DNA of 64,000 bases, from the NCBI RefSeq assembly GCF_023115465.1, contig NZ_CP096034.1:372001-436000 (forward strand). The letters are read 5' to 3'. Within the stretch, counting starts at the first letter, position 1. Every line of letters begins with the position of its first letter. The position numbers and the translations under genes were made by a program. Of this stretch, positions 1 through 64,000 are shown piece by piece. The notes under the pieces were generated by a model, which was given only the letters and a program-made list of their open reading frames with translations, was not told the DNA's origin and searched no databases. This DNA comes from Gottfriedia acidiceleris (GTDB lineage Bacteria > Bacillota > Bacilli > Bacillales > Bacillaceae_G).

Positions 1-26
1 ATTAAGCTTGGGTCAAGATTTCCCAT
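1..26 (-). CDS. Start of a CDS cut by the window edge
   Basis: Only the first eight codons are inside the window (MGNLDPSL). The ATG at 26 is preceded by a strong ribosome binding site (AAAGGAGTGG on the minus strand, about 28-37) and a sigma-A-like promoter at 88-117. The product cannot be recognised from eight residues. It would be transcribed in the same direction as the sporulenol synthase gene but from its own promoter. Confidence 0.45.
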
Positions 27-87
27 AAAGCCACTCCTTTATTGTTTGAACCATAAACTAAAATGACATCTACACAAATAACAATGT

Positions 88-117
88 ATTATATGCCATC
101 AAAGAAAATAAGGACAA
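88..117 (-). promoter_or_regulatory. Sigma-A-type promoter for the gene at the left edge
   Basis: On the minus strand TTGTCC (112-117) is followed after 18 bases by a perfect TATAAT (88-93). The candidate start codon lies about 60 bases further on. Confidence 0.5.
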
Positions 118-140
118 GGCGTTTAACTAGAAATCGCAAA

Positions 141-1982
141 TTAGTCACTTGTCTCATATTTATTAAGATAATGACTTAAAGTCAATAAGGGCCATATATA
201 ACGATAGCTATGGTAATTTATATAAAAATGACCTGGTAATCCGCCACCTGTTGGATAGGTGAATCGCTTATCATGGACCTTTAACCAGTTTAAAATGTTT
301 ACTATTCCATCATCAATATCACTAGTGGGATAATCGTTGATCGAAATGAGCGTATCTACAACCCATGATGTATGAACAATTGTGGAATAAGAAAGTGGGA
401 TATATTTTCTTTCTATGTCGCTTTTACAAGACTCACCCCAGCCACCATCTTCGTTTTTTATATTGAGGAGCCAGTTATTAGCTTGTTGAATACTCGGGTG
501 ATTTGAAGGGATACCGACTGCTTTCATTCCAGTAATAGCGGCCCATGTTCCATAAATATATGAAATTCCCCAACGACCGTACCAAGAACCATCTTTGTGT
601 TGATGGTGGATTAACCAATTTACCCCATCCTCAATTCTTGGATGAACCATATTTAATTTTAATTTGGATCCTAGAAATTCGATTGTTCGACCGGTCAAAT
701 CTGCTGTAGAAGGATCAATTGCAGTATCAACAAAATTTTGGATAGGGAAAATGAGATTTAAATACTTGCTACTGTTTTTTTCAAATGAGGCCCATCCGCC
801 GTCCTTATTTTGCATATCAAATAACCATTTCACTCCAGCGTTCCAAGATTTTCTAAAATCGTCATCAATTAAAGAGAAATCAGTTGTTGCTCTTAAGACT
901 GCTTGTGTATCATCTACATCCGGATTTTGAGTATTACTGTCCGAAAACCCCCATCCACCTAAACAAATCTGATGATCTTTCTCGACTAGTGTATGTTGGA
1001 GAGAGACTAAGTAGTTAGAAGCAGACTCGATCGCTTTATCATTTATTGGCACACCTGCTTCCTGCAATGCGTAACTAGTAAGTGCTGTATCCCATATTGT
1101 CGATGGGGAATTTTGGATATGAAGGGAATCTTCTAATTCAAATAGGAAAGATTTTATACCTAAAACAGCATTTTGAATTACGGGAGAAGTAACCTGATAG
1201 CCTAATGAAAGAAGTGCATAAACTCCAATAAAAGTAGCGCTGGCATAACTAGATAATGTTCCATCCCTTTCAATATTTTGAAGAATATAGTTCTCGGCCT
1301 TCTTAATAGCCATTTTGGATAAGGATTTTGTGAAAGGTATTTTAAAATTTGGGAATTTCCGCTTTTTGTTCATCGCTTTAAATTTATTGTTTGTAAACAA
1401 ATGTTGTATTGTAGTCGTCCATTGATTTTTAATCGTAAATTTTTTATGTCCTAATATTAAAAGTGGGGCAAAGTGGAATCGAACATAAGAACTAAATTTA
1501 AAGAAGGAAAAAGGAAAAAACTTTGGTAAATTCATTAACAGAAGAGGGACTGGAAAAAATCTGGGCCATGGGTACAATTCATGTAAAGCAAGCATAAATT
1601 TTGTGGAAATGTGTACACTCTCTAATCCCCCATTTTGACGGATGAACGCTTCTGCTTTCTTCATTTTTTCATCAGTAATTTCTATACAACCCGAGAAAAG
1701 CAAGGCAGTGTAAGCTTCTACAGTTACCGATAAATTTCCTGAGTCATCATCAAAAAGCTTCCAGGACCCACTGGCATCTTGCTTAATTAATAGACGATTT
1801 ACCAGCTTCTTAATTAATTTTTCATCATGACATTCAATCGTTCTTAACATAATAATCATATAGGCATCTGTCATAGGACCACTCTCGAAACAATATCTCC
1901 ATGATCCATCATCACTTTGATCCGATTTAATTTTATCTATTAGACTATCTATTTCAGCTCTAACTTTCTCCGATAAATCCAT
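141..1982 (-). CDS. sqhC: Sporulenol synthase / squalene-hopene cyclase family
   Basis: A 613-residue class II terpene cyclase, close to the length of Bacillus SqhC (about 630). The protonating DXDDT motif is present as DVDDTQ near residue 360. QW-type repeats are visible (DGGWASFEK, DGSWYGRWG, EDGGWGE, and GGWGFSD just before the DXDDT motif), as expected for the alpha/alpha barrels of this family. In Bacillus the family cyclises tetraprenyl-curcumene to sporulenol, a spore-associated sesquarterpene; other members make hopene from squalene. The genus context favours sporulenol. The ATG at 1982 is the first in frame; no neighbour forms an obvious operon with it. Family assignment is firm, exact substrate is inferred. 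Confidence 0.85.
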   Translation of the reverse strand: MDLSEKVRAEIDSLIDKIKSDQSDDGSWRYCFESGPMTDAYMIIMLRTIECHDEKLIKKLVNRLLIKQDASGSWKLFDDDSGNLSVTVEAYTALLFSGCIEITDEKMKKAEAFIRQNGGLESVHISTKFMLALHELYPWPRFFPVPLLLMNLPKFFPFSFFKFSSYVRFHFAPLLILGHKKFTIKNQWTTTIQHLFTNNKFKAMNKKRKFPNFKIPFTKSLSKMAIKKAENYILQNIERDGTLSSYASATFIGVYALLSLGYQVTSPVIQNAVLGIKSFLFELEDSLHIQNSPSTIWDTALTSYALQEAGVPINDKAIESASNYLVSLQHTLVEKDHQICLGGWGFSDSNTQNPDVDDTQAVLRATTDFSLIDDDFRKSWNAGVKWLFDMQNKDGGWASFEKNSSKYLNLIFPIQNFVDTAIDPSTADLTGRTIEFLGSKLKLNMVHPRIEDGVNWLIHHQHKDGSWYGRWGISYIYGTWAAITGMKAVGIPSNHPSIQQANNWLLNIKNEDGGWGESCKSDIERKYIPLSYSTIVHTSWVVDTLISINDYPTSDIDDGIVNILNWLKVHDKRFTYPTGGGLPGHFYINYHSYRYIWPLLTLSHYLNKYETSD

Positions 1983-2377
1983 TTTTAATCTTCACCGCCA
2001 ACTGATTGTAATCCCTATTTTTTCACGTTAAAAATTTAAATTGGCAGCAGGGAATCTTACTCGATGTGGTTGCCAATTTTAGGAATTAAGTATAAGTGCA
2101 ACTACGCCTCTGTCTTCACCTAAAAGGATTGCCAGTCGACGAGTTTTCTTTATATAGATATGTATAGGGCCATCAATTGGGGCGGGCAACTATCTGTACA
2201 AATCTATTGTTAAGAAGTAAAAACAGCTATTAAATTTTGAATACATAGATTAAGTGTAAAAAAATAAAAAGGAAGTATCTCAGAAAGCAAGAATACTAAA
2301 AATACCCTCTATTTAAATTTCCAATATTTAGTAGTGTGGCTTTTTTCGTTTTATATAAGGAAGGGTGGGGATAAAAA
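1983..2377. other. Intergenic region with a long-loop inverted repeat
   Basis: 395 bases between divergent genes. A 9-bp inverted repeat AAATTGGCA / TGCCAATTT lies at 2038-2046 and 2071-2079 with a 24-base loop and could be a hairpin or an operator. A strong ribosome binding site (AAGGAAGGGTGGGG) precedes the gene at 2378. I found no sigma-54 promoter here and could not settle on a sigma-E promoter, although the orthologous Bacillus subtilis operon is sporulation-controlled. Confidence 0.4.
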
Positions 2378-3712
2378 ATGGAAAGAGATTATTTGATTAA
2401 ACCATTACTTGGCCAGCATTACCCTATGATTTCTCATGGAAAGGGTGTGTACCTATTTGATAAAGATGGTAATAGGTACATTGATGGTTCATCTGGTGCA
2501 ATTACTGTAGGAATTGGACATGGGGTTGAAGAAATCATTGATGTTATGACTGAACAAGCAAAACAAGTTTCTTTTGTTTATCGTTCACAGTTTACTAGTG
2601 AACCTGCTGAGAAGCTAGCAAAAAAGCTGAGTGAGATCACTCAAGGTGATTTAAATTGGACGTTCTTTGTTAATAGTGGTACTGAAGCAACGGAAACTGC
2701 TATGAAACTAGCGATACAGCATTACCAAGAAAAGGGAATGAAGGGGAAGAATAAAATCCTCTCACGTTGGATGAGCTACCATGGCATAACAATCGGAGCA
2801 CTATCTATGTCTGGTCACCCTTTAAGACGTCAACGTTTTGTACCAATCTTGGAGGATTACCCTTCAGTTTCACCACCATATTGCTATCGTTGTCCTTTCA
2901 ACTTAGAACACCCATCTTGTGATTTAGCGTGTGCATCTGAATTAGAAACAGCTATTGATCGAATTGGCTCTGAACATATTGCAGCCTTTATTGCCGAACC
3001 AATTATCGGTGCTGCAGGCGGTGCAATTGTACCATCTAATGGTTATTACCAAAGAATTAAAGCCATTTGTGAAAAGTACGATATTTTACTGATTGCAGAC
3101 GAGGTTATGACTGGCCTTGGACGTACTGGAAAAATGTTTGCAATGGAGCATTGGGGTGTTCAGCCAGATATCATTACGCTTGGAAAAGGATTAACATCTG
3201 GCTATACACCTATGGCTGCAACGATTGCTAGCGATCGAGTTATTGAACCAATTATGCAAGGATCAAAGCTTGTAATGAGTGGACATACTTTTAGTGCCAA
3301 CCCACTATCAGCTGCTGTTTCGTTAGCCGTTATTGAGTATGTTGAAAAACATAATTTAGTACAAGCCGCAGAAGAAAAAGGTAATTATATGTTGAATAAG
3401 CTCCAAGGATTAAAAGAGAAATTTCCATTCATAGGAGATGTTAGAGGAAAAGGTTTATTAATTGGTATTGAATTTATTAATGATATTAAATCAAGTTCCT
3501 TTATTCAAAAAGTAATGGGTAAGGGTTTACTATTATACCCTTCTGTTGCTGGAAAAAACGGAAAAGAAGACTCAGCTTTCATGATTGCTCCACCTTTAAC
3601 GATTACATATGGAGAACTGGATGAATTGCTTCAAATTCTTACAGAGGGTTTAAAAGAATTAGAAATGGAACAATCCCATCTAACTTATACAGCTAAGGGG
3701 GAAATCGTATGA
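2378..3712 (+). CDS. yodT: Class III PLP-dependent aminotransferase (YodT-like)
   Basis: A 444-residue fold-type I aminotransferase. The PLP-binding lysine sits in TLGKGLTSGY (about residue 268), with the upstream DEVMTGLGRTG segment typical of the class III family. It is the first gene of a tight run (4-base overlap with the next) whose order aminotransferase, CoA-transferase A, CoA-transferase B, M20 hydrolase, GNAT, KamA matches yodTSRQP-kamA of B. subtilis. By context it probably removes an amino group from a beta-lysine derivative, yielding a beta-keto acid for the CoA-transferase. That substrate is inference; the family is clear. Confidence 0.85.
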   Translation: MERDYLIKPLLGQHYPMISHGKGVYLFDKDGNRYIDGSSGAITVGIGHGVEEIIDVMTEQAKQVSFVYRSQFTSEPAEKLAKKLSEITQGDLNWTFFVNSGTEATETAMKLAIQHYQEKGMKGKNKILSRWMSYHGITIGALSMSGHPLRRQRFVPILEDYPSVSPPYCYRCPFNLEHPSCDLACASELETAIDRIGSEHIAAFIAEPIIGAAGGAIVPSNGYYQRIKAICEKYDILLIADEVMTGLGRTGKMFAMEHWGVQPDIITLGKGLTSGYTPMAATIASDRVIEPIMQGSKLVMSGHTFSANPLSAAVSLAVIEYVEKHNLVQAAEEKGNYMLNKLQGLKEKFPFIGDVRGKGLLIGIEFINDIKSSSFIQKVMGKGLLLYPSVAGKNGKEDSAFMIAPPLTITYGELDELLQILTEGLKELEMEQSHLTYTAKGEIV

Positions 3713-4407
3713 ATTTAGTTGAAAATACTTATAAAAAAATAGCAACAATGGAACAAATTCTTCAATTTTTTCATGACGACATGACACTAATGGTTGGAGG
3801 ATTTGGAGGAGTCGGTTCACCGCCAACTTTACTTCAAGCATTATTTGATAGTGGGGTTAAGGATCTTAACTTGATTTGTAATGATACTGGATTTCCAGAC
3901 ATTGGTATCGGAAGGATGGTAAGGAATGAAAGGATCAAGTCAATTGTGACATCTCATATAGGGTCGAATCCGTTTGCAGGAAAACTAATGACGGAAGGAA
4001 AACTCAAAGTAGAATTTTCTCCGCAAGGTACGTTAGCAGAGCGTATCCGAGCTGGAGGGATGGGGCTTGGGGGAGTATTAGTAGATGTAGGTCTTGATAG
4101 TATGGCAGAAAACGGTAAAGAGAAAGTATCTGTAAAAGGTAAACAATTTCTAGTTGAAGAAGCTCTTAAAGCAGAAGTCAGTATTATTTTTGCAAAGAAA
4201 GCTGATCCATTTGGAAATTTGGTTTTTGACAAGAGTGCAAGGAATATGAATCCTCATATGGCTATGGCAGGAGATATTACGATTGTAGAAGCGGAAGAAA
4301 TTGTTCCACTTGGCTCGTTGAATCCTGAGGAAATCGTAACTCCAGGTGTATTTGTTGATTACATAATTTCATCAGAAGGAGTGAACTGGAAATGGGCATG
4401 GGAATAG
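3709..4407 (+). CDS. yodS: 3-oxoacid CoA-transferase, subunit A (YodS-like)
   Basis: A 232-residue subunit of the AtoD/ScoA type, with the early glycine-rich stretch GGFGGVGSPP that forms part of the CoA site and the usual length for a separate A subunit. It overlaps the gene before by 4 bases (ATGA) and the next by 16 bases, so it is translationally coupled. With the B subunit it should move CoA between acyl-CoA and a keto acid, here probably an intermediate of beta-lysine breakdown. The substrate is not shown by the sequence. Confidence 0.85.
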   Translation: MNLVENTYKKIATMEQILQFFHDDMTLMVGGFGGVGSPPTLLQALFDSGVKDLNLICNDTGFPDIGIGRMVRNERIKSIVTSHIGSNPFAGKLMTEGKLKVEFSPQGTLAERIRAGGMGLGGVLVDVGLDSMAENGKEKVSVKGKQFLVEEALKAEVSIIFAKKADPFGNLVFDKSARNMNPHMAMAGDITIVEAEEIVPLGSLNPEEIVTPGVFVDYIISSEGVNWKWAWE

Positions 4408-5054
4408 ACTTTCGTCAAAAAATTGCAATGCGAGCTGCTAAGGAAATAAAAAACGGAATGATTGTAAATTTAGGGATTGGAATTCCATCCATTGTTCCTG
4501 ATTATTTACCGGAAGATGTACATGTTATGTTCCACGCGGAAAATGGCGTTATGGGAATTGGACCAAGTCCCGAAAAAGGGAAAGAAGATGAAAATTTATG
4601 TAATGCAGGTGGTTTTCCAATAACTGTTTTAAAAGGTTCTAGCTATTTTGATAGTGCTACTGCTTTTGGCATTATACGAAGAGGTTTACTAGATTTAACG
4701 GTTCTAGGGGCATTACAAGTTAGTGAAAAAGGGGATTTAGCAAATTGGATTGTACCTGGAAAGCGTGTACCGGGAATAGGTGGGGCGATGGATTTAGCTC
4801 AAAAAGCTAAAAGAGTAATAGTCGTTATGAATCATACCGATAAAGCTGGGAATCCAAAAATTGTGAAAGAATGTAGTTTGCCGTTAACTTCAAAATCTTG
4901 TGTTGATTTAATTATTACGGAAATGGCTGTCATTGAAGTAGTCGATGATACTTTAGTGCTTAAAGAACTAATGAGTCCATATACTGTAGAGGATGTAATT
5001 GAAAAAACTGGTGCAAAACTAGAAATTAGTACAGATTTAAAAATGTTTATATAG
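4392..5054 (+). CDS. yodR: 3-oxoacid CoA-transferase, subunit B (YodR-like)
   Basis: A 220-residue B subunit. The catalytic glutamate of the family, which forms the glutamyl-CoA thioester, is in HAENGVMGIG (about residue 51). The first ATG (4392) overlaps the end of subunit A; a second ATG two codons on (4398) is also possible, and AAGGAG at about 4376 suits either. Subunits A and B together form the heteromeric CoA-transferase of the lysine block. Confidence 0.85.
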   Translation: MGMGIDFRQKIAMRAAKEIKNGMIVNLGIGIPSIVPDYLPEDVHVMFHAENGVMGIGPSPEKGKEDENLCNAGGFPITVLKGSSYFDSATAFGIIRRGLLDLTVLGALQVSEKGDLANWIVPGKRVPGIGGAMDLAQKAKRVIVVMNHTDKAGNPKIVKECSLPLTSKSCVDLIITEMAVIEVVDDTLVLKELMSPYTVEDVIEKTGAKLEISTDLKMFI

Positions 5055-5068
5055 AAAAGGGGAAGAGG

Positions 5069-6382
5069 ATGAGTCATTACAAAAAAGTTATTCAAGATTA
5101 TATAAGCAATCACAAAGATAAAACAATTGATCTTCTTAAACAGTTAGTAATGGAAAATAGTGTGTCTAGTAATGAGAGTAAGGCACAAGCAATTGTCCTT
5201 GAAAAACTAAGAGAGCTTGAATTGGATTTAGACGTATGGGAACCAGATCTAAAAGAAATGAAAGAGCATCCTTATTTTATTTCAACAAGAGACAGTTTTA
5301 CTGGTAGTCCTAATATTGTCGCTACGCTTAAAGGAACGAGCGGAGGAAAGTCCATGATCTTAAATGGACATATAGATGTTGTTCCAGAAGGGAATATTCA
5401 ACAATGGACGTACCCTCCTTACAGTGCAACCGTTGTAGATAATAAGCTTTATGGGCGTGGTGCTACTGATATGAAAGGCGGAAATGTTGCGCTAATTTTA
5501 GCGATTGAAGCAATAAAACGAAGTGGAATTACACTAAAAGGTGATGTTTATTTTCAAAGTGTAATTGAGGAAGAGAGTGGTGGTGCTGGTACACTTGCTA
5601 CAATTTTGCGAGGCTATACAGCTGATGGTGTTATTATTCCTGAACCAACAAATATGAAGTTTTTCATTAAGCAGCAAGGATCAATGTGGTTCCGTCTTAA
5701 TGTAAAAGGTAAGGTAGCTCATGGTGGTACTCGTTACGAAGGTGTAAGCGCTATCGAAAAAAGTGTACTCATCATTCAACAAATCCAAAAACTTGAGCAA
5801 TTACGAAATGAACGAATAGCTGATCCGTTATATGATGGAGTACCAATTCCGATTCCAATTAATATTGGAACAATTCATGGTGGAACATGGCCATCTTCTG
5901 TATCTGATCTAGTGACTTTAGAAGGAAGATTCGGAGTTGCGCCAAATGAAAGATTAGAAGATGCGAAAATAGAATTTGAGAATTGGATTGATAATATAAA
6001 AAATCTTGATGATTGGTTTGTAGAAAATCCTGTAGAAGTAGAGTGGTTTGGAGCAAGGTGGGTTCCAGGTACTGTTGAAGCTGATAGTGAATTAGTGCAA
6101 ACTTTGCAACGAAACTATCTTGAAACAACGAAACAAAACCCAGTAGTTGAAGCTGCACCATGGGGAACTGATGGAGGATTATTTACACAAATTTTAAATA
6201 TTCCTATGATTGTTTTTGGACCTGGGGAGACAAAAGTAGCTCACTACCCAGATGAATTTATTGATTTAGATCAAATGTTTTTAGCTGCAGAAATCATTGC
6301 CTGTACATTAATTGACTGGTGTGGAGTTGAGGGCCAACAACATGAAGGTGAGGGAGCATATGAAAACGAAAAAGTATTATGA
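5069..6382 (+). CDS. yodQ: M20-family deacylase (YodQ-like)
   Basis: A 437-residue zinc-dependent hydrolase of the ArgE/DapE/ACY1 family. The metal ligands are recognisable: NGHIDVVP, GRGATDMKGG, IEEESGG and a C-terminal HYPDEF. In the B. subtilis order the homologue follows the CoA-transferase genes, and it has been described as an acetylornithine deacetylase-like protein. Next to a beta-lysine acetyltransferase it may deacetylate an N-acetyl intermediate, which is inference. It starts with ATG at 5069 after GGGGAAGAGG, and its 3' end overlaps the next gene by 23 bases. Confidence 0.82.
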   Translation: MSHYKKVIQDYISNHKDKTIDLLKQLVMENSVSSNESKAQAIVLEKLRELELDLDVWEPDLKEMKEHPYFISTRDSFTGSPNIVATLKGTSGGKSMILNGHIDVVPEGNIQQWTYPPYSATVVDNKLYGRGATDMKGGNVALILAIEAIKRSGITLKGDVYFQSVIEEESGGAGTLATILRGYTADGVIIPEPTNMKFFIKQQGSMWFRLNVKGKVAHGGTRYEGVSAIEKSVLIIQQIQKLEQLRNERIADPLYDGVPIPIPINIGTIHGGTWPSSVSDLVTLEGRFGVAPNERLEDAKIEFENWIDNIKNLDDWFVENPVEVEWFGARWVPGTVEADSELVQTLQRNYLETTKQNPVVEAAPWGTDGGLFTQILNIPMIVFGPGETKVAHYPDEFIDLDQMFLAAEIIACTLIDWCGVEGQQHEGEGAYENEKVL

Positions 6383-7223
6383 AACAATTAAAGTTCAACA
6401 AGAAAACTATTATTTTGAAGGTGCTTTAGATTATTTTAATGAGCGAATTCGTGTTGATTTTTACTTAGGGAATGCATCACTACTAATTGAGAGAATAGAA
6501 AAACTAGCAAAAGAATACAAATTTACTAAGCTAATCATTAAAGCAAGAAGTGAACATTTATATTCCTTCTTACAATCAGGATATATGATTGAATCAGCAC
6601 TGAAAGGCTATTTTCAAGGTAGTGATGGTTTTTTTGTTACGAAATATGCTAGCCAGGATAGAAGAAACAGTCTTTATTGGGCCGCTGCAGATGATATTTT
6701 AGATGCTGTTTTAAAAAGTGATCGATCAAAAGAAAAAGTAATTCCTGATGAATATGTTTTACGAAGAGCAGAAAAAAATGACTCAACTAAACTTGCTAAA
6801 TTATATGGTCAAGTTTTTAAAGTATATCCTACACCTTTAAATGAATCCGCTTATGTTGAAAAGACGATGGATGAAGGGACTATTTATTGGATTTATGAGA
6901 AAGATGGAAATATTGTAAGTGCAGCATCTGCTGAAGTGGACTTCGGTCAAAGAAATGCCGAGCTAACAAATTGTGCAACACTTGAGGAACATCGTAAGCA
7001 TGGATTGATGAAGGAGCTAATGAAGAAGTTGGAACAGGATTTAGTAAGCCAATCAGTTTATTGCTCTTATACGATAGCGCGATCATTATCATATGGAATG
7101 AATGCAGCCTTTCATCAATTAGGGTATCAGTATACTGGAAGAATGACAAACAACTGCTATATCTTTGATAAATTAGAAGATATGAACGTATGGGTAAAGG
7201 ATCTTTCAAAAGTAGTCTTTTAA
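6360..7223 (+). CDS. ablB: Beta-lysine N6-acetyltransferase (AblB/YodP-like)
   Basis: A GNAT-family acetyltransferase. The C-terminal half carries the acetyl-CoA fold (IVSAASAEVDFGQRNAELTN, then ATLEEHRKHGLMKELMKKLE, motif A). I chose the ATG at 6360 (287 residues) because AAGGTGAGG lies 6-7 bases upstream; an upstream TTG at 6312 has no good site. AblB makes N-epsilon-acetyl-beta-lysine, an osmolyte or pathway intermediate, from the product of KamA. Gene order (deacylase, AblB, then KamA) is as in B. subtilis except that a sigma-54 activator now sits between AblB and KamA. Confidence 0.85.
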   Translation: MKTKKYYETIKVQQENYYFEGALDYFNERIRVDFYLGNASLLIERIEKLAKEYKFTKLIIKARSEHLYSFLQSGYMIESALKGYFQGSDGFFVTKYASQDRRNSLYWAAADDILDAVLKSDRSKEKVIPDEYVLRRAEKNDSTKLAKLYGQVFKVYPTPLNESAYVEKTMDEGTIYWIYEKDGNIVSAASAEVDFGQRNAELTNCATLEEHRKHGLMKELMKKLEQDLVSQSVYCSYTIARSLSYGMNAAFHQLGYQYTGRMTNNCYIFDKLEDMNVWVKDLSKVVF

Positions 7224-7230
7224 TGTCAAG

Positions 7231-7270
7231 CTGCCGAAAAGTGAGCGCAGAATTGCCAAGTTTTCGGCAG
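7231..7270 (+). promoter_or_regulatory. Inverted repeat between ablB and the activator gene
   Basis: A perfect 10-bp inverted repeat, CTGCCGAAAA (7231-7240) and TTTTCGGCAG (7261-7270), with a 20-base loop. It lies between the ablB stop and the ribosome binding site (GAAAGGATGG) of the activator gene. There is no T-tract after it, so it is more likely an operator or mRNA-processing hairpin than a terminator. Confidence 0.5.
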
Positions 7271-7288
7271 TGAAAGGATGGTTATGAA

Positions 7289-8677
7289 ATGAACGCAACA
7301 ATTCCAACTAATGAAATGATTAGTGCCATATTAAATAGTATCGATGAATCAATTCACGCAGTCGACAAAAATGGAATGACTATATTTTATAATCAAGTTG
7401 CGGCTGACCATGACGGTGTTTCAGTTGAAGAGGTTCTGGGAAAGCATGTACTAGAAGCTTTCCCTTCTTTAACGAAAGAAACAAGTACCTTATTGAAAGT
7501 ACTAGAAACAAAGCAAGCGATTATTCAACAGCCTCAACGCTATGAAAATATTAAAGGTCAATTTATTGATACAGTTAACACGACAATTCCGATTATTTTG
7601 GATGATCAATTGATCGGTGCTGTAGAAATTGCAAAGGATTATTCTACAATTAAGTCGCTCGGTGAGAAGGTTTTAGACTTACAAGCGAGGATTAAACCGC
7701 AAGTGAAAAAAGGAAAAGCTAAACAAGTTCACTCATATACGATCTCAGATATATTAACGGATGATCCTGCTTTAATAGCCGTAAAAAATCAAGTTGGAAA
7801 GGTAGCAAATGCAGACTCTGCAGTACTGGTAGTTGGTGAAACTGGAACTGGTAAAGAACTTTTTGTACAGTCAATTCATCATAGTTCAAATAGAAGTGAA
7901 GGCCCTTTTATTGCTCAAAACTGTGCTGCTTTACCAGAATCATTATTGGAAAGTATACTATTTGGTACGACAAAGGGTAGTTATACGGGAGCGATAGATC
8001 GAGCAGGGTTATTTGAACTTGCTGATGGTGGAAGCTTGTTTTTAGATGAACTAAATTCAATGCCATTAGAGCTCCAAGCTAAGCTACTGAGAGTACTAGA
8101 GGATGGAGTTGTTCGCCGGATAGGTGATCAAAAAACTCGTAAAGTTAATGTAAGAGTAATCGCTGCGATTAATGAATCACCTTTAGATTGCGTTCAAAAC
8201 GGTATTATGCGACCGGATTTGTATTATCGTTTGAATGTGTTTTCATTGTTCATACCTCCGTTAAGAGAAAGGAATTATGATATCGAGCTGCTCACATCTT
8301 TTTTTGTTGAGCAATTTAATGAACGCTTCTCAAAGAATATTCGAAATGTAGAACATACTGTATTTGAGTTATTCCACCAATATAATTGGCCTGGTAATGT
8401 TCGAGAATTAAAGCATACGATTGAGCATGCTATGATTATGGCAGAAGGGCATACTCTTACGGTTAAACATCTTCCAATTCAACTACAACATATTAAGAAA
8501 AGTACTGAAACAAAAGGAGTTCAGCCTTTACGTACTGCAATGCAGGAGATGGAAATTTCACTTATTAAACAAGCATTGCTACAAACGAATTCTAATATTC
8601 AACAAGCTGCAGCGCTACTTGAAATACCTAGGCAAACTCTTCAATATAAGATTCAAAAGTTAAATATCGTAGTATAA
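7289..8677 (+). CDS. Sigma-54-dependent activator, RocR-like
   Basis: 462 residues: an N-terminal PAS-type sensory domain (about 10-120), a central AAA+ domain (about 155-390) and a C-terminal Fis-type helix-turn-helix ([20 protein letters not shown], about 430-455). Walker A is GETGTGKE and Walker B is LFLDELNS. The sigma-54 contact loop reads GSYTGA instead of the usual GAFTGA; an aromatic residue is kept. Gene position immediately before kamA, which has a good -24/-12 promoter and a palindrome at 8771-8785, makes it the likely kamA activator. The effector sensed by the PAS domain is unknown; lysine or a derivative would fit. Confidence 0.88.
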
Positions 8678-8730
8678 ACTACTTTTTAAACTTCTAAAAA
8701 ACTAGTTTTAGCACTTCATTTAATAGCCAA

Positions 8731-8757
8731 GCCGCCTAATTTTAGGCGGTTTTATTA
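8731..8757 (+). terminator. Rho-independent terminator
   Basis: CCGCCTAA / TTAGGCGG stem (8732-8749) followed by TTTTATTATTT. It ends the yodT-to-activator transcript and separates it from kamA. Confidence 0.8.
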
Positions 8758-8770
8758 TTTTGGATTCATC

Positions 8771-8785
8771 TTGGTAAGATACCAA
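8771..8785 (+). promoter_or_regulatory. Candidate activator site upstream of kamA
   Basis: A perfect 15-base palindrome TTGGTA-AGA-TACCAA, about 107 bases upstream of the -24 element. The distance is typical for an enhancer-like site of a sigma-54 activator. Its link to the adjacent activator gene is inferred from position only. Confidence 0.5.
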
Positions 8786-8877
8786 CTTAAGATTTTAACT
8801 TTAAAAAATAAAAAAACAGGCTGAATAGTTTGAATTTTCTATATTTGTGGCGTTTTTATTAAATATTTGTAAATTTT

Positions 8878-8892
8878 TGGCACGGCTCTTGC
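8878..8892 (+). promoter_or_regulatory. Sigma-54 promoter of kamA
   Basis: TGGCAC-N5-TTGC with ideal -24/-12 spacing (TGGCAC 8878-8883, TTGC 8889-8892). It lies 38 bases upstream of the kamA ATG, inside the 5' extension of the open frame, which rules out starts upstream of it. Confidence 0.88.
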
Positions 8893-8930
8893 TATATATT
8901 AATACAAACAGTTTGAAAGGGGATGTAAGT

Positions 8931-10361
8931 ATGGTAAATGCAGTCTATGCTCCACAAAGACATTGGAAAGAAATTGAATTATGGAAAGATGTAACAGATG
9001 AACAATGGAATGATTGGGTTTGGCAACTTACAAACACCATCAAATCATTGGATGAGTTAAAGCAAGTAATTAACCTCACGCCAGACGAAGAAGATGGGGT
9101 ACGAATTGCGACAAAAACAATTCCACTAAACATTACCCCATATTATGCATCGTTAATGAATCCGGATGACCCACGTTGTCCAGTTCGTATGCAATCAGTT
9201 CCGATCTCTGCGGAGATTCATAAAACTAAGTATGATTTAGAGGACCCTCTTCATGAGGATGAAGATTCTCCTGTACCAGGTTTAACACATCGTTATCCAG
9301 ATCGTGTCCTTTTTTTAGTAACAAATCAATGCTCAATGTACTGTCGTTACTGTACTAGACGTCGCTTCTCAGGACAAATTGGAATGGGAGTGCCAAAGAA
9401 ACAGCTTGATGCTGCTATTAATTACATTAGCAAAAATCCTCAAGTACGAGATGTACTTATTTCAGGGGGAGACGGTCTTTTAATTAACGATAATATTTTA
9501 GAGTATATTTTAAAAAATTTACGTGAAATTCCACATGTGGAAATTATCCGTATTGGTACAAGGGCACCTGTAGTATTCCCACAACGTATTACTGAAAATC
9601 TTTGTAATATCTTAAAAAAATATCATCCAGTTTGGTTAAATACTCACTTTAATACTTCAATTGAAATTACAGAGGAATCGAAACGAGCTTGTGAAATGCT
9701 TGCAAATGCAGGTGTACCATTAGGAAACCAAGCCGTAATCTTAGCTGGAATTAACGACAGTGTACCAATTATGAAAAAGCTAATGCATGATTTAGTTAAA
9801 ATTCGTGTTCGTCCATATTATATTTATCAATGTGATTTATCAGAAGGAATTGGTCACTTCCGTGCACCTGTTTCAAAAGGTTTAGAAATTATGGAAGGAT
9901 TACGCGGCCATACTTCTGGATATGCAGTACCAACATTTGTAGTAGACGCACCGGGTGGAGGAGGAAAAATTTCTCTTCAACCAAATTACTTAATTTCGCA
10001 AAGTGCTGATAAAGTTGTTCTTCGTAATTTTGAAGGTGTAATAACTACTTATCCAGAACCACAAAATTACGTACCAGGTAGAGCAGAAGCGTACTTTAAA
10101 GAAATTTATCCTAATATGGAAGAAAAACGTTCTAATGCAGGAATCGCGGGATTAATGAATGAAACAAAATTCAATCTTGTACCAGAAGGTTTACAACGTA
10201 TGGAAGTTCGTAAAACATATGCAACAAACCCAGAGCATGCTTCTTTGAAAGATAAGCGGGATAAACGCGACGAATTAAAAGAGAAGAAATTCCAAGCACA
10301 GCTTACAAAAATCCAAGTTAGTGAAAAGCTAGTAGGAAGTGCGCAAGGAGACACTGAATGA
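8931..10361 (+). CDS. kamA: Lysine 2,3-aminomutase
   Basis: A radical SAM, PLP-dependent enzyme converting L-lysine to L-beta-lysine. The [4Fe-4S] ligands are in CSMYCRYC (CX3CX2C) and the PLP lysine is in PGGGGK near residue 345. The open frame begins at 8847, but a sigma-54 promoter lies at 8878-8892 and GAAAGGGG precedes the ATG at 8931, so the start is 8931, giving 476 residues, close to B. subtilis KamA (471). Feeds AblB and the yod enzymes; it overlaps yokU by 4 bases. Unlike the sporulation-controlled B. subtilis gene, this copy appears to be under sigma-54 control. Confidence 0.95.
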   Translation: MVNAVYAPQRHWKEIELWKDVTDEQWNDWVWQLTNTIKSLDELKQVINLTPDEEDGVRIATKTIPLNITPYYASLMNPDDPRCPVRMQSVPISAEIHKTKYDLEDPLHEDEDSPVPGLTHRYPDRVLFLVTNQCSMYCRYCTRRRFSGQIGMGVPKKQLDAAINYISKNPQVRDVLISGGDGLLINDNILEYILKNLREIPHVEIIRIGTRAPVVFPQRITENLCNILKKYHPVWLNTHFNTSIEITEESKRACEMLANAGVPLGNQAVILAGINDSVPIMKKLMHDLVKIRVRPYYIYQCDLSEGIGHFRAPVSKGLEIMEGLRGHTSGYAVPTFVVDAPGGGGKISLQPNYLISQSADKVVLRNFEGVITTYPEPQNYVPGRAEAYFKEIYPNMEEKRSNAGIAGLMNETKFNLVPEGLQRMEVRKTYATNPEHASLKDKRDKRDELKEKKFQAQLTKIQVSEKLVGSAQGDTE

Positions 10362-10639
10362 TGAAATGTCAGTGGTGTGAATCAGCTAACATAGTTGAAT
10401 CAACAAATACGGTCTACTGGGAACTTCCTGATGGTACGAAGGCAATTGAGATTAAAGAAACACCATGTATCATTTGCTTAGATTGTAAAATAACATATCA
10501 AACAGATGATACGGTTAGTGCAATTGAAGAGCAATTATACTTAATCGACACTAAATTACTTGGTAAAACAACTTCATATAATGGGTTAATCGAGCAACAA
10601 AGATTATTAAAGAGGAATTACTTTGACTTTTCCAAATAA
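10358..10639 (+). CDS. yokU: YokU family zinc-finger-like protein
   Basis: A 93-residue protein with two CXXC pairs (CQWC near the N-terminus, CIICLDC about residues 37-43), the pattern of the YgiT-type zinc finger of the YokU family. It is coupled to kamA by an ATGA overlap; an alternative ATG follows at 10361. YokU is found next to KamA in B. subtilis as well, so a role linked to the aminomutase is likely, but no function is known to me. Confidence 0.8.
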   Translation: MMKCQWCESANIVESTNTVYWELPDGTKAIEIKETPCIICLDCKITYQTDDTVSAIEEQLYLIDTKLLGKTTSYNGLIEQQRLLKRNYFDFSK

Positions 10640-10640
10640 G

Positions 10641-10675
10641 AAATGAGAAGCGACTATTCGCTTCTCATTTTCTCT
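10641..10675 (+). terminator. Terminator after yokU
   Basis: Stem AATGAGAAGCGA / TCGCTTCTCATT with a short loop, followed by a T-rich tail. It closes the kamA-yokU transcript. Confidence 0.85.
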
Positions 10676-10766
10676 ACTGTTCAAACTTTTCCTAATCCTG
10701 CTGATGGGTGTTTAAAAAAATTAGAAAATTTAGAATACAAAAAAACGACTGAAAAGGAGTATTTTA

Positions 10767-12245
10767 ATGAAAAATACGGTAACTACAATAACAGTCAATG
10801 ATTCTAAGAACCATATTCCATCTATGCCTCAAGAGCTAAAGCGTGGATTAAAACCACGCCATATTACAATGATTTCACTCGGAGGAACAATTGGAACAGG
10901 TCTATTTTTGGCAAGTGGTGGTGCAATCCATACTGCAGGACCAGGTGGTGTTCTCGCAGCTTATATAGCGATTGGAATAATGGTGTACTTTTTAATGACA
11001 AGCCTTGCTGAGATGGCTACATATATGCCAGTTGCCGGATCTTTTAGTACATACGCAACAAAATTCGTCGATCCTGCACTTGGTTTTGCACTTGGCTGGA
11101 ATTACTGGTATAACTGGGCAATTACGATAGCAGCTGAATTAGCTGCCGTTACAATGGTTATGAAATTCTGGTTACCACATACATCCTCACTCTTATGGAG
11201 TTCATTATTTTTAGCGATTATCTTTCTTTTAAACTATCTGTCTGTTAAAGGGTTTGGGGAATCTGAATACTGGTTTTCTATTATAAAAGTTGTTACAGTA
11301 ATCATTTTTTTAATATCGGGATTTTTAATGATTTTTGGAATTATCGGCGGAGAAGCAGTAGGGTTTAAAAACTTTACAGTTGGTGACGCTCCTTTTCATG
11401 GAGGATTCATGGCGACACTTGGAATTTTTATGGCAGCTGGATTTTCTTTCCAAGGTACCGAGTTATTAGGGGTAGCAGCTGGAGAAAGTGAGGAGCCAGA
11501 GCGAAATATTCCTCGTGCGGCTCGCCAAATATTTTGGCGTATTTTACTATTTTACGTATTATCTGTATTTGTAATAGGTTTACTAATACCATATACAAAT
11601 CATAATCTAGCAAGTGGAGATGTAGCTGTTAGTCCATTTACGCTAGTATTTGATAAAGCTGGCATTGCATTTGCAGCATCTGTAATGAATGCAGTTATCT
11701 TAACAGCGGTTTTATCAGCTGGAAATTCAGGAATGTATGCTTCAGCTCGAATGCTGTGGGACATGGCTCGCCAAGGAAAAGCTCCAAAGGCATTAGGTAG
11801 GTTAAATAAAAGAGGTGTACCAGTTAATGCATTAATGATTACAGCGGCAGTCGGTACATTAGCTTTTTTAGCTTCTCTATATGGTGACGGAGTTGTTTAC
11901 ATTTGGTTACTGAATGCTTCAGGTATGTCTGGTTTTATTGCATGGCTTGGCATTGCAATTTGTCATTATCGATTCCGCAAAGCCTACGTAGCACAAGGGA
12001 AGGATTTAAATGACCTACCGTATAAAGCAAAATGGTTCCCATTCGGACCAATATTTGCTTTTGTACTATGTGGGGTTGTAATTCTTGGCCAAAACTATTC
12101 AGCATTTATGGGCAAAACAATTGACTGGAATGGTGTACTTGTTTCATATATAGGGTTGCCATTATTTCTTATTTTATGGATTGGCTATAAACTAATAAAA
12201 AGAACAAAAATTGTTCAGCTTAATGAGTGCGATTTGGAGAATTGA
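10767..12245 (+). CDS. lysP: Lysine-specific permease, LysP type
   Basis: A 492-residue APC-superfamily amino acid permease with 12 predicted membrane segments. The N-terminal GGTIGTGLF motif, the FSFQGTELLGVAAGESE segment and the tail motif GQNYSAFMGKTIDWNG match LysP of Escherichia coli closely as I recall it, much better than GABA or proline permeases. It has its own ribosome binding site (AAAAGGAG). The position directly after the lysine aminomutase gene fits import of lysine as substrate. No lysine riboswitch is visible in the 127 bases upstream. Confidence 0.85.
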   Translation: MKNTVTTITVNDSKNHIPSMPQELKRGLKPRHITMISLGGTIGTGLFLASGGAIHTAGPGGVLAAYIAIGIMVYFLMTSLAEMATYMPVAGSFSTYATKFVDPALGFALGWNYWYNWAITIAAELAAVTMVMKFWLPHTSSLLWSSLFLAIIFLLNYLSVKGFGESEYWFSIIKVVTVIIFLISGFLMIFGIIGGEAVGFKNFTVGDAPFHGGFMATLGIFMAAGFSFQGTELLGVAAGESEEPERNIPRAARQIFWRILLFYVLSVFVIGLLIPYTNHNLASGDVAVSPFTLVFDKAGIAFAASVMNAVILTAVLSAGNSGMYASARMLWDMARQGKAPKALGRLNKRGVPVNALMITAAVGTLAFLASLYGDGVVYIWLLNASGMSGFIAWLGIAICHYRFRKAYVAQGKDLNDLPYKAKWFPFGPIFAFVLCGVVILGQNYSAFMGKTIDWNGVLVSYIGLPLFLILWIGYKLIKRTKIVQLNECDLEN

Positions 12246-12295
12246 GCGAGAAAGACATATTTTTTTATCGTTTTTAATTAAAATAGTAATTGTTT

Positions 12296-12335
12296 AGGGA
12301 TGTAATTCGTATTAGAATTAGCATCTCTTTTTTTA
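12296..12335 (+). terminator. Terminator after lysP
   Basis: Imperfect stem GGGATG..GAATT / AATTC..CATCTC followed by a run of seven or more T, about 50 bases after the lysP stop. Confidence 0.7.
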
Positions 12336-12358
12336 TCTGAAAAATCGGTATCCTTTAG

Positions 12359-13134
<776 letters not shown>

Positions 13135-13151
13135 TCTATTTTTTAAATTAA

Positions 13152-13198
13152 TAAAAAGCCGATCTCCTCTAATATAGGGGAGCATCGGCTTATTTTTC
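13152..13198. terminator. Bidirectional terminator
   Basis: Stem AAGCCGATCTCCTCT / AGGGGAGCATCGGCTT with a short loop, A-tract before and TTATTTTTCTTTT after. It lies between the sugar-gene remnants and the convergent permease gene. Confidence 0.85.
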
Positions 13199-13200
13199 TT

Positions 13201-14634
13201 TTACATATCTAAATCCTTCTCTAAATTAATACCAATTTTCCCTTCCTGTATTCTAGACCTGAATAGAGCCCAGTAAATAACGATTCCAGCAAGAAATAAG
13301 TAAAGGATTACTTTAGTAGTTGGTATGAAATCTTTAGGGATTGTTAAAATACCAACTTCAAATACTAACCAAATAATCGCAAGAATGGTAACAGGTAGTC
13401 GCCACTTTCCTAACTTAAAACCATCTGTATCCGGTAAGGTCTTAATTTTAGTAGCATATGCGATTACAGTAATTAAGTAAATTATGGCCGGAAGAGCAGC
13501 AGAAGTACCTATTAATAAAGATAGCTTCCCAAAATAGAATACGGCAATAATGCCTAATACAGAAACTAAAATGATCGCATTGTACGGTACATTATGTTTT
13601 TTATCTACCTTTTTAAATACATTTGAAGCAAAAAACACATTGTCTCTTGAAAGGGCATAAATAAGTCGTGAAGCAGAAGCCATAATAATTAATCCGCAAG
13701 CAAAAATTGACACGATCACTAATGCAAGGAAGAAGTCAGCAACCGCAGTGCCCAAACGTGATTGTAAAATATCAGAAATAGGGGATGTAGAAGCCATGAT
13801 ACTATTAATATCTTTAATTCCTGAAGTAACAATGATTAAGAAAACAAATCCAATTATACCTGCAAGTAACATTGAGTAAACGATTGCCTTAGGTACGGTT
13901 TTATTAGCATCCACTGTTTCTTCTGCTAAATTTGCCGCAGCTTCAAAGCCTACTAATGTATAAGATCCCATTACGACTGATAGTACAAATGCTGTTAAAT
14001 AGCTTCCATTTGAACCAACCTTGTGAGCAGTGTAAGTTAATAATGAAAAATCTGCCCCTTTAAAAAATAAGACAAAGCTTAAAATAATAATAATACCAAT
14101 AAATCCGATTACTTCTGTATAGACAGCTGAATTATTAATAATTGTAGCAATCCTTACTCCGTAAATATTTAATAATGCTTGGATAACGATTGTAATTAAT
14201 ACAACGGTTGTAAGAACTGTAGTAGTACTCTTAATACCAATTAAATCAAGAAAAATTGGTGCTACACCATAATCAACAGTAGGAACAACAATAATTAAGT
14301 AACATAACGCTGCCCAACCTGTAAACCAACCAAATCCCCGATTCGTTAAACGGCTAACCCATTGGTATACATAGCCACTTAAAGGAATTTTGCTCGATAA
14401 GTCTGCAAATATTAAGGCTACAAGTAAATGTCCCACCATGACAAATGGCCATGTCCAAATTCCAGCAGGTCCGGCTGCTCCTAAAGCAAGACTATAAGAG
14501 CTAAAAATACCAGTTGTAATTGAGATAAACGAGAATGCAACTGCAAATGAACTGAAAAATTTTAATGATCGCTGTAATTCCTGTTTGTAGTTAAACGATT
14601 GTAAAGCATCTGAATCAATACCTTGTTTACTCAT
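13201..14634 (-). CDS. APC-superfamily amino acid permease
   Basis: A 477-residue integral membrane protein with about 12 hydrophobic segments. Typical features are FSFISITTGIFSSYSLALGA near the N-terminus, GFEAAANLAEETVDANKTVP after the sixth segment and SASRLIYALSRD. This subtype (PF13520-like, UGA4-like in look) includes amino acid, choline and GABA permeases. It is divergent from puuP and sits in the polyamine block, so a GABA or diamine substrate is attractive but not shown. Start ATG at 14634 follows GGAGGAG. Confidence 0.75.
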   Translation of the reverse strand: MSKQGIDSDALQSFNYKQELQRSLKFFSSFAVAFSFISITTGIFSSYSLALGAAGPAGIWTWPFVMVGHLLVALIFADLSSKIPLSGYVYQWVSRLTNRGFGWFTGWAALCYLIIVVPTVDYGVAPIFLDLIGIKSTTTVLTTVVLITIVIQALLNIYGVRIATIINNSAVYTEVIGFIGIIIILSFVLFFKGADFSLLTYTAHKVGSNGSYLTAFVLSVVMGSYTLVGFEAAANLAEETVDANKTVPKAIVYSMLLAGIIGFVFLIIVTSGIKDINSIMASTSPISDILQSRLGTAVADFFLALVIVSIFACGLIIMASASRLIYALSRDNVFFASNVFKKVDKKHNVPYNAIILVSVLGIIAVFYFGKLSLLIGTSAALPAIIYLITVIAYATKIKTLPDTDGFKLGKWRLPVTILAIIWLVFEVGILTIPKDFIPTTKVILYLFLAGIVIYWALFRSRIQEGKIGINLEKDLDM

Positions 14635-14860
14635 AAATCATCTCCTCCATATATTTACAGAATTTTCTTATAATTAAACTCATAGTTAGTCCAATTAGAT
14701 TAACCAAAAGTTTTATTATCAATCCGGTAAAAGATCTACCTATTAATCTTGTACCTAAAATTGGGCAGAATGATCGTTTACCGTTAATAATGCAACTTCC
14801 GTGCCAGTCTAAAAGATATTAGTAATTTTCGAGTTTCGTATAAAAAGAGAAGTAAATCTT

Positions 14861-14896
14861 ATGTGGTCTTGAATAATGTATGCAGTACTGAATAAC
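14861..14896 (+). promoter_or_regulatory. Candidate activator binding repeats for puuP
   Basis: Two 17-base direct repeats, ATGTGGTCTTGAATAAT (14861-14877) and ATGCAGTACTGAATAAC (14880-14896), 19 bases apart start to start. They match pairs upstream of the gdh and aldehyde dehydrogenase sigma-54 promoters (ATGCA-N3-TTGAATAAT) and lie 120 bases before the -24 element. Confidence 0.6.
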
Positions 14897-15015
14897 AACC
14901 AGACTGATCATAAAAGTAGATACTAGTGAAAGGAATTTCGTTTTTTCGATTAATACTTAATAATTTCAAAGCAATAGTAGCTGTTCTTTATAACGTTTAC
15001 AAAAAATTAATAATT

Positions 15016-15030
15016 TGGCATAAAACTTGC
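15016..15030 (+). promoter_or_regulatory. Sigma-54 promoter of puuP
   Basis: TGGCAT-N5-TTGC (15016-15021 and 15027-15030): one mismatch from TGGCAC-N5-TTGC with correct spacing. It leaves a leader of about 115 bases before the puuP start. Confidence 0.8.
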
Positions 15031-15155
15031 AGTTCTAAAAAAAGACTTATTTAAATATTCAAAAAAAGGAGGTTTCTGTCGGATAAGTAAGAATTATAAG
15101 GAAGTAGTAATTTCGGTGTAAGCGCTTAATTTAAAAAACGAAGGGGATATGATAG

Positions 15156-16493
15156 GTGGAAAATAAAACACAGTTAAAAAGATCCTTAAAGTTATGGCAA
15201 GTAGTTATGATGGGGTTAGCCTATATGACCCCTATGGTTGTTTTCGACACATTTGGAATTGTCTCTGATGTAACTAATGGTCACGTACCAAGTGCATATA
15301 TAGTAGCTCTAATAGGAATGTTATTTACAGCTGTTAGCTACGGCAAGTTAGTAAGAGTATTTCCTGAAGCTGGGTCTGCATACACATACACCCAGAAGGC
15401 AATTAGTGGTCACTTAGGTTTTCTAGTTGGCTGGTCATCATTACTAGATTACTTGTTCCTACCTATGGTAAATGCTTTATTAACGAAAATATACTTAAAC
15501 GCACTTTTTCCAAATGTTCCAACCTGGATATGGGTAGTTGGGTTTGTAGGACTAGTTACTTTCTTAAACTTAAGAAGTATAAATATGCTGGCGAACTTCA
15601 ATACCTTCTTTGTATTAGTCCAACTTGCGATTATGGTTGTCTTTATCATTCTAGTTATTCAAGGATTACATCATGGAGAAGGATATGGTGGATTCAGTCT
15701 AAAACCACTATTTAATGCAGGGATGCATTTTGGTACATTAGTAACCGGTGCAACAATTCTTTGCTTCTCATTTTTAGGATTCGACGCTGTTTCAACTTTA
15801 TCAGAAGAAGCAATAAACCCTGCAAAAACAATTCCTAAAGCAATTCTTTATACAGCTCTGTGGGGAGGAGTTATCTTCACGGTTACATCATTTTTCATTC
15901 AATTATACTATCCGGACATATCTAGATTTAAGCATCCAGATGCTGCATCTCCAGAGATTGCACTCTATGTAGGTGGCAAATTATTTCAATCAATTTTCTT
16001 ATGCATTACTTTTATTAACACACTTGCTTCTGCATTGGCGTCACATGCAAGTGTCTCACGTTTGTTATTTGTAATGGGGCGTGACAAAGTTTTCCCAGAT
16101 AAATGGTTCGGATTTGTTCACCCAAAATGGAAAACACCAGCATTTAACGTAATTTTTGTCGGTGTGATTTCATTATCAGCAATCTTTTTCAACTTGGTAA
16201 CAGCTACTTCATTAATTAACTTTGGAGCATTAATGGCATTTACTTTTGTTAATTTATCAGTCATTAACCATTTTTACATTAGAGGAAAGCATAGATCATT
16301 CAAAGGATTCTGTTCTTACCTGCTTTTGCCTTTAATTGGAGCCGCATCCGTAGCAATCCTATGGTTCAACATTGAAAAAAGCTCATTAATAATGGGAACA
16401 GTTTGGTTTGTCGTTGGATTATTATATCTAATTTACTTAACGAAGGCATTCCAAATTGCCCCTCCTAAATATGAAGAAGAGGCTGCTGTATAG
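15156..16493 (+). CDS. puuP: Putrescine importer PuuP
   Basis: A 445-residue APC permease. The N-terminus [20 protein letters not shown] and the segments [33 protein letters not shown] and [14 protein letters not shown] match E. coli PuuP closely as remembered, so putrescine uptake by proton symport is a confident call. It uses a GTG start at 15156 after GAAGGGG. A sigma-54 promoter and the shared activator repeats lie upstream, placing it in the same regulon as gdh and the aldehyde dehydrogenase. A terminator follows at once. Confidence 0.9.
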
Positions 16494-16506
16494 TAAACTC
16501 AAAATG

Positions 16507-16546
16507 AAAAAAAGTCACAAGGAAATTTACTCCTTGTGACTTTTTT
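16507..16546 (+). terminator. Terminator after puuP
   Basis: Stem AAGTCACAAGGA / TCCTTGTGACTT with a 7-base loop and a T6 tail, 14 bases after the puuP stop. Confidence 0.9.
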
Positions 16547-16606
16547 GTGTCTAATCTGGAATATTCTATTCGCATTTCTCTTTTCCTTGATAATGGATTT
16601 TAAGTA

Positions 16607-16645
16607 ATTCAATTTTGAATAATGATTAATGCAAAATTGAATAAT
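16607..16645 (+). promoter_or_regulatory. Candidate activator binding repeats for gdh
   Basis: ATTCAATTTTGAATAAT (16607-16623) and ATGCAAAATTGAATAAT (16629-16645) are direct repeats 22 bases apart; a weaker third copy, ATGCATTCAATCAT, follows at about 16648. The second copy differs from one upstream of the aldehyde dehydrogenase by a single base. They lie about 165 bases before the -24 element. The rest of this 360-base gap shows nothing I can name. Confidence 0.6.
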
Positions 16646-16808
16646 TCATGCATTCAATCATATTTTCAGTAAAGGATCAAATTAGGTTATTGAAGGAAAA
16701 AACAATAAAAAGGATCGTTCAAAAAAATAGATAAAAGTCTTGTAATTGCCTTACTAATAAGCTTTTGTCTATTTTATCACTTCACAGAGTTATGATATGA
16801 ATTCAAGT

Positions 16809-16823
16809 TGGCACAGGAATTGC
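16809..16823 (+). promoter_or_regulatory. Sigma-54 promoter of the glutamate dehydrogenase gene
   Basis: TGGCAC-N5-TTGC (16809-16814 and 16820-16823), a perfect match in sequence and spacing, 38 bases before the ATG at 16861. Confidence 0.88.
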
Positions 16824-16860
16824 TATTAAATTTTTAAAATATAACTATGAGGTGTGTAAA

Positions 16861-18159
16861 ATGAGCTCAAATTTAACGAAAGTAGAACAAAATGAAAAGA
16901 GTAGTGAACAGGTAGAAATAGATGATTCCCTTCAGGAGTTTAGAGAAACATTAAATGAAGCAATCGGAATAATGAACTATCCGAGTCAAGTGTTTGATTT
17001 CCTTAAAACACCAATGCGATTTTTAGAATTTAGTATTCCCGTTCAAATGGATAATGGTGAGACAAAAGTATTTCAAGGGTATCGAGCCCAACATAATGAT
17101 GCATTAGGACCTACTAAAGGGGGAATCAGATTTCATCCTGATGTAACGCCAGAGGAAGTAAAAGCATTGGCTGGATGGATGAGTTTAAAGTGTAGTATTA
17201 CTGATTTACCTTATGGGGGAGCAAAAGGTGGGGTTGTTTGTGACCCAAGACTATTAAGTATGAATGAGCTAGAAAAATTAAGTAGAGGTTATGTAAGAGC
17301 TGTAAGCCAAATTGTAGGACCTACTAAAGATATTCCAGCACCTGATATGTATACAAACGCACAAGTAATGGCTTGGATGCTAGATGAATATGACCATATT
17401 AGAGAGTTTGATTCACCAAGCTTTATTACTGGTAAACCTATAACTTTAGGGGGTTCAGTAGGTCGTGAGACGGCAACATCAAAAGGAGTATTTTATGCTC
17501 TCGAGTTAATTAGTGAAATACAGAAAATCGAGATTAAAAATATGAAGGTCATTATTCAAGGATTTGGAAATGTTGGTAGTTACTTAGCACAATACTTACA
17601 TGAAGCTGGGGCAAAGGTTGTTGGAGTCTCAGATGTACTCGGAGCAATTTATGATCCAAAAGGTTTAGACATTCCATATCTATTAGACAATCGCGATTCA
17701 TTTGGAGTTGTTTCTAATTTATTTAAAAATGCAATTTCCAATCATGAGTTATTAGAAAAAGAATGTGATGTCTTAATTCCAGCTGCAATAAGTGGTGTTA
17801 TTAATAACCGTAATGCGGATAAATTGAAATGCAAGATTGTTGTAGAAGCAGCGAATGGACCGACTACTAAAGAAGCCCTAGAAATTCTTGATCAAAAAGA
17901 GATTTTAGTCGTTCCCGATATTTTAGCTAACTCAGGTGGAGTTGTTGTTTCTTATTTTGAATGGTGTCAAAATATGCAAGGTTATTATTGGACTGAGAGT
18001 ACTGTAGATGAGAGATTAAAAGAAAAAATGACAGATAGCTTTTTAAAAGTTTATAAAACATCACAAAAATATAATGTAAACATGAAAATAGCAGCTTATA
18101 TTGAAGGGATTCGTAAAATCGCTGAAGCTTGTCGCTTAAGAGGTTGGGTAAAATATTAA
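16861..18159 (+). CDS. NAD-type glutamate dehydrogenase (RocG/GudB family)
   Basis: 432 residues. The substrate-binding and catalytic lysines are in GPTKGGIRFHP and PYGGAKGG, and the dinucleotide fold is in VIIQGFGNVGSY. The frame opens with a GTG at 16852, but that overlaps the ribosome binding site GAGGTG, so the ATG at 16861 is the start. The enzyme deaminates glutamate to 2-oxoglutarate and ammonium. In this block it would regenerate the 2-oxoglutarate consumed by PatA and GabT. Control by sigma-54 is comparable to rocG in B. subtilis. I do not choose between rocG and gudB. Confidence 0.92.
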   Translation: MSSNLTKVEQNEKSSEQVEIDDSLQEFRETLNEAIGIMNYPSQVFDFLKTPMRFLEFSIPVQMDNGETKVFQGYRAQHNDALGPTKGGIRFHPDVTPEEVKALAGWMSLKCSITDLPYGGAKGGVVCDPRLLSMNELEKLSRGYVRAVSQIVGPTKDIPAPDMYTNAQVMAWMLDEYDHIREFDSPSFITGKPITLGGSVGRETATSKGVFYALELISEIQKIEIKNMKVIIQGFGNVGSYLAQYLHEAGAKVVGVSDVLGAIYDPKGLDIPYLLDNRDSFGVVSNLFKNAISNHELLEKECDVLIPAAISGVINNRNADKLKCKIVVEAANGPTTKEALEILDQKEILVVPDILANSGGVVVSYFEWCQNMQGYYWTESTVDERLKEKMTDSFLKVYKTSQKYNVNMKIAAYIEGIRKIAEACRLRGWVKY

Positions 18160-18180
18160 AATAAAAAGGAGAGATCTAGA

Positions 18181-18465
18181 ATGATTGATATTATTTCTGA
18201 ATCAACGGAAAGACAGCTTGTACACCATTATTGTCTATTAACGCAGAACAATCGATATGATTTATCAATTGGCTTTTCAAGCCACTTTTATGGAAAATCA
18301 ATGGTTACATCAATTCAATCTAGTAAAATGGCATTATTATGTTTAGAAGATATTCATTCTGAACAATATTGGGCACCTAAATTAGGTATTGCTGAAGAGG
18401 ATATTTTAGAAATTCAAAATTTCTTTAGTATGGTTTTGCCATCAAAACATATCTGTGAGTTATAA
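18181..18465 (+). CDS. Small conserved protein, DUF3055/SAV0927-like
   Basis: 94 residues, soluble, with the pattern NRYDLSIGFSSHFYGKSMV followed by an acidic C-terminal segment LGIAEEDILEIQNFFSMVLP. It resembles, from memory, the DUF3055/SAV0927 family of Firmicutes, whose function is unknown. It starts 21 bases after gdh with AAAAGGAGAG upstream and is probably cotranscribed with it from the sigma-54 promoter. No catalytic residues can be named. Confidence 0.55.
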   Translation: MIDIISESTERQLVHHYCLLTQNNRYDLSIGFSSHFYGKSMVTSIQSSKMALLCLEDIHSEQYWAPKLGIAEEDILEIQNFFSMVLPSKHICEL

Positions 18466-18587
18466 TACAGGAATTATTTTTTAAGAAAACTCCCTTATTG
18501 GCGAGCTTTAAGGCTAAAAAAAGGCGAATTACTATCTTCGCTGCAAATCTATACATTCTTTAATGTGCAAAAAAAGGAGTGAGTTTT

Positions 18588-18836
18588 ATGTATTATGGAG
18601 TCATTGTCAGTGACTACCATGGAACAGTTGAAGAGACTGCTATTCAGAAAGATTCAAGAATTTATGAATGGGAGCCGTTATTCTTTATTAAAACTACAGA
18701 TGGAATTACAAAAGTTATTCATCAAGGAATAAGTGGTGAAGTTGTTTCATTGGAGGTCTCAAATGGAGACAAAATAGTTCCTGGAATGGTTCTTGCTTAT
18801 GTTAAAGAAGATTTGTTTGTTACTGCTAGCGATTGA
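18588..18836 (+). CDS. Small lipoyl/biotinyl-like (barrel-sandwich) protein
   Basis: 82 residues from the ATG at 18588 (AAAGGAG nine bases upstream; the GTG at 18579 overlaps that site). The C-terminal half, GISGEVVSLEVSNGDKIVPG followed by MVLAYVKED, is a clear half-lipoyl/biotinyl barrel pattern. The hairpin that would carry the modified lysine (MKM or DKA) is not present, so it is probably an unmodified barrel domain, as in some adaptor proteins. It follows gdh and the DUF3055-like gene; the role is unknown. A terminator follows at 18914. Confidence 0.6.
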   Translation: MYYGVIVSDYHGTVEETAIQKDSRIYEWEPLFFIKTTDGITKVIHQGISGEVVSLEVSNGDKIVPGMVLAYVKEDLFVTASD

Positions 18837-18913
18837 GTAAATTGTGATTAAGATTTTGAGGATCTACAAATAACAACTTTGATTCAATGAACTCGTTCTC
18901 TTTTCTAACAAAT

Positions 18914-18960
18914 AAAGGGTGTCTCTGGTCGAATAGACTTAAGAGACTGCCCTTTCTTTT
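18914..18960 (+). terminator. Terminator after the lipoyl-like gene
   Basis: Stem AAAGGGTGTCTCT / AGAGACTGCCCTTT with one mismatch and an 18-20 base loop, followed by CTTTTTG. Confidence 0.75.
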
Positions 18961-19069
18961 TGTTTGTGTTAAATAGATTAGTAAATTATAATTTTAGATT
19001 TTTATGATAAATTTAAAAATTCTGCTAAAATAGGAATGTATAATGGAATAGATATAAGGGGGGAAAGTA

Positions 19070-21202
19070 ATGTTATCAATAAATGAGAAACAAATAAGAC
19101 CAGTCATCACAATAGATATCGATCAATTTAAAGAAAATGATGAAATCGATTTATCCAATATAAATGAACCCTTTTTATTCTTACGTAAGCAAAACCAGAT
19201 TGTTGGTTATGTTCAATTAAATAATATTACTCAAAGTAGTAATAAAAAGAGAAGTATAGCATTCTCGAAGATTATTAGTTCTTCTCAATCGATAAATAGT
19301 GTTAGTCGCTTAAGTGAGCAAATTTCATTAACTACACTATTTCAAATTATTGGTGAACCAATCTCAATTGTAAAAGAAGAGGAAGAAATGCCAATTGGTT
19401 ACATACTTCGTGAAGATATATTAGCGGAGCTTTTTAAACAAGAAAATAAAAGTGTAGATTTATTAAAGAGCATTTTAACATCGATACCGATGGGAACATT
19501 TGTAGTAGATAAAAATAAAGTTATTGTAAATTGCAATGATGCTGGGTTGAAAATGATTAAATCAACATCAGAAAAAGTAATTAATACAAAAGCAGAAACT
19601 ATATTCAGCGGCGAACAAGTCGATAATGTATTTGCGACAGGTAAAACAATTCTTAATCAGATTCAAATTAGTGACGATATGGGTGTTCTTGTTGATTATA
19701 GCCCAATTTTCGTTGATAACGAGGTTGAAGGAGTTGTCATTGTCGTACAAGATCTCCCAATGGTTGAAGAAATGGCCTCCGAAATAGAATATGTAAAAGA
19801 TTTAAATAAAGATCTGAATGCCATTTTATCGAGTATTTATGATGAAATACTTGTAGTAAATCGCAAGGGTGAGCTAATCCGTTACAGTGAAAATATAATA
19901 CCTGGATTTTGGAATGTAGATTTAAAAGAACTACTTGGAAAGAGTATTTTAGAATTCGAAAACCAAGGACTTTTTACGCCATCAGTTACAAAACTAGTTT
20001 TAGAAAAAAAGAAGAAAGTCTCAATTGTTCAAGAAACAATTAATGGACGTAAAGTACTTGCGGTAGGAAATCCAGTTTTTGATGAGAATATGGAAATTGA
20101 ACGTATTATTATTGCTTCTAGGGATATTACAGAAACTTCACGACTTAAAACGGAATTAAAAGAAATGAAGAAGATTTCTGAGCAATATAAAAAGGAGCTT
20201 GAAGATATAAAGAGCAAGGATCGTTTTGTCAAAAAACTGATTTACTGTAGCCCAAAAATGGAGCAAATCATTAATCAAGCGAAAAAAATTGCTGATTTTT
20301 CTTCCACTGTGTTACTGCATGGAGAGTCTGGTGTAGGGAAGGAAGTAATTGCACAGGCTATTCATCAATTAGGAAACCGTTCTTCAAAACCGTTTTTAAA
20401 ATTAAACTGCGGTGCAATACCTGAAAATCTACTGGAAAGTGAGCTTTTTGGTTATATTAAAGGAGCGTTTACAGGAGCAGATCAAAATAAGGACGGCTAT
20501 TTTAAGCAAGCAGATGAAGGCGTTTTATTTTTAGATGAAATTGGTGAAATGCCATTACATTTACAAGTAAAACTGCTTAGAGTCCTTCAAGAACAAGAAG
20601 TAATTCCAGTCGGAAGTACAAAGCCAATTAAAGTAAATGTGCAAATTATTGCAGCTACAAATAAAAGATTAGAAAAAATGGTTGAAGAACGAACATTTAG
20701 GGAGGACTTGTATTATCGACTAAATGTAATACCTTTAAATATTCCACCATTAAGAGAAAGAATTGAAGATATCTCATTATTAGCTTTCCATTTTTTACAG
20801 CAATTAAATGAAAAGTATAATAAGAGTTTTCATCTTACTCCAGATGCAATTAACGTATTGGAATTTTATTCCTGGCCAGGGAATGTCAGAGAACTTCAAA
20901 ACATCATAGAAAGATTAGTCGTTTCTGCTGAAGATCAAATTATTAATGCAGAGGATGTTAATCAATTCTTACCAAATAGCTATGATTTTAATAAATCTAA
21001 ACCAGTTATTAATAAAGTAATTCCTCTACAAGAAGCGATTGACTATGTAGAGGAGCAACTCATTGTGCTTGCAATGAAGCAATATAAAACAACAACGAAG
21101 GCTGCGCAGGTTTTAGGCATTAGCCAGTCATCGGTTAGTCGTAAGTATCAAAAAATAATGAATGAAAAGAATATGAATAGTGACTTTATGTCATTTAAAT
21201 AA
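19070..21202 (+). CDS. Sigma-54-dependent activator with tandem PAS domains
   Basis: 710 residues. An N-terminal domain of about 125 residues that I cannot name (possibly CBS-like) is followed by two PAS domains (about 130-235 and 245-350), a short coiled coil (about 350-385), an AAA+ domain (about 395-630; Walker A GESGVGKE, GAFTGA present, Walker B LFLDEIGE) and a C-terminal Fis-type HTH (TKAAQVLGISQSSVSRKYQK). It lies between gdh and the aldehyde dehydrogenase gene, whose sigma-54 promoters and that of puuP share a repeat pair, so it is the best candidate regulator of all three. The ligand is unknown. Its stop codon runs directly into a terminator. Confidence 0.9.
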   Translation: MLSINEKQIRPVITIDIDQFKENDEIDLSNINEPFLFLRKQNQIVGYVQLNNITQSSNKKRSIAFSKIISSSQSINSVSRLSEQISLTTLFQIIGEPISIVKEEEEMPIGYILREDILAELFKQENKSVDLLKSILTSIPMGTFVVDKNKVIVNCNDAGLKMIKSTSEKVINTKAETIFSGEQVDNVFATGKTILNQIQISDDMGVLVDYSPIFVDNEVEGVVIVVQDLPMVEEMASEIEYVKDLNKDLNAILSSIYDEILVVNRKGELIRYSENIIPGFWNVDLKELLGKSILEFENQGLFTPSVTKLVLEKKKKVSIVQETINGRKVLAVGNPVFDENMEIERIIIASRDITETSRLKTELKEMKKISEQYKKELEDIKSKDRFVKKLIYCSPKMEQIINQAKKIADFSSTVLLHGESGVGKEVIAQAIHQLGNRSSKPFLKLNCGAIPENLLESELFGYIKGAFTGADQNKDGYFKQADEGVLFLDEIGEMPLHLQVKLLRVLQEQEVIPVGSTKPIKVNVQIIAATNKRLEKMVEERTFREDLYYRLNVIPLNIPPLRERIEDISLLAFHFLQQLNEKYNKSFHLTPDAINVLEFYSWPGNVRELQNIIERLVVSAEDQIINAEDVNQFLPNSYDFNKSKPVINKVIPLQEAIDYVEEQLIVLAMKQYKTTTKAAQVLGISQSSVSRKYQKIMNEKNMNSDFMSFK

Positions 21203-21229
21203 AAAAACGCACTGGGTGCGTTTTTTTAT
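21202..21229. terminator. Terminator, left member of a duplicated pair (MITE A)
   Basis: AAAAAACGCAC-TGG-GTGCGTTTTTT hairpin plus TAT. The same 28 bases recur at 21728-21755 on the other side of the repeat element, so this is the target-site duplication of that insertion. It ends the activator gene. Confidence 0.9.
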
Positions 21230-21727
21230 GCTGTTGAAAAACTACCTTGTCAATAAATTATCAAATTTTCGTAAAAGGAGTAGAGTGATGTTGATTTCCA
21301 CTACATGGTGCTCGCTTTCCATGGGGCGAGATTCTTTAGCCTCCTCGGCGAGCCTGCGGGGTCTCAGCCTTCCCGCTAATCCCATAGGAGTCGATCACCC
21401 CTCCGTTCCAATCAACTTATTCAATCAAAAAAAGTCTGCAATAAATACTAGTCAAATAGCCTTTACTTAGAGTAATCTAACTGTTGTATTTAATCAGCTT
21501 ATAGATCAATTAATATCGAAAAATTATTAAACTAAAAAATAGCCCATAATATTTTTAACTTCTAAAAAAATCATTACTAGTATTATTGGAAAATGGAATT
21601 GCTCAAACACATTTACATTTAAAATCAAAATCATTAAAAGCTATTCAAAAAATGCTAATTTTATCATTATTAAATGTTCATATAAAGTCCGTTTTCCCTA
21701 TTGACGACTTTATATTTTAACACTCTG
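21230..21727 (+). mobile_element. MITE-like repeat, copy A (full length, 498 bp)
   Basis: Starts GCTGTTGAAAAACTACC and ends TTAACACTCTG. The ends form an imperfect 23-base inverted repeat (TGTTGAAA-N9-GTCAAT; 17 of 23 match in the better-preserved copies). A GC-rich core of about 140 bases (about 21280-21420) is embedded in AT-rich arms. It codes for no transposase; the small frames in it are spurious. It is bounded by a perfect 28-base direct repeat that is an entire terminator. Related copies lie at 30564, 32191, 37740 and 45837. Confidence 0.85.
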
Positions 21728-21755
21728 AAAAAACGCACTGGGTGCGTTTTTTTAT
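21728..21755. terminator. Terminator, right member of a duplicated pair (MITE A)
   Basis: Identical to 21202-21229. It now serves the small minus-strand gene at 21752-21886, whose stop codon overlaps it. Before the insertion one bidirectional terminator presumably served both genes. Confidence 0.9.
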
Positions 21756-21886
21756 TTCTCTAAATCCCCTATATTTTCAACATGACTATCAATTACTTCA
21801 GTCATACTAACTTGATCTCTGGATAGACTAAATGCCATGAATATGATGATGAGTCCCACTGCAATGCATGTTCCTGCAAGCAACAT
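21752..21886 (-). CDS. 44-residue single-pass membrane protein
   Basis: A short gene with a good ribosome binding site (AAGGGGGAAAT on the minus strand) seven bases before the ATG at 21886. The peptide begins MLLAGTCIAVGLIIIFMAFS, one clear membrane span, and ends in an acidic, soluble tail (SMTEVIDSHVENIGDLEK). The stop codon runs into the terminator at 21728-21755, so the unit has start, span and terminator. I do not recognise a family. It sits between the sigma-54 activator and the aldehyde dehydrogenase promoter, convergent with the activator gene. Confidence 0.6.
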   Translation of the reverse strand: MLLAGTCIAVGLIIIFMAFSLSRDQVSMTEVIDSHVENIGDLEK

Positions 21887-22005
21887 AATATTTCCCCCTT
21901 TCATGGTGTTCTAGCCTATGCAATGAATTTTCTTAATATGTCGTTTTACAGAAATAGTTTAAAAAACGTTTAATTACTGCAGAATTTGTACGAGTTTCAA
22001 AGATT

Positions 22006-22042
22006 ATGCAAAGTGTAATAGTGTTATGCAAAATTGAATAGT
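22006..22042 (+). promoter_or_regulatory. Candidate activator binding repeats for the aldehyde dehydrogenase
   Basis: ATGCAAAGTGTAATAGT (22006-22022) and ATGCAAAATTGAATAGT (22026-22042), 20 bases apart, or two helical turns. The second differs from the gdh copy by one base. They lie 52 bases before the -24 element. Confidence 0.65.
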
Positions 22043-22093
22043 AGTCTACAGGGTATTTGAAGTTAAACCCTTATAAATTAGGAGTATTAAAGT

Positions 22094-22108
22094 TGGCACG
22101 GTTCTTGC
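22094..22108 (+). promoter_or_regulatory. Sigma-54 promoter of the aldehyde dehydrogenase operon
   Basis: TGGCAC-N5-TTGC (22094-22099 and 22105-22108), a perfect match, 43 bases before the ATG. Confidence 0.88.
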
Positions 22109-22150
22109 AAACTATTAAATTGTTAAGAATTTAAGGAGGGTTTATATACA

Positions 22151-25086
<2,936 letters not shown>

Positions 25087-25094
25087 TCTTTACT

Positions 25095-25123
25095 GCATGT
25101 CATGACCGATAATCATGACATGC
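25095..25123 (+). promoter_or_regulatory. Intercistronic hairpin between patA and gabT
   Basis: Perfect 11-bp stem GCATGTCATGA / TCATGACATGC with a 7-base loop and only a weak T-stretch after it. It is either a leaky terminator or an mRNA-stability hairpin setting relative expression of the two halves of the operon. Confidence 0.6.
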
Positions 25124-25166
25124 TTTCATTACATTCAAAAATCATTATAGATAGGATGGTGCAATT

Positions 25167-26537
25167 ATGGCAGATCGAAAATTCGTTAAAATCCAAACTT
25201 CAATTCCAGGACCAAAATCACAAGAGTTGGTTGCAAGAAGAAATAAAGTGGTTCCAAAAGGAATTAGTAATAATAGTACAGCATTTGTAAAAAAAGCAAA
25301 GGGTGCATTAGTTGAGGATATTGATGGTAATACGTTTATTGACTTTGCAGGTGCAATTGGAACAATAAATGTGGGCCATTCCCATCCTAGAGTAGTAAGG
25401 GCGCTTCAAGCTCAGACTGGCGATTATATTCACACAGGCTTTAATGTCATGATGTATGAATCTTATATTCAGCTTGCAGAAAGATTAGCTGAACTTTCAC
25501 CTGGAAGTTTTGAAAAACAAGTAGCATTTTTTAATAGTGGCGCAGAAGCTGTTGAAAATGCAGTGAAAATTGCAAGAAAGTATACAAAGCGTCAAGGAAT
25601 CATTTCCTTTACTAGAGGATTCCATGGTCGAACATTAATGACAATGACGATGACAAGTAAAGTTAAGCCATACAAATATGGATTTGGACCATTTGCTCCT
25701 GAAGTATATAAAGCACCATACCCATATGTTTACCGTCGTCCAGATCAAATGGATGAAAAAGAATATAGTAAATTTATCATTGAACAATTTGAACAGTTTT
25801 TGATTGCAGAGGTTGCACCAGAAACGATTGCTGCAGTCGTAATGGAACCAATTCAAGGTGAAGGTGGCTTTATTGTTCCTGATCTTGACTTTGTAAAAAG
25901 GGTTAGAGAAATCTGTACGCAATATGGCATATTATTTGTAGCAGATGAGATTCAAACTGGTTTTGCTAGAACAGGTAAATATTTTGCAATTGAGCACTTT
26001 GGAGTTGAGCCTGATTTAATTACCATTTCAAAATCAATGGGTGCAGGAGTACCTATTAGTGGCGTTATTGGTAGAAAAGAAATTATGGAAGCATCTGATG
26101 CCGGAGAAATAGGCGGAACATACTCTGGAAGTCCACTTGGATGTCGTGCAGCATTAGCAGTACTCGATATCATTGAGGAAGAAGGTTTAAATGAGCGAGC
26201 TGTTGTAATTGGCGAAAAAGTTAATGAGAAAATGCATGGGTGGGCTAAACAGTTTGAACAAATAGGTGATATTCGCGGAATTGGCGCAATGTGTGCAATG
26301 GAGATTGTAACAAATAAGAAAGATAAAACACCAGATAAAGTGACAGTTGGAAAGATTGTAAAAGAAGCTAACAATAGAGGGTTAATGTTGTTAAGCGCAG
26401 GTATCTTTGGCAATGTTATTCGTTTGTTAATGCCACTAACGATTACAGATGAACAGCTTGAAGAAGGACTAGATATTTTAAGGGAGTCAATTGAAGCTGT
26501 ACTACTACCAGAATTACAATTGGAGGTAAACTCATGA
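25167..26537 (+). CDS. gabT: 4-aminobutyrate aminotransferase
   Basis: 456 residues, class III aminotransferase. The PLP lysine is in TISKSMGAGVPISG, with FADEIQTGFARTG-type signature (VADEIQTGFARTG) before it. GabT converts GABA and 2-oxoglutarate to succinate semialdehyde and glutamate, and many homologues accept 5-aminovalerate. It overlaps gabD by 4 bases, the standard GABA pair. ATG at 25167 has ATAGGATGG upstream. Confidence 0.92.
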   Translation: MADRKFVKIQTSIPGPKSQELVARRNKVVPKGISNNSTAFVKKAKGALVEDIDGNTFIDFAGAIGTINVGHSHPRVVRALQAQTGDYIHTGFNVMMYESYIQLAERLAELSPGSFEKQVAFFNSGAEAVENAVKIARKYTKRQGIISFTRGFHGRTLMTMTMTSKVKPYKYGFGPFAPEVYKAPYPYVYRRPDQMDEKEYSKFIIEQFEQFLIAEVAPETIAAVVMEPIQGEGGFIVPDLDFVKRVREICTQYGILFVADEIQTGFARTGKYFAIEHFGVEPDLITISKSMGAGVPISGVIGRKEIMEASDAGEIGGTYSGSPLGCRAALAVLDIIEEEGLNERAVVIGEKVNEKMHGWAKQFEQIGDIRGIGAMCAMEIVTNKKDKTPDKVTVGKIVKEANNRGLMLLSAGIFGNVIRLLMPLTITDEQLEEGLDILRESIEAVLLPELQLEVNS

Positions 26538-27991
26538 GCCAAATTAAAGAGAAATATGAAGTCTACCCAATGTATATAGATGGTACATGGGTTGGGAACG
26601 ATCATGAATATTATACGAAGGTTACAAATCCTGCAACTGGTGCAGTTGTAGGGGCAATTCCAACGGGTGGTACATATGAAGCTAAATTAGCTGTTGATGC
26701 TGCTCATAAAGCATTTAAAACTTGGTCAAAAAAGACAGCAGAAGAAAGATATCATTTACTAATGAACTGGTATCGTCTTATTGACGAAAAGAAAGAAGAA
26801 ATTGCTAAATTAATGACAATTGAGCAAGGTAAACCATTAAAAGAAGCGTTAGGTGAAACTGTTTATGCAAATGGTTTTATTTCTTGGTATGCAGAAGAAG
26901 GCAAACGTGTATATGGAGAAACAATTCCTGCATCACAACCTAATAAACGAATTCTAATTAGGAAAGAACCTGTAGGAGTTGTAGCAGCAATTACTCCTTG
27001 GAATTTCCCGGCAGCTATGATTACAAGAAAAGTTGCTCCTGCACTTGCAGCTGGTTGTACAACAGTTATTAAACCAGCTACTCAAACACCCTTAACAGCG
27101 TTAAAGCTTGCGGAGCTTGCTCATGAAGCGGGAATCCCAAAAGGTGTAATTAATGTTGTTACTGGTAAGTCTGCTGAAATTGGTGATGTATGGTTAAAAG
27201 ATCCAAGGGTAACAAAGATTACATTCACTGGCTCTACTGAAGTTGGCAAAACGCTAATGGTAGGAGCAGCAGAGAATGTCAAAAAGGTTTCACTAGAGCT
27301 TGGTGGAAATGCACCATTTATTGTCATGGATGATGCTAATTTATCAAAAGCAGCGGTTGGTTTAGTGCAGTCAAAATTCCGTAATGCAGGTCAAACTTGC
27401 ATTTGTACAAATCGTATTTATGTACAGGAAAGTGTAGCAGAAGAATTTACAGCGTTATTTACAAAAGAGCTAGAAAAATTAAAAGTGGGTAACGGCTTAG
27501 AAGAGGGAATTGATGTTGGTCCACTAATTGATCATGCAGCTTTAGAAAAGGTAAAAACGCTAGTTGAAGACGCTACTAATAATGGTGGGAAAATCGTATA
27601 TAGTGGAAATAAACCTTCAGAGGAAAATGGATATTATTATGCACCAACGATTTTAACGGGTATTACGGATGAAATGGCATGTATGAAGGAAGAAATATTT
27701 GGTCCACTTGCACCAATTACTACGTTTAAAACCGAAGAAGAAGTAATTGAAAGAGCAAATAATTCAAATTACGGTCTTGCTGCATATGTTTATACGGAAA
27801 ACTTAAGTCGTTCTTTCCGTATTACAGAAGCACTTGAGTACGGAATTATTGGACTAAACGATGGCACACCTTCTGCTGTACAAGTTCCATTTGGCGGTTA
27901 TAAAGAGAGCGGTCTTGGAAGAGAAGGCGGTCATTTTGGAATTGAAGAATTTTTAGAAGTTAAATATATTTCAATTGGGTTAGACATTTAA
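26534..27991 (+). CDS. gabD: Succinate-semialdehyde dehydrogenase
   Basis: 485 residues, aldehyde dehydrogenase family. Catalytic cysteine in NAGQTCICTNR, where a second cysteine two residues on is the redox-switch pair known from GabD; general base in LELGGNAP; C-terminal SGLGREGGHFGIEEFLE. It oxidises succinate semialdehyde to succinate and, by analogy, glutarate semialdehyde to glutarate. Translationally coupled to gabT. Confidence 0.92.
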   Translation: MSQIKEKYEVYPMYIDGTWVGNDHEYYTKVTNPATGAVVGAIPTGGTYEAKLAVDAAHKAFKTWSKKTAEERYHLLMNWYRLIDEKKEEIAKLMTIEQGKPLKEALGETVYANGFISWYAEEGKRVYGETIPASQPNKRILIRKEPVGVVAAITPWNFPAAMITRKVAPALAAGCTTVIKPATQTPLTALKLAELAHEAGIPKGVINVVTGKSAEIGDVWLKDPRVTKITFTGSTEVGKTLMVGAAENVKKVSLELGGNAPFIVMDDANLSKAAVGLVQSKFRNAGQTCICTNRIYVQESVAEEFTALFTKELEKLKVGNGLEEGIDVGPLIDHAALEKVKTLVEDATNNGGKIVYSGNKPSEENGYYYAPTILTGITDEMACMKEEIFGPLAPITTFKTEEEVIERANNSNYGLAAYVYTENLSRSFRITEALEYGIIGLNDGTPSAVQVPFGGYKESGLGREGGHFGIEEFLEVKYISIGLDI

Positions 27992-28021
27992 TAAATCTAC
28001 TGTTAATACAAAGCGCAGTTG

Positions 28022-28077
28022 TAAGCCAGTTAAACATTCAATTCAACTATTGTGATTGATCGTTTTACTGGCTTATT
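28022..28077 (+). promoter_or_regulatory. Long-loop inverted repeat before the CoA-transferase gene
   Basis: TAAGCCAGT-T-AAAC and GTTT-T-ACTGGCTTA pair over 13 of 14 positions with a loop of about 28 bases. No T-tract follows. It may be a processing hairpin or attenuator between gabD and the next gene; it also argues against the GTG at 28052 as a start. Confidence 0.4.
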
Positions 28078-28102
28078 AACTAGATTAATAGAGGTGGAAA
28101 AA

Positions 28103-29287
28103 TTGCCGGGTGCATTACATGGAATAAAAATCATTGATTTAACAAGAGTACTAGCCGGACCCTTTTGTACGATGATCCTTGGGGATTTAGGAGCAGAGAT
28201 TATAAAAGTAGAAAGTATAAATAATGGCGATGAAACAAGGGGATGGGGGCCACCTTTCGTTGAAGGTGAAAGCGCTTATTATTTATGTGCGAACCGCAAT
28301 AAAAAAGGCATAACACTAAACTTAAAAAGTGAGCAAGGTAAAGAAATTTTAAAAAAGCTAGTTTCAGAGGCTGATGTAGTTGTTCAAAATTTCAAACCTG
28401 GAACAATGACAAAACTAGGTTTTGGGTATGAGGACTTGACGAAAATAAAGGAAGATATAATACTAGCGTCCATTAGTGGATTTGGTAGTGAAGGACCGAA
28501 TTCAAGTTTACCAGGATATGATTATATCATCCAAGCGATGTCTGGATTAATGAGCATTACTGGTGAGAAAGAGGCAGAGCCAACAAAAGTAGGTGTAGCC
28601 ATTTCCGATGTTTTAACTGGTCTATTTACATGTATTGGGATTCTTGCTTCACTTCAAAATCGAGATCGTACAGGAGAAGGCCAGGAAATCGATATTTCAT
28701 TGTTTGACTCTCAGCTAGCTGCTTTAGTAAATGTAGCTAGTAATTATTTATGTAGTGGAATTGTTCCTGAACGAATGGGGAATCAACACCCAAATATCGT
28801 TCCATATCAAGTCTTTACTGCAAGTGACGGTGAATTAGTCGTAGCGGTAGGTAATGACGAACAATTTAAAAGGTTTACTTTACTAATTGATGAACCAATT
28901 TTATTGGATGAAAAATTTAAGACAAATACTAGCCGTTTACAGCATAGAAAACAAATAGAGCAATTAATTCAAAATAAGTTGAAGTTGAAAAGTAAAAAAG
29001 AGTGGAAACAATTATTAGATCAAATAGGGATTCCAAATGGCCCAATAAATAATGTGAGTGAAGCTCTACAGTCTGAACAAGCTAAATCGAGAGAAATGGT
29101 GTTGGATGTAACCCATCCTTTTATAAAGGATCTAAAATTAGTCGGATCACCGTTAAAATTATCAAAAACACCAATTGAAGTATTAAGACACCCGCCCCTA
29201 CATGGCGAGCATACAGAAGAAATAGTAAGTAAACTAGGATATTCCCAAATTGAAATAGAAGAAATGAAACGTAATCAAACAATTTAA
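28103..29287 (+). CDS. Class III (CaiB/BaiF) CoA-transferase
   Basis: 394 residues from a TTG at 28103 with GAGGTGG five bases upstream. The N-terminus IKIIDLTRVLAGPFCTMILG and the segment GYDYIIQAMSGLMSITGE, which carries the catalytic aspartate, define family III. It precedes an acyl-CoA dehydrogenase gene by 13 bases and follows gabTD. That setting suggests glutarate as acceptor (glutaryl-CoA formation in cadaverine/lysine breakdown). Other dicarboxylates are possible; the family fold is certain, the substrate inferred. Confidence 0.85.
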   Translation: MPGALHGIKIIDLTRVLAGPFCTMILGDLGAEIIKVESINNGDETRGWGPPFVEGESAYYLCANRNKKGITLNLKSEQGKEILKKLVSEADVVVQNFKPGTMTKLGFGYEDLTKIKEDIILASISGFGSEGPNSSLPGYDYIIQAMSGLMSITGEKEAEPTKVGVAISDVLTGLFTCIGILASLQNRDRTGEGQEIDISLFDSQLAALVNVASNYLCSGIVPERMGNQHPNIVPYQVFTASDGELVVAVGNDEQFKRFTLLIDEPILLDEKFKTNTSRLQHRKQIEQLIQNKLKLKSKKEWKQLLDQIGIPNGPINNVSEALQSEQAKSREMVLDVTHPFIKDLKLVGSPLKLSKTPIEVLRHPPLHGEHTEEIVSKLGYSQIEIEEMKRNQTI

Positions 29288-29300
29288 GGAGGAAATAAAA

Positions 29301-30518
29301 ATGGATTTTTCATTATCAGAGGAACAAATTAGTGTAAGGAAAGTAGTCAGGTCATTTGTAGACAGAGAAATTATCCCTTTTATCAAAGAATGGGATGAAA
29401 AAGGACATTTTGAAGCTAATATTCTAAAACGACTTGCAGATTTACAATTAATGGGTGTATGTATTCCAGAACAATACGGCGGAGTAGGAATGGATTATAA
29501 CACATTAGCGATTGTATGTGAGGAATTAGAACGTGGAGATACTGCTTTCCGTACTGCTGTTTCAGTACATACTGGTTTAAATAGTATGACATTACTTCAA
29601 TGGGGTACTGAAGAACAAAAGAAAAAATATCTTGTTCCTCAAGCGCAAGGAAAAAAAATTGGTGCGTTTGGATTAACAGAGCCAAATGCAGGATCAGATG
29701 TAGTAGCAATGGCAACAACAGCTGTAAAAGATGGAGATAGTTACATCTTAAACGGATCAAAAACATGGATTTCTTTATGTGATGTAGCTGATCATTTCTT
29801 AATTTTTGCGAAAACAAATCATGACTTAAAGCACCATGGAATTTCTTGCTTTATCGTAGAACGAACTTTTGAAGGCGTTTCCACAAAAGCGATCAAAGGA
29901 AAAATGGGAATTAGAGCAGGGAATACTGGTGAAGTATTTTTAGATGATGTAAGAATCCCAGCTGAAAACTTACTAGGTTTCGAAGGCGAAGGGTTTAAAA
30001 TTGCTATGTCTGCGCTTGATAATGGACGATTCACAGTTGCAGCTGGTGCTTGCGGATTAATCCAGGCATCACTTGAAGCAAGCGTAAAATACTGTAATGA
30101 GAGAAAAACATTTGGAAAAGAAATTGGTAAACATCAATTAGTACAACAAATGATCGCAAAAATGTCATCAAACCTTGAAATCTCACGTCTATTAGTTTAT
30201 AAGGCTGGTTGGTTAAAAAATAATGGAAAACGTAACACTAGAGAAACGTCTCTAGCAAAATGGATCTCTTGTAATGCCGCAAATGAAGCAGCAAACGATG
30301 CAGTTCAAATTCACGGTGCATACGGATTCTCAAACGAATTCCCAGTGGAACGCTATTTAAGAAACTCAAAAGCACCTGTTATTTACGAAGGAACAAGAGA
30401 AATTCACACAATTATGCAAGCTGAATATGACCTTGGATATAGAGAAGATAAAGTGTTAAGAAAAATGCTTCCAGCTTGGCCATTTGAAGAAGTTACGGTT
30501 GAAGCGGTGAAGTCATAA
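29301..30518 (+). CDS. Acyl-CoA dehydrogenase, possibly glutaryl-CoA dehydrogenase
   Basis: 405 residues with the acyl-CoA dehydrogenase signatures GAFGLTEPNAGSD and QIHGAYGFSNEFPVERYLRN; the catalytic base glutamate is in VIYEGTREIHTIMQ, the position used by glutaryl-CoA and short-chain enzymes. AAGGAGG lies upstream of the ATG. Paired with a family III CoA-transferase after gabTD it would oxidise and decarboxylate glutaryl-CoA to crotonyl-CoA. I cannot confirm the glutaryl-specific residues by eye, so a short-chain acyl-CoA substrate remains possible. Confidence 0.8.
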   Translation: MDFSLSEEQISVRKVVRSFVDREIIPFIKEWDEKGHFEANILKRLADLQLMGVCIPEQYGGVGMDYNTLAIVCEELERGDTAFRTAVSVHTGLNSMTLLQWGTEEQKKKYLVPQAQGKKIGAFGLTEPNAGSDVVAMATTAVKDGDSYILNGSKTWISLCDVADHFLIFAKTNHDLKHHGISCFIVERTFEGVSTKAIKGKMGIRAGNTGEVFLDDVRIPAENLLGFEGEGFKIAMSALDNGRFTVAAGACGLIQASLEASVKYCNERKTFGKEIGKHQLVQQMIAKMSSNLEISRLLVYKAGWLKNNGKRNTRETSLAKWISCNAANEAANDAVQIHGAYGFSNEFPVERYLRNSKAPVIYEGTREIHTIMQAEYDLGYREDKVLRKMLPAWPFEEVTVEAVKS

Positions 30519-30535
30519 AATTAAATTCTAGTAAA

Positions 30536-30563
30536 AAGACTGTCCGTTAAAGACAGTCTTATT
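30536..30563. terminator. Terminator, left member of a duplicated pair (MITE B)
   Basis: AAGACTGTC-CGTTAAA-GACAGTCTT plus ATT; the same 28 bases recur at 30963-30990. It ends the putrescine/GABA operon. Confidence 0.9.
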
Positions 30564-30962
30564 CAGAGTGTTGAAATATAAAGTCGTCAATAGGGAAAAC
30601 GGACTTTAAATGTACATTTAATAATCATAAAATTAGCATTTTTTGAATGTTTAGTTTAATAATTGTTCGATATTAATTGATCTACAAGCTGATTAATATA
30701 CAACAGTTAGATTACTCTAAGTAAAGGCTATTTGACTTTTATTTATTGCAGACTTTTTTTGATTGAATAAGTTGATTGAAACGGAGGGGTGATCGACTCC
30801 TATGGGATTAGCGGGAAGGCTGAGACCCCGCAGGCTTGCCGAGGAGGCTCAGGTCTCGCCCCATGGAAAGCGAGCACTCTGTAGTGGAAATCAACATCAC
30901 TCTACTCCTTTTACGAAAATTTGATAATTAATTGACCAGGTAGTTTTTCAACAGCATGTAAT
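30564..30962 (-). mobile_element. MITE-like repeat, copy B (399 bp, inverted relative to A)
   Basis: Begins CAGAGTGTTGAAATATAAAG and ends TTTTTCAACAGCATGTAAT, so it is inserted in the opposite direction to copy A. It carries the GC-rich core (about 30775-30890) but lacks part of the AT-rich arm. It is flanked by a perfect 28-base direct repeat consisting of a whole terminator hairpin. Confidence 0.85.
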
Positions 30963-30990
30963 AAGACTGTCCGTTAAAGACAGTCTTATT
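30963..30990. terminator. Terminator, right member of a duplicated pair (MITE B)
   Basis: Identical to 30536-30563. It now lies four bases from the end of the convergent minus-strand gene at 30995-31345 and serves as its terminator. Confidence 0.9.
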
Positions 30991-30994
30991 TAAG

Positions 30995-31345
30995 TTATTT
31001 AATATTAGTACGTAACGTATTTTGTATCTTTTGTAAAACATCTTCAACGTGATCTAGTTCTAAAATGATTTTATCGTATTTGTGGTTAGTTAACGTTAAT
31101 ACTAAATTTCCCTTATTAGTACTAGTAGCAAGAAAATAGTTCACACCGTCTTTTTTGAAATGGCCATATTTAGATGCTCCTAAGTGTGTACCGTATATTT
31201 TCCAAAGAAATTCATGTATATCCTCAATCGAAACATCACTGATATCGCTATAGGGAACTACTATGGTATGTTTTAATCCTAATATTGTTTCAAGACTAGA
31301 AAGTGTAATGATTAATTTATCTTCTTCAAATAAAATTGTTTTCAT
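30995..31345 (-). CDS. Small protein with PH-like fold (hypothetical)
   Basis: 116 residues, soluble, beta-rich, ending in a long amphipathic helix (LDHVEDVLQKIQNTLRTNIK). The pattern KLIITLSSLETILGLKHTIV followed by VPYSDISDVSIED resembles bacterial PH domains. AAGGAGGG precedes the ATG at 31345. I do not recognise a specific family or pathway, and the neighbours give no hint. Confidence 0.5.
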   Translation of the reverse strand: MKTILFEEDKLIITLSSLETILGLKHTIVVPYSDISDVSIEDIHEFLWKIYGTHLGASKYGHFKKDGVNYFLATSTNKGNLVLTLTNHKYDKIILELDHVEDVLQKIQNTLRTNIK

Positions 31346-31642
31346 AAAAATCCCTCCTTACTTCTTATACGACCAGGGACTGCATATCGTTCATTTATTT
31401 TAATTTTATTAGTAATACAAAGGTATATTTTTACTGAAAACCACTTAATTTAAAACTAAACAAACGTTTAATTAAATAAATAATGCAACGATATTATTTA
31501 TATTGACTGGAATAAGTAGGATTAGTATTAGTATAAATCGAAAAAAAATGATGAAAGATAAGATAATTTTTTTCATAGTTAATAAATACTGGGGAATGAT
31601 ATCTAGATAAAAGAATTTTTTATTCTCAACGGGGTACATGAA

Positions 31643-32188
31643 ATGGATCAACAAGTACAAACTTATTTTGAAAACCTTGAATCTAAAGACAAGAATTTGC
31701 AATTCGAAGCCTTTAACTACATTATTTCCGTTACAAAAGAGAAAGTGGATTGGTCATATGAAGTATGGGATCGATTAAAATCAGATCTAACTCATAAAGG
31801 AAATCACAAGCGGTCAAGAGCGGCACAATTTCTCTCAAATTTAGCAATTAGTGATCCAGAAAAAAGAATGCTAAATGATTTTCCCGAAATTTGGCAAGTT
31901 ACATATGATCCAAAATTTGTTACTGCAAGACATACATTACAATCAATATGGAGAGTAGGATTAGCTGGTCCTGAACAAAGAGCAATTGTCCTTGATCATC
32001 TAGAAAATCGTTATTTAAATTGCAAAGAAGAGAAGAACTATACATTGATTCGTTACGATATCATTCAATGTATGAGAAACCTTTATGATGCATTTAAGAA
32101 TGAAGAGATTAAACAAAAGGCTTTAGAGTTAATTGAAACTGAAGAGGATCCAAAATATCGAAAAAAATATATGACGGTGTGGAAATGA
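31643..32188 (+). CDS. HEAT-repeat-like alpha-helical protein (hypothetical)
   Basis: 181 residues, almost entirely helical by eye, with repeated aliphatic helices (AAQFLSNLAISDPEKR, DIIQCMRNLYDAFKNEEIKQ) as in HEAT/armadillo-like solenoids. No signal or membrane segment. The stop codon is followed within three bases by the truncated MITE copy E, so the natural 3' flank may have been lost. Function unknown. Confidence 0.55.
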   Translation: MDQQVQTYFENLESKDKNLQFEAFNYIISVTKEKVDWSYEVWDRLKSDLTHKGNHKRSRAAQFLSNLAISDPEKRMLNDFPEIWQVTYDPKFVTARHTLQSIWRVGLAGPEQRAIVLDHLENRYLNCKEEKNYTLIRYDIIQCMRNLYDAFKNEEIKQKALELIETEEDPKYRKKYMTVWK

Positions 32189-32190
32189 GA

Positions 32191-32267
32191 TAGTGGAAAT
32201 CAACATCACTCTACTTCTTTTACGAAAATTTGATAATGAATTGACAAGGTAGTTTTTCAACAGCATG
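32191..32267 (-). mobile_element. MITE-like repeat, copy E (77-bp end fragment)
   Basis: Reads TAGTGGAAATCAACATCACT through TTTTTCAACAGCATG, the reverse of the left end of the element; core and right end are missing. It is again directly next to a terminator hairpin (32268-32301). Copy D breaks at almost the same internal point, suggesting a preferred deletion site. Confidence 0.8.
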
Positions 32268-32301
32268 TAAAAACGAATTCACATGGAATTCGTTTTTTTT
32301 T
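32268..32301. terminator. Terminator beside MITE copy E
   Basis: AAAAACGAATTC-ACATG-GAATTCGTTTTT hairpin, with a T-run on the plus strand and an A-run on the other side. It serves the HEAT-like gene and the convergent reductase gene. Confidence 0.85.
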
Positions 32302-32331
32302 TGTTATTAGCCAAGTGGAAATTTGCTAAGA

Positions 32332-33381
32332 TTAGTTCATCATCTGTTTAATTAAATCACGATTTCGTTGTTTAAATACCTCATTGTGAGAAGAAACCAT
32401 TGCAGAACCACTAGCATCTGGTTGAATATATTGCTTCGCTTTATTAACGGCATTAGCGGCATCTTGAAATGCACCAGCAATTAATTGTAACTTTCCTTCA
32501 TGCATTAAAATATCTCCAGCTGCGTAAATCCCTTCAATTGAAGTTTCACTCGTTGTATTCCCTTTAATATAGAAATCCTGAATCATTTCTACTTTTATTT
32601 CACTGTTATTTAATAATGAAGTATCTTGTTCATAACCGTGGTTTATGATTACTTCATCAATTGCCAAATGAGATATTTCACCAGTTTCGTTATTTGTTAG
32701 TTCAACTTTTTCTATTTCTTCATGATTTTGACAAGCAATTAATTTCGTAATTGATGTGTTGAAAAGACAATCTACTGAACTATTCATTAATTGAGAGACT
32801 TGTGCTTCATGACCTTTTAGAGCATCTTTTCGGTAAGTTAAATAAACTTTCTTAGCTACCGGCTCTAATTCATTAGCCCAATCAATCGCAGAGTTACCAC
32901 CACCGGAAACGATTACAGTTTTGTCTTTAAAATGTTTAAGTGATTTTACTGTATAGTTTAAATTTGAAACTTCAAATCTTTCTGCACCATCTATTTTAAG
33001 CTTCGTTGGGTTTAATATTCCACTACCAACTGCAACAATAATTGTTTTAGAATAATGCTTTTGACCTGAAGAAGTATGTAAAATAAAAATGCCATTATCA
33101 TCACGATTGATCGTGTCGACTTTTTCATTTAATACAACTGTAGGATCAAAAGTTAAACCTTGCTGAACGATTTGGCCGATGAATTTCTCACCATGAATTG
33201 GTGGCTGTCCTCCAACATCCCAAATCATCTTCTCAGGATAACAATGAACTTTCCCACCTAATTCAGATTGAAATTCTATTATTTTTGTTTTCATTTCTCT
33301 TAAACCACTATAAAAAGTAGAGTATAGTCCAGCAGGACCTCCTCCGATTACTGTTACATCATAAAGATCGTTCATGTTCAT
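32332..33381 (-). CDS. Ferredoxin/flavodoxin-NADP reductase (YumC type)
   Basis: 349 residues from the ATG at 33381 (CTGGAGTGAG upstream); the frame runs back to 33450 but across the promoter and Fur box. It has an FAD site VIGGGPAGLYS and an NADPH site VSGGGNSAIDWA, but no redox CXXC as in thioredoxin reductase, matching the YumC/YcgT-type ferredoxin-NADP reductases. A near-perfect Fur box overlaps the promoter, so iron limitation should induce it. The divergent neighbour is a broken siderophore permease gene, suggesting the reductase once served siderophore-iron release. Confidence 0.85.
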   Translation of the reverse strand: MNMNDLYDVTVIGGGPAGLYSTFYSGLREMKTKIIEFQSELGGKVHCYPEKMIWDVGGQPPIHGEKFIGQIVQQGLTFDPTVVLNEKVDTINRDDNGIFILHTSSGQKHYSKTIIVAVGSGILNPTKLKIDGAERFEVSNLNYTVKSLKHFKDKTVIVSGGGNSAIDWANELEPVAKKVYLTYRKDALKGHEAQVSQLMNSSVDCLFNTSITKLIACQNHEEIEKVELTNNETGEISHLAIDEVIINHGYEQDTSLLNNSEIKVEMIQDFYIKGNTTSETSIEGIYAAGDILMHEGKLQLIAGAFQDAANAVNKAKQYIQPDASGSAMVSSHNEVFKQRNRDLIKQMMN

Positions 33382-33410
33382 TATGTTCTCACTCCAGAAT
33401 ATTCTGTCAT

Positions 33411-33425
33411 TGATTATCATTCTCA
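33411..33425 (-). promoter_or_regulatory. Fur box
   Basis: Minus strand TGAGAAT-G-ATAATCA against the Fur 7-1-7 consensus TGATAAT-N-ATTATCA: two mismatches. It lies just downstream of a -10-like TATATT and about 30 bases before the reductase start, where a repressor would block transcription. Confidence 0.75.
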
Positions 33426-33495
33426 ATAAAATATAAACCATTTTTGACAATTATTCAATGATTTCACTAAAAACTAATGTTGACAATATTAGTAA

Positions 33496-33876
33496 ATAGA
33501 CGGGTTAATTGTATTAATTCCGTTTACTTTATATAAAGCAAATACATTAAACCTTCTGAATTTAAATAAGCCTGTTGCAATCGGGGTAGGGGTCTCCTTA
33601 GAAAAAGAAAGAATTGTTTTTATGTTAGCAGCATTTGCTGTTTCAGTAACAGGAGGAATTCCGTTTATCGCATTAAGGGCACCACATATTGCTAAGAGTT
33701 TAGTTGGCACTAGAAATCAATTATTTATACCAATCGCAATTCTAATTGGTGGATTATTATTAGTTGCCGACACAATCGGAACAAATTTAATCGATCCAGA
33801 AGGAATAACAGCAGGATTTATAGTAGCGCTAATCGGTAGACCTTACTTTGTATATTTAATCCTAAAAAAGGCTTAA
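33496..33876 (+). pseudogene. FecCD-family siderophore permease, 3' remnant
   Basis: About 126 of the usual 330 or so residues. The frame opens after a stop at 33493-33495 and reads LNLLNLNKPVAIGVGVSLEK, then VTGGIPFIALRAPHIAKSLV, PIAILIGGLLLVADTIG and a C-terminal IGRPYFVYLILKK, all landmarks of the second half of BtuC/FhuB-type ABC permeases. No start or ribosome binding site fits; the ATG at 33622 is internal. The binding-protein and ATPase genes are absent here. It sits divergent from the Fur-boxed reductase. Confidence 0.85.
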
Positions 33877-33882
33877 TTTATA

Positions 33883-33934
33883 GAAAAAAGACATTGTGAA
33901 CAATACAAATCGTTCAAACAATGTCTTTTTTATT
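33883..33934. terminator. Bidirectional terminator
   Basis: Stem AAAAAAGACATTGT / ACAATGTCTTTTTT with an inner GAAC/GTTC pairing. It closes the permease remnant and the convergent xpt gene. Confidence 0.85.
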
Positions 33935-33935
33935 T

Positions 33936-34600
<665 letters not shown>

Positions 34601-34638
34601 TCTTTGATTCACTAGAGCTAAATGTCAGATGTGTTACC

Positions 34639-34707
34639 ACTCATAGTCGGTAAATTTACGGTTAACCGGTAGAAACTTGTGAGCCATATCCTCACTATTA
34701 TACGAGT
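34639..34707 (-). promoter_or_regulatory. Purine (guanine) riboswitch aptamer
   Basis: The conserved segments are all present on the minus strand: TATAATAGTGAGGATATGG, then CAAGTTTCTACC, CCGTAAAT and CGACTATGAGT, closed by the ACTCG/TGAGT P1 stem. The discriminator base in CGACTATG is C, which in this family pairs with guanine (adenine types have T). It controls xpt through the terminator at 34542-34600. Confidence 0.93.
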
Positions 34708-34798
34708 GAAATTTATAATTTTAATGAAACTATAACATGTTAATAGATCCTGGTCTAGCAATTAATAGGTGTAAATTATTAGTATTATTGGATACTAC

Positions 34799-35365
34799 TT
34801 AATACAGTTTACAAATAAACTTAGTGAATTCCTTTATTAAATCCTGGTCATAAACAGTACCACTTTGTTTTTGAATTTTTTTTAAGGCTATTTCAATTGA
34901 ACATTTTTTTCTATAAGAACGATCATGGGTTAGTGCATCAAAACTATCAATTATTCTAATTACTTTCGAATTAAAGTCAATTTCGTTACTATATAAACCT
35001 TCATAGCCAGTCCCATCAATATTTTCGTGATGATAACGTACAGCATTTAAAATATCTTTATGATATGATAAATTTTTTAATAAATCATACCCATAAATTG
35101 TGTGATTCTTCATTAGATTCCACTCGAAATCAGTAAGAGGACCTTTTTTTGTAACGATTGAATTTGGTATTTTAAGCTTTCCAATATCATGAACATAACC
35201 AATAAAATGTAATTGATTTGATTTATGCAAAGAGAAATCTAAATATCTACTGAATTTATAAGACATTTCACCTACACGCATCCCGTGTAAAAAAGTATCA
35301 TGATCAAGTTGACTTAATCGTTCAACTAACTCATTTGTGACTAATGTTGACCTTTCTTTTATCAT
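34799..35365 (-). CDS. HD-GYP-like phosphohydrolase domain protein
   Basis: 188 residues, a stand-alone HD domain. The metal motif is HDIGK, followed by HHENIDGTGYEG and IIDSFDALTHDRSYR, the extended HD-GYP pattern of cyclic-di-GMP phosphodiesterases. The GYP triplet itself reads GYE here, so activity on c-di-GMP is uncertain. There is no sensor domain. AAGGTGA precedes the ATG. It lies 27 bases after the AtxA-like gene on the same strand and may be cotranscribed with it. Confidence 0.75.
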   Translation of the reverse strand: MIKERSTLVTNELVERLSQLDHDTFLHGMRVGEMSYKFSRYLDFSLHKSNQLHFIGYVHDIGKLKIPNSIVTKKGPLTDFEWNLMKNHTIYGYDLLKNLSYHKDILNAVRYHHENIDGTGYEGLYSNEIDFNSKVIRIIDSFDALTHDRSYRKKCSIEIALKKIQKQSGTVYDQDLIKEFTKFICKLY

Positions 35366-35392
35366 AAAATCACCTTAGAATGATTATTTAAT

Positions 35393-36826
35393 TTATTTTA
35401 ATAAATGGGAGATATGATTAATATCGCGCTGTGATAGAGTAGAACTAATTACCGCAATTGGAACAATGTCGATATCAATTTGAAAATCAGCAATGATAAA
35501 GTCCAAACGTAATTGACTAATTGTTTCAGGTCTCAATTCGCCATTTTGGAGTTCAACAAATTGTATTTTATCTCCGAATTCTTTTATTAGTTTAGTTGTT
35601 ATATACTGTCTTACACCATAACCTTCACTACTTAACAGTAGCACCCTTTTTTTGACTAATGATAATTTAATGATGATTGCTTGAATATTTAATGTGATTT
35701 TAGCAATTACTTCATTATTTACTTCTGGGTATGAAAAGAAATTACACCAATTACGAAATACCGTTTTTACTTTATTAAATAAATCCGGATAACGCTTTTT
35801 AACGTATTCGGAAATGAGACAAGATCGATCAATTCTACCGTTTAAAAAAAGAACTAGGGAAAAGGCTTTAAATTGTTTTTGAAGAGTGAGAATAAACTCA
35901 TTATGATCATGTAATTTTATACTAAGCTTTTTTTCGAGCATCGTAACGAGCTCGTGTAATTCTATATATTTTTTTTCTGATTTATTATGGTAGCTATTTA
36001 TAATTTCATCTTGAGGTTCATTATCGCTAGAAAAATAAGGGGATGCAGATATCATTATAGAAAGTGCGTTTAGTTCATTTAATGGAATTGATACTTTATA
36101 AATGTTTTCTAGCTGTATACATATATCAGTTGCAACTGAAAAAAACTTTGAATCCTTAATATTGTTAGAAGGATTTAAATCCAATTGTATATCTCGATCG
36201 ATTCTTTGAAGCATCGTACCAACATAATAAATATATTTATATATAGTAGGTGGAAATAAAAGTAAATTATTTTTTTCAGCCGACTTCGTAACTACTTTTT
36301 TTATAATAGAATACGATAGAGAATCATATGGCCATTTATTTGTATGGGAATATAGACCATACAATACATCACAGCATAAGATTCTTTTTTGAAACTCATT
36401 ACCTACAATTTCAAGTGGTGCACGCTTTAAACTTAAATTATAAGACTTCAATAAGGTGTCAACTCGTTCGAGAATTTTATAAACAGTATTGTGATGCGTA
36501 TATAAGACTTTTCCTAAATCACTAATGTGTTCAATCTCTTTTATTAGAATAAACATGATTACCTGAAGCGATAAAGAGTTCTTAACAAAAAGTGAACGAA
36601 CTTGATCAAGCGAGGAATTAATTGGATTATTTATATAAATACCTTTTCCTTTTATCGTTTCAATATGCCATCCTTCCGGGAATGTTGAATTGATAATTTG
36701 TATGTCAGTTCGAATTGTTTTCTCAGTACAATTTAAATTTTTAGCAAGCTCCTCCGTTTTGAACCATTTTTCTTGACTACTTAAAATATCGATTAAGTGT
36801 AATCTTCTTAAACTCGCCTTATCCAT
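35393..36826 (-). CDS. AtxA/Mga-type PRD-containing regulator
   Basis: 477 residues, almost the length of Bacillus anthracis AtxA (475). The N-terminus KWFKTEELAKNLNCTEKTIR, then KGKGIYINNPINSSL, resembles AtxA (as remembered) closely; a second Mga-type helix-turn-helix follows (about 75-150), then two PRD-like helical regions (about 165-385) and a C-terminal EIIB-like fold (KKRVLLLSSEGYGVRQYI). The cysteine I recall in the EIIB-like part of AtxA is not evident. Members respond to phosphotransferase signals by PRD phosphorylation. Targets are unknown; the divergent membrane protein gene with shared palindromes between them is a candidate. GTAGGAGATGAG precedes the ATG. Confidence 0.8.
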   Translation of the reverse strand: MDKASLRRLHLIDILSSQEKWFKTEELAKNLNCTEKTIRTDIQIINSTFPEGWHIETIKGKGIYINNPINSSLDQVRSLFVKNSLSLQVIMFILIKEIEHISDLGKVLYTHHNTVYKILERVDTLLKSYNLSLKRAPLEIVGNEFQKRILCCDVLYGLYSHTNKWPYDSLSYSIIKKVVTKSAEKNNLLLFPPTIYKYIYYVGTMLQRIDRDIQLDLNPSNNIKDSKFFSVATDICIQLENIYKVSIPLNELNALSIMISASPYFSSDNEPQDEIINSYHNKSEKKYIELHELVTMLEKKLSIKLHDHNEFILTLQKQFKAFSLVLFLNGRIDRSCLISEYVKKRYPDLFNKVKTVFRNWCNFFSYPEVNNEVIAKITLNIQAIIIKLSLVKKRVLLLSSEGYGVRQYITTKLIKEFGDKIQFVELQNGELRPETISQLRLDFIIADFQIDIDIVPIAVISSTLSQRDINHISHLLK

Positions 36827-36878
36827 CTCATCTCCTACTTTGATCTAAAATAATATTTTTACTAACATAAACTGATTA

Positions 36879-36902
36879 TTTTTGTGATAACAATCACAAA
36901 AA
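36879..36902. promoter_or_regulatory. CRP/FNR-type palindrome upstream of the AtxA-like gene
   Basis: TTTTTGTGAT-AACA-ATCACAAAAA is a perfect 10-bp inverted repeat with a 4-base centre. Its core, TGTGA-TAACAA-TCACA (36883-36898), matches the CRP/FNR consensus TGTGA-N6-TCACA exactly. It lies 53 bases upstream of the AtxA-like ATG. Confidence 0.6.
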
Positions 36903-36968
36903 GTGATGTTAAGATATTGTTTTCAAAATTATTTTAAACTTAGATCATGAATAAGGATATGACTATTT

Positions 36969-36987
36969 TTACCGTTAAAAACGGTAA
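36969..36987. promoter_or_regulatory. Operator-like palindrome 1
   Basis: TTACCGTT-AAA-AACGGTAA, perfect. Read as TTTTTACC-N9-GGTAA it matches a second copy 99 bases away at 37065-37089. It lies in the divergent region between the AtxA-like gene and the membrane protein gene; the rest of that 378-base gap is AT-rich. Confidence 0.55.
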
Positions 36988-37064
36988 TAAATATATTTTA
37001 CTCGACAATCTACTTTAATTAACGAAGGGCATGCATCATTTAATGAAACTTTATATATTAGCTG

Positions 37065-37089
37065 TTTTTACCTATCAAAACGGTAAAAA
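37065..37089. promoter_or_regulatory. Operator-like palindrome 2
   Basis: TTTTTACC-TATCAAAAC-GGTAAAAA, an 8-bp inverted repeat with the same 9-base spacing as palindrome 1 and the same AAAAC just before GGTAA. Probably a second site for the same regulator. Confidence 0.55.
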
Positions 37090-37204
37090 AGAGTATTTGA
37101 AACTTTAATAAGCGAAGCTATAATTTATTTTGAAAAGGAACTCGTTTAATTTGTATACGGATGTGATCATGAGTGTTGCTCTAAATGGAGAAATGAGGAG
37201 GGAA

Positions 37205-37690
37205 ATGATGGGTATAGTGTTACTTTTTTTTATCCTAGGAAAACTTTTGCTAGTTCAGTCTATGTTACATAGCCGAATTACTTTGTTAGGATTATTATTT
37301 AGTATTTTTATTGTTGTTTTGCTATATATACTTCCAATCTTTTTAGAATTCAATAAAAGAGAACGATCTATTGGTTATAGTTTTACTTCATTAGTGGTTG
37401 GAACTATATTTTTAATCTGTACTGTTTATGAAAGATATGCTGTTTTTGTATTTTCTACTCTTGATCAAACAGAAGAAATCTCCAATACAATATTCTCGTT
37501 TTTTATGATAGGGGACTTACTATTCATTTTTGATTCTCTACTATTACTATATCTCGTACTATTCAAAGTACTTAAAATAAAGGCAACGAAATTAGTTTTT
37601 GGAAAAGAAATCAGGAGAAATAAAAGAGCAATTAAAAAAAATGGATATTCATATTCACCCCTTAATAACTTTAAACTTAATGAAGATTAA
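37205..37690 (+). CDS. Integral membrane protein, LtaS-N-terminus-like
   Basis: 161 residues from the ATG at 37205, chosen because GAGGAGGG is just upstream; the frame extends to a TTG at 37130 without a site. Four to five hydrophobic segments are followed by a basic tail (KEIRRNKRAIKKNGYSYS). The arrangement of short membrane segments and the phrase MIGDLLFIFDSLLLLYLV recall the membrane half of lipoteichoic acid synthases, but there is no sulfatase domain. Function unknown; divergent from the AtxA-like gene. Confidence 0.5.
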   Translation: MMGIVLLFFILGKLLLVQSMLHSRITLLGLLFSIFIVVLLYILPIFLEFNKRERSIGYSFTSLVVGTIFLICTVYERYAVFVFSTLDQTEEISNTIFSFFMIGDLLFIFDSLLLLYLVLFKVLKIKATKLVFGKEIRRNKRAIKKNGYSYSPLNNFKLNED

Positions 37691-37739
37691 GTATTAACTG
37701 ATTTTAATGATGAAAGAGTAGAATAAATGAAAGATATAC

Positions 37740-38219
37740 GAAAAACAACCTTGTCAATTAAGTTATCAAATTTTCGTAAAAGGAGCAGAGTGATGTTGAT
37801 TTCCACTACAGGATGCTCGCTTTCCATGGGGCGAGACCTGAGCCTCCTCGGCAAGCCTGCGGAGTCTCAGCCTTCCCGCTTATCCCATAGGAGTCGAGCA
37901 TCCTTCCGTTCCAATCAACTTATTCAAACAAAAAAAGTCTGCAATAAATACTAGTCAAATAGCCTTTACTTTGAGTAACCTAACTGTTTTATATTAATCA
38001 GCTTGTAGCTCAATTAAATATCGAACATTAATTAAACTAAACAATTGAATTTGTTTTCTAAAAAAAGCTCATAATATTTTTAACTTCAAAAAAATCATTT
38101 CTAGTGTTATTGAAATAATGAAATTGCTCAAACATATTAAAAAATGCTAATTTTATCATTATCTAATGTTCAATTAAAGTCCGTTTTCCCTATTGACGAT
38201 TTTATATTTCAACACTCTG
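37740..38219 (+). mobile_element. MITE-like repeat, copy C (480 bp, left end damaged)
   Basis: Reads GAAAAACAACCTTGTCAATT through TTTCAACACTCTG, with the GC-rich core at about 37800-37920. The right end abuts a terminator as in the other copies, but the left terminal bases and the left copy of the terminator are missing, so this end was deleted or recombined. It lies directly upstream of the thiazole-peptide cluster. The 75-residue frame inside it is not a gene. Confidence 0.82.
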
Positions 38220-38250
38220 AAAAACCTCACTTTTTATGTGAGGTTTTTTT
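38220..38250. terminator. Terminator at the right end of MITE copy C
   Basis: AAAAACCTCAC-TTTTTA-GTGAGGTTTTT type hairpin with a T7 tail. Its expected twin on the left side of the element is absent. Confidence 0.8.
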
Positions 38251-38271
38251 GCACTTAGAATCAGCTCATAA

Positions 38272-38330
38272 ATTGGGCAAGTGAATCGGTAACAATGCCC
38301 AAGTCCTCAACATATTTTGTTGTTGAGAGT
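38272..38330 (+). promoter_or_regulatory. Two hairpins in the leader of the peptide cluster
   Basis: TTGGGCA / TGCCCAA (about 38275-38303) and CTCAAC / GTTGAG (about 38308-38329) could form two stem-loops in a transcript starting before them. They lie about 100 bases upstream of the precursor gene. They do not match a riboswitch I know. Confidence 0.35.
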
Positions 38331-38427
38331 CTGCGTTTTAGTAGATTCAAATTAGGAATCGTATTTATTTTATTTAAGTACGTTATGTTTTTAATCGCTT
38401 TCAAATTTTATGTCGGAGGTTATAAAA

Positions 38428-38649
38428 ATGTATGATTTTCAAAGAGAGCTTCAACAATTAAACGTTGATCAGTTTCAATCTAGTCAAGTAGTTCCGTGGG
38501 ATTATAATCAGTATCAAAATGTAGATGCTCGAGTTTGCTTTGCATGCTTTTTCCCTATTTTTAGTTGTTTTGGTTGTGGAGGCTGTGGAGGCTGTGGAGG
38601 TTGCGGAGGCTGTTTCCGATGTGGAGGCTGCGGTCGCTGTCACCGTTAA
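38428..38649 (+). CDS. Thiazole/oxazole-modified peptide precursor (heterocycloanthracin/sonorensin-like)
   Basis: 73 residues from the ATG at 38428, with CGGAGGT upstream; the frame starts at 38410 but that codon overlaps the site. The leader is MYDFQRELQQLNVDQFQSSQ followed by VVPWDYNQYQNVDAR; the core has 11 cysteines, mostly in C-X-X steps (CFGCGGCGGCGGCGGC, then FRCGGCGRCHR), the pattern described for the heterocycloanthracin family. The cysteines would be cyclised to thiazolines by the YcaO enzyme encoded downstream and oxidised by SagB. A second frame on the other strand is a composition artefact. Confidence 0.9.
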   Translation: MYDFQRELQQLNVDQFQSSQVVPWDYNQYQNVDARVCFACFFPIFSCFGCGGCGGCGGCGGCFRCGGCGRCHR

Positions 38650-38672
38650 ATGTAATGTTTCATAAAAACTAT

Positions 38673-38688
38673 TTGTCTAGATAGACAA
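38673..38688. promoter_or_regulatory. 16-bp palindrome after the precursor gene
   Basis: TTGTCTA-GA-TAGACAA, perfect, three bases upstream of the terminator-like hairpin at 38691. It may add to the RNA structure that separates precursor from enzyme genes. Confidence 0.45.
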
Positions 38689-38690
38689 TC

Positions 38691-38722
38691 AGTCCCTACT
38701 AATCTTAGTAGGGGCTATTTAT
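38691..38722 (+). terminator. Probable partial terminator between precursor and enzyme genes
   Basis: Stem AGTCCCTACTAA / TTAGTAGGGGCT with a 2-base centre, followed by the weak tail ATTTATAGATTTTTATT. Partial read-through would give more precursor than enzyme mRNA, common in such clusters. Confidence 0.7.
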
Positions 38723-38856
38723 AGATTTTTATTAGTTTTTGGCAACGGCTATCAAGTTAGGTTATGACATAAGGAGTACATAATATACATAGGATTATGA
38801 AGAAAGTATTTATGTAATTCAATGTACAACTCACTGTATCGAAGGGGTTGAAAAGG

Positions 38857-40803
38857 ATGTCAAAATTGAATCCATCTGCACGTCTAAAGATTAATCGAGA
38901 TACTTTTTTTGTACCTGATTCGAACGGAGGTGTTTATTTTAGGAATAACTTAAGTTCATTTCGAATGGAAGGTGCATCTGTTTACCAGTGGATTGAAAAG
39001 TTAGTTCCGATGTTTAACGGTGAACACTCATTAGAAATTTTAACAAACGGTTTGCCTGACCAATACCGAGAAAGAGTATATGAAATAGGAGAGATCTTAT
39101 ATAAAAATGGCTTTGCACGGGATGTAAGTAAGGATCATCCACATCAATTATCTAAAGATATTTTAACTAAGTATGCAAGTCAAATTGAGTTTTTAAATTG
39201 TTTTGGAGAGTCTGGCGCATATCGTTTTCAAACCTATCGTCAATCCAGGATATTGGCAATTGGTTCTGGAGCAATTGTCACTTCGCTAGTATCAGCATTA
39301 TTAGAGTCGGGGTTAGCAAAATTTCATCTTTTAATAACGAATAATGAGAATACTGATAAAAAACGAATAAAAGAAATGATAGACATCGCACAAAGGACAG
39401 ATCATGAAGTCGAAGTTGAATTAATTAAGAGAAAGAAGCTTTCATTACAAGAGATTGTTTCTACTTTTGACTCGATTTTATACGTATCAGAAGATGATCG
39501 TGTTTATGAGCTGAAAATGCTCAATGAAATCTGCAAAAGAGAGAAAAAGAGATTTATCCCAGCAATTTCTTCGCAAAAGATCTGTATGGCCGGACCACTA
39601 GTGACTTTAAATTCTGAAGCTTGTTTTGAGTCGGCGTGGAGAAGTGTGCATCAAAACATACTCTGTGAAGAAGGAACCAACCAAATAGTGTCTTCGATTA
39701 CATCAGCAATGTTGGCAAATATAATGGTGTTCGAGTTATTTAAGGATATTACAAAGTCACGCGAAACAGAAAAGAATAATCAGGTTTATATTATTAACCA
39801 AGAGACGCTAGAGGGCAGTTGGCACTCATTCTCTCCTCATCCACTAGTGACTGGAAAAGCGAAAGCTAAAATAGTTCATAATTTTGATGAGAAATTAGAG
39901 CAAAATAAACCTAGAGGAGATCTAAGTAAGTTATTAACTTACTTAGGGCAGTTCAATTCGCAAGAAACTGGATTATTTCACGTTTGGGATGAGGGCGAAT
40001 TAAATCAACTACCATTGGCTCAATGCCGGATACAAGTAGTAGATCCTCTTACAGAAGGTCCAGTAAAACTATTAACGAGTACGATTTGTACTGAATTAAC
40101 TCATGAAGAAGCACGAAGAGAGGCGGGACTTACTGGGGTAGAAATGTATGTATCTCAAATAGCCAGTCAACTTATTATGAATTCTGAGTCTGATGTTGTA
40201 GAGTGTATTGAACCTGGAGAATATATCGCAATTGCTACTGGTCAAACTTTTTCAGAAAGTATTTGTAGAGCACTACAAAAATACTTGTCTGAAGAGCTTA
40301 ATAAACAATCAGCTGATCATAAAAATCATATTCAAGAAATTAAAGCGATAAAAATTGAAGATGATTGTGCTCAATTTTATTTACAAACATTAAATACAAT
40401 ACAAGAATCTCCAAAAATAGCATTAGGAACAGAGATTTGTGGATTTCCAGTAGTCTGGATTGGTACAGAAATAGGCTGGTATAGAAGTGTTGGTTTAAAT
40501 AGATCATTGGCCTTACAGGATGCACTAAAACAAGTACTTAAGGAATCGCAAAATAAAACTCCACTACTTTCATCAAAAGCAATCCAGAGTTCATCAGTGT
40601 TAGTGGAAGAACAGCAAGTGCCTGAAATGATTATCCCTAAATCTAATCGTGGTGTACATTCTGAATTATTAGTCACGGCGATCGATATCTTAAAACAAAA
40701 TAATCTGGAATTACTAACATTGGAGTTTATGCTTGAATCGATTAATGTAGATGAACTCGCGGGAGTTTATGGTGTCTTGTTAAGAGAGGTGAGCTCGATT
40801 TGA
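38857..40803 (+). CDS. Thiazole-containing bacteriocin maturation protein (ocin_ThiF-like)
   Basis: 648 residues from the ATG at 38857 (GAAGGGG upstream). It looks like the large ThiF-like proteins found next to heterocycloanthracin-type precursors (TIGR03693-like). The central segment SRILAIGSGAIVTSLVSALL is a degenerate nucleotide-binding motif of the E1/ThiF fold. The C-terminal third (LGTEICGFPVVWIGTEIGWY) has no function I can name. Expected role: leader peptide recognition and assembly of the cyclodehydratase complex. It overlaps the next gene by 4 bases. Confidence 0.85.
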   Translation: MSKLNPSARLKINRDTFFVPDSNGGVYFRNNLSSFRMEGASVYQWIEKLVPMFNGEHSLEILTNGLPDQYRERVYEIGEILYKNGFARDVSKDHPHQLSKDILTKYASQIEFLNCFGESGAYRFQTYRQSRILAIGSGAIVTSLVSALLESGLAKFHLLITNNENTDKKRIKEMIDIAQRTDHEVEVELIKRKKLSLQEIVSTFDSILYVSEDDRVYELKMLNEICKREKKRFIPAISSQKICMAGPLVTLNSEACFESAWRSVHQNILCEEGTNQIVSSITSAMLANIMVFELFKDITKSRETEKNNQVYIINQETLEGSWHSFSPHPLVTGKAKAKIVHNFDEKLEQNKPRGDLSKLLTYLGQFNSQETGLFHVWDEGELNQLPLAQCRIQVVDPLTEGPVKLLTSTICTELTHEEARREAGLTGVEMYVSQIASQLIMNSESDVVECIEPGEYIAIATGQTFSESICRALQKYLSEELNKQSADHKNHIQEIKAIKIEDDCAQFYLQTLNTIQESPKIALGTEICGFPVVWIGTEIGWYRSVGLNRSLALQDALKQVLKESQNKTPLLSSKAIQSSSVLVEEQQVPEMIIPKSNRGVHSELLVTAIDILKQNNLELLTLEFMLESINVDELAGVYGVLLREVSSI

Positions 40804-41363
40804 ATTCAACGGTTACCATTTTTGGAGAGGGATTATTAAGTAAGTACACATCCGAAATTCTTTTAAATAAATATAAAATAGTTAAACAGAAAGAATTAGA
40901 GTCTTCGGTTAACGCAGATACTAGTTTAATACTTATTTTGGATGATGCATGGAACCCTAAAATTTATGAAAACGCAGATGAAATTTTAAGGATAGGAACT
41001 GTTCCATGGCTTCGTGCCTGTGTATCATTTGGGGAAGGTGTAATCGGACCTTTAGTACATCCAGGGCAAAAAGGATGTATAAAGTGTGCCGATTTTAGAC
41101 GTTTAATGGCTGGTAGAGAGCGCAGAGAAATGCTAGAAATAGATCATCAGTTAGTAGAAGTTGATGGAGTATCGGATGATGTATGGGGTACAAGAACGGG
41201 ACTTTTACAAATGGCTTACTTAATTGCAGCTGAAGTAGAAAAATTTATGAACGGTAAAGAAACTCGTCTAGAGGAACGTATTTTTCTATTAAATATGAAA
41301 ACATTCAAAAGCTCTAATCACTTTTTTTACCGAATCCTTTATGTCCATTATGTGGTGAATTAG
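40800..41363 (+). pseudogene. N-terminal part of the cyclodehydratase fusion gene, ended by a frameshift
   Basis: 187 residues, TTG start coupled to the previous gene (GAGAGGTGAG upstream). This is the leader-binding (E1-like) half of the usual E1-YcaO fusion, with the first cysteine pair in KGCIKCADFRRLMAG. In the T7 run at 41322-41328 the frame leaves the coding frame and ends in HFFYRILYVHYVVN. With one more T the frame would read NHFFLPNPLCPLCGELEDD and continue straight into the YcaO part, restoring the second cysteine pair. Either a real mutation, a recoding site or a sequencing error. Confidence 0.82.
41322..41328 (+). other. Frameshift site: T7 homopolymer
   Basis: CAC-TTTTTTT-ACC. 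Reading TTT TTT TAC gives a short wrong tail; a -1 shift or one additional T gives TTA CCG and 26 further codons in the YcaO frame before its first ATG. Confidence 0.85.
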
Positions 41364-41407
41364 AAGATGATACTTCTGATTCTGCTATTATTTCACTCGA
41401 GCCTAGT

Positions 41408-42742
41408 ATGAAAGTTACTCCAACTAGCTATCGTAGTCGCTCAATGGATGAATTAAAAAAAGTATTAGTTAATGACTATTTAGGTCAAAAGACAGGGTTT
41501 TTAAATGGAAAGGCAATAGATCTAACCACGCCATTTGCAGATGTAGTCGTAAACCTACCGTTACTCCAAGGGGATGAAGGAACAGCGGGACGTACACTTT
41601 CATATGAATCTAGTGAATTAACTGCCATTTTAGAAGGGTTAGAAAGGTATTGCGGCCTCACTCCAAGAGGGAAAAAAACGGTAGTACATGATAGTTATAA
41701 TAACGTAAAAGATTATGCAATTAATCCTGAAATTGTCGGTACTCATTCGAAAGAACAATATGCTCTGCCGCGTTTTCCATTTAAAAAATTTAATCCTAAA
41801 CGAAAGATTGATTGGGTATGGGGCTATTCATTTATGAAGGAAGAGCCGATTCTTGTACCAGAGTTGCTTTCATACTATAGTCTAGGATGCGGACACGGTT
41901 ATGTGTATGAAACTTCCAATGGATGTGCATTAGGAGGTAGTTTAGAAGAAGCTATTTTTTATGGTATTTTGGAAATTGTTGAGCGGGATTCATTCTTAAT
42001 GACTTGGTATGCTCAATTGCCTCTTCCTCGACTTGATCCAAAATCGGCTAAGGATCAAGAACTCGATTTAATGATTGAACGCATGAGTTTGGTTGGCGGA
42101 TACGATCTTCACTTATATAATTCGACGATGGAGAATGGAATTCCAAGTATTGTTGCCATTGCAAAAAACCGTAAAGATCATGGTTTAAATCTAATTTGTG
42201 CAGCAGGCGCTCATCTTGATCCAGTTAGGGCAGTTAAAAGCGCAGTACATGAGTTAGCTGGCATGATGTTAACATTGGATAAAAAGTTTGAAGATAATTA
42301 CGCTCAAATTATGAAAATGCTTTTAGATAATAATCTCGTTAAACAAATGGATGATCATGGAATGTTATATGGGTTACGACAAGCAGAGGAGCGTTTGAAG
42401 TTTTTATTAGATGATAACCGTCCATTAAAGACTTTTGAAGAAGAATTTAAATGGGAAACAAACCATCTGGATTTGACGAATGATCTAAAGGATATTTTAC
42501 AAGTATTTAAACAATTAAATCTTGATGTGATTGTAGTTGACCAAACTACATCTGAAATCAAAAGAAATGGATTATCTTGTGTAAAAGTCTTAATTCCAGG
42601 AATGTTGCCTATGACATTCGGCAATCATCTAAAACGATTGAATGGACTTGATCGAGTGTTAAAAGTTCCTGTTAAAATGGGCTATACGAAGAAGCCGCTA
42701 AAGCCGGAGCAGCTCAATCCATATCCGCACCCGTTCCCATAG
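41408..42742 (+). CDS. YcaO cyclodehydratase (C-terminal part of the split fusion)
   Basis: 444 residues from the first ATG, but homologous coding sequence starts about 26 codons earlier at 41330 (PNPLCPLCGELEDD). YcaO enzymes use ATP to activate the peptide backbone for azoline formation; ATP-site glutamates are plausible in SSELTAILEGLERYCG and LEEAIFYGILEIVERDSF. The C-terminus PYPHPFP is the proline-rich motif typical of azoline-forming YcaO proteins. There is no ribosome binding site before the ATG at 41408, so independent translation is doubtful; the gene probably needs the upstream half in frame. Confidence 0.88.
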   Translation: MKVTPTSYRSRSMDELKKVLVNDYLGQKTGFLNGKAIDLTTPFADVVVNLPLLQGDEGTAGRTLSYESSELTAILEGLERYCGLTPRGKKTVVHDSYNNVKDYAINPEIVGTHSKEQYALPRFPFKKFNPKRKIDWVWGYSFMKEEPILVPELLSYYSLGCGHGYVYETSNGCALGGSLEEAIFYGILEIVERDSFLMTWYAQLPLPRLDPKSAKDQELDLMIERMSLVGGYDLHLYNSTMENGIPSIVAIAKNRKDHGLNLICAAGAHLDPVRAVKSAVHELAGMMLTLDKKFEDNYAQIMKMLLDNNLVKQMDDHGMLYGLRQAEERLKFLLDDNRPLKTFEEEFKWETNHLDLTNDLKDILQVFKQLNLDVIVVDQTTSEIKRNGLSCVKVLIPGMLPMTFGNHLKRLNGLDRVLKVPVKMGYTKKPLKPEQLNPYPHPFP

Positions 42743-42765
42743 GTGGTGTTCTAGGAGGTGATTGG

Positions 42766-44340
42766 ATGAGTTTACAAACATTTCTACACAATCTTCATTT
42801 TGATATTGAAAAGGCAAATCAATTGGATTGGGAAGTAGATTGGGAGGATGCCCCACTAACTTATAAGCTTTATAAAGATTTACCTACCATTCCACTTTCA
42901 CTTAACGTTCCATTATCCTTAAAAGAAAAAAGGGACTCAATTGAGCCGAATTTAGACGAAATAGGCTACTTTTTATGGTATGTATATGGAATAGCTCAAG
43001 TTGCTCAAACAGCAATAACTTCCGGTTCCAACGAAATGGTTAATATGATGTCTTCAAACCGAAGATTCATCCCCTCGGGTGGAGGATTGTATCCGAATGA
43101 ATTGTATTTATATCTTAAGTCTGACCAAGTCACTCCAGGGATTTATCATTATGATGTTGCTAGACATTGCTTAGTTTTATTAAGAGAAGGAAATTTTGAT
43201 TCTTATATATCAAGAGCTTTAGGAAATAGATGTAATCTTACAAAGTGTTTCGGTACTATTTTTATTTCAACAATGTTTTGGAAAAATTTCTTTAAATACA
43301 ATAATTTTTCATATCGCCTTCAAGGGTTAGATTGTGGTGTGCTAATTGGACAGATATTAGAGATGGCTAAAAGTTTTGGGTTTAAAACGGGAGTATATTA
43401 CCAGTTTCTAGATCGAGCAATCAACCATTTAATTGGCATAAACGAACGCGAGGAAAGTGTATATGGCGTCATTCCACTCTCTATTGAAGAATCTACCTTA
43501 ATTTCAAAAAATAAGTTAAAAAGTAAAAATTACAATTCTATTGATCTAAGCAAAGAGCTACAAACAGTTTCACATAAATATTTAGTAAAATCAAAAAAGA
43601 TTAAAGAGTTCCCGATGCTAATTAAACTGAACAAAGTATCGATGATCGAATCGACACAATCATTTAGAAAAGTTGAAGAAGCTGTTGAAGCTTCAGATGG
43701 ACGACATCGAATAACTTTACCTAAAGTGGAGCGACTATCTTATGATTTAGCTACTATATGTAAAGAACGGTTTTCACCTGAACTTGACTTTGTTTTACGC
43801 CCTATCAGTCAAATAAACTTAGCAACACTACTAAAAGAGGCAACAGCATCCTTCTCATATATAAATGATTTAGATGGAACCTTTAAAAATAATAATAATC
43901 GGCCAAAATTATATTTATGTTTGTATAACGTTGAAGGAATTAACAATGGTGCATATTATTATGATGATCATACAAATACACTAATACAAACTAAATTAGG
44001 CGATCATCGTATGCAACTCCAATACGGAATGAATGCCCCTACCGTTAATTTATTCCAAGTGCCAATTTGTATACATGTAGTAGGGAATATAGAGCATATA
44101 AAATCGACACATAGTTATAGAGGTTATCGAATCCAACAAATGGAAGCTGGCATAATGGTTCAGCGTTTACTAATAGCCGCATCAGCATTAGGATTAGGGG
44201 GGCATCCACTACTTGGATATAATGTAAAATTATGCGATGAGCTATACAAAATAAACGAAATAGGAAAAACAAGTTTAATTCAAATTCCAATAGGTCATTA
44301 TCGGAATCGACCTTGGTTAAAAGGAAATTTGCATAGTTAA
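42766..44340 (+). CDS. SagB-family azoline dehydrogenase (tandem nitroreductase domains)
   Basis: 524 residues with two nitroreductase-like domains. The first (about 55-260) has FIPSGGGLYPNELYLYLK and PGIYHYDVARH; the second (about 320-520) repeats the pattern with GINNGAYYYDDHTNTL and ends in an ALGLGGHPLLGYN segment. Such FMN enzymes oxidise thiazolines and oxazolines to thiazoles and oxazoles. A very strong site (CTAGGAGGTGATTGG) precedes the ATG 24 bases after the YcaO stop. Last gene of the cluster; no dedicated exporter or immunity gene follows. Confidence 0.88.
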   Translation: MSLQTFLHNLHFDIEKANQLDWEVDWEDAPLTYKLYKDLPTIPLSLNVPLSLKEKRDSIEPNLDEIGYFLWYVYGIAQVAQTAITSGSNEMVNMMSSNRRFIPSGGGLYPNELYLYLKSDQVTPGIYHYDVARHCLVLLREGNFDSYISRALGNRCNLTKCFGTIFISTMFWKNFFKYNNFSYRLQGLDCGVLIGQILEMAKSFGFKTGVYYQFLDRAINHLIGINEREESVYGVIPLSIEESTLISKNKLKSKNYNSIDLSKELQTVSHKYLVKSKKIKEFPMLIKLNKVSMIESTQSFRKVEEAVEASDGRHRITLPKVERLSYDLATICKERFSPELDFVLRPISQINLATLLKEATASFSYINDLDGTFKNNNNRPKLYLCLYNVEGINNGAYYYDDHTNTLIQTKLGDHRMQLQYGMNAPTVNLFQVPICIHVVGNIEHIKSTHSYRGYRIQQMEAGIMVQRLLIAASALGLGGHPLLGYNVKLCDELYKINEIGKTSLIQIPIGHYRNRPWLKGNLHS

Positions 44341-44361
44341 TAAAACTTAAAAAAGTTAAAA

Positions 44362-44400
44362 ACTAAAACAAGAATACTTTCTGGGTATTCTTGTTTTTTT
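44362..44400 (+). terminator. Terminator of the peptide cluster
   Basis: Stem AAACAAGAATAC / GTATTCTTGTTT with a short loop and a T7 tail, about 25 bases after the SagB stop. Confidence 0.9.
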
Positions 44401-44983
44401 GTTCCAGGTTATAACATCTGAGGCAAAATTGAATCCGCCAAACCCAATCATGTCGCGGGTTAAATACTCAATCGACACATTTTCGACATACAAAAGTCTC
44501 TAAAATTAGAATGAATAGTTCTTTTGGATTAAAATTATATAGTATAATTAAGTTAGTTATTATGTAAATATAAAAAAACCTTCCAAAAAGAAGGTTTTTT
44601 ATTTTATTCTCCAACATAGAATCTTTAGATGAATTAACTTTTTAGTGAAAATTCTCCTGAAAAATGATTATTGATAAAATTATATTAAAACAATTTTAAA
44701 ATTGTTATAAATACTATTTGTTAACATAACATATAATTAAAAAAAATGTCAGATTATAAAACTTTTTGTATAATTAAATCGTCTAATTTTAGTATAACAA
44801 ATTTAACTATTTTTCTTGTTAGCTTTTGTTTAATCTTAAACGTTAATTATATAGTAGTTTGATTAAAAGAATTCGTGACGATACTAGTATAAAAATAACT
44901 TTATTAAACAGCTATCAAATACTTACGACAACAAACAATTAAGAAACGATAAAAAGTATAGAAATTATAGGAGGAGAAAACAA
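44401..44983. other. Intergenic region with an orphan terminator
   Basis: 583 AT-rich bases with no gene I can support. A strong terminator (AAAAAACCTTC-CAAAAA-GAAGGTTTTTT, 44573-44600) has no coding sequence in front of it; a -10-like TATAAT (about 44541) lies only about 30 bases upstream. It may end a small RNA or be left over from a lost gene. The last 100 bases should hold the carboxypeptidase promoter. Confidence 0.5.
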
Positions 44984-45790
44984 TTGTCCAGAGTTATGAA
45001 AAATCGTAGAAAAAAACCAATTATAGGGATCGCAATTTCCTTAGTTTTAGTAGCTGGAGTTGCTGGAACTCTTTATGAACAAAATAAAGAACCTAAAACT
45101 ATTGTTATTAAAAAGAATGCTAAGGTAAAAAATGACATTGTAAAAAATGATAATGTACTAAATTTTCCAGATTATTATAAAACTACAAAAGAAGATGAAT
45201 CTGGATTATTAGAAGTGTTAAACGTTGATTCAAATTTAGTCTTAGTTAATAAAGACCGAAAGTTACCAGATGGTTATGAACCTAACGATCTTATCTATCC
45301 ATCAATACCATTAAATGGGGCAGTAAAAGAAAAAACTAGAATGAGAAGTGAAGCTGGACATGCATTAGAGAAGTTATTTGCTGGTGCAGCTGCGGATGGT
45401 TATACATTAGCAGCAATTTCTGGATACCGTTCTTATGATCGACAAGTTGCTTTATACAATAATTATATATCGGTACACGGTGAGGCATGGACTAAGGCAT
45501 ACAGTGCATATCCAGGAACGAGTGAACACCAAACTGGACTAACGATGGATGTTTCATCGCCGGCATTTGGTAATGCTTTAGAAGTAGGTTTTGCCAAAAC
45601 GCCTGAAGGAAAATGGCTAGCAGAGCATGCACATGAATACGGCTTTATTATTCGTTACCCAGAAGATAAAGTAGATATAACAAAATATCACTATGAACCA
45701 TGGCATATTCGATACGTTGGAAAAGAATACGCTACTTATTTATATACGAATCATCTTGCACTTGAAGAAGCGATGCCAGCTAAAAAATAA
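44984..45790 (+). CDS. VanY-family D-alanyl-D-alanine carboxypeptidase
   Basis: 268 residues with a TTG start after AGGAGGAG. An N-terminal basic stretch and membrane anchor (PIIGIAISLVLVAGVAGTLY, about 13-32) is followed by an extracellular M15 peptidase domain. Zinc ligands are in SEHQTGLTMD (HXXXXXXXD pattern) and EPWHIRYVG. The enzyme trims the terminal D-alanine from peptidoglycan stem peptides (YodJ/DacY-like). It is a single gene followed by a terminator. Confidence 0.88.
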   Translation: MSRVMKNRRKKPIIGIAISLVLVAGVAGTLYEQNKEPKTIVIKKNAKVKNDIVKNDNVLNFPDYYKTTKEDESGLLEVLNVDSNLVLVNKDRKLPDGYEPNDLIYPSIPLNGAVKEKTRMRSEAGHALEKLFAGAAADGYTLAAISGYRSYDRQVALYNNYISVHGEAWTKAYSAYPGTSEHQTGLTMDVSSPAFGNALEVGFAKTPEGKWLAEHAHEYGFIIRYPEDKVDITKYHYEPWHIRYVGKEYATYLYTNHLALEEAMPAKK

Positions 45791-45798
45791 TAATAACC

Positions 45799-45836
45799 AA
45801 AATGCATGTCCCATTAATATGAGACATGCATTTTTA
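45799..45836. terminator. Terminator, left member of a duplicated pair (MITE D)
   Basis: AAAATGCATGTC / GACATGCATTTT stem with a 12-base loop, plus TA; the same 38 bases recur at 46118-46155. Confidence 0.9.
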
Positions 45837-46117
45837 CGTTGTTGAAAAACAACCTTGTCAATTAATTATCAAATTTTCGTAAAAGGAGTAGAGTGATGTT
45901 GATTTCCATTACAATCGAATTTGTTTTCCTAAAAATAGCCCATCATATTTTTAACTTCTAAAAAAATCATTACTAGTAATATAATAAATAAAATCGCTCA
46001 AACACATTTACATTTAAAATCATTAAAAAATCATTTAAAAAATGCTAAATTCATCATTATGAAATGTTCATTTAAAGTCCGTTTTCCCTTTTGACGTCTT
46101 TATATTTCAACACTCTG
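45837..46117 (+). mobile_element. MITE-like repeat, copy D (281 bp, core deleted)
   Basis: Begins CGTTGTTGAAAAACAACC and ends TTCAACACTCTG, keeping both terminal repeats, but the GC-rich core is missing (break at about 45913, after GATGTTGATTTCCATTACA). It is flanked by a perfect 38-base direct repeat made of a whole terminator. That a core-less copy is still precisely bordered suggests the ends suffice for transposition, or that the deletion came later. Confidence 0.85.
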
Positions 46118-46155
46118 AAAATGCATGTCCCATTAATATGAGACATGCATTTTTA
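46118..46155. terminator. Terminator, right member of a duplicated pair (MITE D)
   Basis: Identical to 45799-45836; it now lies on the side of the convergent HTH-TPR regulator gene. Confidence 0.9.
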
Positions 46156-46213
46156 TGTAGACAACAAGAAATAGATTTTCCAAACGAATTTCTTTCGAGT
46201 TGAGTAGCCTGGA

Positions 46214-47434
46214 TTATAGATTGATTAAAGTATTTGCCATACCTAGTGCTTTACGGGTTTGTTTGCGTTTAAAATAATAGTTAAACAATTCTTTTTCAGA
46301 TTGATTGATTAAATAAGCGAATCCTAGTTTTTTAAATAATGGTAATGAATGATCCGCCAAATATTGGTGATATTCTTGTTCTTTTTCTAAGATTAAAAAG
46401 TCCAATAAGATGAATAAATTGATAAAAAGTTTGTCATTTTTTTGTGAAGCGAGAGCAAACCCTTTACCTACATATTGTAATAATTCACCTTTAGGTAATA
46501 GTTCTCCATAATAGGAACTGCGTATATATCCTTCTAGGGAAAGTAAATAGGGGATAGAATTGGAATCCTTCAATTTCATAGACTCAAAATAGTATTTTTT
46601 AGCTAACTCATAATTTTTTCTTCGGTAATATTCAAAAGCTAAATTATGATATACCCTTGCTTTTCGGTCTGATGATCTACAAATTTCACAGCTTTGGATT
46701 AAGTTTTCAAATCTCTTAATCGTCTCTGAAAATTCTTCATTATCTTTAACTTGTATTAGCATAAGCATTTCGGAGTCGATTACACGAAGATAGGAATTAA
46801 TACTTTTGAAATACTGACGGGCTTTGTCAGCATAAAAGTAAGCCAAAACAGGTAAATCGTTAGAATGGTAAGCAGAAGCTAAATGATAATAATATTCCTC
46901 ATTTGCATATTCTTCAATATTAATTTTCTTTAAAACTTGAATGGCAAGTAAAGGTTCATGATTCGTTAGGTGATAAATACCTAGCACATGTCTAAAAAGA
47001 TTTATTTCATAAGGTGACAATTTGTGTTTTATTTTTTTTATTTCATTAATGAGCTCTTTTGCTTCATTCATTAAATTACTCATTAATAAATATCTGATGC
47101 GAAGTAATTTATATTGATTTACATAATTTGAAATTTGAATTAACTCTTCTCGCTCAAGTTCTAAGTTAATTTCTTCTATTTCGTCAAATAGCTGCATTGC
47201 AATAGACTGCTGCCAACTATTTATACGCATCTTAATATTTTTTAATTTTAAAATCTCATTTTCGATTTTTATTCCAAGTCGTACTGATAGTAGAGCTATA
47301 ATTTCAGTTGCATATTCTGTTTGAGATCTTTCTATTTTACTAATATGCGTACTAGAACAAATTCCTTTCCCTAATTGTTCTTGTGTCATCTGAGATTTTT
47401 CTCGATAATATTTTATGATTTTCCCCTCATACAT
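46214..47434 (-). CDS. HTH-TPR regulator (RRNPP-like)
   Basis: 406 residues: an N-terminal XRE-type helix-turn-helix (YYREKSQMTQEQLGKGICSS, then THISKIERSQTEYA) followed by about 320 residues of helical TPR-like repeats, for example AFEYYRRKNYELAKKYYFES. This is the architecture of peptide-responsive regulators such as PlcR and NprR (about 420 residues). No signal peptide gene is visible on either side. It is divergent from a secreted subtilase gene, a likely target since NprR and PlcR control extracellular proteases. AAAGGGAG precedes the ATG. Confidence 0.75.
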   Translation of the reverse strand: MYEGKIIKYYREKSQMTQEQLGKGICSSTHISKIERSQTEYATEIIALLSVRLGIKIENEILKLKNIKMRINSWQQSIAMQLFDEIEEINLELEREELIQISNYVNQYKLLRIRYLLMSNLMNEAKELINEIKKIKHKLSPYEINLFRHVLGIYHLTNHEPLLAIQVLKKINIEEYANEEYYYHLASAYHSNDLPVLAYFYADKARQYFKSINSYLRVIDSEMLMLIQVKDNEEFSETIKRFENLIQSCEICRSSDRKARVYHNLAFEYYRRKNYELAKKYYFESMKLKDSNSIPYLLSLEGYIRSSYYGELLPKGELLQYVGKGFALASQKNDKLFINLFILLDFLILEKEQEYHQYLADHSLPLFKKLGFAYLINQSEKELFNYYFKRKQTRKALGMANTLINL

Positions 47435-47857
47435 AACAAATTTCTCCCTTTGTAAACCTTTTTATTAATAGTTTGAGCAGTAGAAAACCACCGATTCCCC
47501 CAAGTTAATAATAAAAATTTCTATTGAATTTTAAAGACTTTCTTTCCAAACATAATCAATAAATCAATAAATTTAGTAAAATATGTGACTTTAATTCTAA
47601 AAAGAAAATTTAATTATGATGATTAATGCCGAAATATGGATTATAAATGAAAATTTGGACTGAAATAACCCCCATTTACCACGAAAAATCGCTAAATTAC
47701 AATTAAATTATTAGATTTGTCTAATTATTCTAATTCTAATTTTACATCATTTTTTTAATTGGAGGAATGAATTAGATTTAGTTGATTTAATCATTTTTTC
47801 ATTCAGTAACTATTTTTTACTTAATTTGACTTAATCTAGTAGAAGGAGCGCATCGAA
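47435..47857. other. Divergent region between the HTH-TPR regulator and the subtilase
   Basis: 423 very AT-rich bases with no gene. It contains repeated CTAATT/TTAATT stretches around 47720-47760 but no clean palindrome that I can support as an operator. A good site AGAAGGAGCG lies just before the subtilase ATG. Confidence 0.4.
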
Positions 47858-50800
47858 ATGAAGCTTAGAAATAAGAAAATGCTAAATGTGATGGTAACAA
47901 GTGTATTAACTACAAGCTTTTTTACATCTTATTTAATGCCTCAAAAGAAATCTTATGCAACATCTAACTCTGTAGAATCAATCTTAAAGGGGCTGACAGA
48001 TGAGCAAAGACAATCGATTAAGCGTTTAACTCCTCAAGAAGGCTTTGTGATCGATCCTAGTTTATTATCTTTAAAGGATAAAACTGCAAATATTATTGTT
48101 GAACTAAAAACTTCACCAATTGAAAATGATCAAAATGGGAAAGTAAAAGAGATTTCTAAAGGTAAGAAAGAAAAAATTAAAGGTGAGCAAGAGTTCTTTA
48201 AAAAACGATTAACAGAATTATGGAGTAAGAAAAACGAAAAAGTGGAAGCAACTCAGCAAGCTAAGGAGAAAACAAACCAATTTCAAATTAAACAATCATT
48301 TGAAAATGTATTTAATGGACTGGCAATGACCATTCCGACAGATCAAATTAATTTACTTCTTCAAACAGGTGTTGTGAAACGAGTATGGAAGGATAACAAA
48401 GTTAGTGTACCGATCAATGAGCTCTCTGTTAACGCTTCTACAAAAAATAAAAGTGTTCCACCAGCTTTACCCCTTTTGGGTGTAGATCGTTTGCATAACG
48501 AGGATATAAAAGGTCAGGGGATTAAAGTAGGAGTTCTTGATACGGGTATTGATTACAATCATCCGGATTTAAAGGATGTTTATAAAGGTGGTTATGACTT
48601 TGTAGATAATGACTCGGATCCAATGGAGTCTACACCTGGAGATCTTGCTACTTCTGGTGAGCCGGCAGAAATTGATGGTCGTCCATTTGTTACTGAGCAT
48701 GGAACGCATGTTGCAGGTACGATTGCATCAAACCCACGAAATAACGTTGATTATGCGATGACTGGCGTTGCACCAAATGTTGATTTATATGCATATCGGG
48801 TTTTAGGGCATTATGGTTCAGGATATGATTCATGGATTATTGCTGGTATAGAAAAGGCCGTAGAAGATGGCATGGATGTGATTAATCTTTCTTTAGGAAA
48901 CAGTAATAATTATTCTTTAGATGCTACAGCAGTAGCGATTAATAATGCAGCCTTGCAAGGAGTAGTTCCCGTAGTAGCAGGAGGTAACGCAGGTCCTACA
49001 CCAGGGTCATTAGGTTCTCCTGGTTCATCACCTTTAGCTATTACTGTTGGAGCAAGCGATGTTCCTACAGATATTCCAACTGTACAGACGAGTATTGGGA
49101 ATGTTTCAGTTAAAAATGAGTTAATGGCTCACGGTTTAGGTAAAGATTATTTAAGTATTCTTGATAAAGAATTAAATGTAGTAGATGTAGGAATAGGTGC
49201 CGAAGAGGATTATACAAATAAAGACGTAAGTGGCAAAGTGGCGCTAATATCACGTGGTACTTTATCTTTTGATGAAAAAATCCGTCGTGCTCATGAAAAA
49301 GGAGCAGTAGCAGTGTTAATTTATAACAATATAGAAGAAGAGATTCCTTTCTTCTTAGGAGAAAACTTTGGATATGTACCAACCTTTAAAATGAGTCAAG
49401 AGGAAGGGAACAGTATTGTTAGTGAACTCAATAAGAATCCAAATGTTAAATTAAAAATGACGGATTTACAATCAAATATGACATCTGGTGACGTATTAGC
49501 AGATTTTAGTTCTAGAGGACCTGTAAGCAATAATTTTGATATTAAACCAGATGTTGTGGCACCAGGGGTTTCTATTTTTTCAACTGTACCAGAATATATT
49601 AATAATCCTGGGAAAGAAACAGATTATTCAACTAGTTATGCGAGCATGGATGGAACTTCAATGGCTACACCGCATGTTGCGGGGGTTGCTGCATTATTAC
49701 TACAATCCCATCCAGAATATACTGTTGCCGATGTAAAAGCTGCACTTATGAATACAGCGGACCCATTAAAAGGAAGAACATATAATGTAAACGAAGTTGG
49801 AGCTGGGCGAGTAGATGCTTATGAGGCAGTTCATAACACTACTTTAGTAGAAGTACAAAATAAAACATACACACTGGATGAAAATGGATTTAAAAAACAA
49901 ATCGATGATATATCAGGTTCATTACCTTTCGGAAGTATTACACAAACGAGCGAAGAACAAAATCGAACAACATCAATTAGTATTAAAAATTTAAGCAAAA
50001 ATAATGAAACATATCATACAAGAGTAGAATTTTTAACGATCGATGATGTTTCAAAGGATGCTAGTAAAAATGGAGTAAAACTCGAATTGCCTTCTAAATT
50101 AACTGTTAATGGAAATGAAAGTGTCAATATAGACGCCAAAGTAACAATACCAAAATCTGCTGAGTTTGGCATATATGAAGGCTATATTTATGTAGAAAAT
50201 GAATCAAAAACTCAGGAGTACCAAATACCATTCCACGTGAGATATACGACAAGTGGCTTTGCAAAGGTTGATTTCTTTAAGAATGCAATTACAAGTGACT
50301 TAAGTAATTTCCATCCTTATATACTACCTTTTACACCAGTTACAATAAGATTAAACAGTGATATGAAAAAAATCGATGTTGTTGTTAGTGATCTATCTGG
50401 AAAACCAATTGGCCTGTATGGTACTTTCAATTTAGATGGTGCTAATGTTGATACAGACTACTTAATCATGTATGGCTTTTCAGGTGATGTGAAATTTTTT
50501 ACAGGTGACCCAAATAAGCCATTATCTCTAGAATATGAATCATTGGATGAGGGCAAATATATTGTTTCTTATATTGGTACAGATGCAGATGGAAAAACCT
50601 ATAAAGTAGACAATGATATGGTAATTGATAATACACCTCCAAAAGTAGTTTTTGATAAAAAGACAGGCATTAAAGAAATTTCCGATGCAGATTTAACAAC
50701 CGAAACAAACCCAATGGATGGAAAAGACTACAAAGCTTATTGGGTACACGGGAATGTATATGACGATACGATTGATTATTTAAAGAGTAGGGGACATAAT

Positions 50801-52012
50801 TTAACTCAGGAAGCAAACACAGTTTTTGCCTACCAGGATTCTTCATGGCCGACAGCACAATTTTTCCCAACTAAAAATGGTGACTTCAAATTTGGTGTAT
50901 TACCAGAAGAGTATGCAAATTACCCTACGAACGTAGCAATTTATACTTATGATTATGCAACAGCAGGAAATCCGGTTTTCCCAGATTTTACGATTATTAA
51001 AAAAGGTGATCGATATTCAACAATTAATACAGGGACTAAAGAAGTTACGCTAGGTTCAGAGTTTACAAGTACATTTACAATTCACAATGCGAAAGATTTA
51101 ACTAGTGCTAACGCGACAATAAATATTCCAAACTATTACAAAGTTATGAGTGTAAAGCAATCGAAGCAATTAGATGAGTTAATGAATAAAAATAATTGGA
51201 GTATTCGCATTGGAAAACCGCAAGTAACAGAGGATACCTGGTCAAATATTACAACATTTTCAGTCGACATTAAGGATAAAAAGACAAACTTACCAGTAAA
51301 AATAAATGGAAATATTGATTTATTAGATATTAATTTAAAGGTTGTGAACGACCTTAACTATATGAGGGAGAGTGGCTTTTATTATCAAGAGTCAACATAT
51401 CAAACAAATGAAGATAATAAGGTTACGTTACCGACATATGCTAATCGCTTTAAATTCATCGCCCACCATTCAGTTTTAGAAGGGTATTTCCACGGTGAGG
51501 CAGTTAACTTTTATAACTACGATTTAGATTATTCGAAGTTAGGTGTAAAAGCATATGTTGTAGATAAAAACGGAAAACAATATAAAGCGGATATTTCAGA
51601 AAATGGCTATATGACGATTTTTGATATTCCGGCAACTGAGGATGATTATACACTCGTAGTCAATATTCCAGGGCACTATCAATATAGTAAAAAAATTAAA
51701 TTAGGTAAATTAATAGATGGAAAAGTCCAAGGTATAGACTATATCGCTTATACTGAAACTGCAGCTGCAGGAGACATTAATGGAGATAATGTAATCGACA
51801 TTTATGATGCAAAGCTTATTGCAAATAAAGCTCTAGAAACTGGCGATATGTTGAAGGAGGATCTAAATAAAGACGGAGTAGTTGATATCCAGGACTTCAA
51901 TTATGTTGAAAAGAACTTTATGACAACAAATCCATTTTTCCTTACATCAATTAAACCAGTTGAAAAAACAGGTAAGTTAACATTAGAAGAATTGAAAAAG
52001 AAATTTAACTAG
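47858..52012 (+). CDS. Large secreted subtilase with PA and dockerin-like domains
   Basis: 1384 residues. A signal peptide (about 1-36, ending near SYATS) and an inhibitor-like propeptide (to about 185) precede an S8 catalytic domain: Asp in GVLDTGIDYNHPD, His in EHGTHVAGTIAS, Ser in DGTSMATPHVAGVAAL. A PA domain (KVALISRGTLSFDEKIRRAH) is inserted between His and Ser, as in Vpr-type enzymes. After it come beta-sandwich repeats of about 600 residues and a C-terminal pair of EF-hand-like loops (DINGDNVIDIYD and DLNKDGVVDIQD), a dockerin-type arrangement. No LPXTG anchor. Likely an extracellular protein-degrading enzyme. Confidence 0.9.
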   Translation: MKLRNKKMLNVMVTSVLTTSFFTSYLMPQKKSYATSNSVESILKGLTDEQRQSIKRLTPQEGFVIDPSLLSLKDKTANIIVELKTSPIENDQNGKVKEISKGKKEKIKGEQEFFKKRLTELWSKKNEKVEATQQAKEKTNQFQIKQSFENVFNGLAMTIPTDQINLLLQTGVVKRVWKDNKVSVPINELSVNASTKNKSVPPALPLLGVDRLHNEDIKGQGIKVGVLDTGIDYNHPDLKDVYKGGYDFVDNDSDPMESTPGDLATSGEPAEIDGRPFVTEHGTHVAGTIASNPRNNVDYAMTGVAPNVDLYAYRVLGHYGSGYDSWIIAGIEKAVEDGMDVINLSLGNSNNYSLDATAVAINNAALQGVVPVVAGGNAGPTPGSLGSPGSSPLAITVGASDVPTDIPTVQTSIGNVSVKNELMAHGLGKDYLSILDKELNVVDVGIGAEEDYTNKDVSGKVALISRGTLSFDEKIRRAHEKGAVAVLIYNNIEEEIPFFLGENFGYVPTFKMSQEEGNSIVSELNKNPNVKLKMTDLQSNMTSGDVLADFSSRGPVSNNFDIKPDVVAPGVSIFSTVPEYINNPGKETDYSTSYASMDGTSMATPHVAGVAALLLQSHPEYTVADVKAALMNTADPLKGRTYNVNEVGAGRVDAYEAVHNTTLVEVQNKTYTLDENGFKKQIDDISGSLPFGSITQTSEEQNRTTSISIKNLSKNNETYHTRVEFLTIDDVSKDASKNGVKLELPSKLTVNGNESVNIDAKVTIPKSAEFGIYEGYIYVENESKTQEYQIPFHVRYTTSGFAKVDFFKNAITSDLSNFHPYILPFTPVTIRLNSDMKKIDVVVSDLSGKPIGLYGTFNLDGANVDTDYLIMYGFSGDVKFFTGDPNKPLSLEYESLDEGKYIVSYIGTDADGKTYKVDNDMVIDNTPPKVVFDKKTGIKEISDADLTTETNPMDGKDYKAYWVHGNVYDDTIDYLKSRGHNLTQEANTVFAYQDSSWPTAQFFPTKNGDFKFGVLPEEYANYPTNVAIYTYDYATAGNPVFPDFTIIKKGDRYSTINTGTKEVTLGSEFTSTFTIHNAKDLTSANATINIPNYYKVMSVKQSKQLDELMNKNNWSIRIGKPQVTEDTWSNITTFSVDIKDKKTNLPVKINGNIDLLDINLKVVNDLNYMRESGFYYQESTYQTNEDNKVTLPTYANRFKFIAHHSVLEGYFHGEAVNFYNYDLDYSKLGVKAYVVDKNGKQYKADISENGYMTIFDIPATEDDYTLVVNIPGHYQYSKKIKLGKLIDGKVQGIDYIAYTETAAAGDINGDNVIDIYDAKLIANKALETGDMLKEDLNKDGVVDIQDFNYVEKNFMTTNPFFLTSIKPVEKTGKLTLEELKKKFN

Positions 52013-52040
52013 AGCGCAAGATTAAGTGATTTCGATAGAT

Positions 52041-52070
52041 AGCCACAAGGAAGCTACCTTGTGGTTTTTC
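52041..52070 (+). terminator. Terminator after the subtilase
   Basis: CCACAAGG-AAGCTA-CCTTGTGG followed by TTTTTC, 30 bases after the stop codon. Confidence 0.85.
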
Positions 52071-52109
52071 TTCGTTTTAAGAGTATATTTTGAGGAATCC
52101 AATAAAAAA

Positions 52110-52141
52110 CAAAAAACCACAAGGGAAATTTACCTTGTGGC
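52110..52141 (-). terminator. Terminator after oatA
   Basis: CCACAAGG / CCTTGTGG stem with the T-run on the minus strand. The stem is the same as that of the terminator 70 bases away; the two face opposite genes. Confidence 0.8.
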
Positions 52142-52170
52142 CATTCGTCATTTAACTAAATCAATCCGTG

Positions 52171-54201
52171 TTACTTCCAAGATTCAATTGCATTTATTAG
52201 TAATGACGCAAATACTTTTGCACCATCTGGTTTTAAATGAACACCATCTGGAGAAAAATATGAATTATGATTCGCGCTAGCACTATGCCAGTCTACAACG
52301 CTAGTATTTGAATATTTACTTGAAACTTCTCTTAAAGTTTTATTAACAATCGATTCCCAAGGTCTTGGTACACGCGTGTTAACAAATAAAATTTTTCGAT
52401 CTTTTCCAATCAACTCTATGAGAGAAGACATTTGTTTTACTGTAAACGGACCGTTTGTACCGAGTTCTATGACAACAATATTACCAAGCGAATTTGTATT
52501 TTTTGCTTGTTGAATAATTGCAGATGCTTCAGTAAATTGTCTTCCAATTTTAGCATTTACCGAAAGAGATGAATATGTTTTTTTGAGTTGAGGAATTGAA
52601 TTAATAACGACAGAATCTCCTATGATAAATACACTATTGTTTGAAACAACCGGCTTATTCGTTTCAGCAGGTTTATTTGTATTAGTAGTAGTATTTGGAG
52701 TTTGGTTGTTATTTACACCTGGTTTAGAATCTGCAGTTGTTTGACTATTATTATTTTGCTTATTTGTATTGTCAGTAACTGGCTTTTCATCTTTATTTAC
52801 TGCATTATCTACATTATTTACTGTTTTTTTGTCATCATTTTGCTGAATTGGCTTAGACACCTGTTTATCGTGATCAACTATAGCTGTTGAAGGAGGTTCT
52901 TTAGTATTATTTTCAACAACAGTTTCAGAAGATTGCTTTGATACGGATTGAACCGATTCAATTTCTGAACTTGCTTTTACACCTTTTGCATCAGGGAGCG
53001 CAGATAGCCCAAAGCTTGCAATACCAGATAGTAAAATAAACGTGCTAATGATCACAATATGTTTATAAAAGAATTCTTTTAAATTAATATTTCCTGCAAG
53101 GAAGTTCTTCCAAAGTATACCTAGTTTACCTTTTCTAATTGGGTCTTCAATATAGTGGTAGGATAGTGCTGCAAGAACAAATATTAAAGTAATTTGACAA
53201 ATTGCTCTAAAAAGTGAAATATCGCCAGTGTTAACCTTAGGGGAAAATAAAATAATGACAGGATACTGCCATAAATAGATTCCATATGAACGTAATCCGA
53301 TCCATTTCAATGGTCTCATTGCTAGGAATCTACCAATCTTACTTGTAGGGTGAGCGAGTCCTGCGATTAGCATTGCAGCGGAAATAGACAATAGGAACAT
53401 TCCTCCGCGATAAAGGAAACTATCATATTGATTTGTTTTACCGACCATAAGTAGAAAAATAAGTAAACCTGTAATCCCAACTAGATCAATTAGTATCTTT
53501 CCAGAGGTTGTAACGTTATTTGTAAGTTTTCGGCTAGGCCATACTAATGCTAAAGAAGCCCCTATTAATAATGAAAAAGCTCTCGTATCAGTACCGTAAT
53601 AGACCCTACTAGGATCACTACCCGGATGGAATAATATTGCCATCAGTAATGCAGAAACGATTGCACCAACTAATGTATACAAAAATAGGCGATCTTTATT
53701 TTTAATATATTTTAAACCTAATAAAGTAAGGATTGGCCAAATAATATAAAATTGCTCTTCAACTGCTAATGACCAAAAATGATTTAATATTGAAGGATTA
53801 GCAAAAGACTCAAAATAAGAAAGATGATGGAAAATATACCACCAATTACTGTAATAAAAAATTGCAGCTATTGAATCTTGTTTTAAGTTTCCGATCATTG
53901 ATGATTTGAATAATGAAACAAATGCAATGACGATTAATAGTAAGGTGAACATTCCAGGTAAAAGTCTTTTTGCGCGGCGGTACCAAAAACTTTTTAAGTC
54001 GATCCTTTGATTTGTACTCCACTCGGCAATTAATAAATCAGTAATCAAATAACCTGAAAGTACAAAGAATACTGTTACTCCTAGAAACCCTCCAGAAGCC
54101 CAAGAAAAATTTAAGTGATATGCAATGACCGATAAAACTGCTAATGCTCTAAGCCCGTCTAATCCAGCCATATAACGAAACTGTTTATTAGTATTAGACA
54201 T
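52171..54201 (-). CDS. oatA: Peptidoglycan O-acetyltransferase (OatA/YrhL type)
   Basis: 676 residues from the ATG at 54201 (AAAGGGG eight bases upstream). The N-terminal half is an acyltransferase-3 domain with about 10-11 membrane segments (YMAGLDGLRALAVLSVIAYH, then GVTVFFVLSGYLITDLL). A low-complexity Asn/Thr/Lys linker (about 410-520) leads to an extracellular SGNH-type domain with FIIGDSVV, VVIELGTNGPF and SPDGVHLKPDGA. OatA adds acetyl groups to muramic acid, giving lysozyme resistance. It follows rsiV and sigV on the same strand, the order known from B. subtilis. Confidence 0.9.
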   Translation of the reverse strand: MSNTNKQFRYMAGLDGLRALAVLSVIAYHLNFSWASGGFLGVTVFFVLSGYLITDLLIAEWSTNQRIDLKSFWYRRAKRLLPGMFTLLLIVIAFVSLFKSSMIGNLKQDSIAAIFYYSNWWYIFHHLSYFESFANPSILNHFWSLAVEEQFYIIWPILTLLGLKYIKNKDRLFLYTLVGAIVSALLMAILFHPGSDPSRVYYGTDTRAFSLLIGASLALVWPSRKLTNNVTTSGKILIDLVGITGLLIFLLMVGKTNQYDSFLYRGGMFLLSISAAMLIAGLAHPTSKIGRFLAMRPLKWIGLRSYGIYLWQYPVIILFSPKVNTGDISLFRAICQITLIFVLAALSYHYIEDPIRKGKLGILWKNFLAGNINLKEFFYKHIVIISTFILLSGIASFGLSALPDAKGVKASSEIESVQSVSKQSSETVVENNTKEPPSTAIVDHDKQVSKPIQQNDDKKTVNNVDNAVNKDEKPVTDNTNKQNNNSQTTADSKPGVNNNQTPNTTTNTNKPAETNKPVVSNNSVFIIGDSVVINSIPQLKKTYSSLSVNAKIGRQFTEASAIIQQAKNTNSLGNIVVIELGTNGPFTVKQMSSLIELIGKDRKILFVNTRVPRPWESIVNKTLREVSSKYSNTSVVDWHSASANHNSYFSPDGVHLKPDGAKVFASLLINAIESWK

Positions 54202-54394
54202 AAGCAGAACCCCTTTGTTTAAACACCTCGTAAACAATTTCTTTTTCGAACAAATGTTGAGCTCTTATAAAATTTAATTTCTTAACCGCCTGAACCGCGA
54301 AGTTCATTAATAATTTCCCCTTCCCCTAATTTTACTATTTATGTCAGCCTTCTTTATATATCTGGCTTTTTGTTTAATGTATTTATTATCTTAA

Positions 54395-54433
54395 AAGAGA
54401 GCCAAACCTAATCAAATAAGAATGGCTCCTTTA
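54395..54433 (-). terminator. Imperfect hairpin between rsiV and oatA
   Basis: GGAGCCATTC pairs with GGTTTGGCTCTC (minus strand) and is followed by a short T-stretch. It may lower read-through from sigV-rsiV into oatA. Confidence 0.5.
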
Positions 54434-54449
54434 TTCGTTTGTTTAAAGT

Positions 54450-55319
54450 TTATCTAATATAATGATGTCCAACTAAAACTTTTGAAAGAACGTCAGTTGG
54501 AATCGTGAATTCAACAACACCCATATAACCAGGGGCAACTTCATATTTATCAAATGAAATAACAAGCTTATGATCTTTATTTATATAAAAATTTTGATTG
54601 TCTTTAATGGTTACGAAAGGATCAATTGAATAGTCAAGATTTGCCTCTGGTATCCAGTATATCTTACTTTCATCTTTTTTCATCTGCTCTATCATTTGTT
54701 CTTTAATGTTTTCGCTAATTATTTTTACATATGATTTATCTTTAAAAAGAATAGGTAATGACAATAAAATTTCTTTTTTCTTGTCAATTGTGTCAAATTT
54801 CATAGTTGTTGAGGAGGAAGCAGCAGTATTAACAACATATCTTTCAATCGACAATATGTCCTCATTATCTGTTTTAACTTCATAACCACTATCAATACCT
54901 AAGTGTGCACCAGAATCTTTCACAGATTCCGTTTCTTTCATAAATTGATCATATAGCTTCTTATTTTCTTCTAAGTATTTTTTGTTTAAGCTTTGCTCTA
55001 AATCTTTATTTTTTAAATTTTTAACTGCTGGGACTTTTAAATCTGCCTTATAGGTTGGCTCATCTACAGTATATTCAGTAAAAGTTAGTACTTTAACAAC
55101 ATTTCCAAGTATTGGAACATTTGATAATGTCTTTGCAAAAGTCGAACTAGTATTGATTGATAAAACAAAAAGTGCAGCAGTACAAAAAACTGTTATTGAC
55201 TTTAGAGGGAATCTTTTTTGTATAGAACGTTTAATTGCTTTTTTAACAATAATGTCCAAATTATCAGGGATAGGGACATTTTTATAGTCCGATCTTAATT
55301 TTTCTAATTTTTTATCCAA
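54450..55319 (-). CDS. rsiV: Anti-sigma factor RsiV
   Basis: 289 residues, TTG start after GGGAGG. A cytoplasmic sigma-binding segment (1-40), one membrane span (SITVFCTAALFVLSINTSS) and an extracellular domain with DUF4163/DUF3298 features (SFDKYEVAPGYMGVVEFTIP). In B. subtilis RsiV binds lysozyme and is then cleaved, releasing SigV. The gene directly follows sigV (24-base gap). Confidence 0.88.
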   Translation of the reverse strand: MDKKLEKLRSDYKNVPIPDNLDIIVKKAIKRSIQKRFPLKSITVFCTAALFVLSINTSSTFAKTLSNVPILGNVVKVLTFTEYTVDEPTYKADLKVPAVKNLKNKDLEQSLNKKYLEENKKLYDQFMKETESVKDSGAHLGIDSGYEVKTDNEDILSIERYVVNTAASSSTTMKFDTIDKKKEILLSLPILFKDKSYVKIISENIKEQMIEQMKKDESKIYWIPEANLDYSIDPFVTIKDNQNFYINKDHKLVISFDKYEVAPGYMGVVEFTIPTDVLSKVLVGHHYIR

Positions 55320-55343
55320 CTAATTGGCCTCCCAAAAATAAAT

Positions 55344-55829
55344 TCATTTCATTTTAATCCGGAGTATTTCTAAAGCTTTATATAAACGAGTTTTTATAGT
55401 ATTTGGACTCTCCTGTAAAATTTCAGCAACTTCTTCAATCTTTAAGTCTTCGAAATACCTGAGGACAATTACAGCCCGATATTTAGTTGGTAAAGATTCT
55501 AATGATCTTTCTAAATCAATATCCGTATAATTATCATCCTGTCCTGAAGAATATAACTCAATCGTTTCTTCATCCATTACAGTTACTTTTTTTTGTTTTC
55601 TTAAAAAATCTAACGATGTATTTACTACAATTCTATAAAACCAACTTTTTAAAGATTGTTCATTTTTTAATTTATCTTTTGAGGAAATGGCTTTATGAAT
55701 AGAATCTTGTAATATATCCACCGCATCTTCTGAATTTTTAACGTAGCTATAAGCTAATCGATAAAAATCATCTTTATTATTTATAATAAAATCTACAAGT
55801 TCCTTTTCTAAGTTAGATTTCCCCTTCAT
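55344..55829 (-). CDS. sigV: ECF sigma factor SigV
   Basis: 161 residues with sigma region 2 (DDFYRLAYSYVKNSEDAVDI followed by LQDSIHKA) and region 4 (LPTKYRAVIVLRYFEDLKIE, then EVAEILQESPNTIKTRLYKA). AAAAGGAGC precedes the ATG. Lysozyme stress releases it from RsiV to transcribe its own operon and oatA. An ECF-like promoter lies about 55 bases upstream. Confidence 0.9.
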   Translation of the reverse strand: MKGKSNLEKELVDFIINNKDDFYRLAYSYVKNSEDAVDILQDSIHKAISSKDKLKNEQSLKSWFYRIVVNTSLDFLRKQKKVTVMDEETIELYSSGQDDNYTDIDLERSLESLPTKYRAVIVLRYFEDLKIEEVAEILQESPNTIKTRLYKALEILRIKMK

Positions 55830-55881
55830 TTAAAGAGCTCCTTTTTTGAGATACGTATCTAAGAAGGTACACATTATAAAA

Positions 55882-55919
55882 GACGTATACCTATTCGAAA
55901 AAGTTTTATAAAAAGTAAA
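55882..55919 (-). promoter_or_regulatory. Candidate autoregulatory ECF (SigV) promoter
   Basis: Minus strand: an AAAAC -35 core followed after 27 bases by a CGTC -10 core would be too long, but a TTTTTCGAATAGG region between them and CGTC at 55882-55885 resemble ECF promoters of this group. The -35 assignment is uncertain. Confidence 0.35.
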
Positions 55920-56385
55920 AAATATTCAAGGAAATTTTTACTAAAAATCAGCCTATCTGTTTAATGGAAATTTGGCCTGAATTAGTAGTATACAGATGGC
56001 ATACTTATTCGTAAACAAACTATAAACAATTAATTTAAAAAAAGAGCCAAGGAATACTTCTGCTCCAATCAACTAACGCTTTAAAGTATAAAAAGAACCA
56101 AAACAAAAAAAGCAAGAATCTTAAAATCTTGCTCTTTTATAGTCGTTTTTTTGAAACTGCTGATCGTAAAAATATGTTTTCTACACACGGAAGCATTACT
56201 TTTAGAAGTGTTTTTTCTATGATAGCTATTTACATATTGAGATTATAGATATTAGGAATAAGGGACTGAATACTGTACTAAACTTACTAATATAGGTTTC
56301 TATTTTTTCACATATTAAGGATTTTAAAGTTTAAACAAACGTTTGAATAAAAAAGTAGTCGCTAAGTTAATAGCGACTACTTTTT
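55920..56385. other. Intergenic region with an orphan terminator
   Basis: No gene found. A hairpin AGCAAGA / TCTTGCT with a TTTTAT tail (about 56108-56140) has no coding sequence in front of it on the plus strand. A CAAACGTTTG palindrome lies at 56337-56346. The end of the region holds the terminator of the deacetylase gene. Confidence 0.45.
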
Positions 56386-56388
56386 TTA
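56350..56388 (-). terminator. Terminator after the polysaccharide deacetylase gene
   Basis: AAAAAGTAGTCGCTA / TAGCGACTACTTTTT stem, T-run on both strands by symmetry; directly at the end of the minus-strand gene. Confidence 0.85.
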
Positions 56389-57684
56389 ATTTAAACTAAC
56401 AATTTTTAAATTTCTTGATTGAAGATATTCAATAATTTGTGGTAACGCATCTAAAGAAGGTTTAGTTTCGTGAAGTAGAATGATACTTCCAGATTCGGTG
56501 TGGCTTTTAACATAATTTATAATTGTATTTGTATTGCGGTTCTTCCAATCTTCAGTATCTTTATCCCATAAAACCATTTTAAATTGATGTTTTTGCATTA
56601 ATTCAATAGTTGCTTGGTTTTTTGCACCGTATGGTGGTCTGAAGAGAATTGTGTCTTGTTTAGTAATAGTTGTTATTAAGTTACTTGTTCTAACCATATC
56701 ATCTTCTTGATTTTTATAAGATAGTTTTAAGAAGTCATTGTGGTGCATGGAGTGGCTTCCAACTGAGTAACCGTTAGAATATGCGTATTGTACACTATCA
56801 GGATATCTTTGAACGTTATCTCCGATGTAGAAAAAAGTACCGCCTACTTTGTATTTTTTTAAAACATTTACAATTTCCTTTGAATATTTCGAGGGACCAT
56901 CATCAAAAGTAAGGGCTACGCTACCTTGTGGGATACTATAGTTAACTACATTGTTTAATTTTACAGTCGGATAAATTGATTGGACAGGTTTATTGATTGG
57001 TTCTTGCTTTATTGCATATCTAACATCCGGCTCATTTGTATGCGCATTCGGTTGAGCTACGTTTTTAATATCAGTTTTTTTGGGATCTTGTTTATCCTGA
57101 TTTGTTTTAATTGGTTTCTCTGGAGATTTTATATTTTGTGCCTTTGAAACACTTTCAGCTTTTGCTGGTTTTTTTCCGCAAAATAAAGATTCTGATTTAC
57201 AAGTTTGACTTTTATAAGCTATTAAACTAATCGATAGAATACTAATAGCAGCAACAGTAAGCCAACCATAAAGTTTATATCGTTTCGAATTACTCTTTTC
57301 TTTTTTTGAACTGGACCGACTAATTGATAAATAAGGTAGATCAATTAAAATCCTAAGATCCTTCATATTTTTTATGGAGTGAAGTTGAAGATGAAACTCC
57401 TCTGAACAAGTAAAGTAGATTTTTTCACTCTCATTATCGTTTGATTTAGTTACAAAACTAGTAAACTGATTTTTACCCTCATCCCAAGTACTACATAAAG
57501 AAAGGCTAAACTTATAGTTTTCATCAAAAATAATTTTTGATTTCATAAGATTGGCCGTTTCGTTGTCAATTTCCCAATGAAGTTCTATTTCTTGATTAAA
57601 TAATAGTTTTATATGCAAAAAGGATTTATCGAAGTTTTGTTCGATTGATAAAAGTTCAATAAGTTTTTCATTGTAAATTGACAT
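56386..57684 (-). CDS. Membrane-anchored polysaccharide deacetylase
   Basis: 432 residues. An unusual N-terminal domain of about 135 residues (no family recognised) precedes one membrane span (LYGWLTVAAISILSISLIAY), a Lys/Pro/Asn-rich linker and a C-terminal NodB domain (about 255-430). NodB motifs are complete: TFDDGP, HSMHH, RPPYG, DKDTEDW and ILLHE. The enzyme should deacetylate N-acetylglucosamine or muramic acid in cell wall polymers, outside the membrane. Next to oatA-rsiV-sigV it may belong to the same lysozyme defence, but it has its own terminator and start signals (TAGGAGG). Confidence 0.87.
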   Translation of the reverse strand: MSIYNEKLIELLSIEQNFDKSFLHIKLLFNQEIELHWEIDNETANLMKSKIIFDENYKFSLSLCSTWDEGKNQFTSFVTKSNDNESEKIYFTCSEEFHLQLHSIKNMKDLRILIDLPYLSISRSSSKKEKSNSKRYKLYGWLTVAAISILSISLIAYKSQTCKSESLFCGKKPAKAESVSKAQNIKSPEKPIKTNQDKQDPKKTDIKNVAQPNAHTNEPDVRYAIKQEPINKPVQSIYPTVKLNNVVNYSIPQGSVALTFDDGPSKYSKEIVNVLKKYKVGGTFFYIGDNVQRYPDSVQYAYSNGYSVGSHSMHHNDFLKLSYKNQEDDMVRTSNLITTITKQDTILFRPPYGAKNQATIELMQKHQFKMVLWDKDTEDWKNRNTNTIINYVKSHTESGSIILLHETKPSLDALPQIIEYLQSRNLKIVSLN

Positions 57685-58255
57685 AACTTCCTCCTATCTT
57701 GTAAAGAAATCATTAATTTTCGTTTATTCAAAGACAGTATAGAATGACTAAAATTATATCTTTTGTCATAATTATTTCTACGTGTTTTTCTTTAAATATA
57801 TTAGTCTCTAAGGAAAATAATATGTAAAGATTTTCCCTATTGAGAACAGGTTTTTTAAATACATTAAAATATGTCGAATATTAAATTTACCTTACAATTT
57901 AATTGTAAAGTACTGTAAGAAATTGTCAATTGAAGATTTGAAATTAGTCCCTTTGGAATAAGAAAATTAGGTTGGAAAGTATAGAAAGTACCATTTAATA
58001 ATTTTTAATAAATGTAATGGCATCTCATTAGGAAAAAAGTACTTTTGAGGTACTTTTTTTGTGTAATAAATAGTTCTAACAGTTTAAAAGGTCTTTTGAG
58101 GCATACTTTTTATAAATAAGAAAGTATTAAAAAACCTAGTATTTAAAAAGTAAAATTGACATTTTTCAAACGATAACATATTATGTTTGTAAATAAATAA
58201 ACATTTTAAAAGTTTGTTTGGTTAATAGTAAACAAAAAAGGGTTGTGTTTGTTAA
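57685..58255. other. Intergenic region: palindrome, orphan terminator and promoter
   Basis: 571 AT-rich bases without a gene. It holds a perfect 17-base palindrome TTACAATT-T-AATTGTAA (57892-57908), a terminator AAAAAAGTAC-TTTTGAG-GTACTTTTTTT (58034-58062) with no gene before it, and a strong promoter at 58156-58184. A small RNA between palindrome and terminator is possible. Confidence 0.5.
58156..58184 (+). promoter_or_regulatory. Sigma-A promoter of the DUF2087 gene
   Basis: TTGACA (58156-58161), 17-base spacer, TATTAT (58179-58184). TTTGTTT...AAACAAA repeats follow at about 58214-58236 and could be an operator. Confidence 0.8.
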
Positions 58256-59011
58256 GTGGAAAACTTAGATGTTTTTTGGAATGCAGATCTAGAAGAGTTA
58301 AAACAAGGATATATCGAAGAGGAAAATCATTATTTATGTTTACTCTGTAGTAAAAAAATTGAAAAAGGAATTATTTATCAAGATTCAGGAATTTTATATG
58401 AAGCCGAAAAATACATGAAAGTTCATATAGAACAAAGTCATGACTCTGTTTTCGATTATTTAATCCAATTGGATAAAAAACTAACAGGATTAACAGAACA
58501 TCAAAATCATCTTTTACGTCTTTTCTATCATGGGAAGAGTGATACGGATATTCAAAAAGAAACTGGTATCGGTAGCGCTTCTACGATCAGGAATCATCGC
58601 TTTGTGTTAAAGGAAAAAGAAAGACAAGCAAAATTATTTCTTGTCATGATGGAGCTTTTGAAAGAAAAGGATCAGCATGCCCCAAGTTTTTTACCGCTTC
58701 ATAAAACAGCAAAAATGGTCGATGAGCGCTATAACATTACAGAAGGTGAAATGGAAAAAACCTTAAAAAAATACTTTCCAGAAGGCATAGATGGACCACT
58801 AAAAAAATTTCCATTAAAGGAAAAACAAAAGCTTGTTGTTCTAAGAGAAATCGTTAAAAAATTTTCACCAAATAAGAAATATACAGAAAAAGAGATAAAT
58901 GAAGTACTGACAGCTATTTATCCTGATTATGTCGTGTTAAGAAGATACTTAATTGAATATGGCTTTATTGATCGAAAGTCAGATGGCAGTAGTTATTGGT
59001 TAAAAGCTTAG
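58256..59011 (+). CDS. DUF2087-domain transcriptional regulator
   Basis: 251 residues with a GTG start and a weak ribosome binding site (AAAAAAGGG about 15 bases upstream). N-terminal part: two CXXC/H-type residues in HYLCLLCSKK and HIEQSHDSVF, possibly a zinc site; middle: a LuxR-like helix-turn-helix (LTEHQNHLLRLFYHGKSDTD then IQKETGIGSASTIRNH); C-terminal: DUF2087 (FPLKEKQKLVVLREIVKKFS through GFIDRKSDGSSYWL). Coexpressed with the GIY-YIG gene 19 bases downstream. Target unknown. Confidence 0.8.
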   Translation: MENLDVFWNADLEELKQGYIEEENHYLCLLCSKKIEKGIIYQDSGILYEAEKYMKVHIEQSHDSVFDYLIQLDKKLTGLTEHQNHLLRLFYHGKSDTDIQKETGIGSASTIRNHRFVLKEKERQAKLFLVMMELLKEKDQHAPSFLPLHKTAKMVDERYNITEGEMEKTLKKYFPEGIDGPLKKFPLKEKQKLVVLREIVKKFSPNKKYTEKEINEVLTAIYPDYVVLRRYLIEYGFIDRKSDGSSYWLKA

Positions 59012-59030
59012 AAGAGAAAGGTTGTTAAAA

Positions 59031-59399
59031 ATGAGTAGAAAAAAAGAATTAAAAATGCAATATAAAGAAACGAAAGTTCAAGCAGGTATCTATCAAATTA
59101 AAAACATAAAAAACCAGAAAATATTCATAGTAAGTACTAAAAATTTAAAAACAATTAATGGAAAGAAATTTGAATTAGAGGCAGGGTCTTGTACAAATAA
59201 AACTCTTCAACAAGAATGGAATGAATATGGAAAAGAGTCATTTGTATTTGAGGAATTAGAATTTTTAAAGGAAGAGGACATTAGTCCATTAGGTATCAAG
59301 GGAGATCTAAAAAGACTCGAGGAAAAATGGTTAGAAAAACTTCAACCTTATGGTGAAAGAGGATATAACACATACAATAGCAAGGGTGATCAGACTTGA
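59031..59399 (+). CDS. GIY-YIG nuclease-family protein
   Basis: 122 residues from the ATG at 59031 (GAAAGG upstream; the TTG at 59022 abuts that site). The GIY element is AGIYQIKN and the YIG element is degenerate (KIFIVSTKNL), so nuclease activity is doubtful; a later conserved EEKWLEKLQPYGERGYN fits this small family. It pairs with the DUF2087 regulator, an arrangement I have seen in other Bacillaceae. Confidence 0.7.
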   Translation: MSRKKELKMQYKETKVQAGIYQIKNIKNQKIFIVSTKNLKTINGKKFELEAGSCTNKTLQQEWNEYGKESFVFEELEFLKEEDISPLGIKGDLKRLEEKWLEKLQPYGERGYNTYNSKGDQT

Positions 59400-59415
59400 T
59401 TACATCTGAGATTAA

Positions 59416-59859
59416 TCTTCAGGAGCAAATGAGGTTGATCGATTAAACCAAGTTTTTAAAATAGGGCTATTACTTAACTATGTGCTCGGTGGAATTGTAG
59501 TATTACTCAATTGTTTTTTTTCGAAGCCTTTTAAATTTATTTCTAACGATCTTACTGTACAAATAGCGAATAGTTTATTGGTGATTACGTTATGGGGATA
59601 TTTAGTACTCGGACATTCATTTATTTTATCGTCCACAATGCGTGCTAGTGGAGCAGTACTTTGGCAAACGCTCATTAGACTATTCGTAATATGGTATATT
59701 GAAGTTCCTGTAGCCTATCTTTTATCTCATTATACAAGTCTCGGAATGAAAGGTATTTGGTTCAGATATCCGGCAACTTTTTTAGTTGGACTTGGATTAA
59801 ACTTTTTATATTATAAATTTTATTGGAGAAAGAAACGTATAGTCAGTTTAGTAAATTAA
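59416..59859 (+). pseudogene. MATE-family transporter, C-terminal remnant
   Basis: About 147 of 450 residues. The frame opens after a stop at 59413-59415 and reads GANEVDRLNQVFKIGLLLNY, the conserved loop after the seventh membrane segment of MATE exporters, then STMRASGAVLWQTLI and GMKGIWFRYPATF, ending in a basic tail. No ribosome binding site or start fits; the GTG at 59482 is internal. A stand-alone 125-residue membrane protein call would be wrong. Confidence 0.75.
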
Positions 59860-59885
59860 TTTGAAATTCACTATTTATATGAACT

Positions 59886-59915
59886 AAAACCACAAGGAAT
59901 TCCTTGTGGTTATTT
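59886..59915. terminator. Terminator
   Basis: AACCACAAGG / CCTTGTGGTT, a near-perfect palindrome with AATT centre, followed by ATTTGTTTT. It closes the MATE remnant. Confidence 0.8.
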
Positions 59916-60092
59916 GTTTTCCCTTTAGAAATACCGTATACCTTTATTGTTATAGGAACATACTTTTATAGATACAAATTAAAATGCAATTTGGCTGATT
60001 GTGTTCATAAAATCGTAACATTATCGGTCATTTGATTAGAATAATTAATTTAATTGGACAATAAGATATTACATTATAGGGGGCGATTTCAG

Positions 60093-61424
60093 ATGGAGTT
60101 GGATAATGTCACACTCAGTAGATTACTAACAAGTATGACACTAGTATTTCACATTATTTTTGCAACAATTGGTGTAGGATTACCCTTAATGATCGCAATT
60201 GCAGAAGGGTTAGGGATCTTAAAAAAGGATCCACATTATACGTTAATGGCAAGAAGGTGGGCCAGGGGTTACACAATTACTGTTGCGGTTGGAGTAGTGA
60301 CTGGTACTTGTATTGGTCTACAACTATCTTTATTATGGCCGAGCTTTATGAGAATCGCGGGTCAATCAATTAGTTTCCCATTGTTTATGGAAACATTCGC
60401 TTTCTTTTTTGAAGCGATATTCCTAGGGATCTATTTATATACTTGGGACCGATTTAAAAAACCTATTTATCATTGGTTGATCATTTTACCTGTTATATTA
60501 GGTTCCACTTTGTCGGCATTTTTTATCACCACAGTAAATGCGTTTATGAATACTCCACAAGGTTTTACTCTGAAAAATGGAGTAATTAAAACGGTCGATC
60601 CAATCGCTGCAATGTTTAATCCAGCTGCTCCTTCTAAAACTTTACATGTAATTGTTACTGCATATGTTGCATCCGCTCTTATATTAACATCGATCGCCGC
60701 TATTCAATTATTAAGAGGAAAGAATTCAGAATACACACGAAAAGGCCTTCGATTAGCAGCAACACTAGGATTAATTTTTGCCGTTTTAACAGGTGTCACA
60801 GGAGATGTTTCAGCGAAATTCCTTGCTAAATATCAACCAGAAAAACTAGCAGCAATTGAATGGCATTTTGAGACAGAAAGAGGGGCAGATTTTGTCTTAT
60901 TCGGAACACTAGATGATAAAACACATGAAGTAAAATACGAAATTCGAATTCCTAAACTGCTAAGCTTTTTATCTTTCTCAGATTTTAATGCCCCAGTAAC
61001 TGGATTAAATGAATTTCCAAAAGATGAGACGCCACCTTTGGGCATACATTATTTATTCGATATTAAGATGACATTTGTCGGCTTAATTATATCGATGACC
61101 TTCATATTTGTTGTGTTTTCTATTAAGAAGAAAAATTGGATGCATAATAAGTGGCTTTTACGTGGACTAGCGCTGACTGGCCCATTAGCGATGATCAATA
61201 TCGAACTTGGATGGATGATTGCCGAAATTGGCCGCCAACCATGGATATTAAGAGGATACATGAAGGTTTCAGAGGGAGCCACAACTGCCAAAGGACTAGG
61301 CGGTATGTTTTGGTTATTTTTTGTATTGTATGTATTTTTAGGAGTCTTTTGTACAATCGTTATTCGAAAAATGTTCATTCATAATCCACCCGAAGATGAA
61401 CTTCAATATCGTTTTAAAAAATAG
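60093..61424 (+). CDS. cydA: Cytochrome bd oxidase subunit I (YthA-like)
   Basis: 443 residues from the ATG at 60093 (TAGGGGGCG upstream; the TTG at 60054 has none). Haem ligands: His20 in TLVFHIIFATIG, a second His in KTLHVIVTAYV (about 190), and the conserved GWMIAEIGRQPW near the C-terminus. The Q-loop between segments six and seven is short, as in the YthA/CIO subgroup. The complex oxidises menaquinol and reduces oxygen at the membrane. Confidence 0.92.
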   Translation: MELDNVTLSRLLTSMTLVFHIIFATIGVGLPLMIAIAEGLGILKKDPHYTLMARRWARGYTITVAVGVVTGTCIGLQLSLLWPSFMRIAGQSISFPLFMETFAFFFEAIFLGIYLYTWDRFKKPIYHWLIILPVILGSTLSAFFITTVNAFMNTPQGFTLKNGVIKTVDPIAAMFNPAAPSKTLHVIVTAYVASALILTSIAAIQLLRGKNSEYTRKGLRLAATLGLIFAVLTGVTGDVSAKFLAKYQPEKLAAIEWHFETERGADFVLFGTLDDKTHEVKYEIRIPKLLSFLSFSDFNAPVTGLNEFPKDETPPLGIHYLFDIKMTFVGLIISMTFIFVVFSIKKKNWMHNKWLLRGLALTGPLAMINIELGWMIAEIGRQPWILRGYMKVSEGATTAKGLGGMFWLFFVLYVFLGVFCTIVIRKMFIHNPPEDELQYRFKK

Positions 61425-61528
61425 GCTCTGTTAGATTTCAATTAAAAAACTCTCGGTAAGTTACGAATCGTAGCTTGAAGGAGTATTACTGGAATTTGAG
61501 ACAAAGCCAATGAATAGGAGGGTGAACA

Positions 61529-62545
61529 TTGAATATTGAGTTATTAGGAATAATCGTTTTATGGATATTTCTATATGGATATATCATTATTGCATCTATT
61601 GACTTCGGTGCTGGATTCTTTGCTTATTATGGAAAAGTAACAAAAAAGGATCACTTAATAAATAATTTGATTAGTAGATATTTATCACCTGTTTGGGAGA
61701 TAACGAATGTATTTTTTGTATTTTTCTTTGTTGGCATTATAGGTTTCTTTCCAAGTGTTGCATATTACTATGGAACGGCGCTTTTAATCCCAGGAAGTAT
61801 TTCGCTAGTCCTATTAGCAATTAGAGGATCGTTTTATGCCTTTTCTAATTATGGATCAAAGGAAAACAAAGTTTATTTATTCCTATATGGAGCGACTGGC
61901 CTATTGATTCCAGCTTCACTTTGTACGGTTCTGACCATTTCCGGAGGAGGCTATATAGTTAAAAAAAATGGAGTCGTCCAATTTTTAGCTAAAAACCTTT
62001 TAACAAGTATCTACTCTTGGAGTGTTGTAATCATTGCAATTATTTCAGTCTTATATATTAGCGCAACATTTTTAACCTATTACGCAAGTAAAGCGAAAGA
62101 TGAAAGTGCGTTAGCAATATTAAGACAATATGCTTTATTCTGGACCGTTCCAACAATCCTATCAAGCTTTCTTATATTTGTAGGATTAAGAGATAATAAT
62201 GTTAGATTTTATGAAAATATCGTTAATCATTATTGGTGGATGTTTTTATTATCATTAGTTTGTTTTCTAATAGCATCTTCATTAATTTTACTAAAACGAA
62301 ATTACGGAACAGCCTTTCTATTTGTAATGCTTCAATTCTTCTTTGCATTTTTCGGCTATGGAGCAGCGCACTTGCCATATATATTAGATCCATATATTAC
62401 GATATACAATGGCTATACCAATCAAACATCCGGTACGATGCTAGTAACTGTATTTGTCTTAGGGTTACTACTTTTAGTCCCATCGCTATTGTTCTTATTT
62501 AAACTATTTTTATTTGATGCTGAGTATGTTCAAGGCAAAAAGTAA
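61529..62545 (+). CDS. cydB: Cytochrome bd oxidase subunit II (YthB-like)
   Basis: 338 residues, eight to nine membrane segments, TTG start with AGGAGG six bases upstream. The N-terminal SIDFGAGFFAYY motif is characteristic. It pairs with CydA; the 104-base gap between them has no terminator. Confidence 0.9.
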   Translation: MNIELLGIIVLWIFLYGYIIIASIDFGAGFFAYYGKVTKKDHLINNLISRYLSPVWEITNVFFVFFFVGIIGFFPSVAYYYGTALLIPGSISLVLLAIRGSFYAFSNYGSKENKVYLFLYGATGLLIPASLCTVLTISGGGYIVKKNGVVQFLAKNLLTSIYSWSVVIIAIISVLYISATFLTYYASKAKDESALAILRQYALFWTVPTILSSFLIFVGLRDNNVRFYENIVNHYWWMFLLSLVCFLIASSLILLKRNYGTAFLFVMLQFFFAFFGYGAAHLPYILDPYITIYNGYTNQTSGTMLVTVFVLGLLLLVPSLLFLFKLFLFDAEYVQGKK

Positions 62546-62560
62546 AGTGGGGGAGATGAA

Positions 62561-62659
62561 ATGCACTCTTCTAATAAACATGAAAAGCGGCTTGTTCTTT
62601 TGTGTTTTATTGTAGCTTTTATTATGGGATTATCTTTTATTAGTAAATTTTTTCATTGA
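62561..62659 (+). CDS. 32-residue membrane peptide, possible third subunit of the bd oxidase
   Basis: MHSSNKHEKR then LVLLCFIVAFIMGLSFISKF, one membrane span, 15 bases after cydB with a GTGGGGGAG site and followed directly by a terminator. Size and position match the CydX/CydS class of small oxidase subunits, but the sequence does not look like the Geobacillus CydS I remember. Likely expressed; the subunit role is inferred from position. Confidence 0.65.
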   Translation: MHSSNKHEKRLVLLCFIVAFIMGLSFISKFFH

Positions 62660-62670
62660 ATAATGAGTGG

Positions 62671-62701
62671 AGAGGCGCCTATTTATTGAGGCGCCTTTTT
62701 T
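62671..62701 (+). terminator. Terminator of the cyd operon
   Basis: AGGCGCC-TATTTATTGA-GGCGCCT with a T6 tail. Confidence 0.9.
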
Positions 62702-62726
62702 AGAATAAAGGAAGAGGTAGGGGAGA

Positions 62727-62842
62727 ACTACAAATAAATTTTATGGAAGTCCATTAAAGCGACGGGGTGCAAATAAATTTTATATAACTGCAAATAAACT
62801 GATGAAACTGCAAATAAAAAAGGTGAATCTGCAATTAACATG
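62727..62842. repeat. Phased TGCAAATAAA repeats
   Basis: Five copies of (T)GCAAATAAA at about 62729, 62768, 62789, 62809 and 62830 (the first TACAAATAAA, the last TGCAATTAAC). Start-to-start distances are 39, 21, 20 and 21, multiples of two helical turns. No gene; lies between the convergent cyd operon and ABC transporter. Confidence 0.65.
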
Positions 62843-62941
62843 CTATATTCACCTGGAATTATGTTCGAATTATTTAGATAGATAGAAAAAAGAGGGGAAT
62901 CTAAGCAAATATTTTAAAATATAACCTAGTTTCCGCTATAT

Positions 62942-63595
62942 TCATGCACTTTCTAAAACTTTTCCTTCTTTTACAAGTAGCGTCCGAGTTGAAACATTAT
63001 TTGCGAATTCCATGTCGTGAGTAATGACAAGAATGCTCATTCCATCATTTGCTAATTTTTTCATAATCTCAGCAATTCCGTTCGATAGTTCAGGATCCAG
63101 TGCTGAAGTAGGTTCATCAAAGCAAAGAATTTTTGGCTGTAGTGCACACGCTCTAGCGATAGCTACACGTTGCTGCTGGCCACCGGATAACTCGTTTGGT
63201 AATGAATTTGCTTTATCACTTAGACCAACTTGTTTTAATAAATCCATTGCTCTTTTTGTAGCTTCTTCTTTATTCATACCTAATACAAGAGTAGGGGCTT
63301 CAATGATATTTTCAATTACTGTTTTATGTGGGAATAAATTATAGTTTTGAAAAACGAGGCCAACGTTTTTTCTTACATTTAAAAGATCTTTTTTAGATTT
63401 TATCATTTGGCCATCTATTTCAATTGATCCACCATCGAAGCTTTCTAAGCCATTAATACAACGAAGTATAGTCGTTTTACCTGCTCCTGATTGTCCTAGT
63501 AGAGTAACGATTTCTCCTTTATTAACTTCAAAAGAGACTTCATTTAATACAGTTTGTTTATTAAATTGTTTTGTTAAGTTGTTTACTTTTAACAT
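62942..63595 (-). CDS. Polar amino acid ABC transporter ATPase (GlnQ family)
   Basis: 217 residues. Walker A GQSGAGKT, signature LSGGQQQRVAIARA, Walker B ILCFDEPT, switch histidine in VITHDMEF. It ends at EGKVLESA, about 25 residues short of the usual 240-residue GlnQ; the missing tail is the part after the last beta strand, so function may be unaffected. AAGGAGAG precedes the ATG. Follows the permease gene by 13 bases. Confidence 0.88.
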   Translation of the reverse strand: MLKVNNLTKQFNKQTVLNEVSFEVNKGEIVTLLGQSGAGKTTILRCINGLESFDGGSIEIDGQMIKSKKDLLNVRKNVGLVFQNYNLFPHKTVIENIIEAPTLVLGMNKEEATKRAMDLLKQVGLSDKANSLPNELSGGQQQRVAIARACALQPKILCFDEPTSALDPELSNGIAEIMKKLANDGMSILVITHDMEFANNVSTRTLLVKEGKVLESA

Positions 63596-63608
63596 TTTTA
63601 GTCTCTCC

Positions 63609-64000
63609 TTATTTATAATATGAATATCGATTTTCTAATCGTTTAAATAAATTCGTTAAGATTGCTGTTAGTAATAGATAAATAATACCAACGAAAACCA
63701 GGGGTATTAGTGATGCGCTTGTATTTGATGCGATTTTAGCTACTCGAAGCATATCATCAAGTCCAACAACATATACAAGAGCTGAATCTTTTACTAGAGT
63801 AATTACTTCGTTTGAAACAGGAGGTAATACTTTTTTAGTCATTTGAGGCAGAATAATTCTTTTAAAAGTTTGACTGCGACTCAATCCTAAAACCTCTGCT
63901 GCTTCATATTGACCTTTATCCACTGATTGGATACCAGCTCTGAATATTTCTCCAAAATAAGCTGCATAATTAAGTGCAAATGCAATAATAACGGTTGTAA
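63609..64000 (-). CDS. Polar amino acid ABC transporter permease, 5' end outside window
   Basis: The last 130 residues of a HisM/GlnP-type permease. The EAA loop, contacting the ATPase, reads EAAEVLGLSRSQTFKRIILP; upstream within the window is NYAAYFGEIFRAGIQSVDKG. Together with the ATPase gene it forms an amino acid importer; the binding protein gene should lie beyond the right edge. Confidence 0.88.
   Translation of the reverse strand, partial: TTVIIAFALNYAAYFGEIFRAGIQSVDKGQYEAAEVLGLSRSQTFKRIILPQMTKKVLPPVSNEVITLVKDSALVYVVGLDDMLRVAKIASNTSASLIPLVFVGIIYLLLTAILTNLFKRLENRYSYYK

Follow-up and report, generated by a model that had tools for sequence, protein, structure and literature searches.

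MITEs in the genome of Gottfriedia acidiceleris duplicate a complete transcription terminator hairpin when they insert, and the existence of such elements, together with a branch of the IS1182 family that duplicates hairpins in the same way, is well supported as a real and general feature of these genomes. We find that these elements are very probably MITEs of an IS1182 subgroup whose ends are joined at both 5' feet of a hairpin, with gap repair then duplicating that hairpin. The length of a target-site duplication is normally constant for a given transposase, set by the unchanging distance between its two active sites when these act on duplex DNA; a duplication of 17–42 bp that varies with the target hairpin makes recognition of a cruciform or junction by a DDE transposase directly testable.

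MITE copies and their flanking hairpins

The window analysed here, a stretch of 64,000 bp that spans bases 372001–436000 of a 4.69 Mb contig, holds five copies of the element, A to E (Table 1). The coordinates that the initial annotation gave for copies A, B and D and for their flanking direct repeats are right, as is its view of the element as a MITE: copies A and D are short (501 and 283 bp), have no transposase gene, and end in sequences common to an autonomous element. The reading frames over copy A encode 96 (with a start outside the copy), 47 and 44 aa, and an Rfam search over copy A gives four matches only, every one under its gathering level. Copy A is flanked by 28 identical bases (21202–21229 and 21728–21755), of which 25 bp make up the hairpin itself; copy B is likewise flanked by 28 identical bases, or by 31 bp if one difference is allowed, and copy D by 38, of which the hairpin makes up 36. 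At the truncated copies C and E each surviving end adjoins a single hairpin, and DNA folding z-scores range from −5.6 to −7.2 for these single hairpins and the first hairpins of A, B and D. The core found in copy A is missing from copy D, so that the ends may be able to move without it.

Table 1. Features of the MITE copies, with positions in the window, and loci of the loop-type IS1182 elements
Feature	Position	Strand	Remarks
Copy A, hairpin copy 1	21202..21226		25 bp; identity continues to 21229
Copy A, MITE	21227..21727	+	begins TATGCTGTTG, terminates AACACTCTG
Copy A, structured conserved core	21285..21420	+	repeat also in other genera of the order
Copy A, hairpin copy 2	21728..21752		identity continues to 21755
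Copy B, hairpin copy 1	30533..30563		1 difference from copy 2
Copy B, MITE, reverse orientation	30564..30958	-	
Copy B, hairpin copy 2	30960..30990		
Copy C, truncated, only left end left	32191..32267	-	
Hairpin adjoining copy C	32269..32297		
Copy E, MITE without outermost left end	37740..38219	+	
Hairpin adjoining right end of copy E	38220..38248		
Copy D, hairpin copy 1	45799..45834		36 bp; identity continues to 45836
Copy D, short MITE without core	45835..46117	+	
Copy D, hairpin copy 2	46118..46153		identity continues to 46155
Loop-type IS1182 elements	loci L031-L036 and most of L100-L179		ends GAGG[CG]CACTGAAAAA

With copy A as the query, the G. acidiceleris genome returns at least 46 matches (40 of 195 first-look candidates scored), and a search with the left-end pattern returns 44. 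The stretches retrieved contain 48 recognisable left ends and 41 right ends, which form 39 left/right pairs, six of them with a nested IS, and leave 11 ends unpaired. With element bounds placed from three bases ahead of GCTGTTG through the end of CTCTG, 36 of the 39 pairs are flanked by an anchored direct repeat of 19–37 bp that is a complete hairpin, perfect in 24, which bears out the proposal that insertion duplicates a whole terminator. The further proposal that repeat length follows the hairpin also holds: all 36 repeats contain a hairpin, and its axis falls within 0.5 base of the repeat centre in 33. Repeat and palindrome length correlate at 0.97 among the MITEs, a value inflated by taking the palindrome inside the repeat. 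The remaining three pairs have diverged or displaced hairpin copies, with the same hairpin on both sides but an insertion or deletion at L033 and L025, and the second hairpin displaced by ≈30 bp at L002; ordinary short repeats away from hairpins, named in the initial annotation as a counter-case, occur at none of the 39.

The three bases ahead of GCTGTTG are CAT in 28 pairs, CAC in four, TAC in four and others in three, and the opposite MITE end is usually CTCTG. This conserved CAT-type start and usual CTCTG end indicate that the duplicated unit is the hairpin, and that the extra bases of the direct repeats are the first bases of the element plus chance identity. The two or three bases that the duplicate was said to include beyond the 3' base of the stem therefore belong for the most part to the element's own terminus and not to the target. 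A looser test, which asks for any flush hairpin of 15–50 bp at both feet together with a repeat, is passed by 28 of the 39 pairs; so many single positions drawn at random from these AT-rich loci have a flush hairpin of this kind (2,650 of 30,960, or 8.6%) that the test is weak alone.

In 35 of the 39 pairs a reading frame of at least 80 codons runs towards the element and has its stop codon within 200 bp of it, on one side or on both. Whole-hairpin duplication would be a gentle mode of insertion, beside gene ends and with a terminator retained on both sides. The left-end strand counts of one half of the contig (16+/9−) resemble those of the other (14+/9−), on a contig with origin and terminus unmapped, and this lends no support to a lagging-strand, single-strand route.

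Four of eight chosen perfect-repeat copies, from the 39 elements in all, were searched in 13 genomes of the genus, G. acidiceleris included, and 29 relatives' loci, a part of all matches, were compared over ≈70 bp aligned on each side. A single hairpin is present in 26 of the 29 and the hairpin is missing in one (L322); the other two (in G003 and G008) carry a MITE end of their own at the terminator that is occupied in L006, one in each orientation, and G008 has the second hairpin copy as well. The terminator at L006 (also L294 and L323) has been struck by MITEs in three species and in both orientations.

These single hairpins show that at the four sites the duplication arrived with the insertion, and they weigh on two other ways of arriving at flanking hairpins. 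Tandem terminators do occur in bacteria, and an element might have inserted between two pre-existing ones without duplicating any target, which is the other counter-case that had been named; two tandem terminators are found at the empty sites of none of the four loci compared among the 39, which rules this out there, and the flanking repeats are perfectly identical in 24 of the 39 pairs while their sequences differ from site to site, so that we consider this explanation hardly credible. Even less credence can be given to the idea that terminator-like ends of the element itself make the flanking hairpins. In some relatives, as judged by eye, a T-run does follow palindromic ends, but here the ends are conserved and the flanking hairpins are not the same from one copy to the next, and a hairpin already present at empty sites contradicts the idea directly.

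The probable partner transposase and the whole-hairpin group

A congener (G011) carries an autonomous IS1182-family element (L187/L216) that has MITE-like ends and a whole-hairpin repeat, and this agrees with the initial annotation's suggestion that an IS1182-type element is the source of the transposase. The element at L187 (L187:1373-2908, 1,536 bp) has a single transposase gene between terminal inverted repeats; its long frame encodes 454 aa from an inner ATG, and a 490-aa version begins just outside the element. The L187/L216 transposase scores 291.3 bits against NF033551, for which the cut-off is 270, and matches Pfam DUF772 and DDE_Tnp_1_6 over their cut-offs. Its inverted repeat is TGTTGAAAAA..GTCAA, the two ends reading CACGCTGTTGAAAAA and CAGAGTGTTGAAAAA with GTCAA after each, and the terminal sequences common to MITE and autonomous element are CA(T/C)GCTGTTGAAAAA and CAGAGTGTTGAAA, each then followed by GTCAA. 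The whole-hairpin repeat of L187/L216 is also in keeping with the palindrome targeting of some IS1182 members, and an element of this type is likely the partner of the MITE. A second, broken partner copy in G002 has different hairpins at its two ends.

The initial annotation also called for an autonomous element with the same ends in the G. acidiceleris genome itself, and here the outcome is negative. A search with the IS1182 model (15 of 15 candidates scored) gives six intact loop-type copies plus fragments and no transposase whose ends match, an inward end pair of transposon length is absent from ten solo-end or odd stretches of this genome, and the reading frames of L204–L207, around solo or odd left ends, include no IS1182 transposase; the partner-protein search across the order scored 4 of 14 candidates in this genome. 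The six intact transposases are rejected as autonomous partners, as all are nested in the MITE core and have other ends. The proposed IS1182 source stands for the family, and the IS1182 transposases of this genome belong to another group, nested in the core and flanked by 8-bp repeats. A search by sequence among solved structures returns no credible relative. A broken IS1182-like transposase of another kind lies at G000:C1:3586953-3588166 (L037–L039).

Used as a query across the order, the partner protein has matches in 169 of 397 genomes, a count that takes in any related transposase, the loop group included. The whole-hairpin group comprises 71 loci, made up of 30 from the order-wide search, 40 further copies and L180; some genomes contribute several copies, and the loci are not independent. 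Ends are recognised by pattern in 54 loci, with a repeat of 17–42 bp in 50 and none in four. In 48 of 51 rows, among which one locus appears twice, the repeat is centred on a hairpin axis. Flush closure with at least six pairs is found for 46 of the 50 repeats, as compared with 215 of 99,917 random segments of matched lengths. A test that does not depend on the ends, in which an exact repeat, 15 bp long or longer, must hold a hairpin of at least six pairs, is passed by 55 of 67 usable loci (two contig-edge and two partial loci of the group being left out) and by 0 of 80 usable loci, from 86, in the loop group. Among the 12 whole-hairpin loci that fail, five have another repeat, for which the anchored test mostly gives diverged or nested hairpins, and seven have none; at L254 and L255 the end-free repeats are longer, non-hairpin, and set in flanks that are alike, and the anchored test finds a hairpin in both. 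The end pattern recovers an inward pair in 54 of 70 loci and misses 14 loci of the group (13 from the order-wide search, and L180), with whole-hairpin repeats present in the missed loci L230, L231, L237, L240 and L242.

Copies of one element within one genome differ in repeat length, with repeats of 19, 20, 21 and 23 bp in G251 and of 19, 22, 27 and 28 bp in G265. In the order-wide group repeat and palindrome lengths correlate at only 0.66, and at 35 of 50 loci the rebuilt palindrome exceeds the repeat by 2–6 pairs. Of 100 feet, 94% have an A as the outermost base of the repeat, with A-tracts preceding. This preference, taken with repeats that stop short, indicates that the cut often falls at the border of A-tract and stem and that the sequence of the foot matters too. 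By eye, several relatives among L222–L245 have ends that are palindromes followed by a T-run, as though an element may bring its own terminators.

The conserved core and loop-type IS1182 elements

Other genera carry the core (GTTGATTTCC...CCAATCAAC) without MITE ends. Copy A has matches in 35 of 60 genomes and in 22 of 45 genera, and beyond the genus these are to the core only, among the matches listed. An alignment of 16 core sequences supports one long structure of 39 pairs, 15 of them with double-sided changes. At L087, in another genus, the outer ends around the core appear by eye to be different ones (GGCTG...CAGCC), accompanied by an AT-rich repeat that is short; it looks as if several MITE families carry the core.

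All six intact IS1182 transposases of the G. acidiceleris genome are 496-codon frames within the MITE core, in both orientations, and are flanked by the 8-bp repeat GGCNNGCC, with element ends GAGGCCACTGAAAAA. We define the loop group as these six plus 80 of 163 relatives of the nested IS; membership of IS1182 by NF033551 was tested on L032. Ends and enough flank are available for 63, of which 57 have a repeat of at least 6 bp, and the repeat is 8 or 9 bp in 55 of these. With the six G. acidiceleris copies left out, 23 of 50 repeats of 7–9 bp are centred on the axis of a strong hairpin, versus 70 of 15,000 positions picked at random; the remaining 27 are below the strong-hairpin threshold. The inward end pair of the whole-hairpin group, sought with both end patterns in the 80 loop-group loci, is found in none; L111 has a looser end pair, which falls within its transposase gene. 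The MITE core looks like a recurrent landing pad for loop-type IS1182: the same core region is occupied by the six copies here, by L135 in Sutcliffiella horikoshii and by L145 in Bacillus infantis.

A quick tree of 83 proteins places 29 of 29 whole-hairpin rows and 45 of 45 loop rows on opposite sides of a split that has full SH-aLRT support and long branches, with eight repeat-less rows and one odd row spread across both sides. Repeat type follows the transposase tree. The tree consists of relatives of two queries only, with IS1272 absent, and because two different queries found the groups it shows association and not the number of origins.

Target recognition and relation to known systems

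The evidence from pairs, empty sites and partner supports a scheme, which we hold very probable, in which the MITEs belong to an IS1182-family subgroup with ends CANNNTGTNGANAAA, whose transposase would join the two 3' ends of the element to the two 5' feet of the hairpin on opposite strands, with gap repair leaving a full hairpin on either side of the element. Our best inference is that the enzyme recognises the folded hairpin. On grounds of geometry and symmetry, the terminator hairpin would be extruded as a cruciform at the moment of attack, and this could explain both the variable stagger and the symmetry about the axis: the 5' feet are neighbours in a four-way junction at any arm length, so that a synaptic complex of fixed geometry on such a junction could make staggers of 17–42 bp. 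The preference for A at the feet and the repeats that end 2–6 pairs short of the longest stem argue against a purely structural rule. We see about an even chance for a wider reading, in which the whole IS1182 branch with its MITEs would encode a junction-directed integrase whose true target is no sequence but the four-way junction where an extruded terminator hairpin meets its flanks; the structure of that target would set the stagger and with it the duplication, and the insertions would re-create two insulating terminators.

The strong A preference at the feet also suits an enzyme that binds duplex DNA with no extrusion, reading an A-tract plus a symmetric stem, with two subunits that nick by sequence at the A-tract borders; the fixed 8–9 bp repeats of the loop group are likewise a normal stagger on duplex. 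A change of stagger from copy to copy within one genome, as in G251 and G265, is hard to obtain from a fixed complex on a linear duplex, and we regard duplex binding as possible but unlikely. More doubtful still is movement of the MITE in trans by the nested loop-type transposase, even though this is the only intact IS1182 type found in the G. acidiceleris genome (six copies) and a short motif, TGAAAAA, is common to loop-type ends and the MITE left end. Insertions of this type, in this genome and in relatives, give repeats of 8–9 bp, and the MITE ends match the other group, whose inward pair is absent from all 80 loop-group loci.

Hairpins matter for transposition in IS200/IS605 elements and REP-associated tyrosine transposases, as they do here, but those are HUH enzymes, the hairpin lies in the element, and no target is duplicated. 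For certain IS1182 members the IS databases give repeats that are long and palindromic, and specialists may therefore partly expect whole-hairpin duplication. In a search of titles and abstract openings, carried out largely outside the subscription literature and the principal IS reviews, no IS or MITE is described as duplicating a whole terminator, and excerpts of a review of prokaryotic MITEs make no mention of IS1182 (PMC10969869).

Hairpin targeting by IS1182 relatives is already published. For IS1272 and TnSha1, members of this family in staphylococci, passages in two papers (PMC5678879, PMC4923244) describe hairpin targets that include several terminators and have no primary sequence in common, and cite Siguier et al. 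for palindrome targeting by some IS1182 members. IS1272 and TnSha1 replace or partly delete the hairpin, with no target duplication, as these passages have it (targeting with partial deletion in Furi et al. 2016, PMC4923244), whereas the elements here duplicate the whole hairpin; the outcome of the IS1272 type, loss of the target hairpin without duplication, is not seen among our pairs, 36 of 39 having a hairpin on both sides. For IS1272, Wan et al. 2017 (PMC5678879) propose a replacement path and, in text and model figure, draw two alternatives, joining at the 5' feet, which would duplicate the whole stem-loop, and joining at the loop, which would duplicate the loop. Pathway b of that figure predicts exactly the product found here; in those passages whole stem-loop duplication is a hypothetical path for which no element is named. 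Our data match both alternatives as drawn there, foot joining and loop joining. Three outcomes would then occur within one family, duplication of the loop, duplication of the whole hairpin, and replacement of the hairpin as published for IS1272. The loop-type elements, of the same family by NF033551, resemble the MITE group in that many insertions fall on a hairpin axis, and differ from it in their fixed 8–9 bp repeat, with six copies lodged in the MITE core itself.
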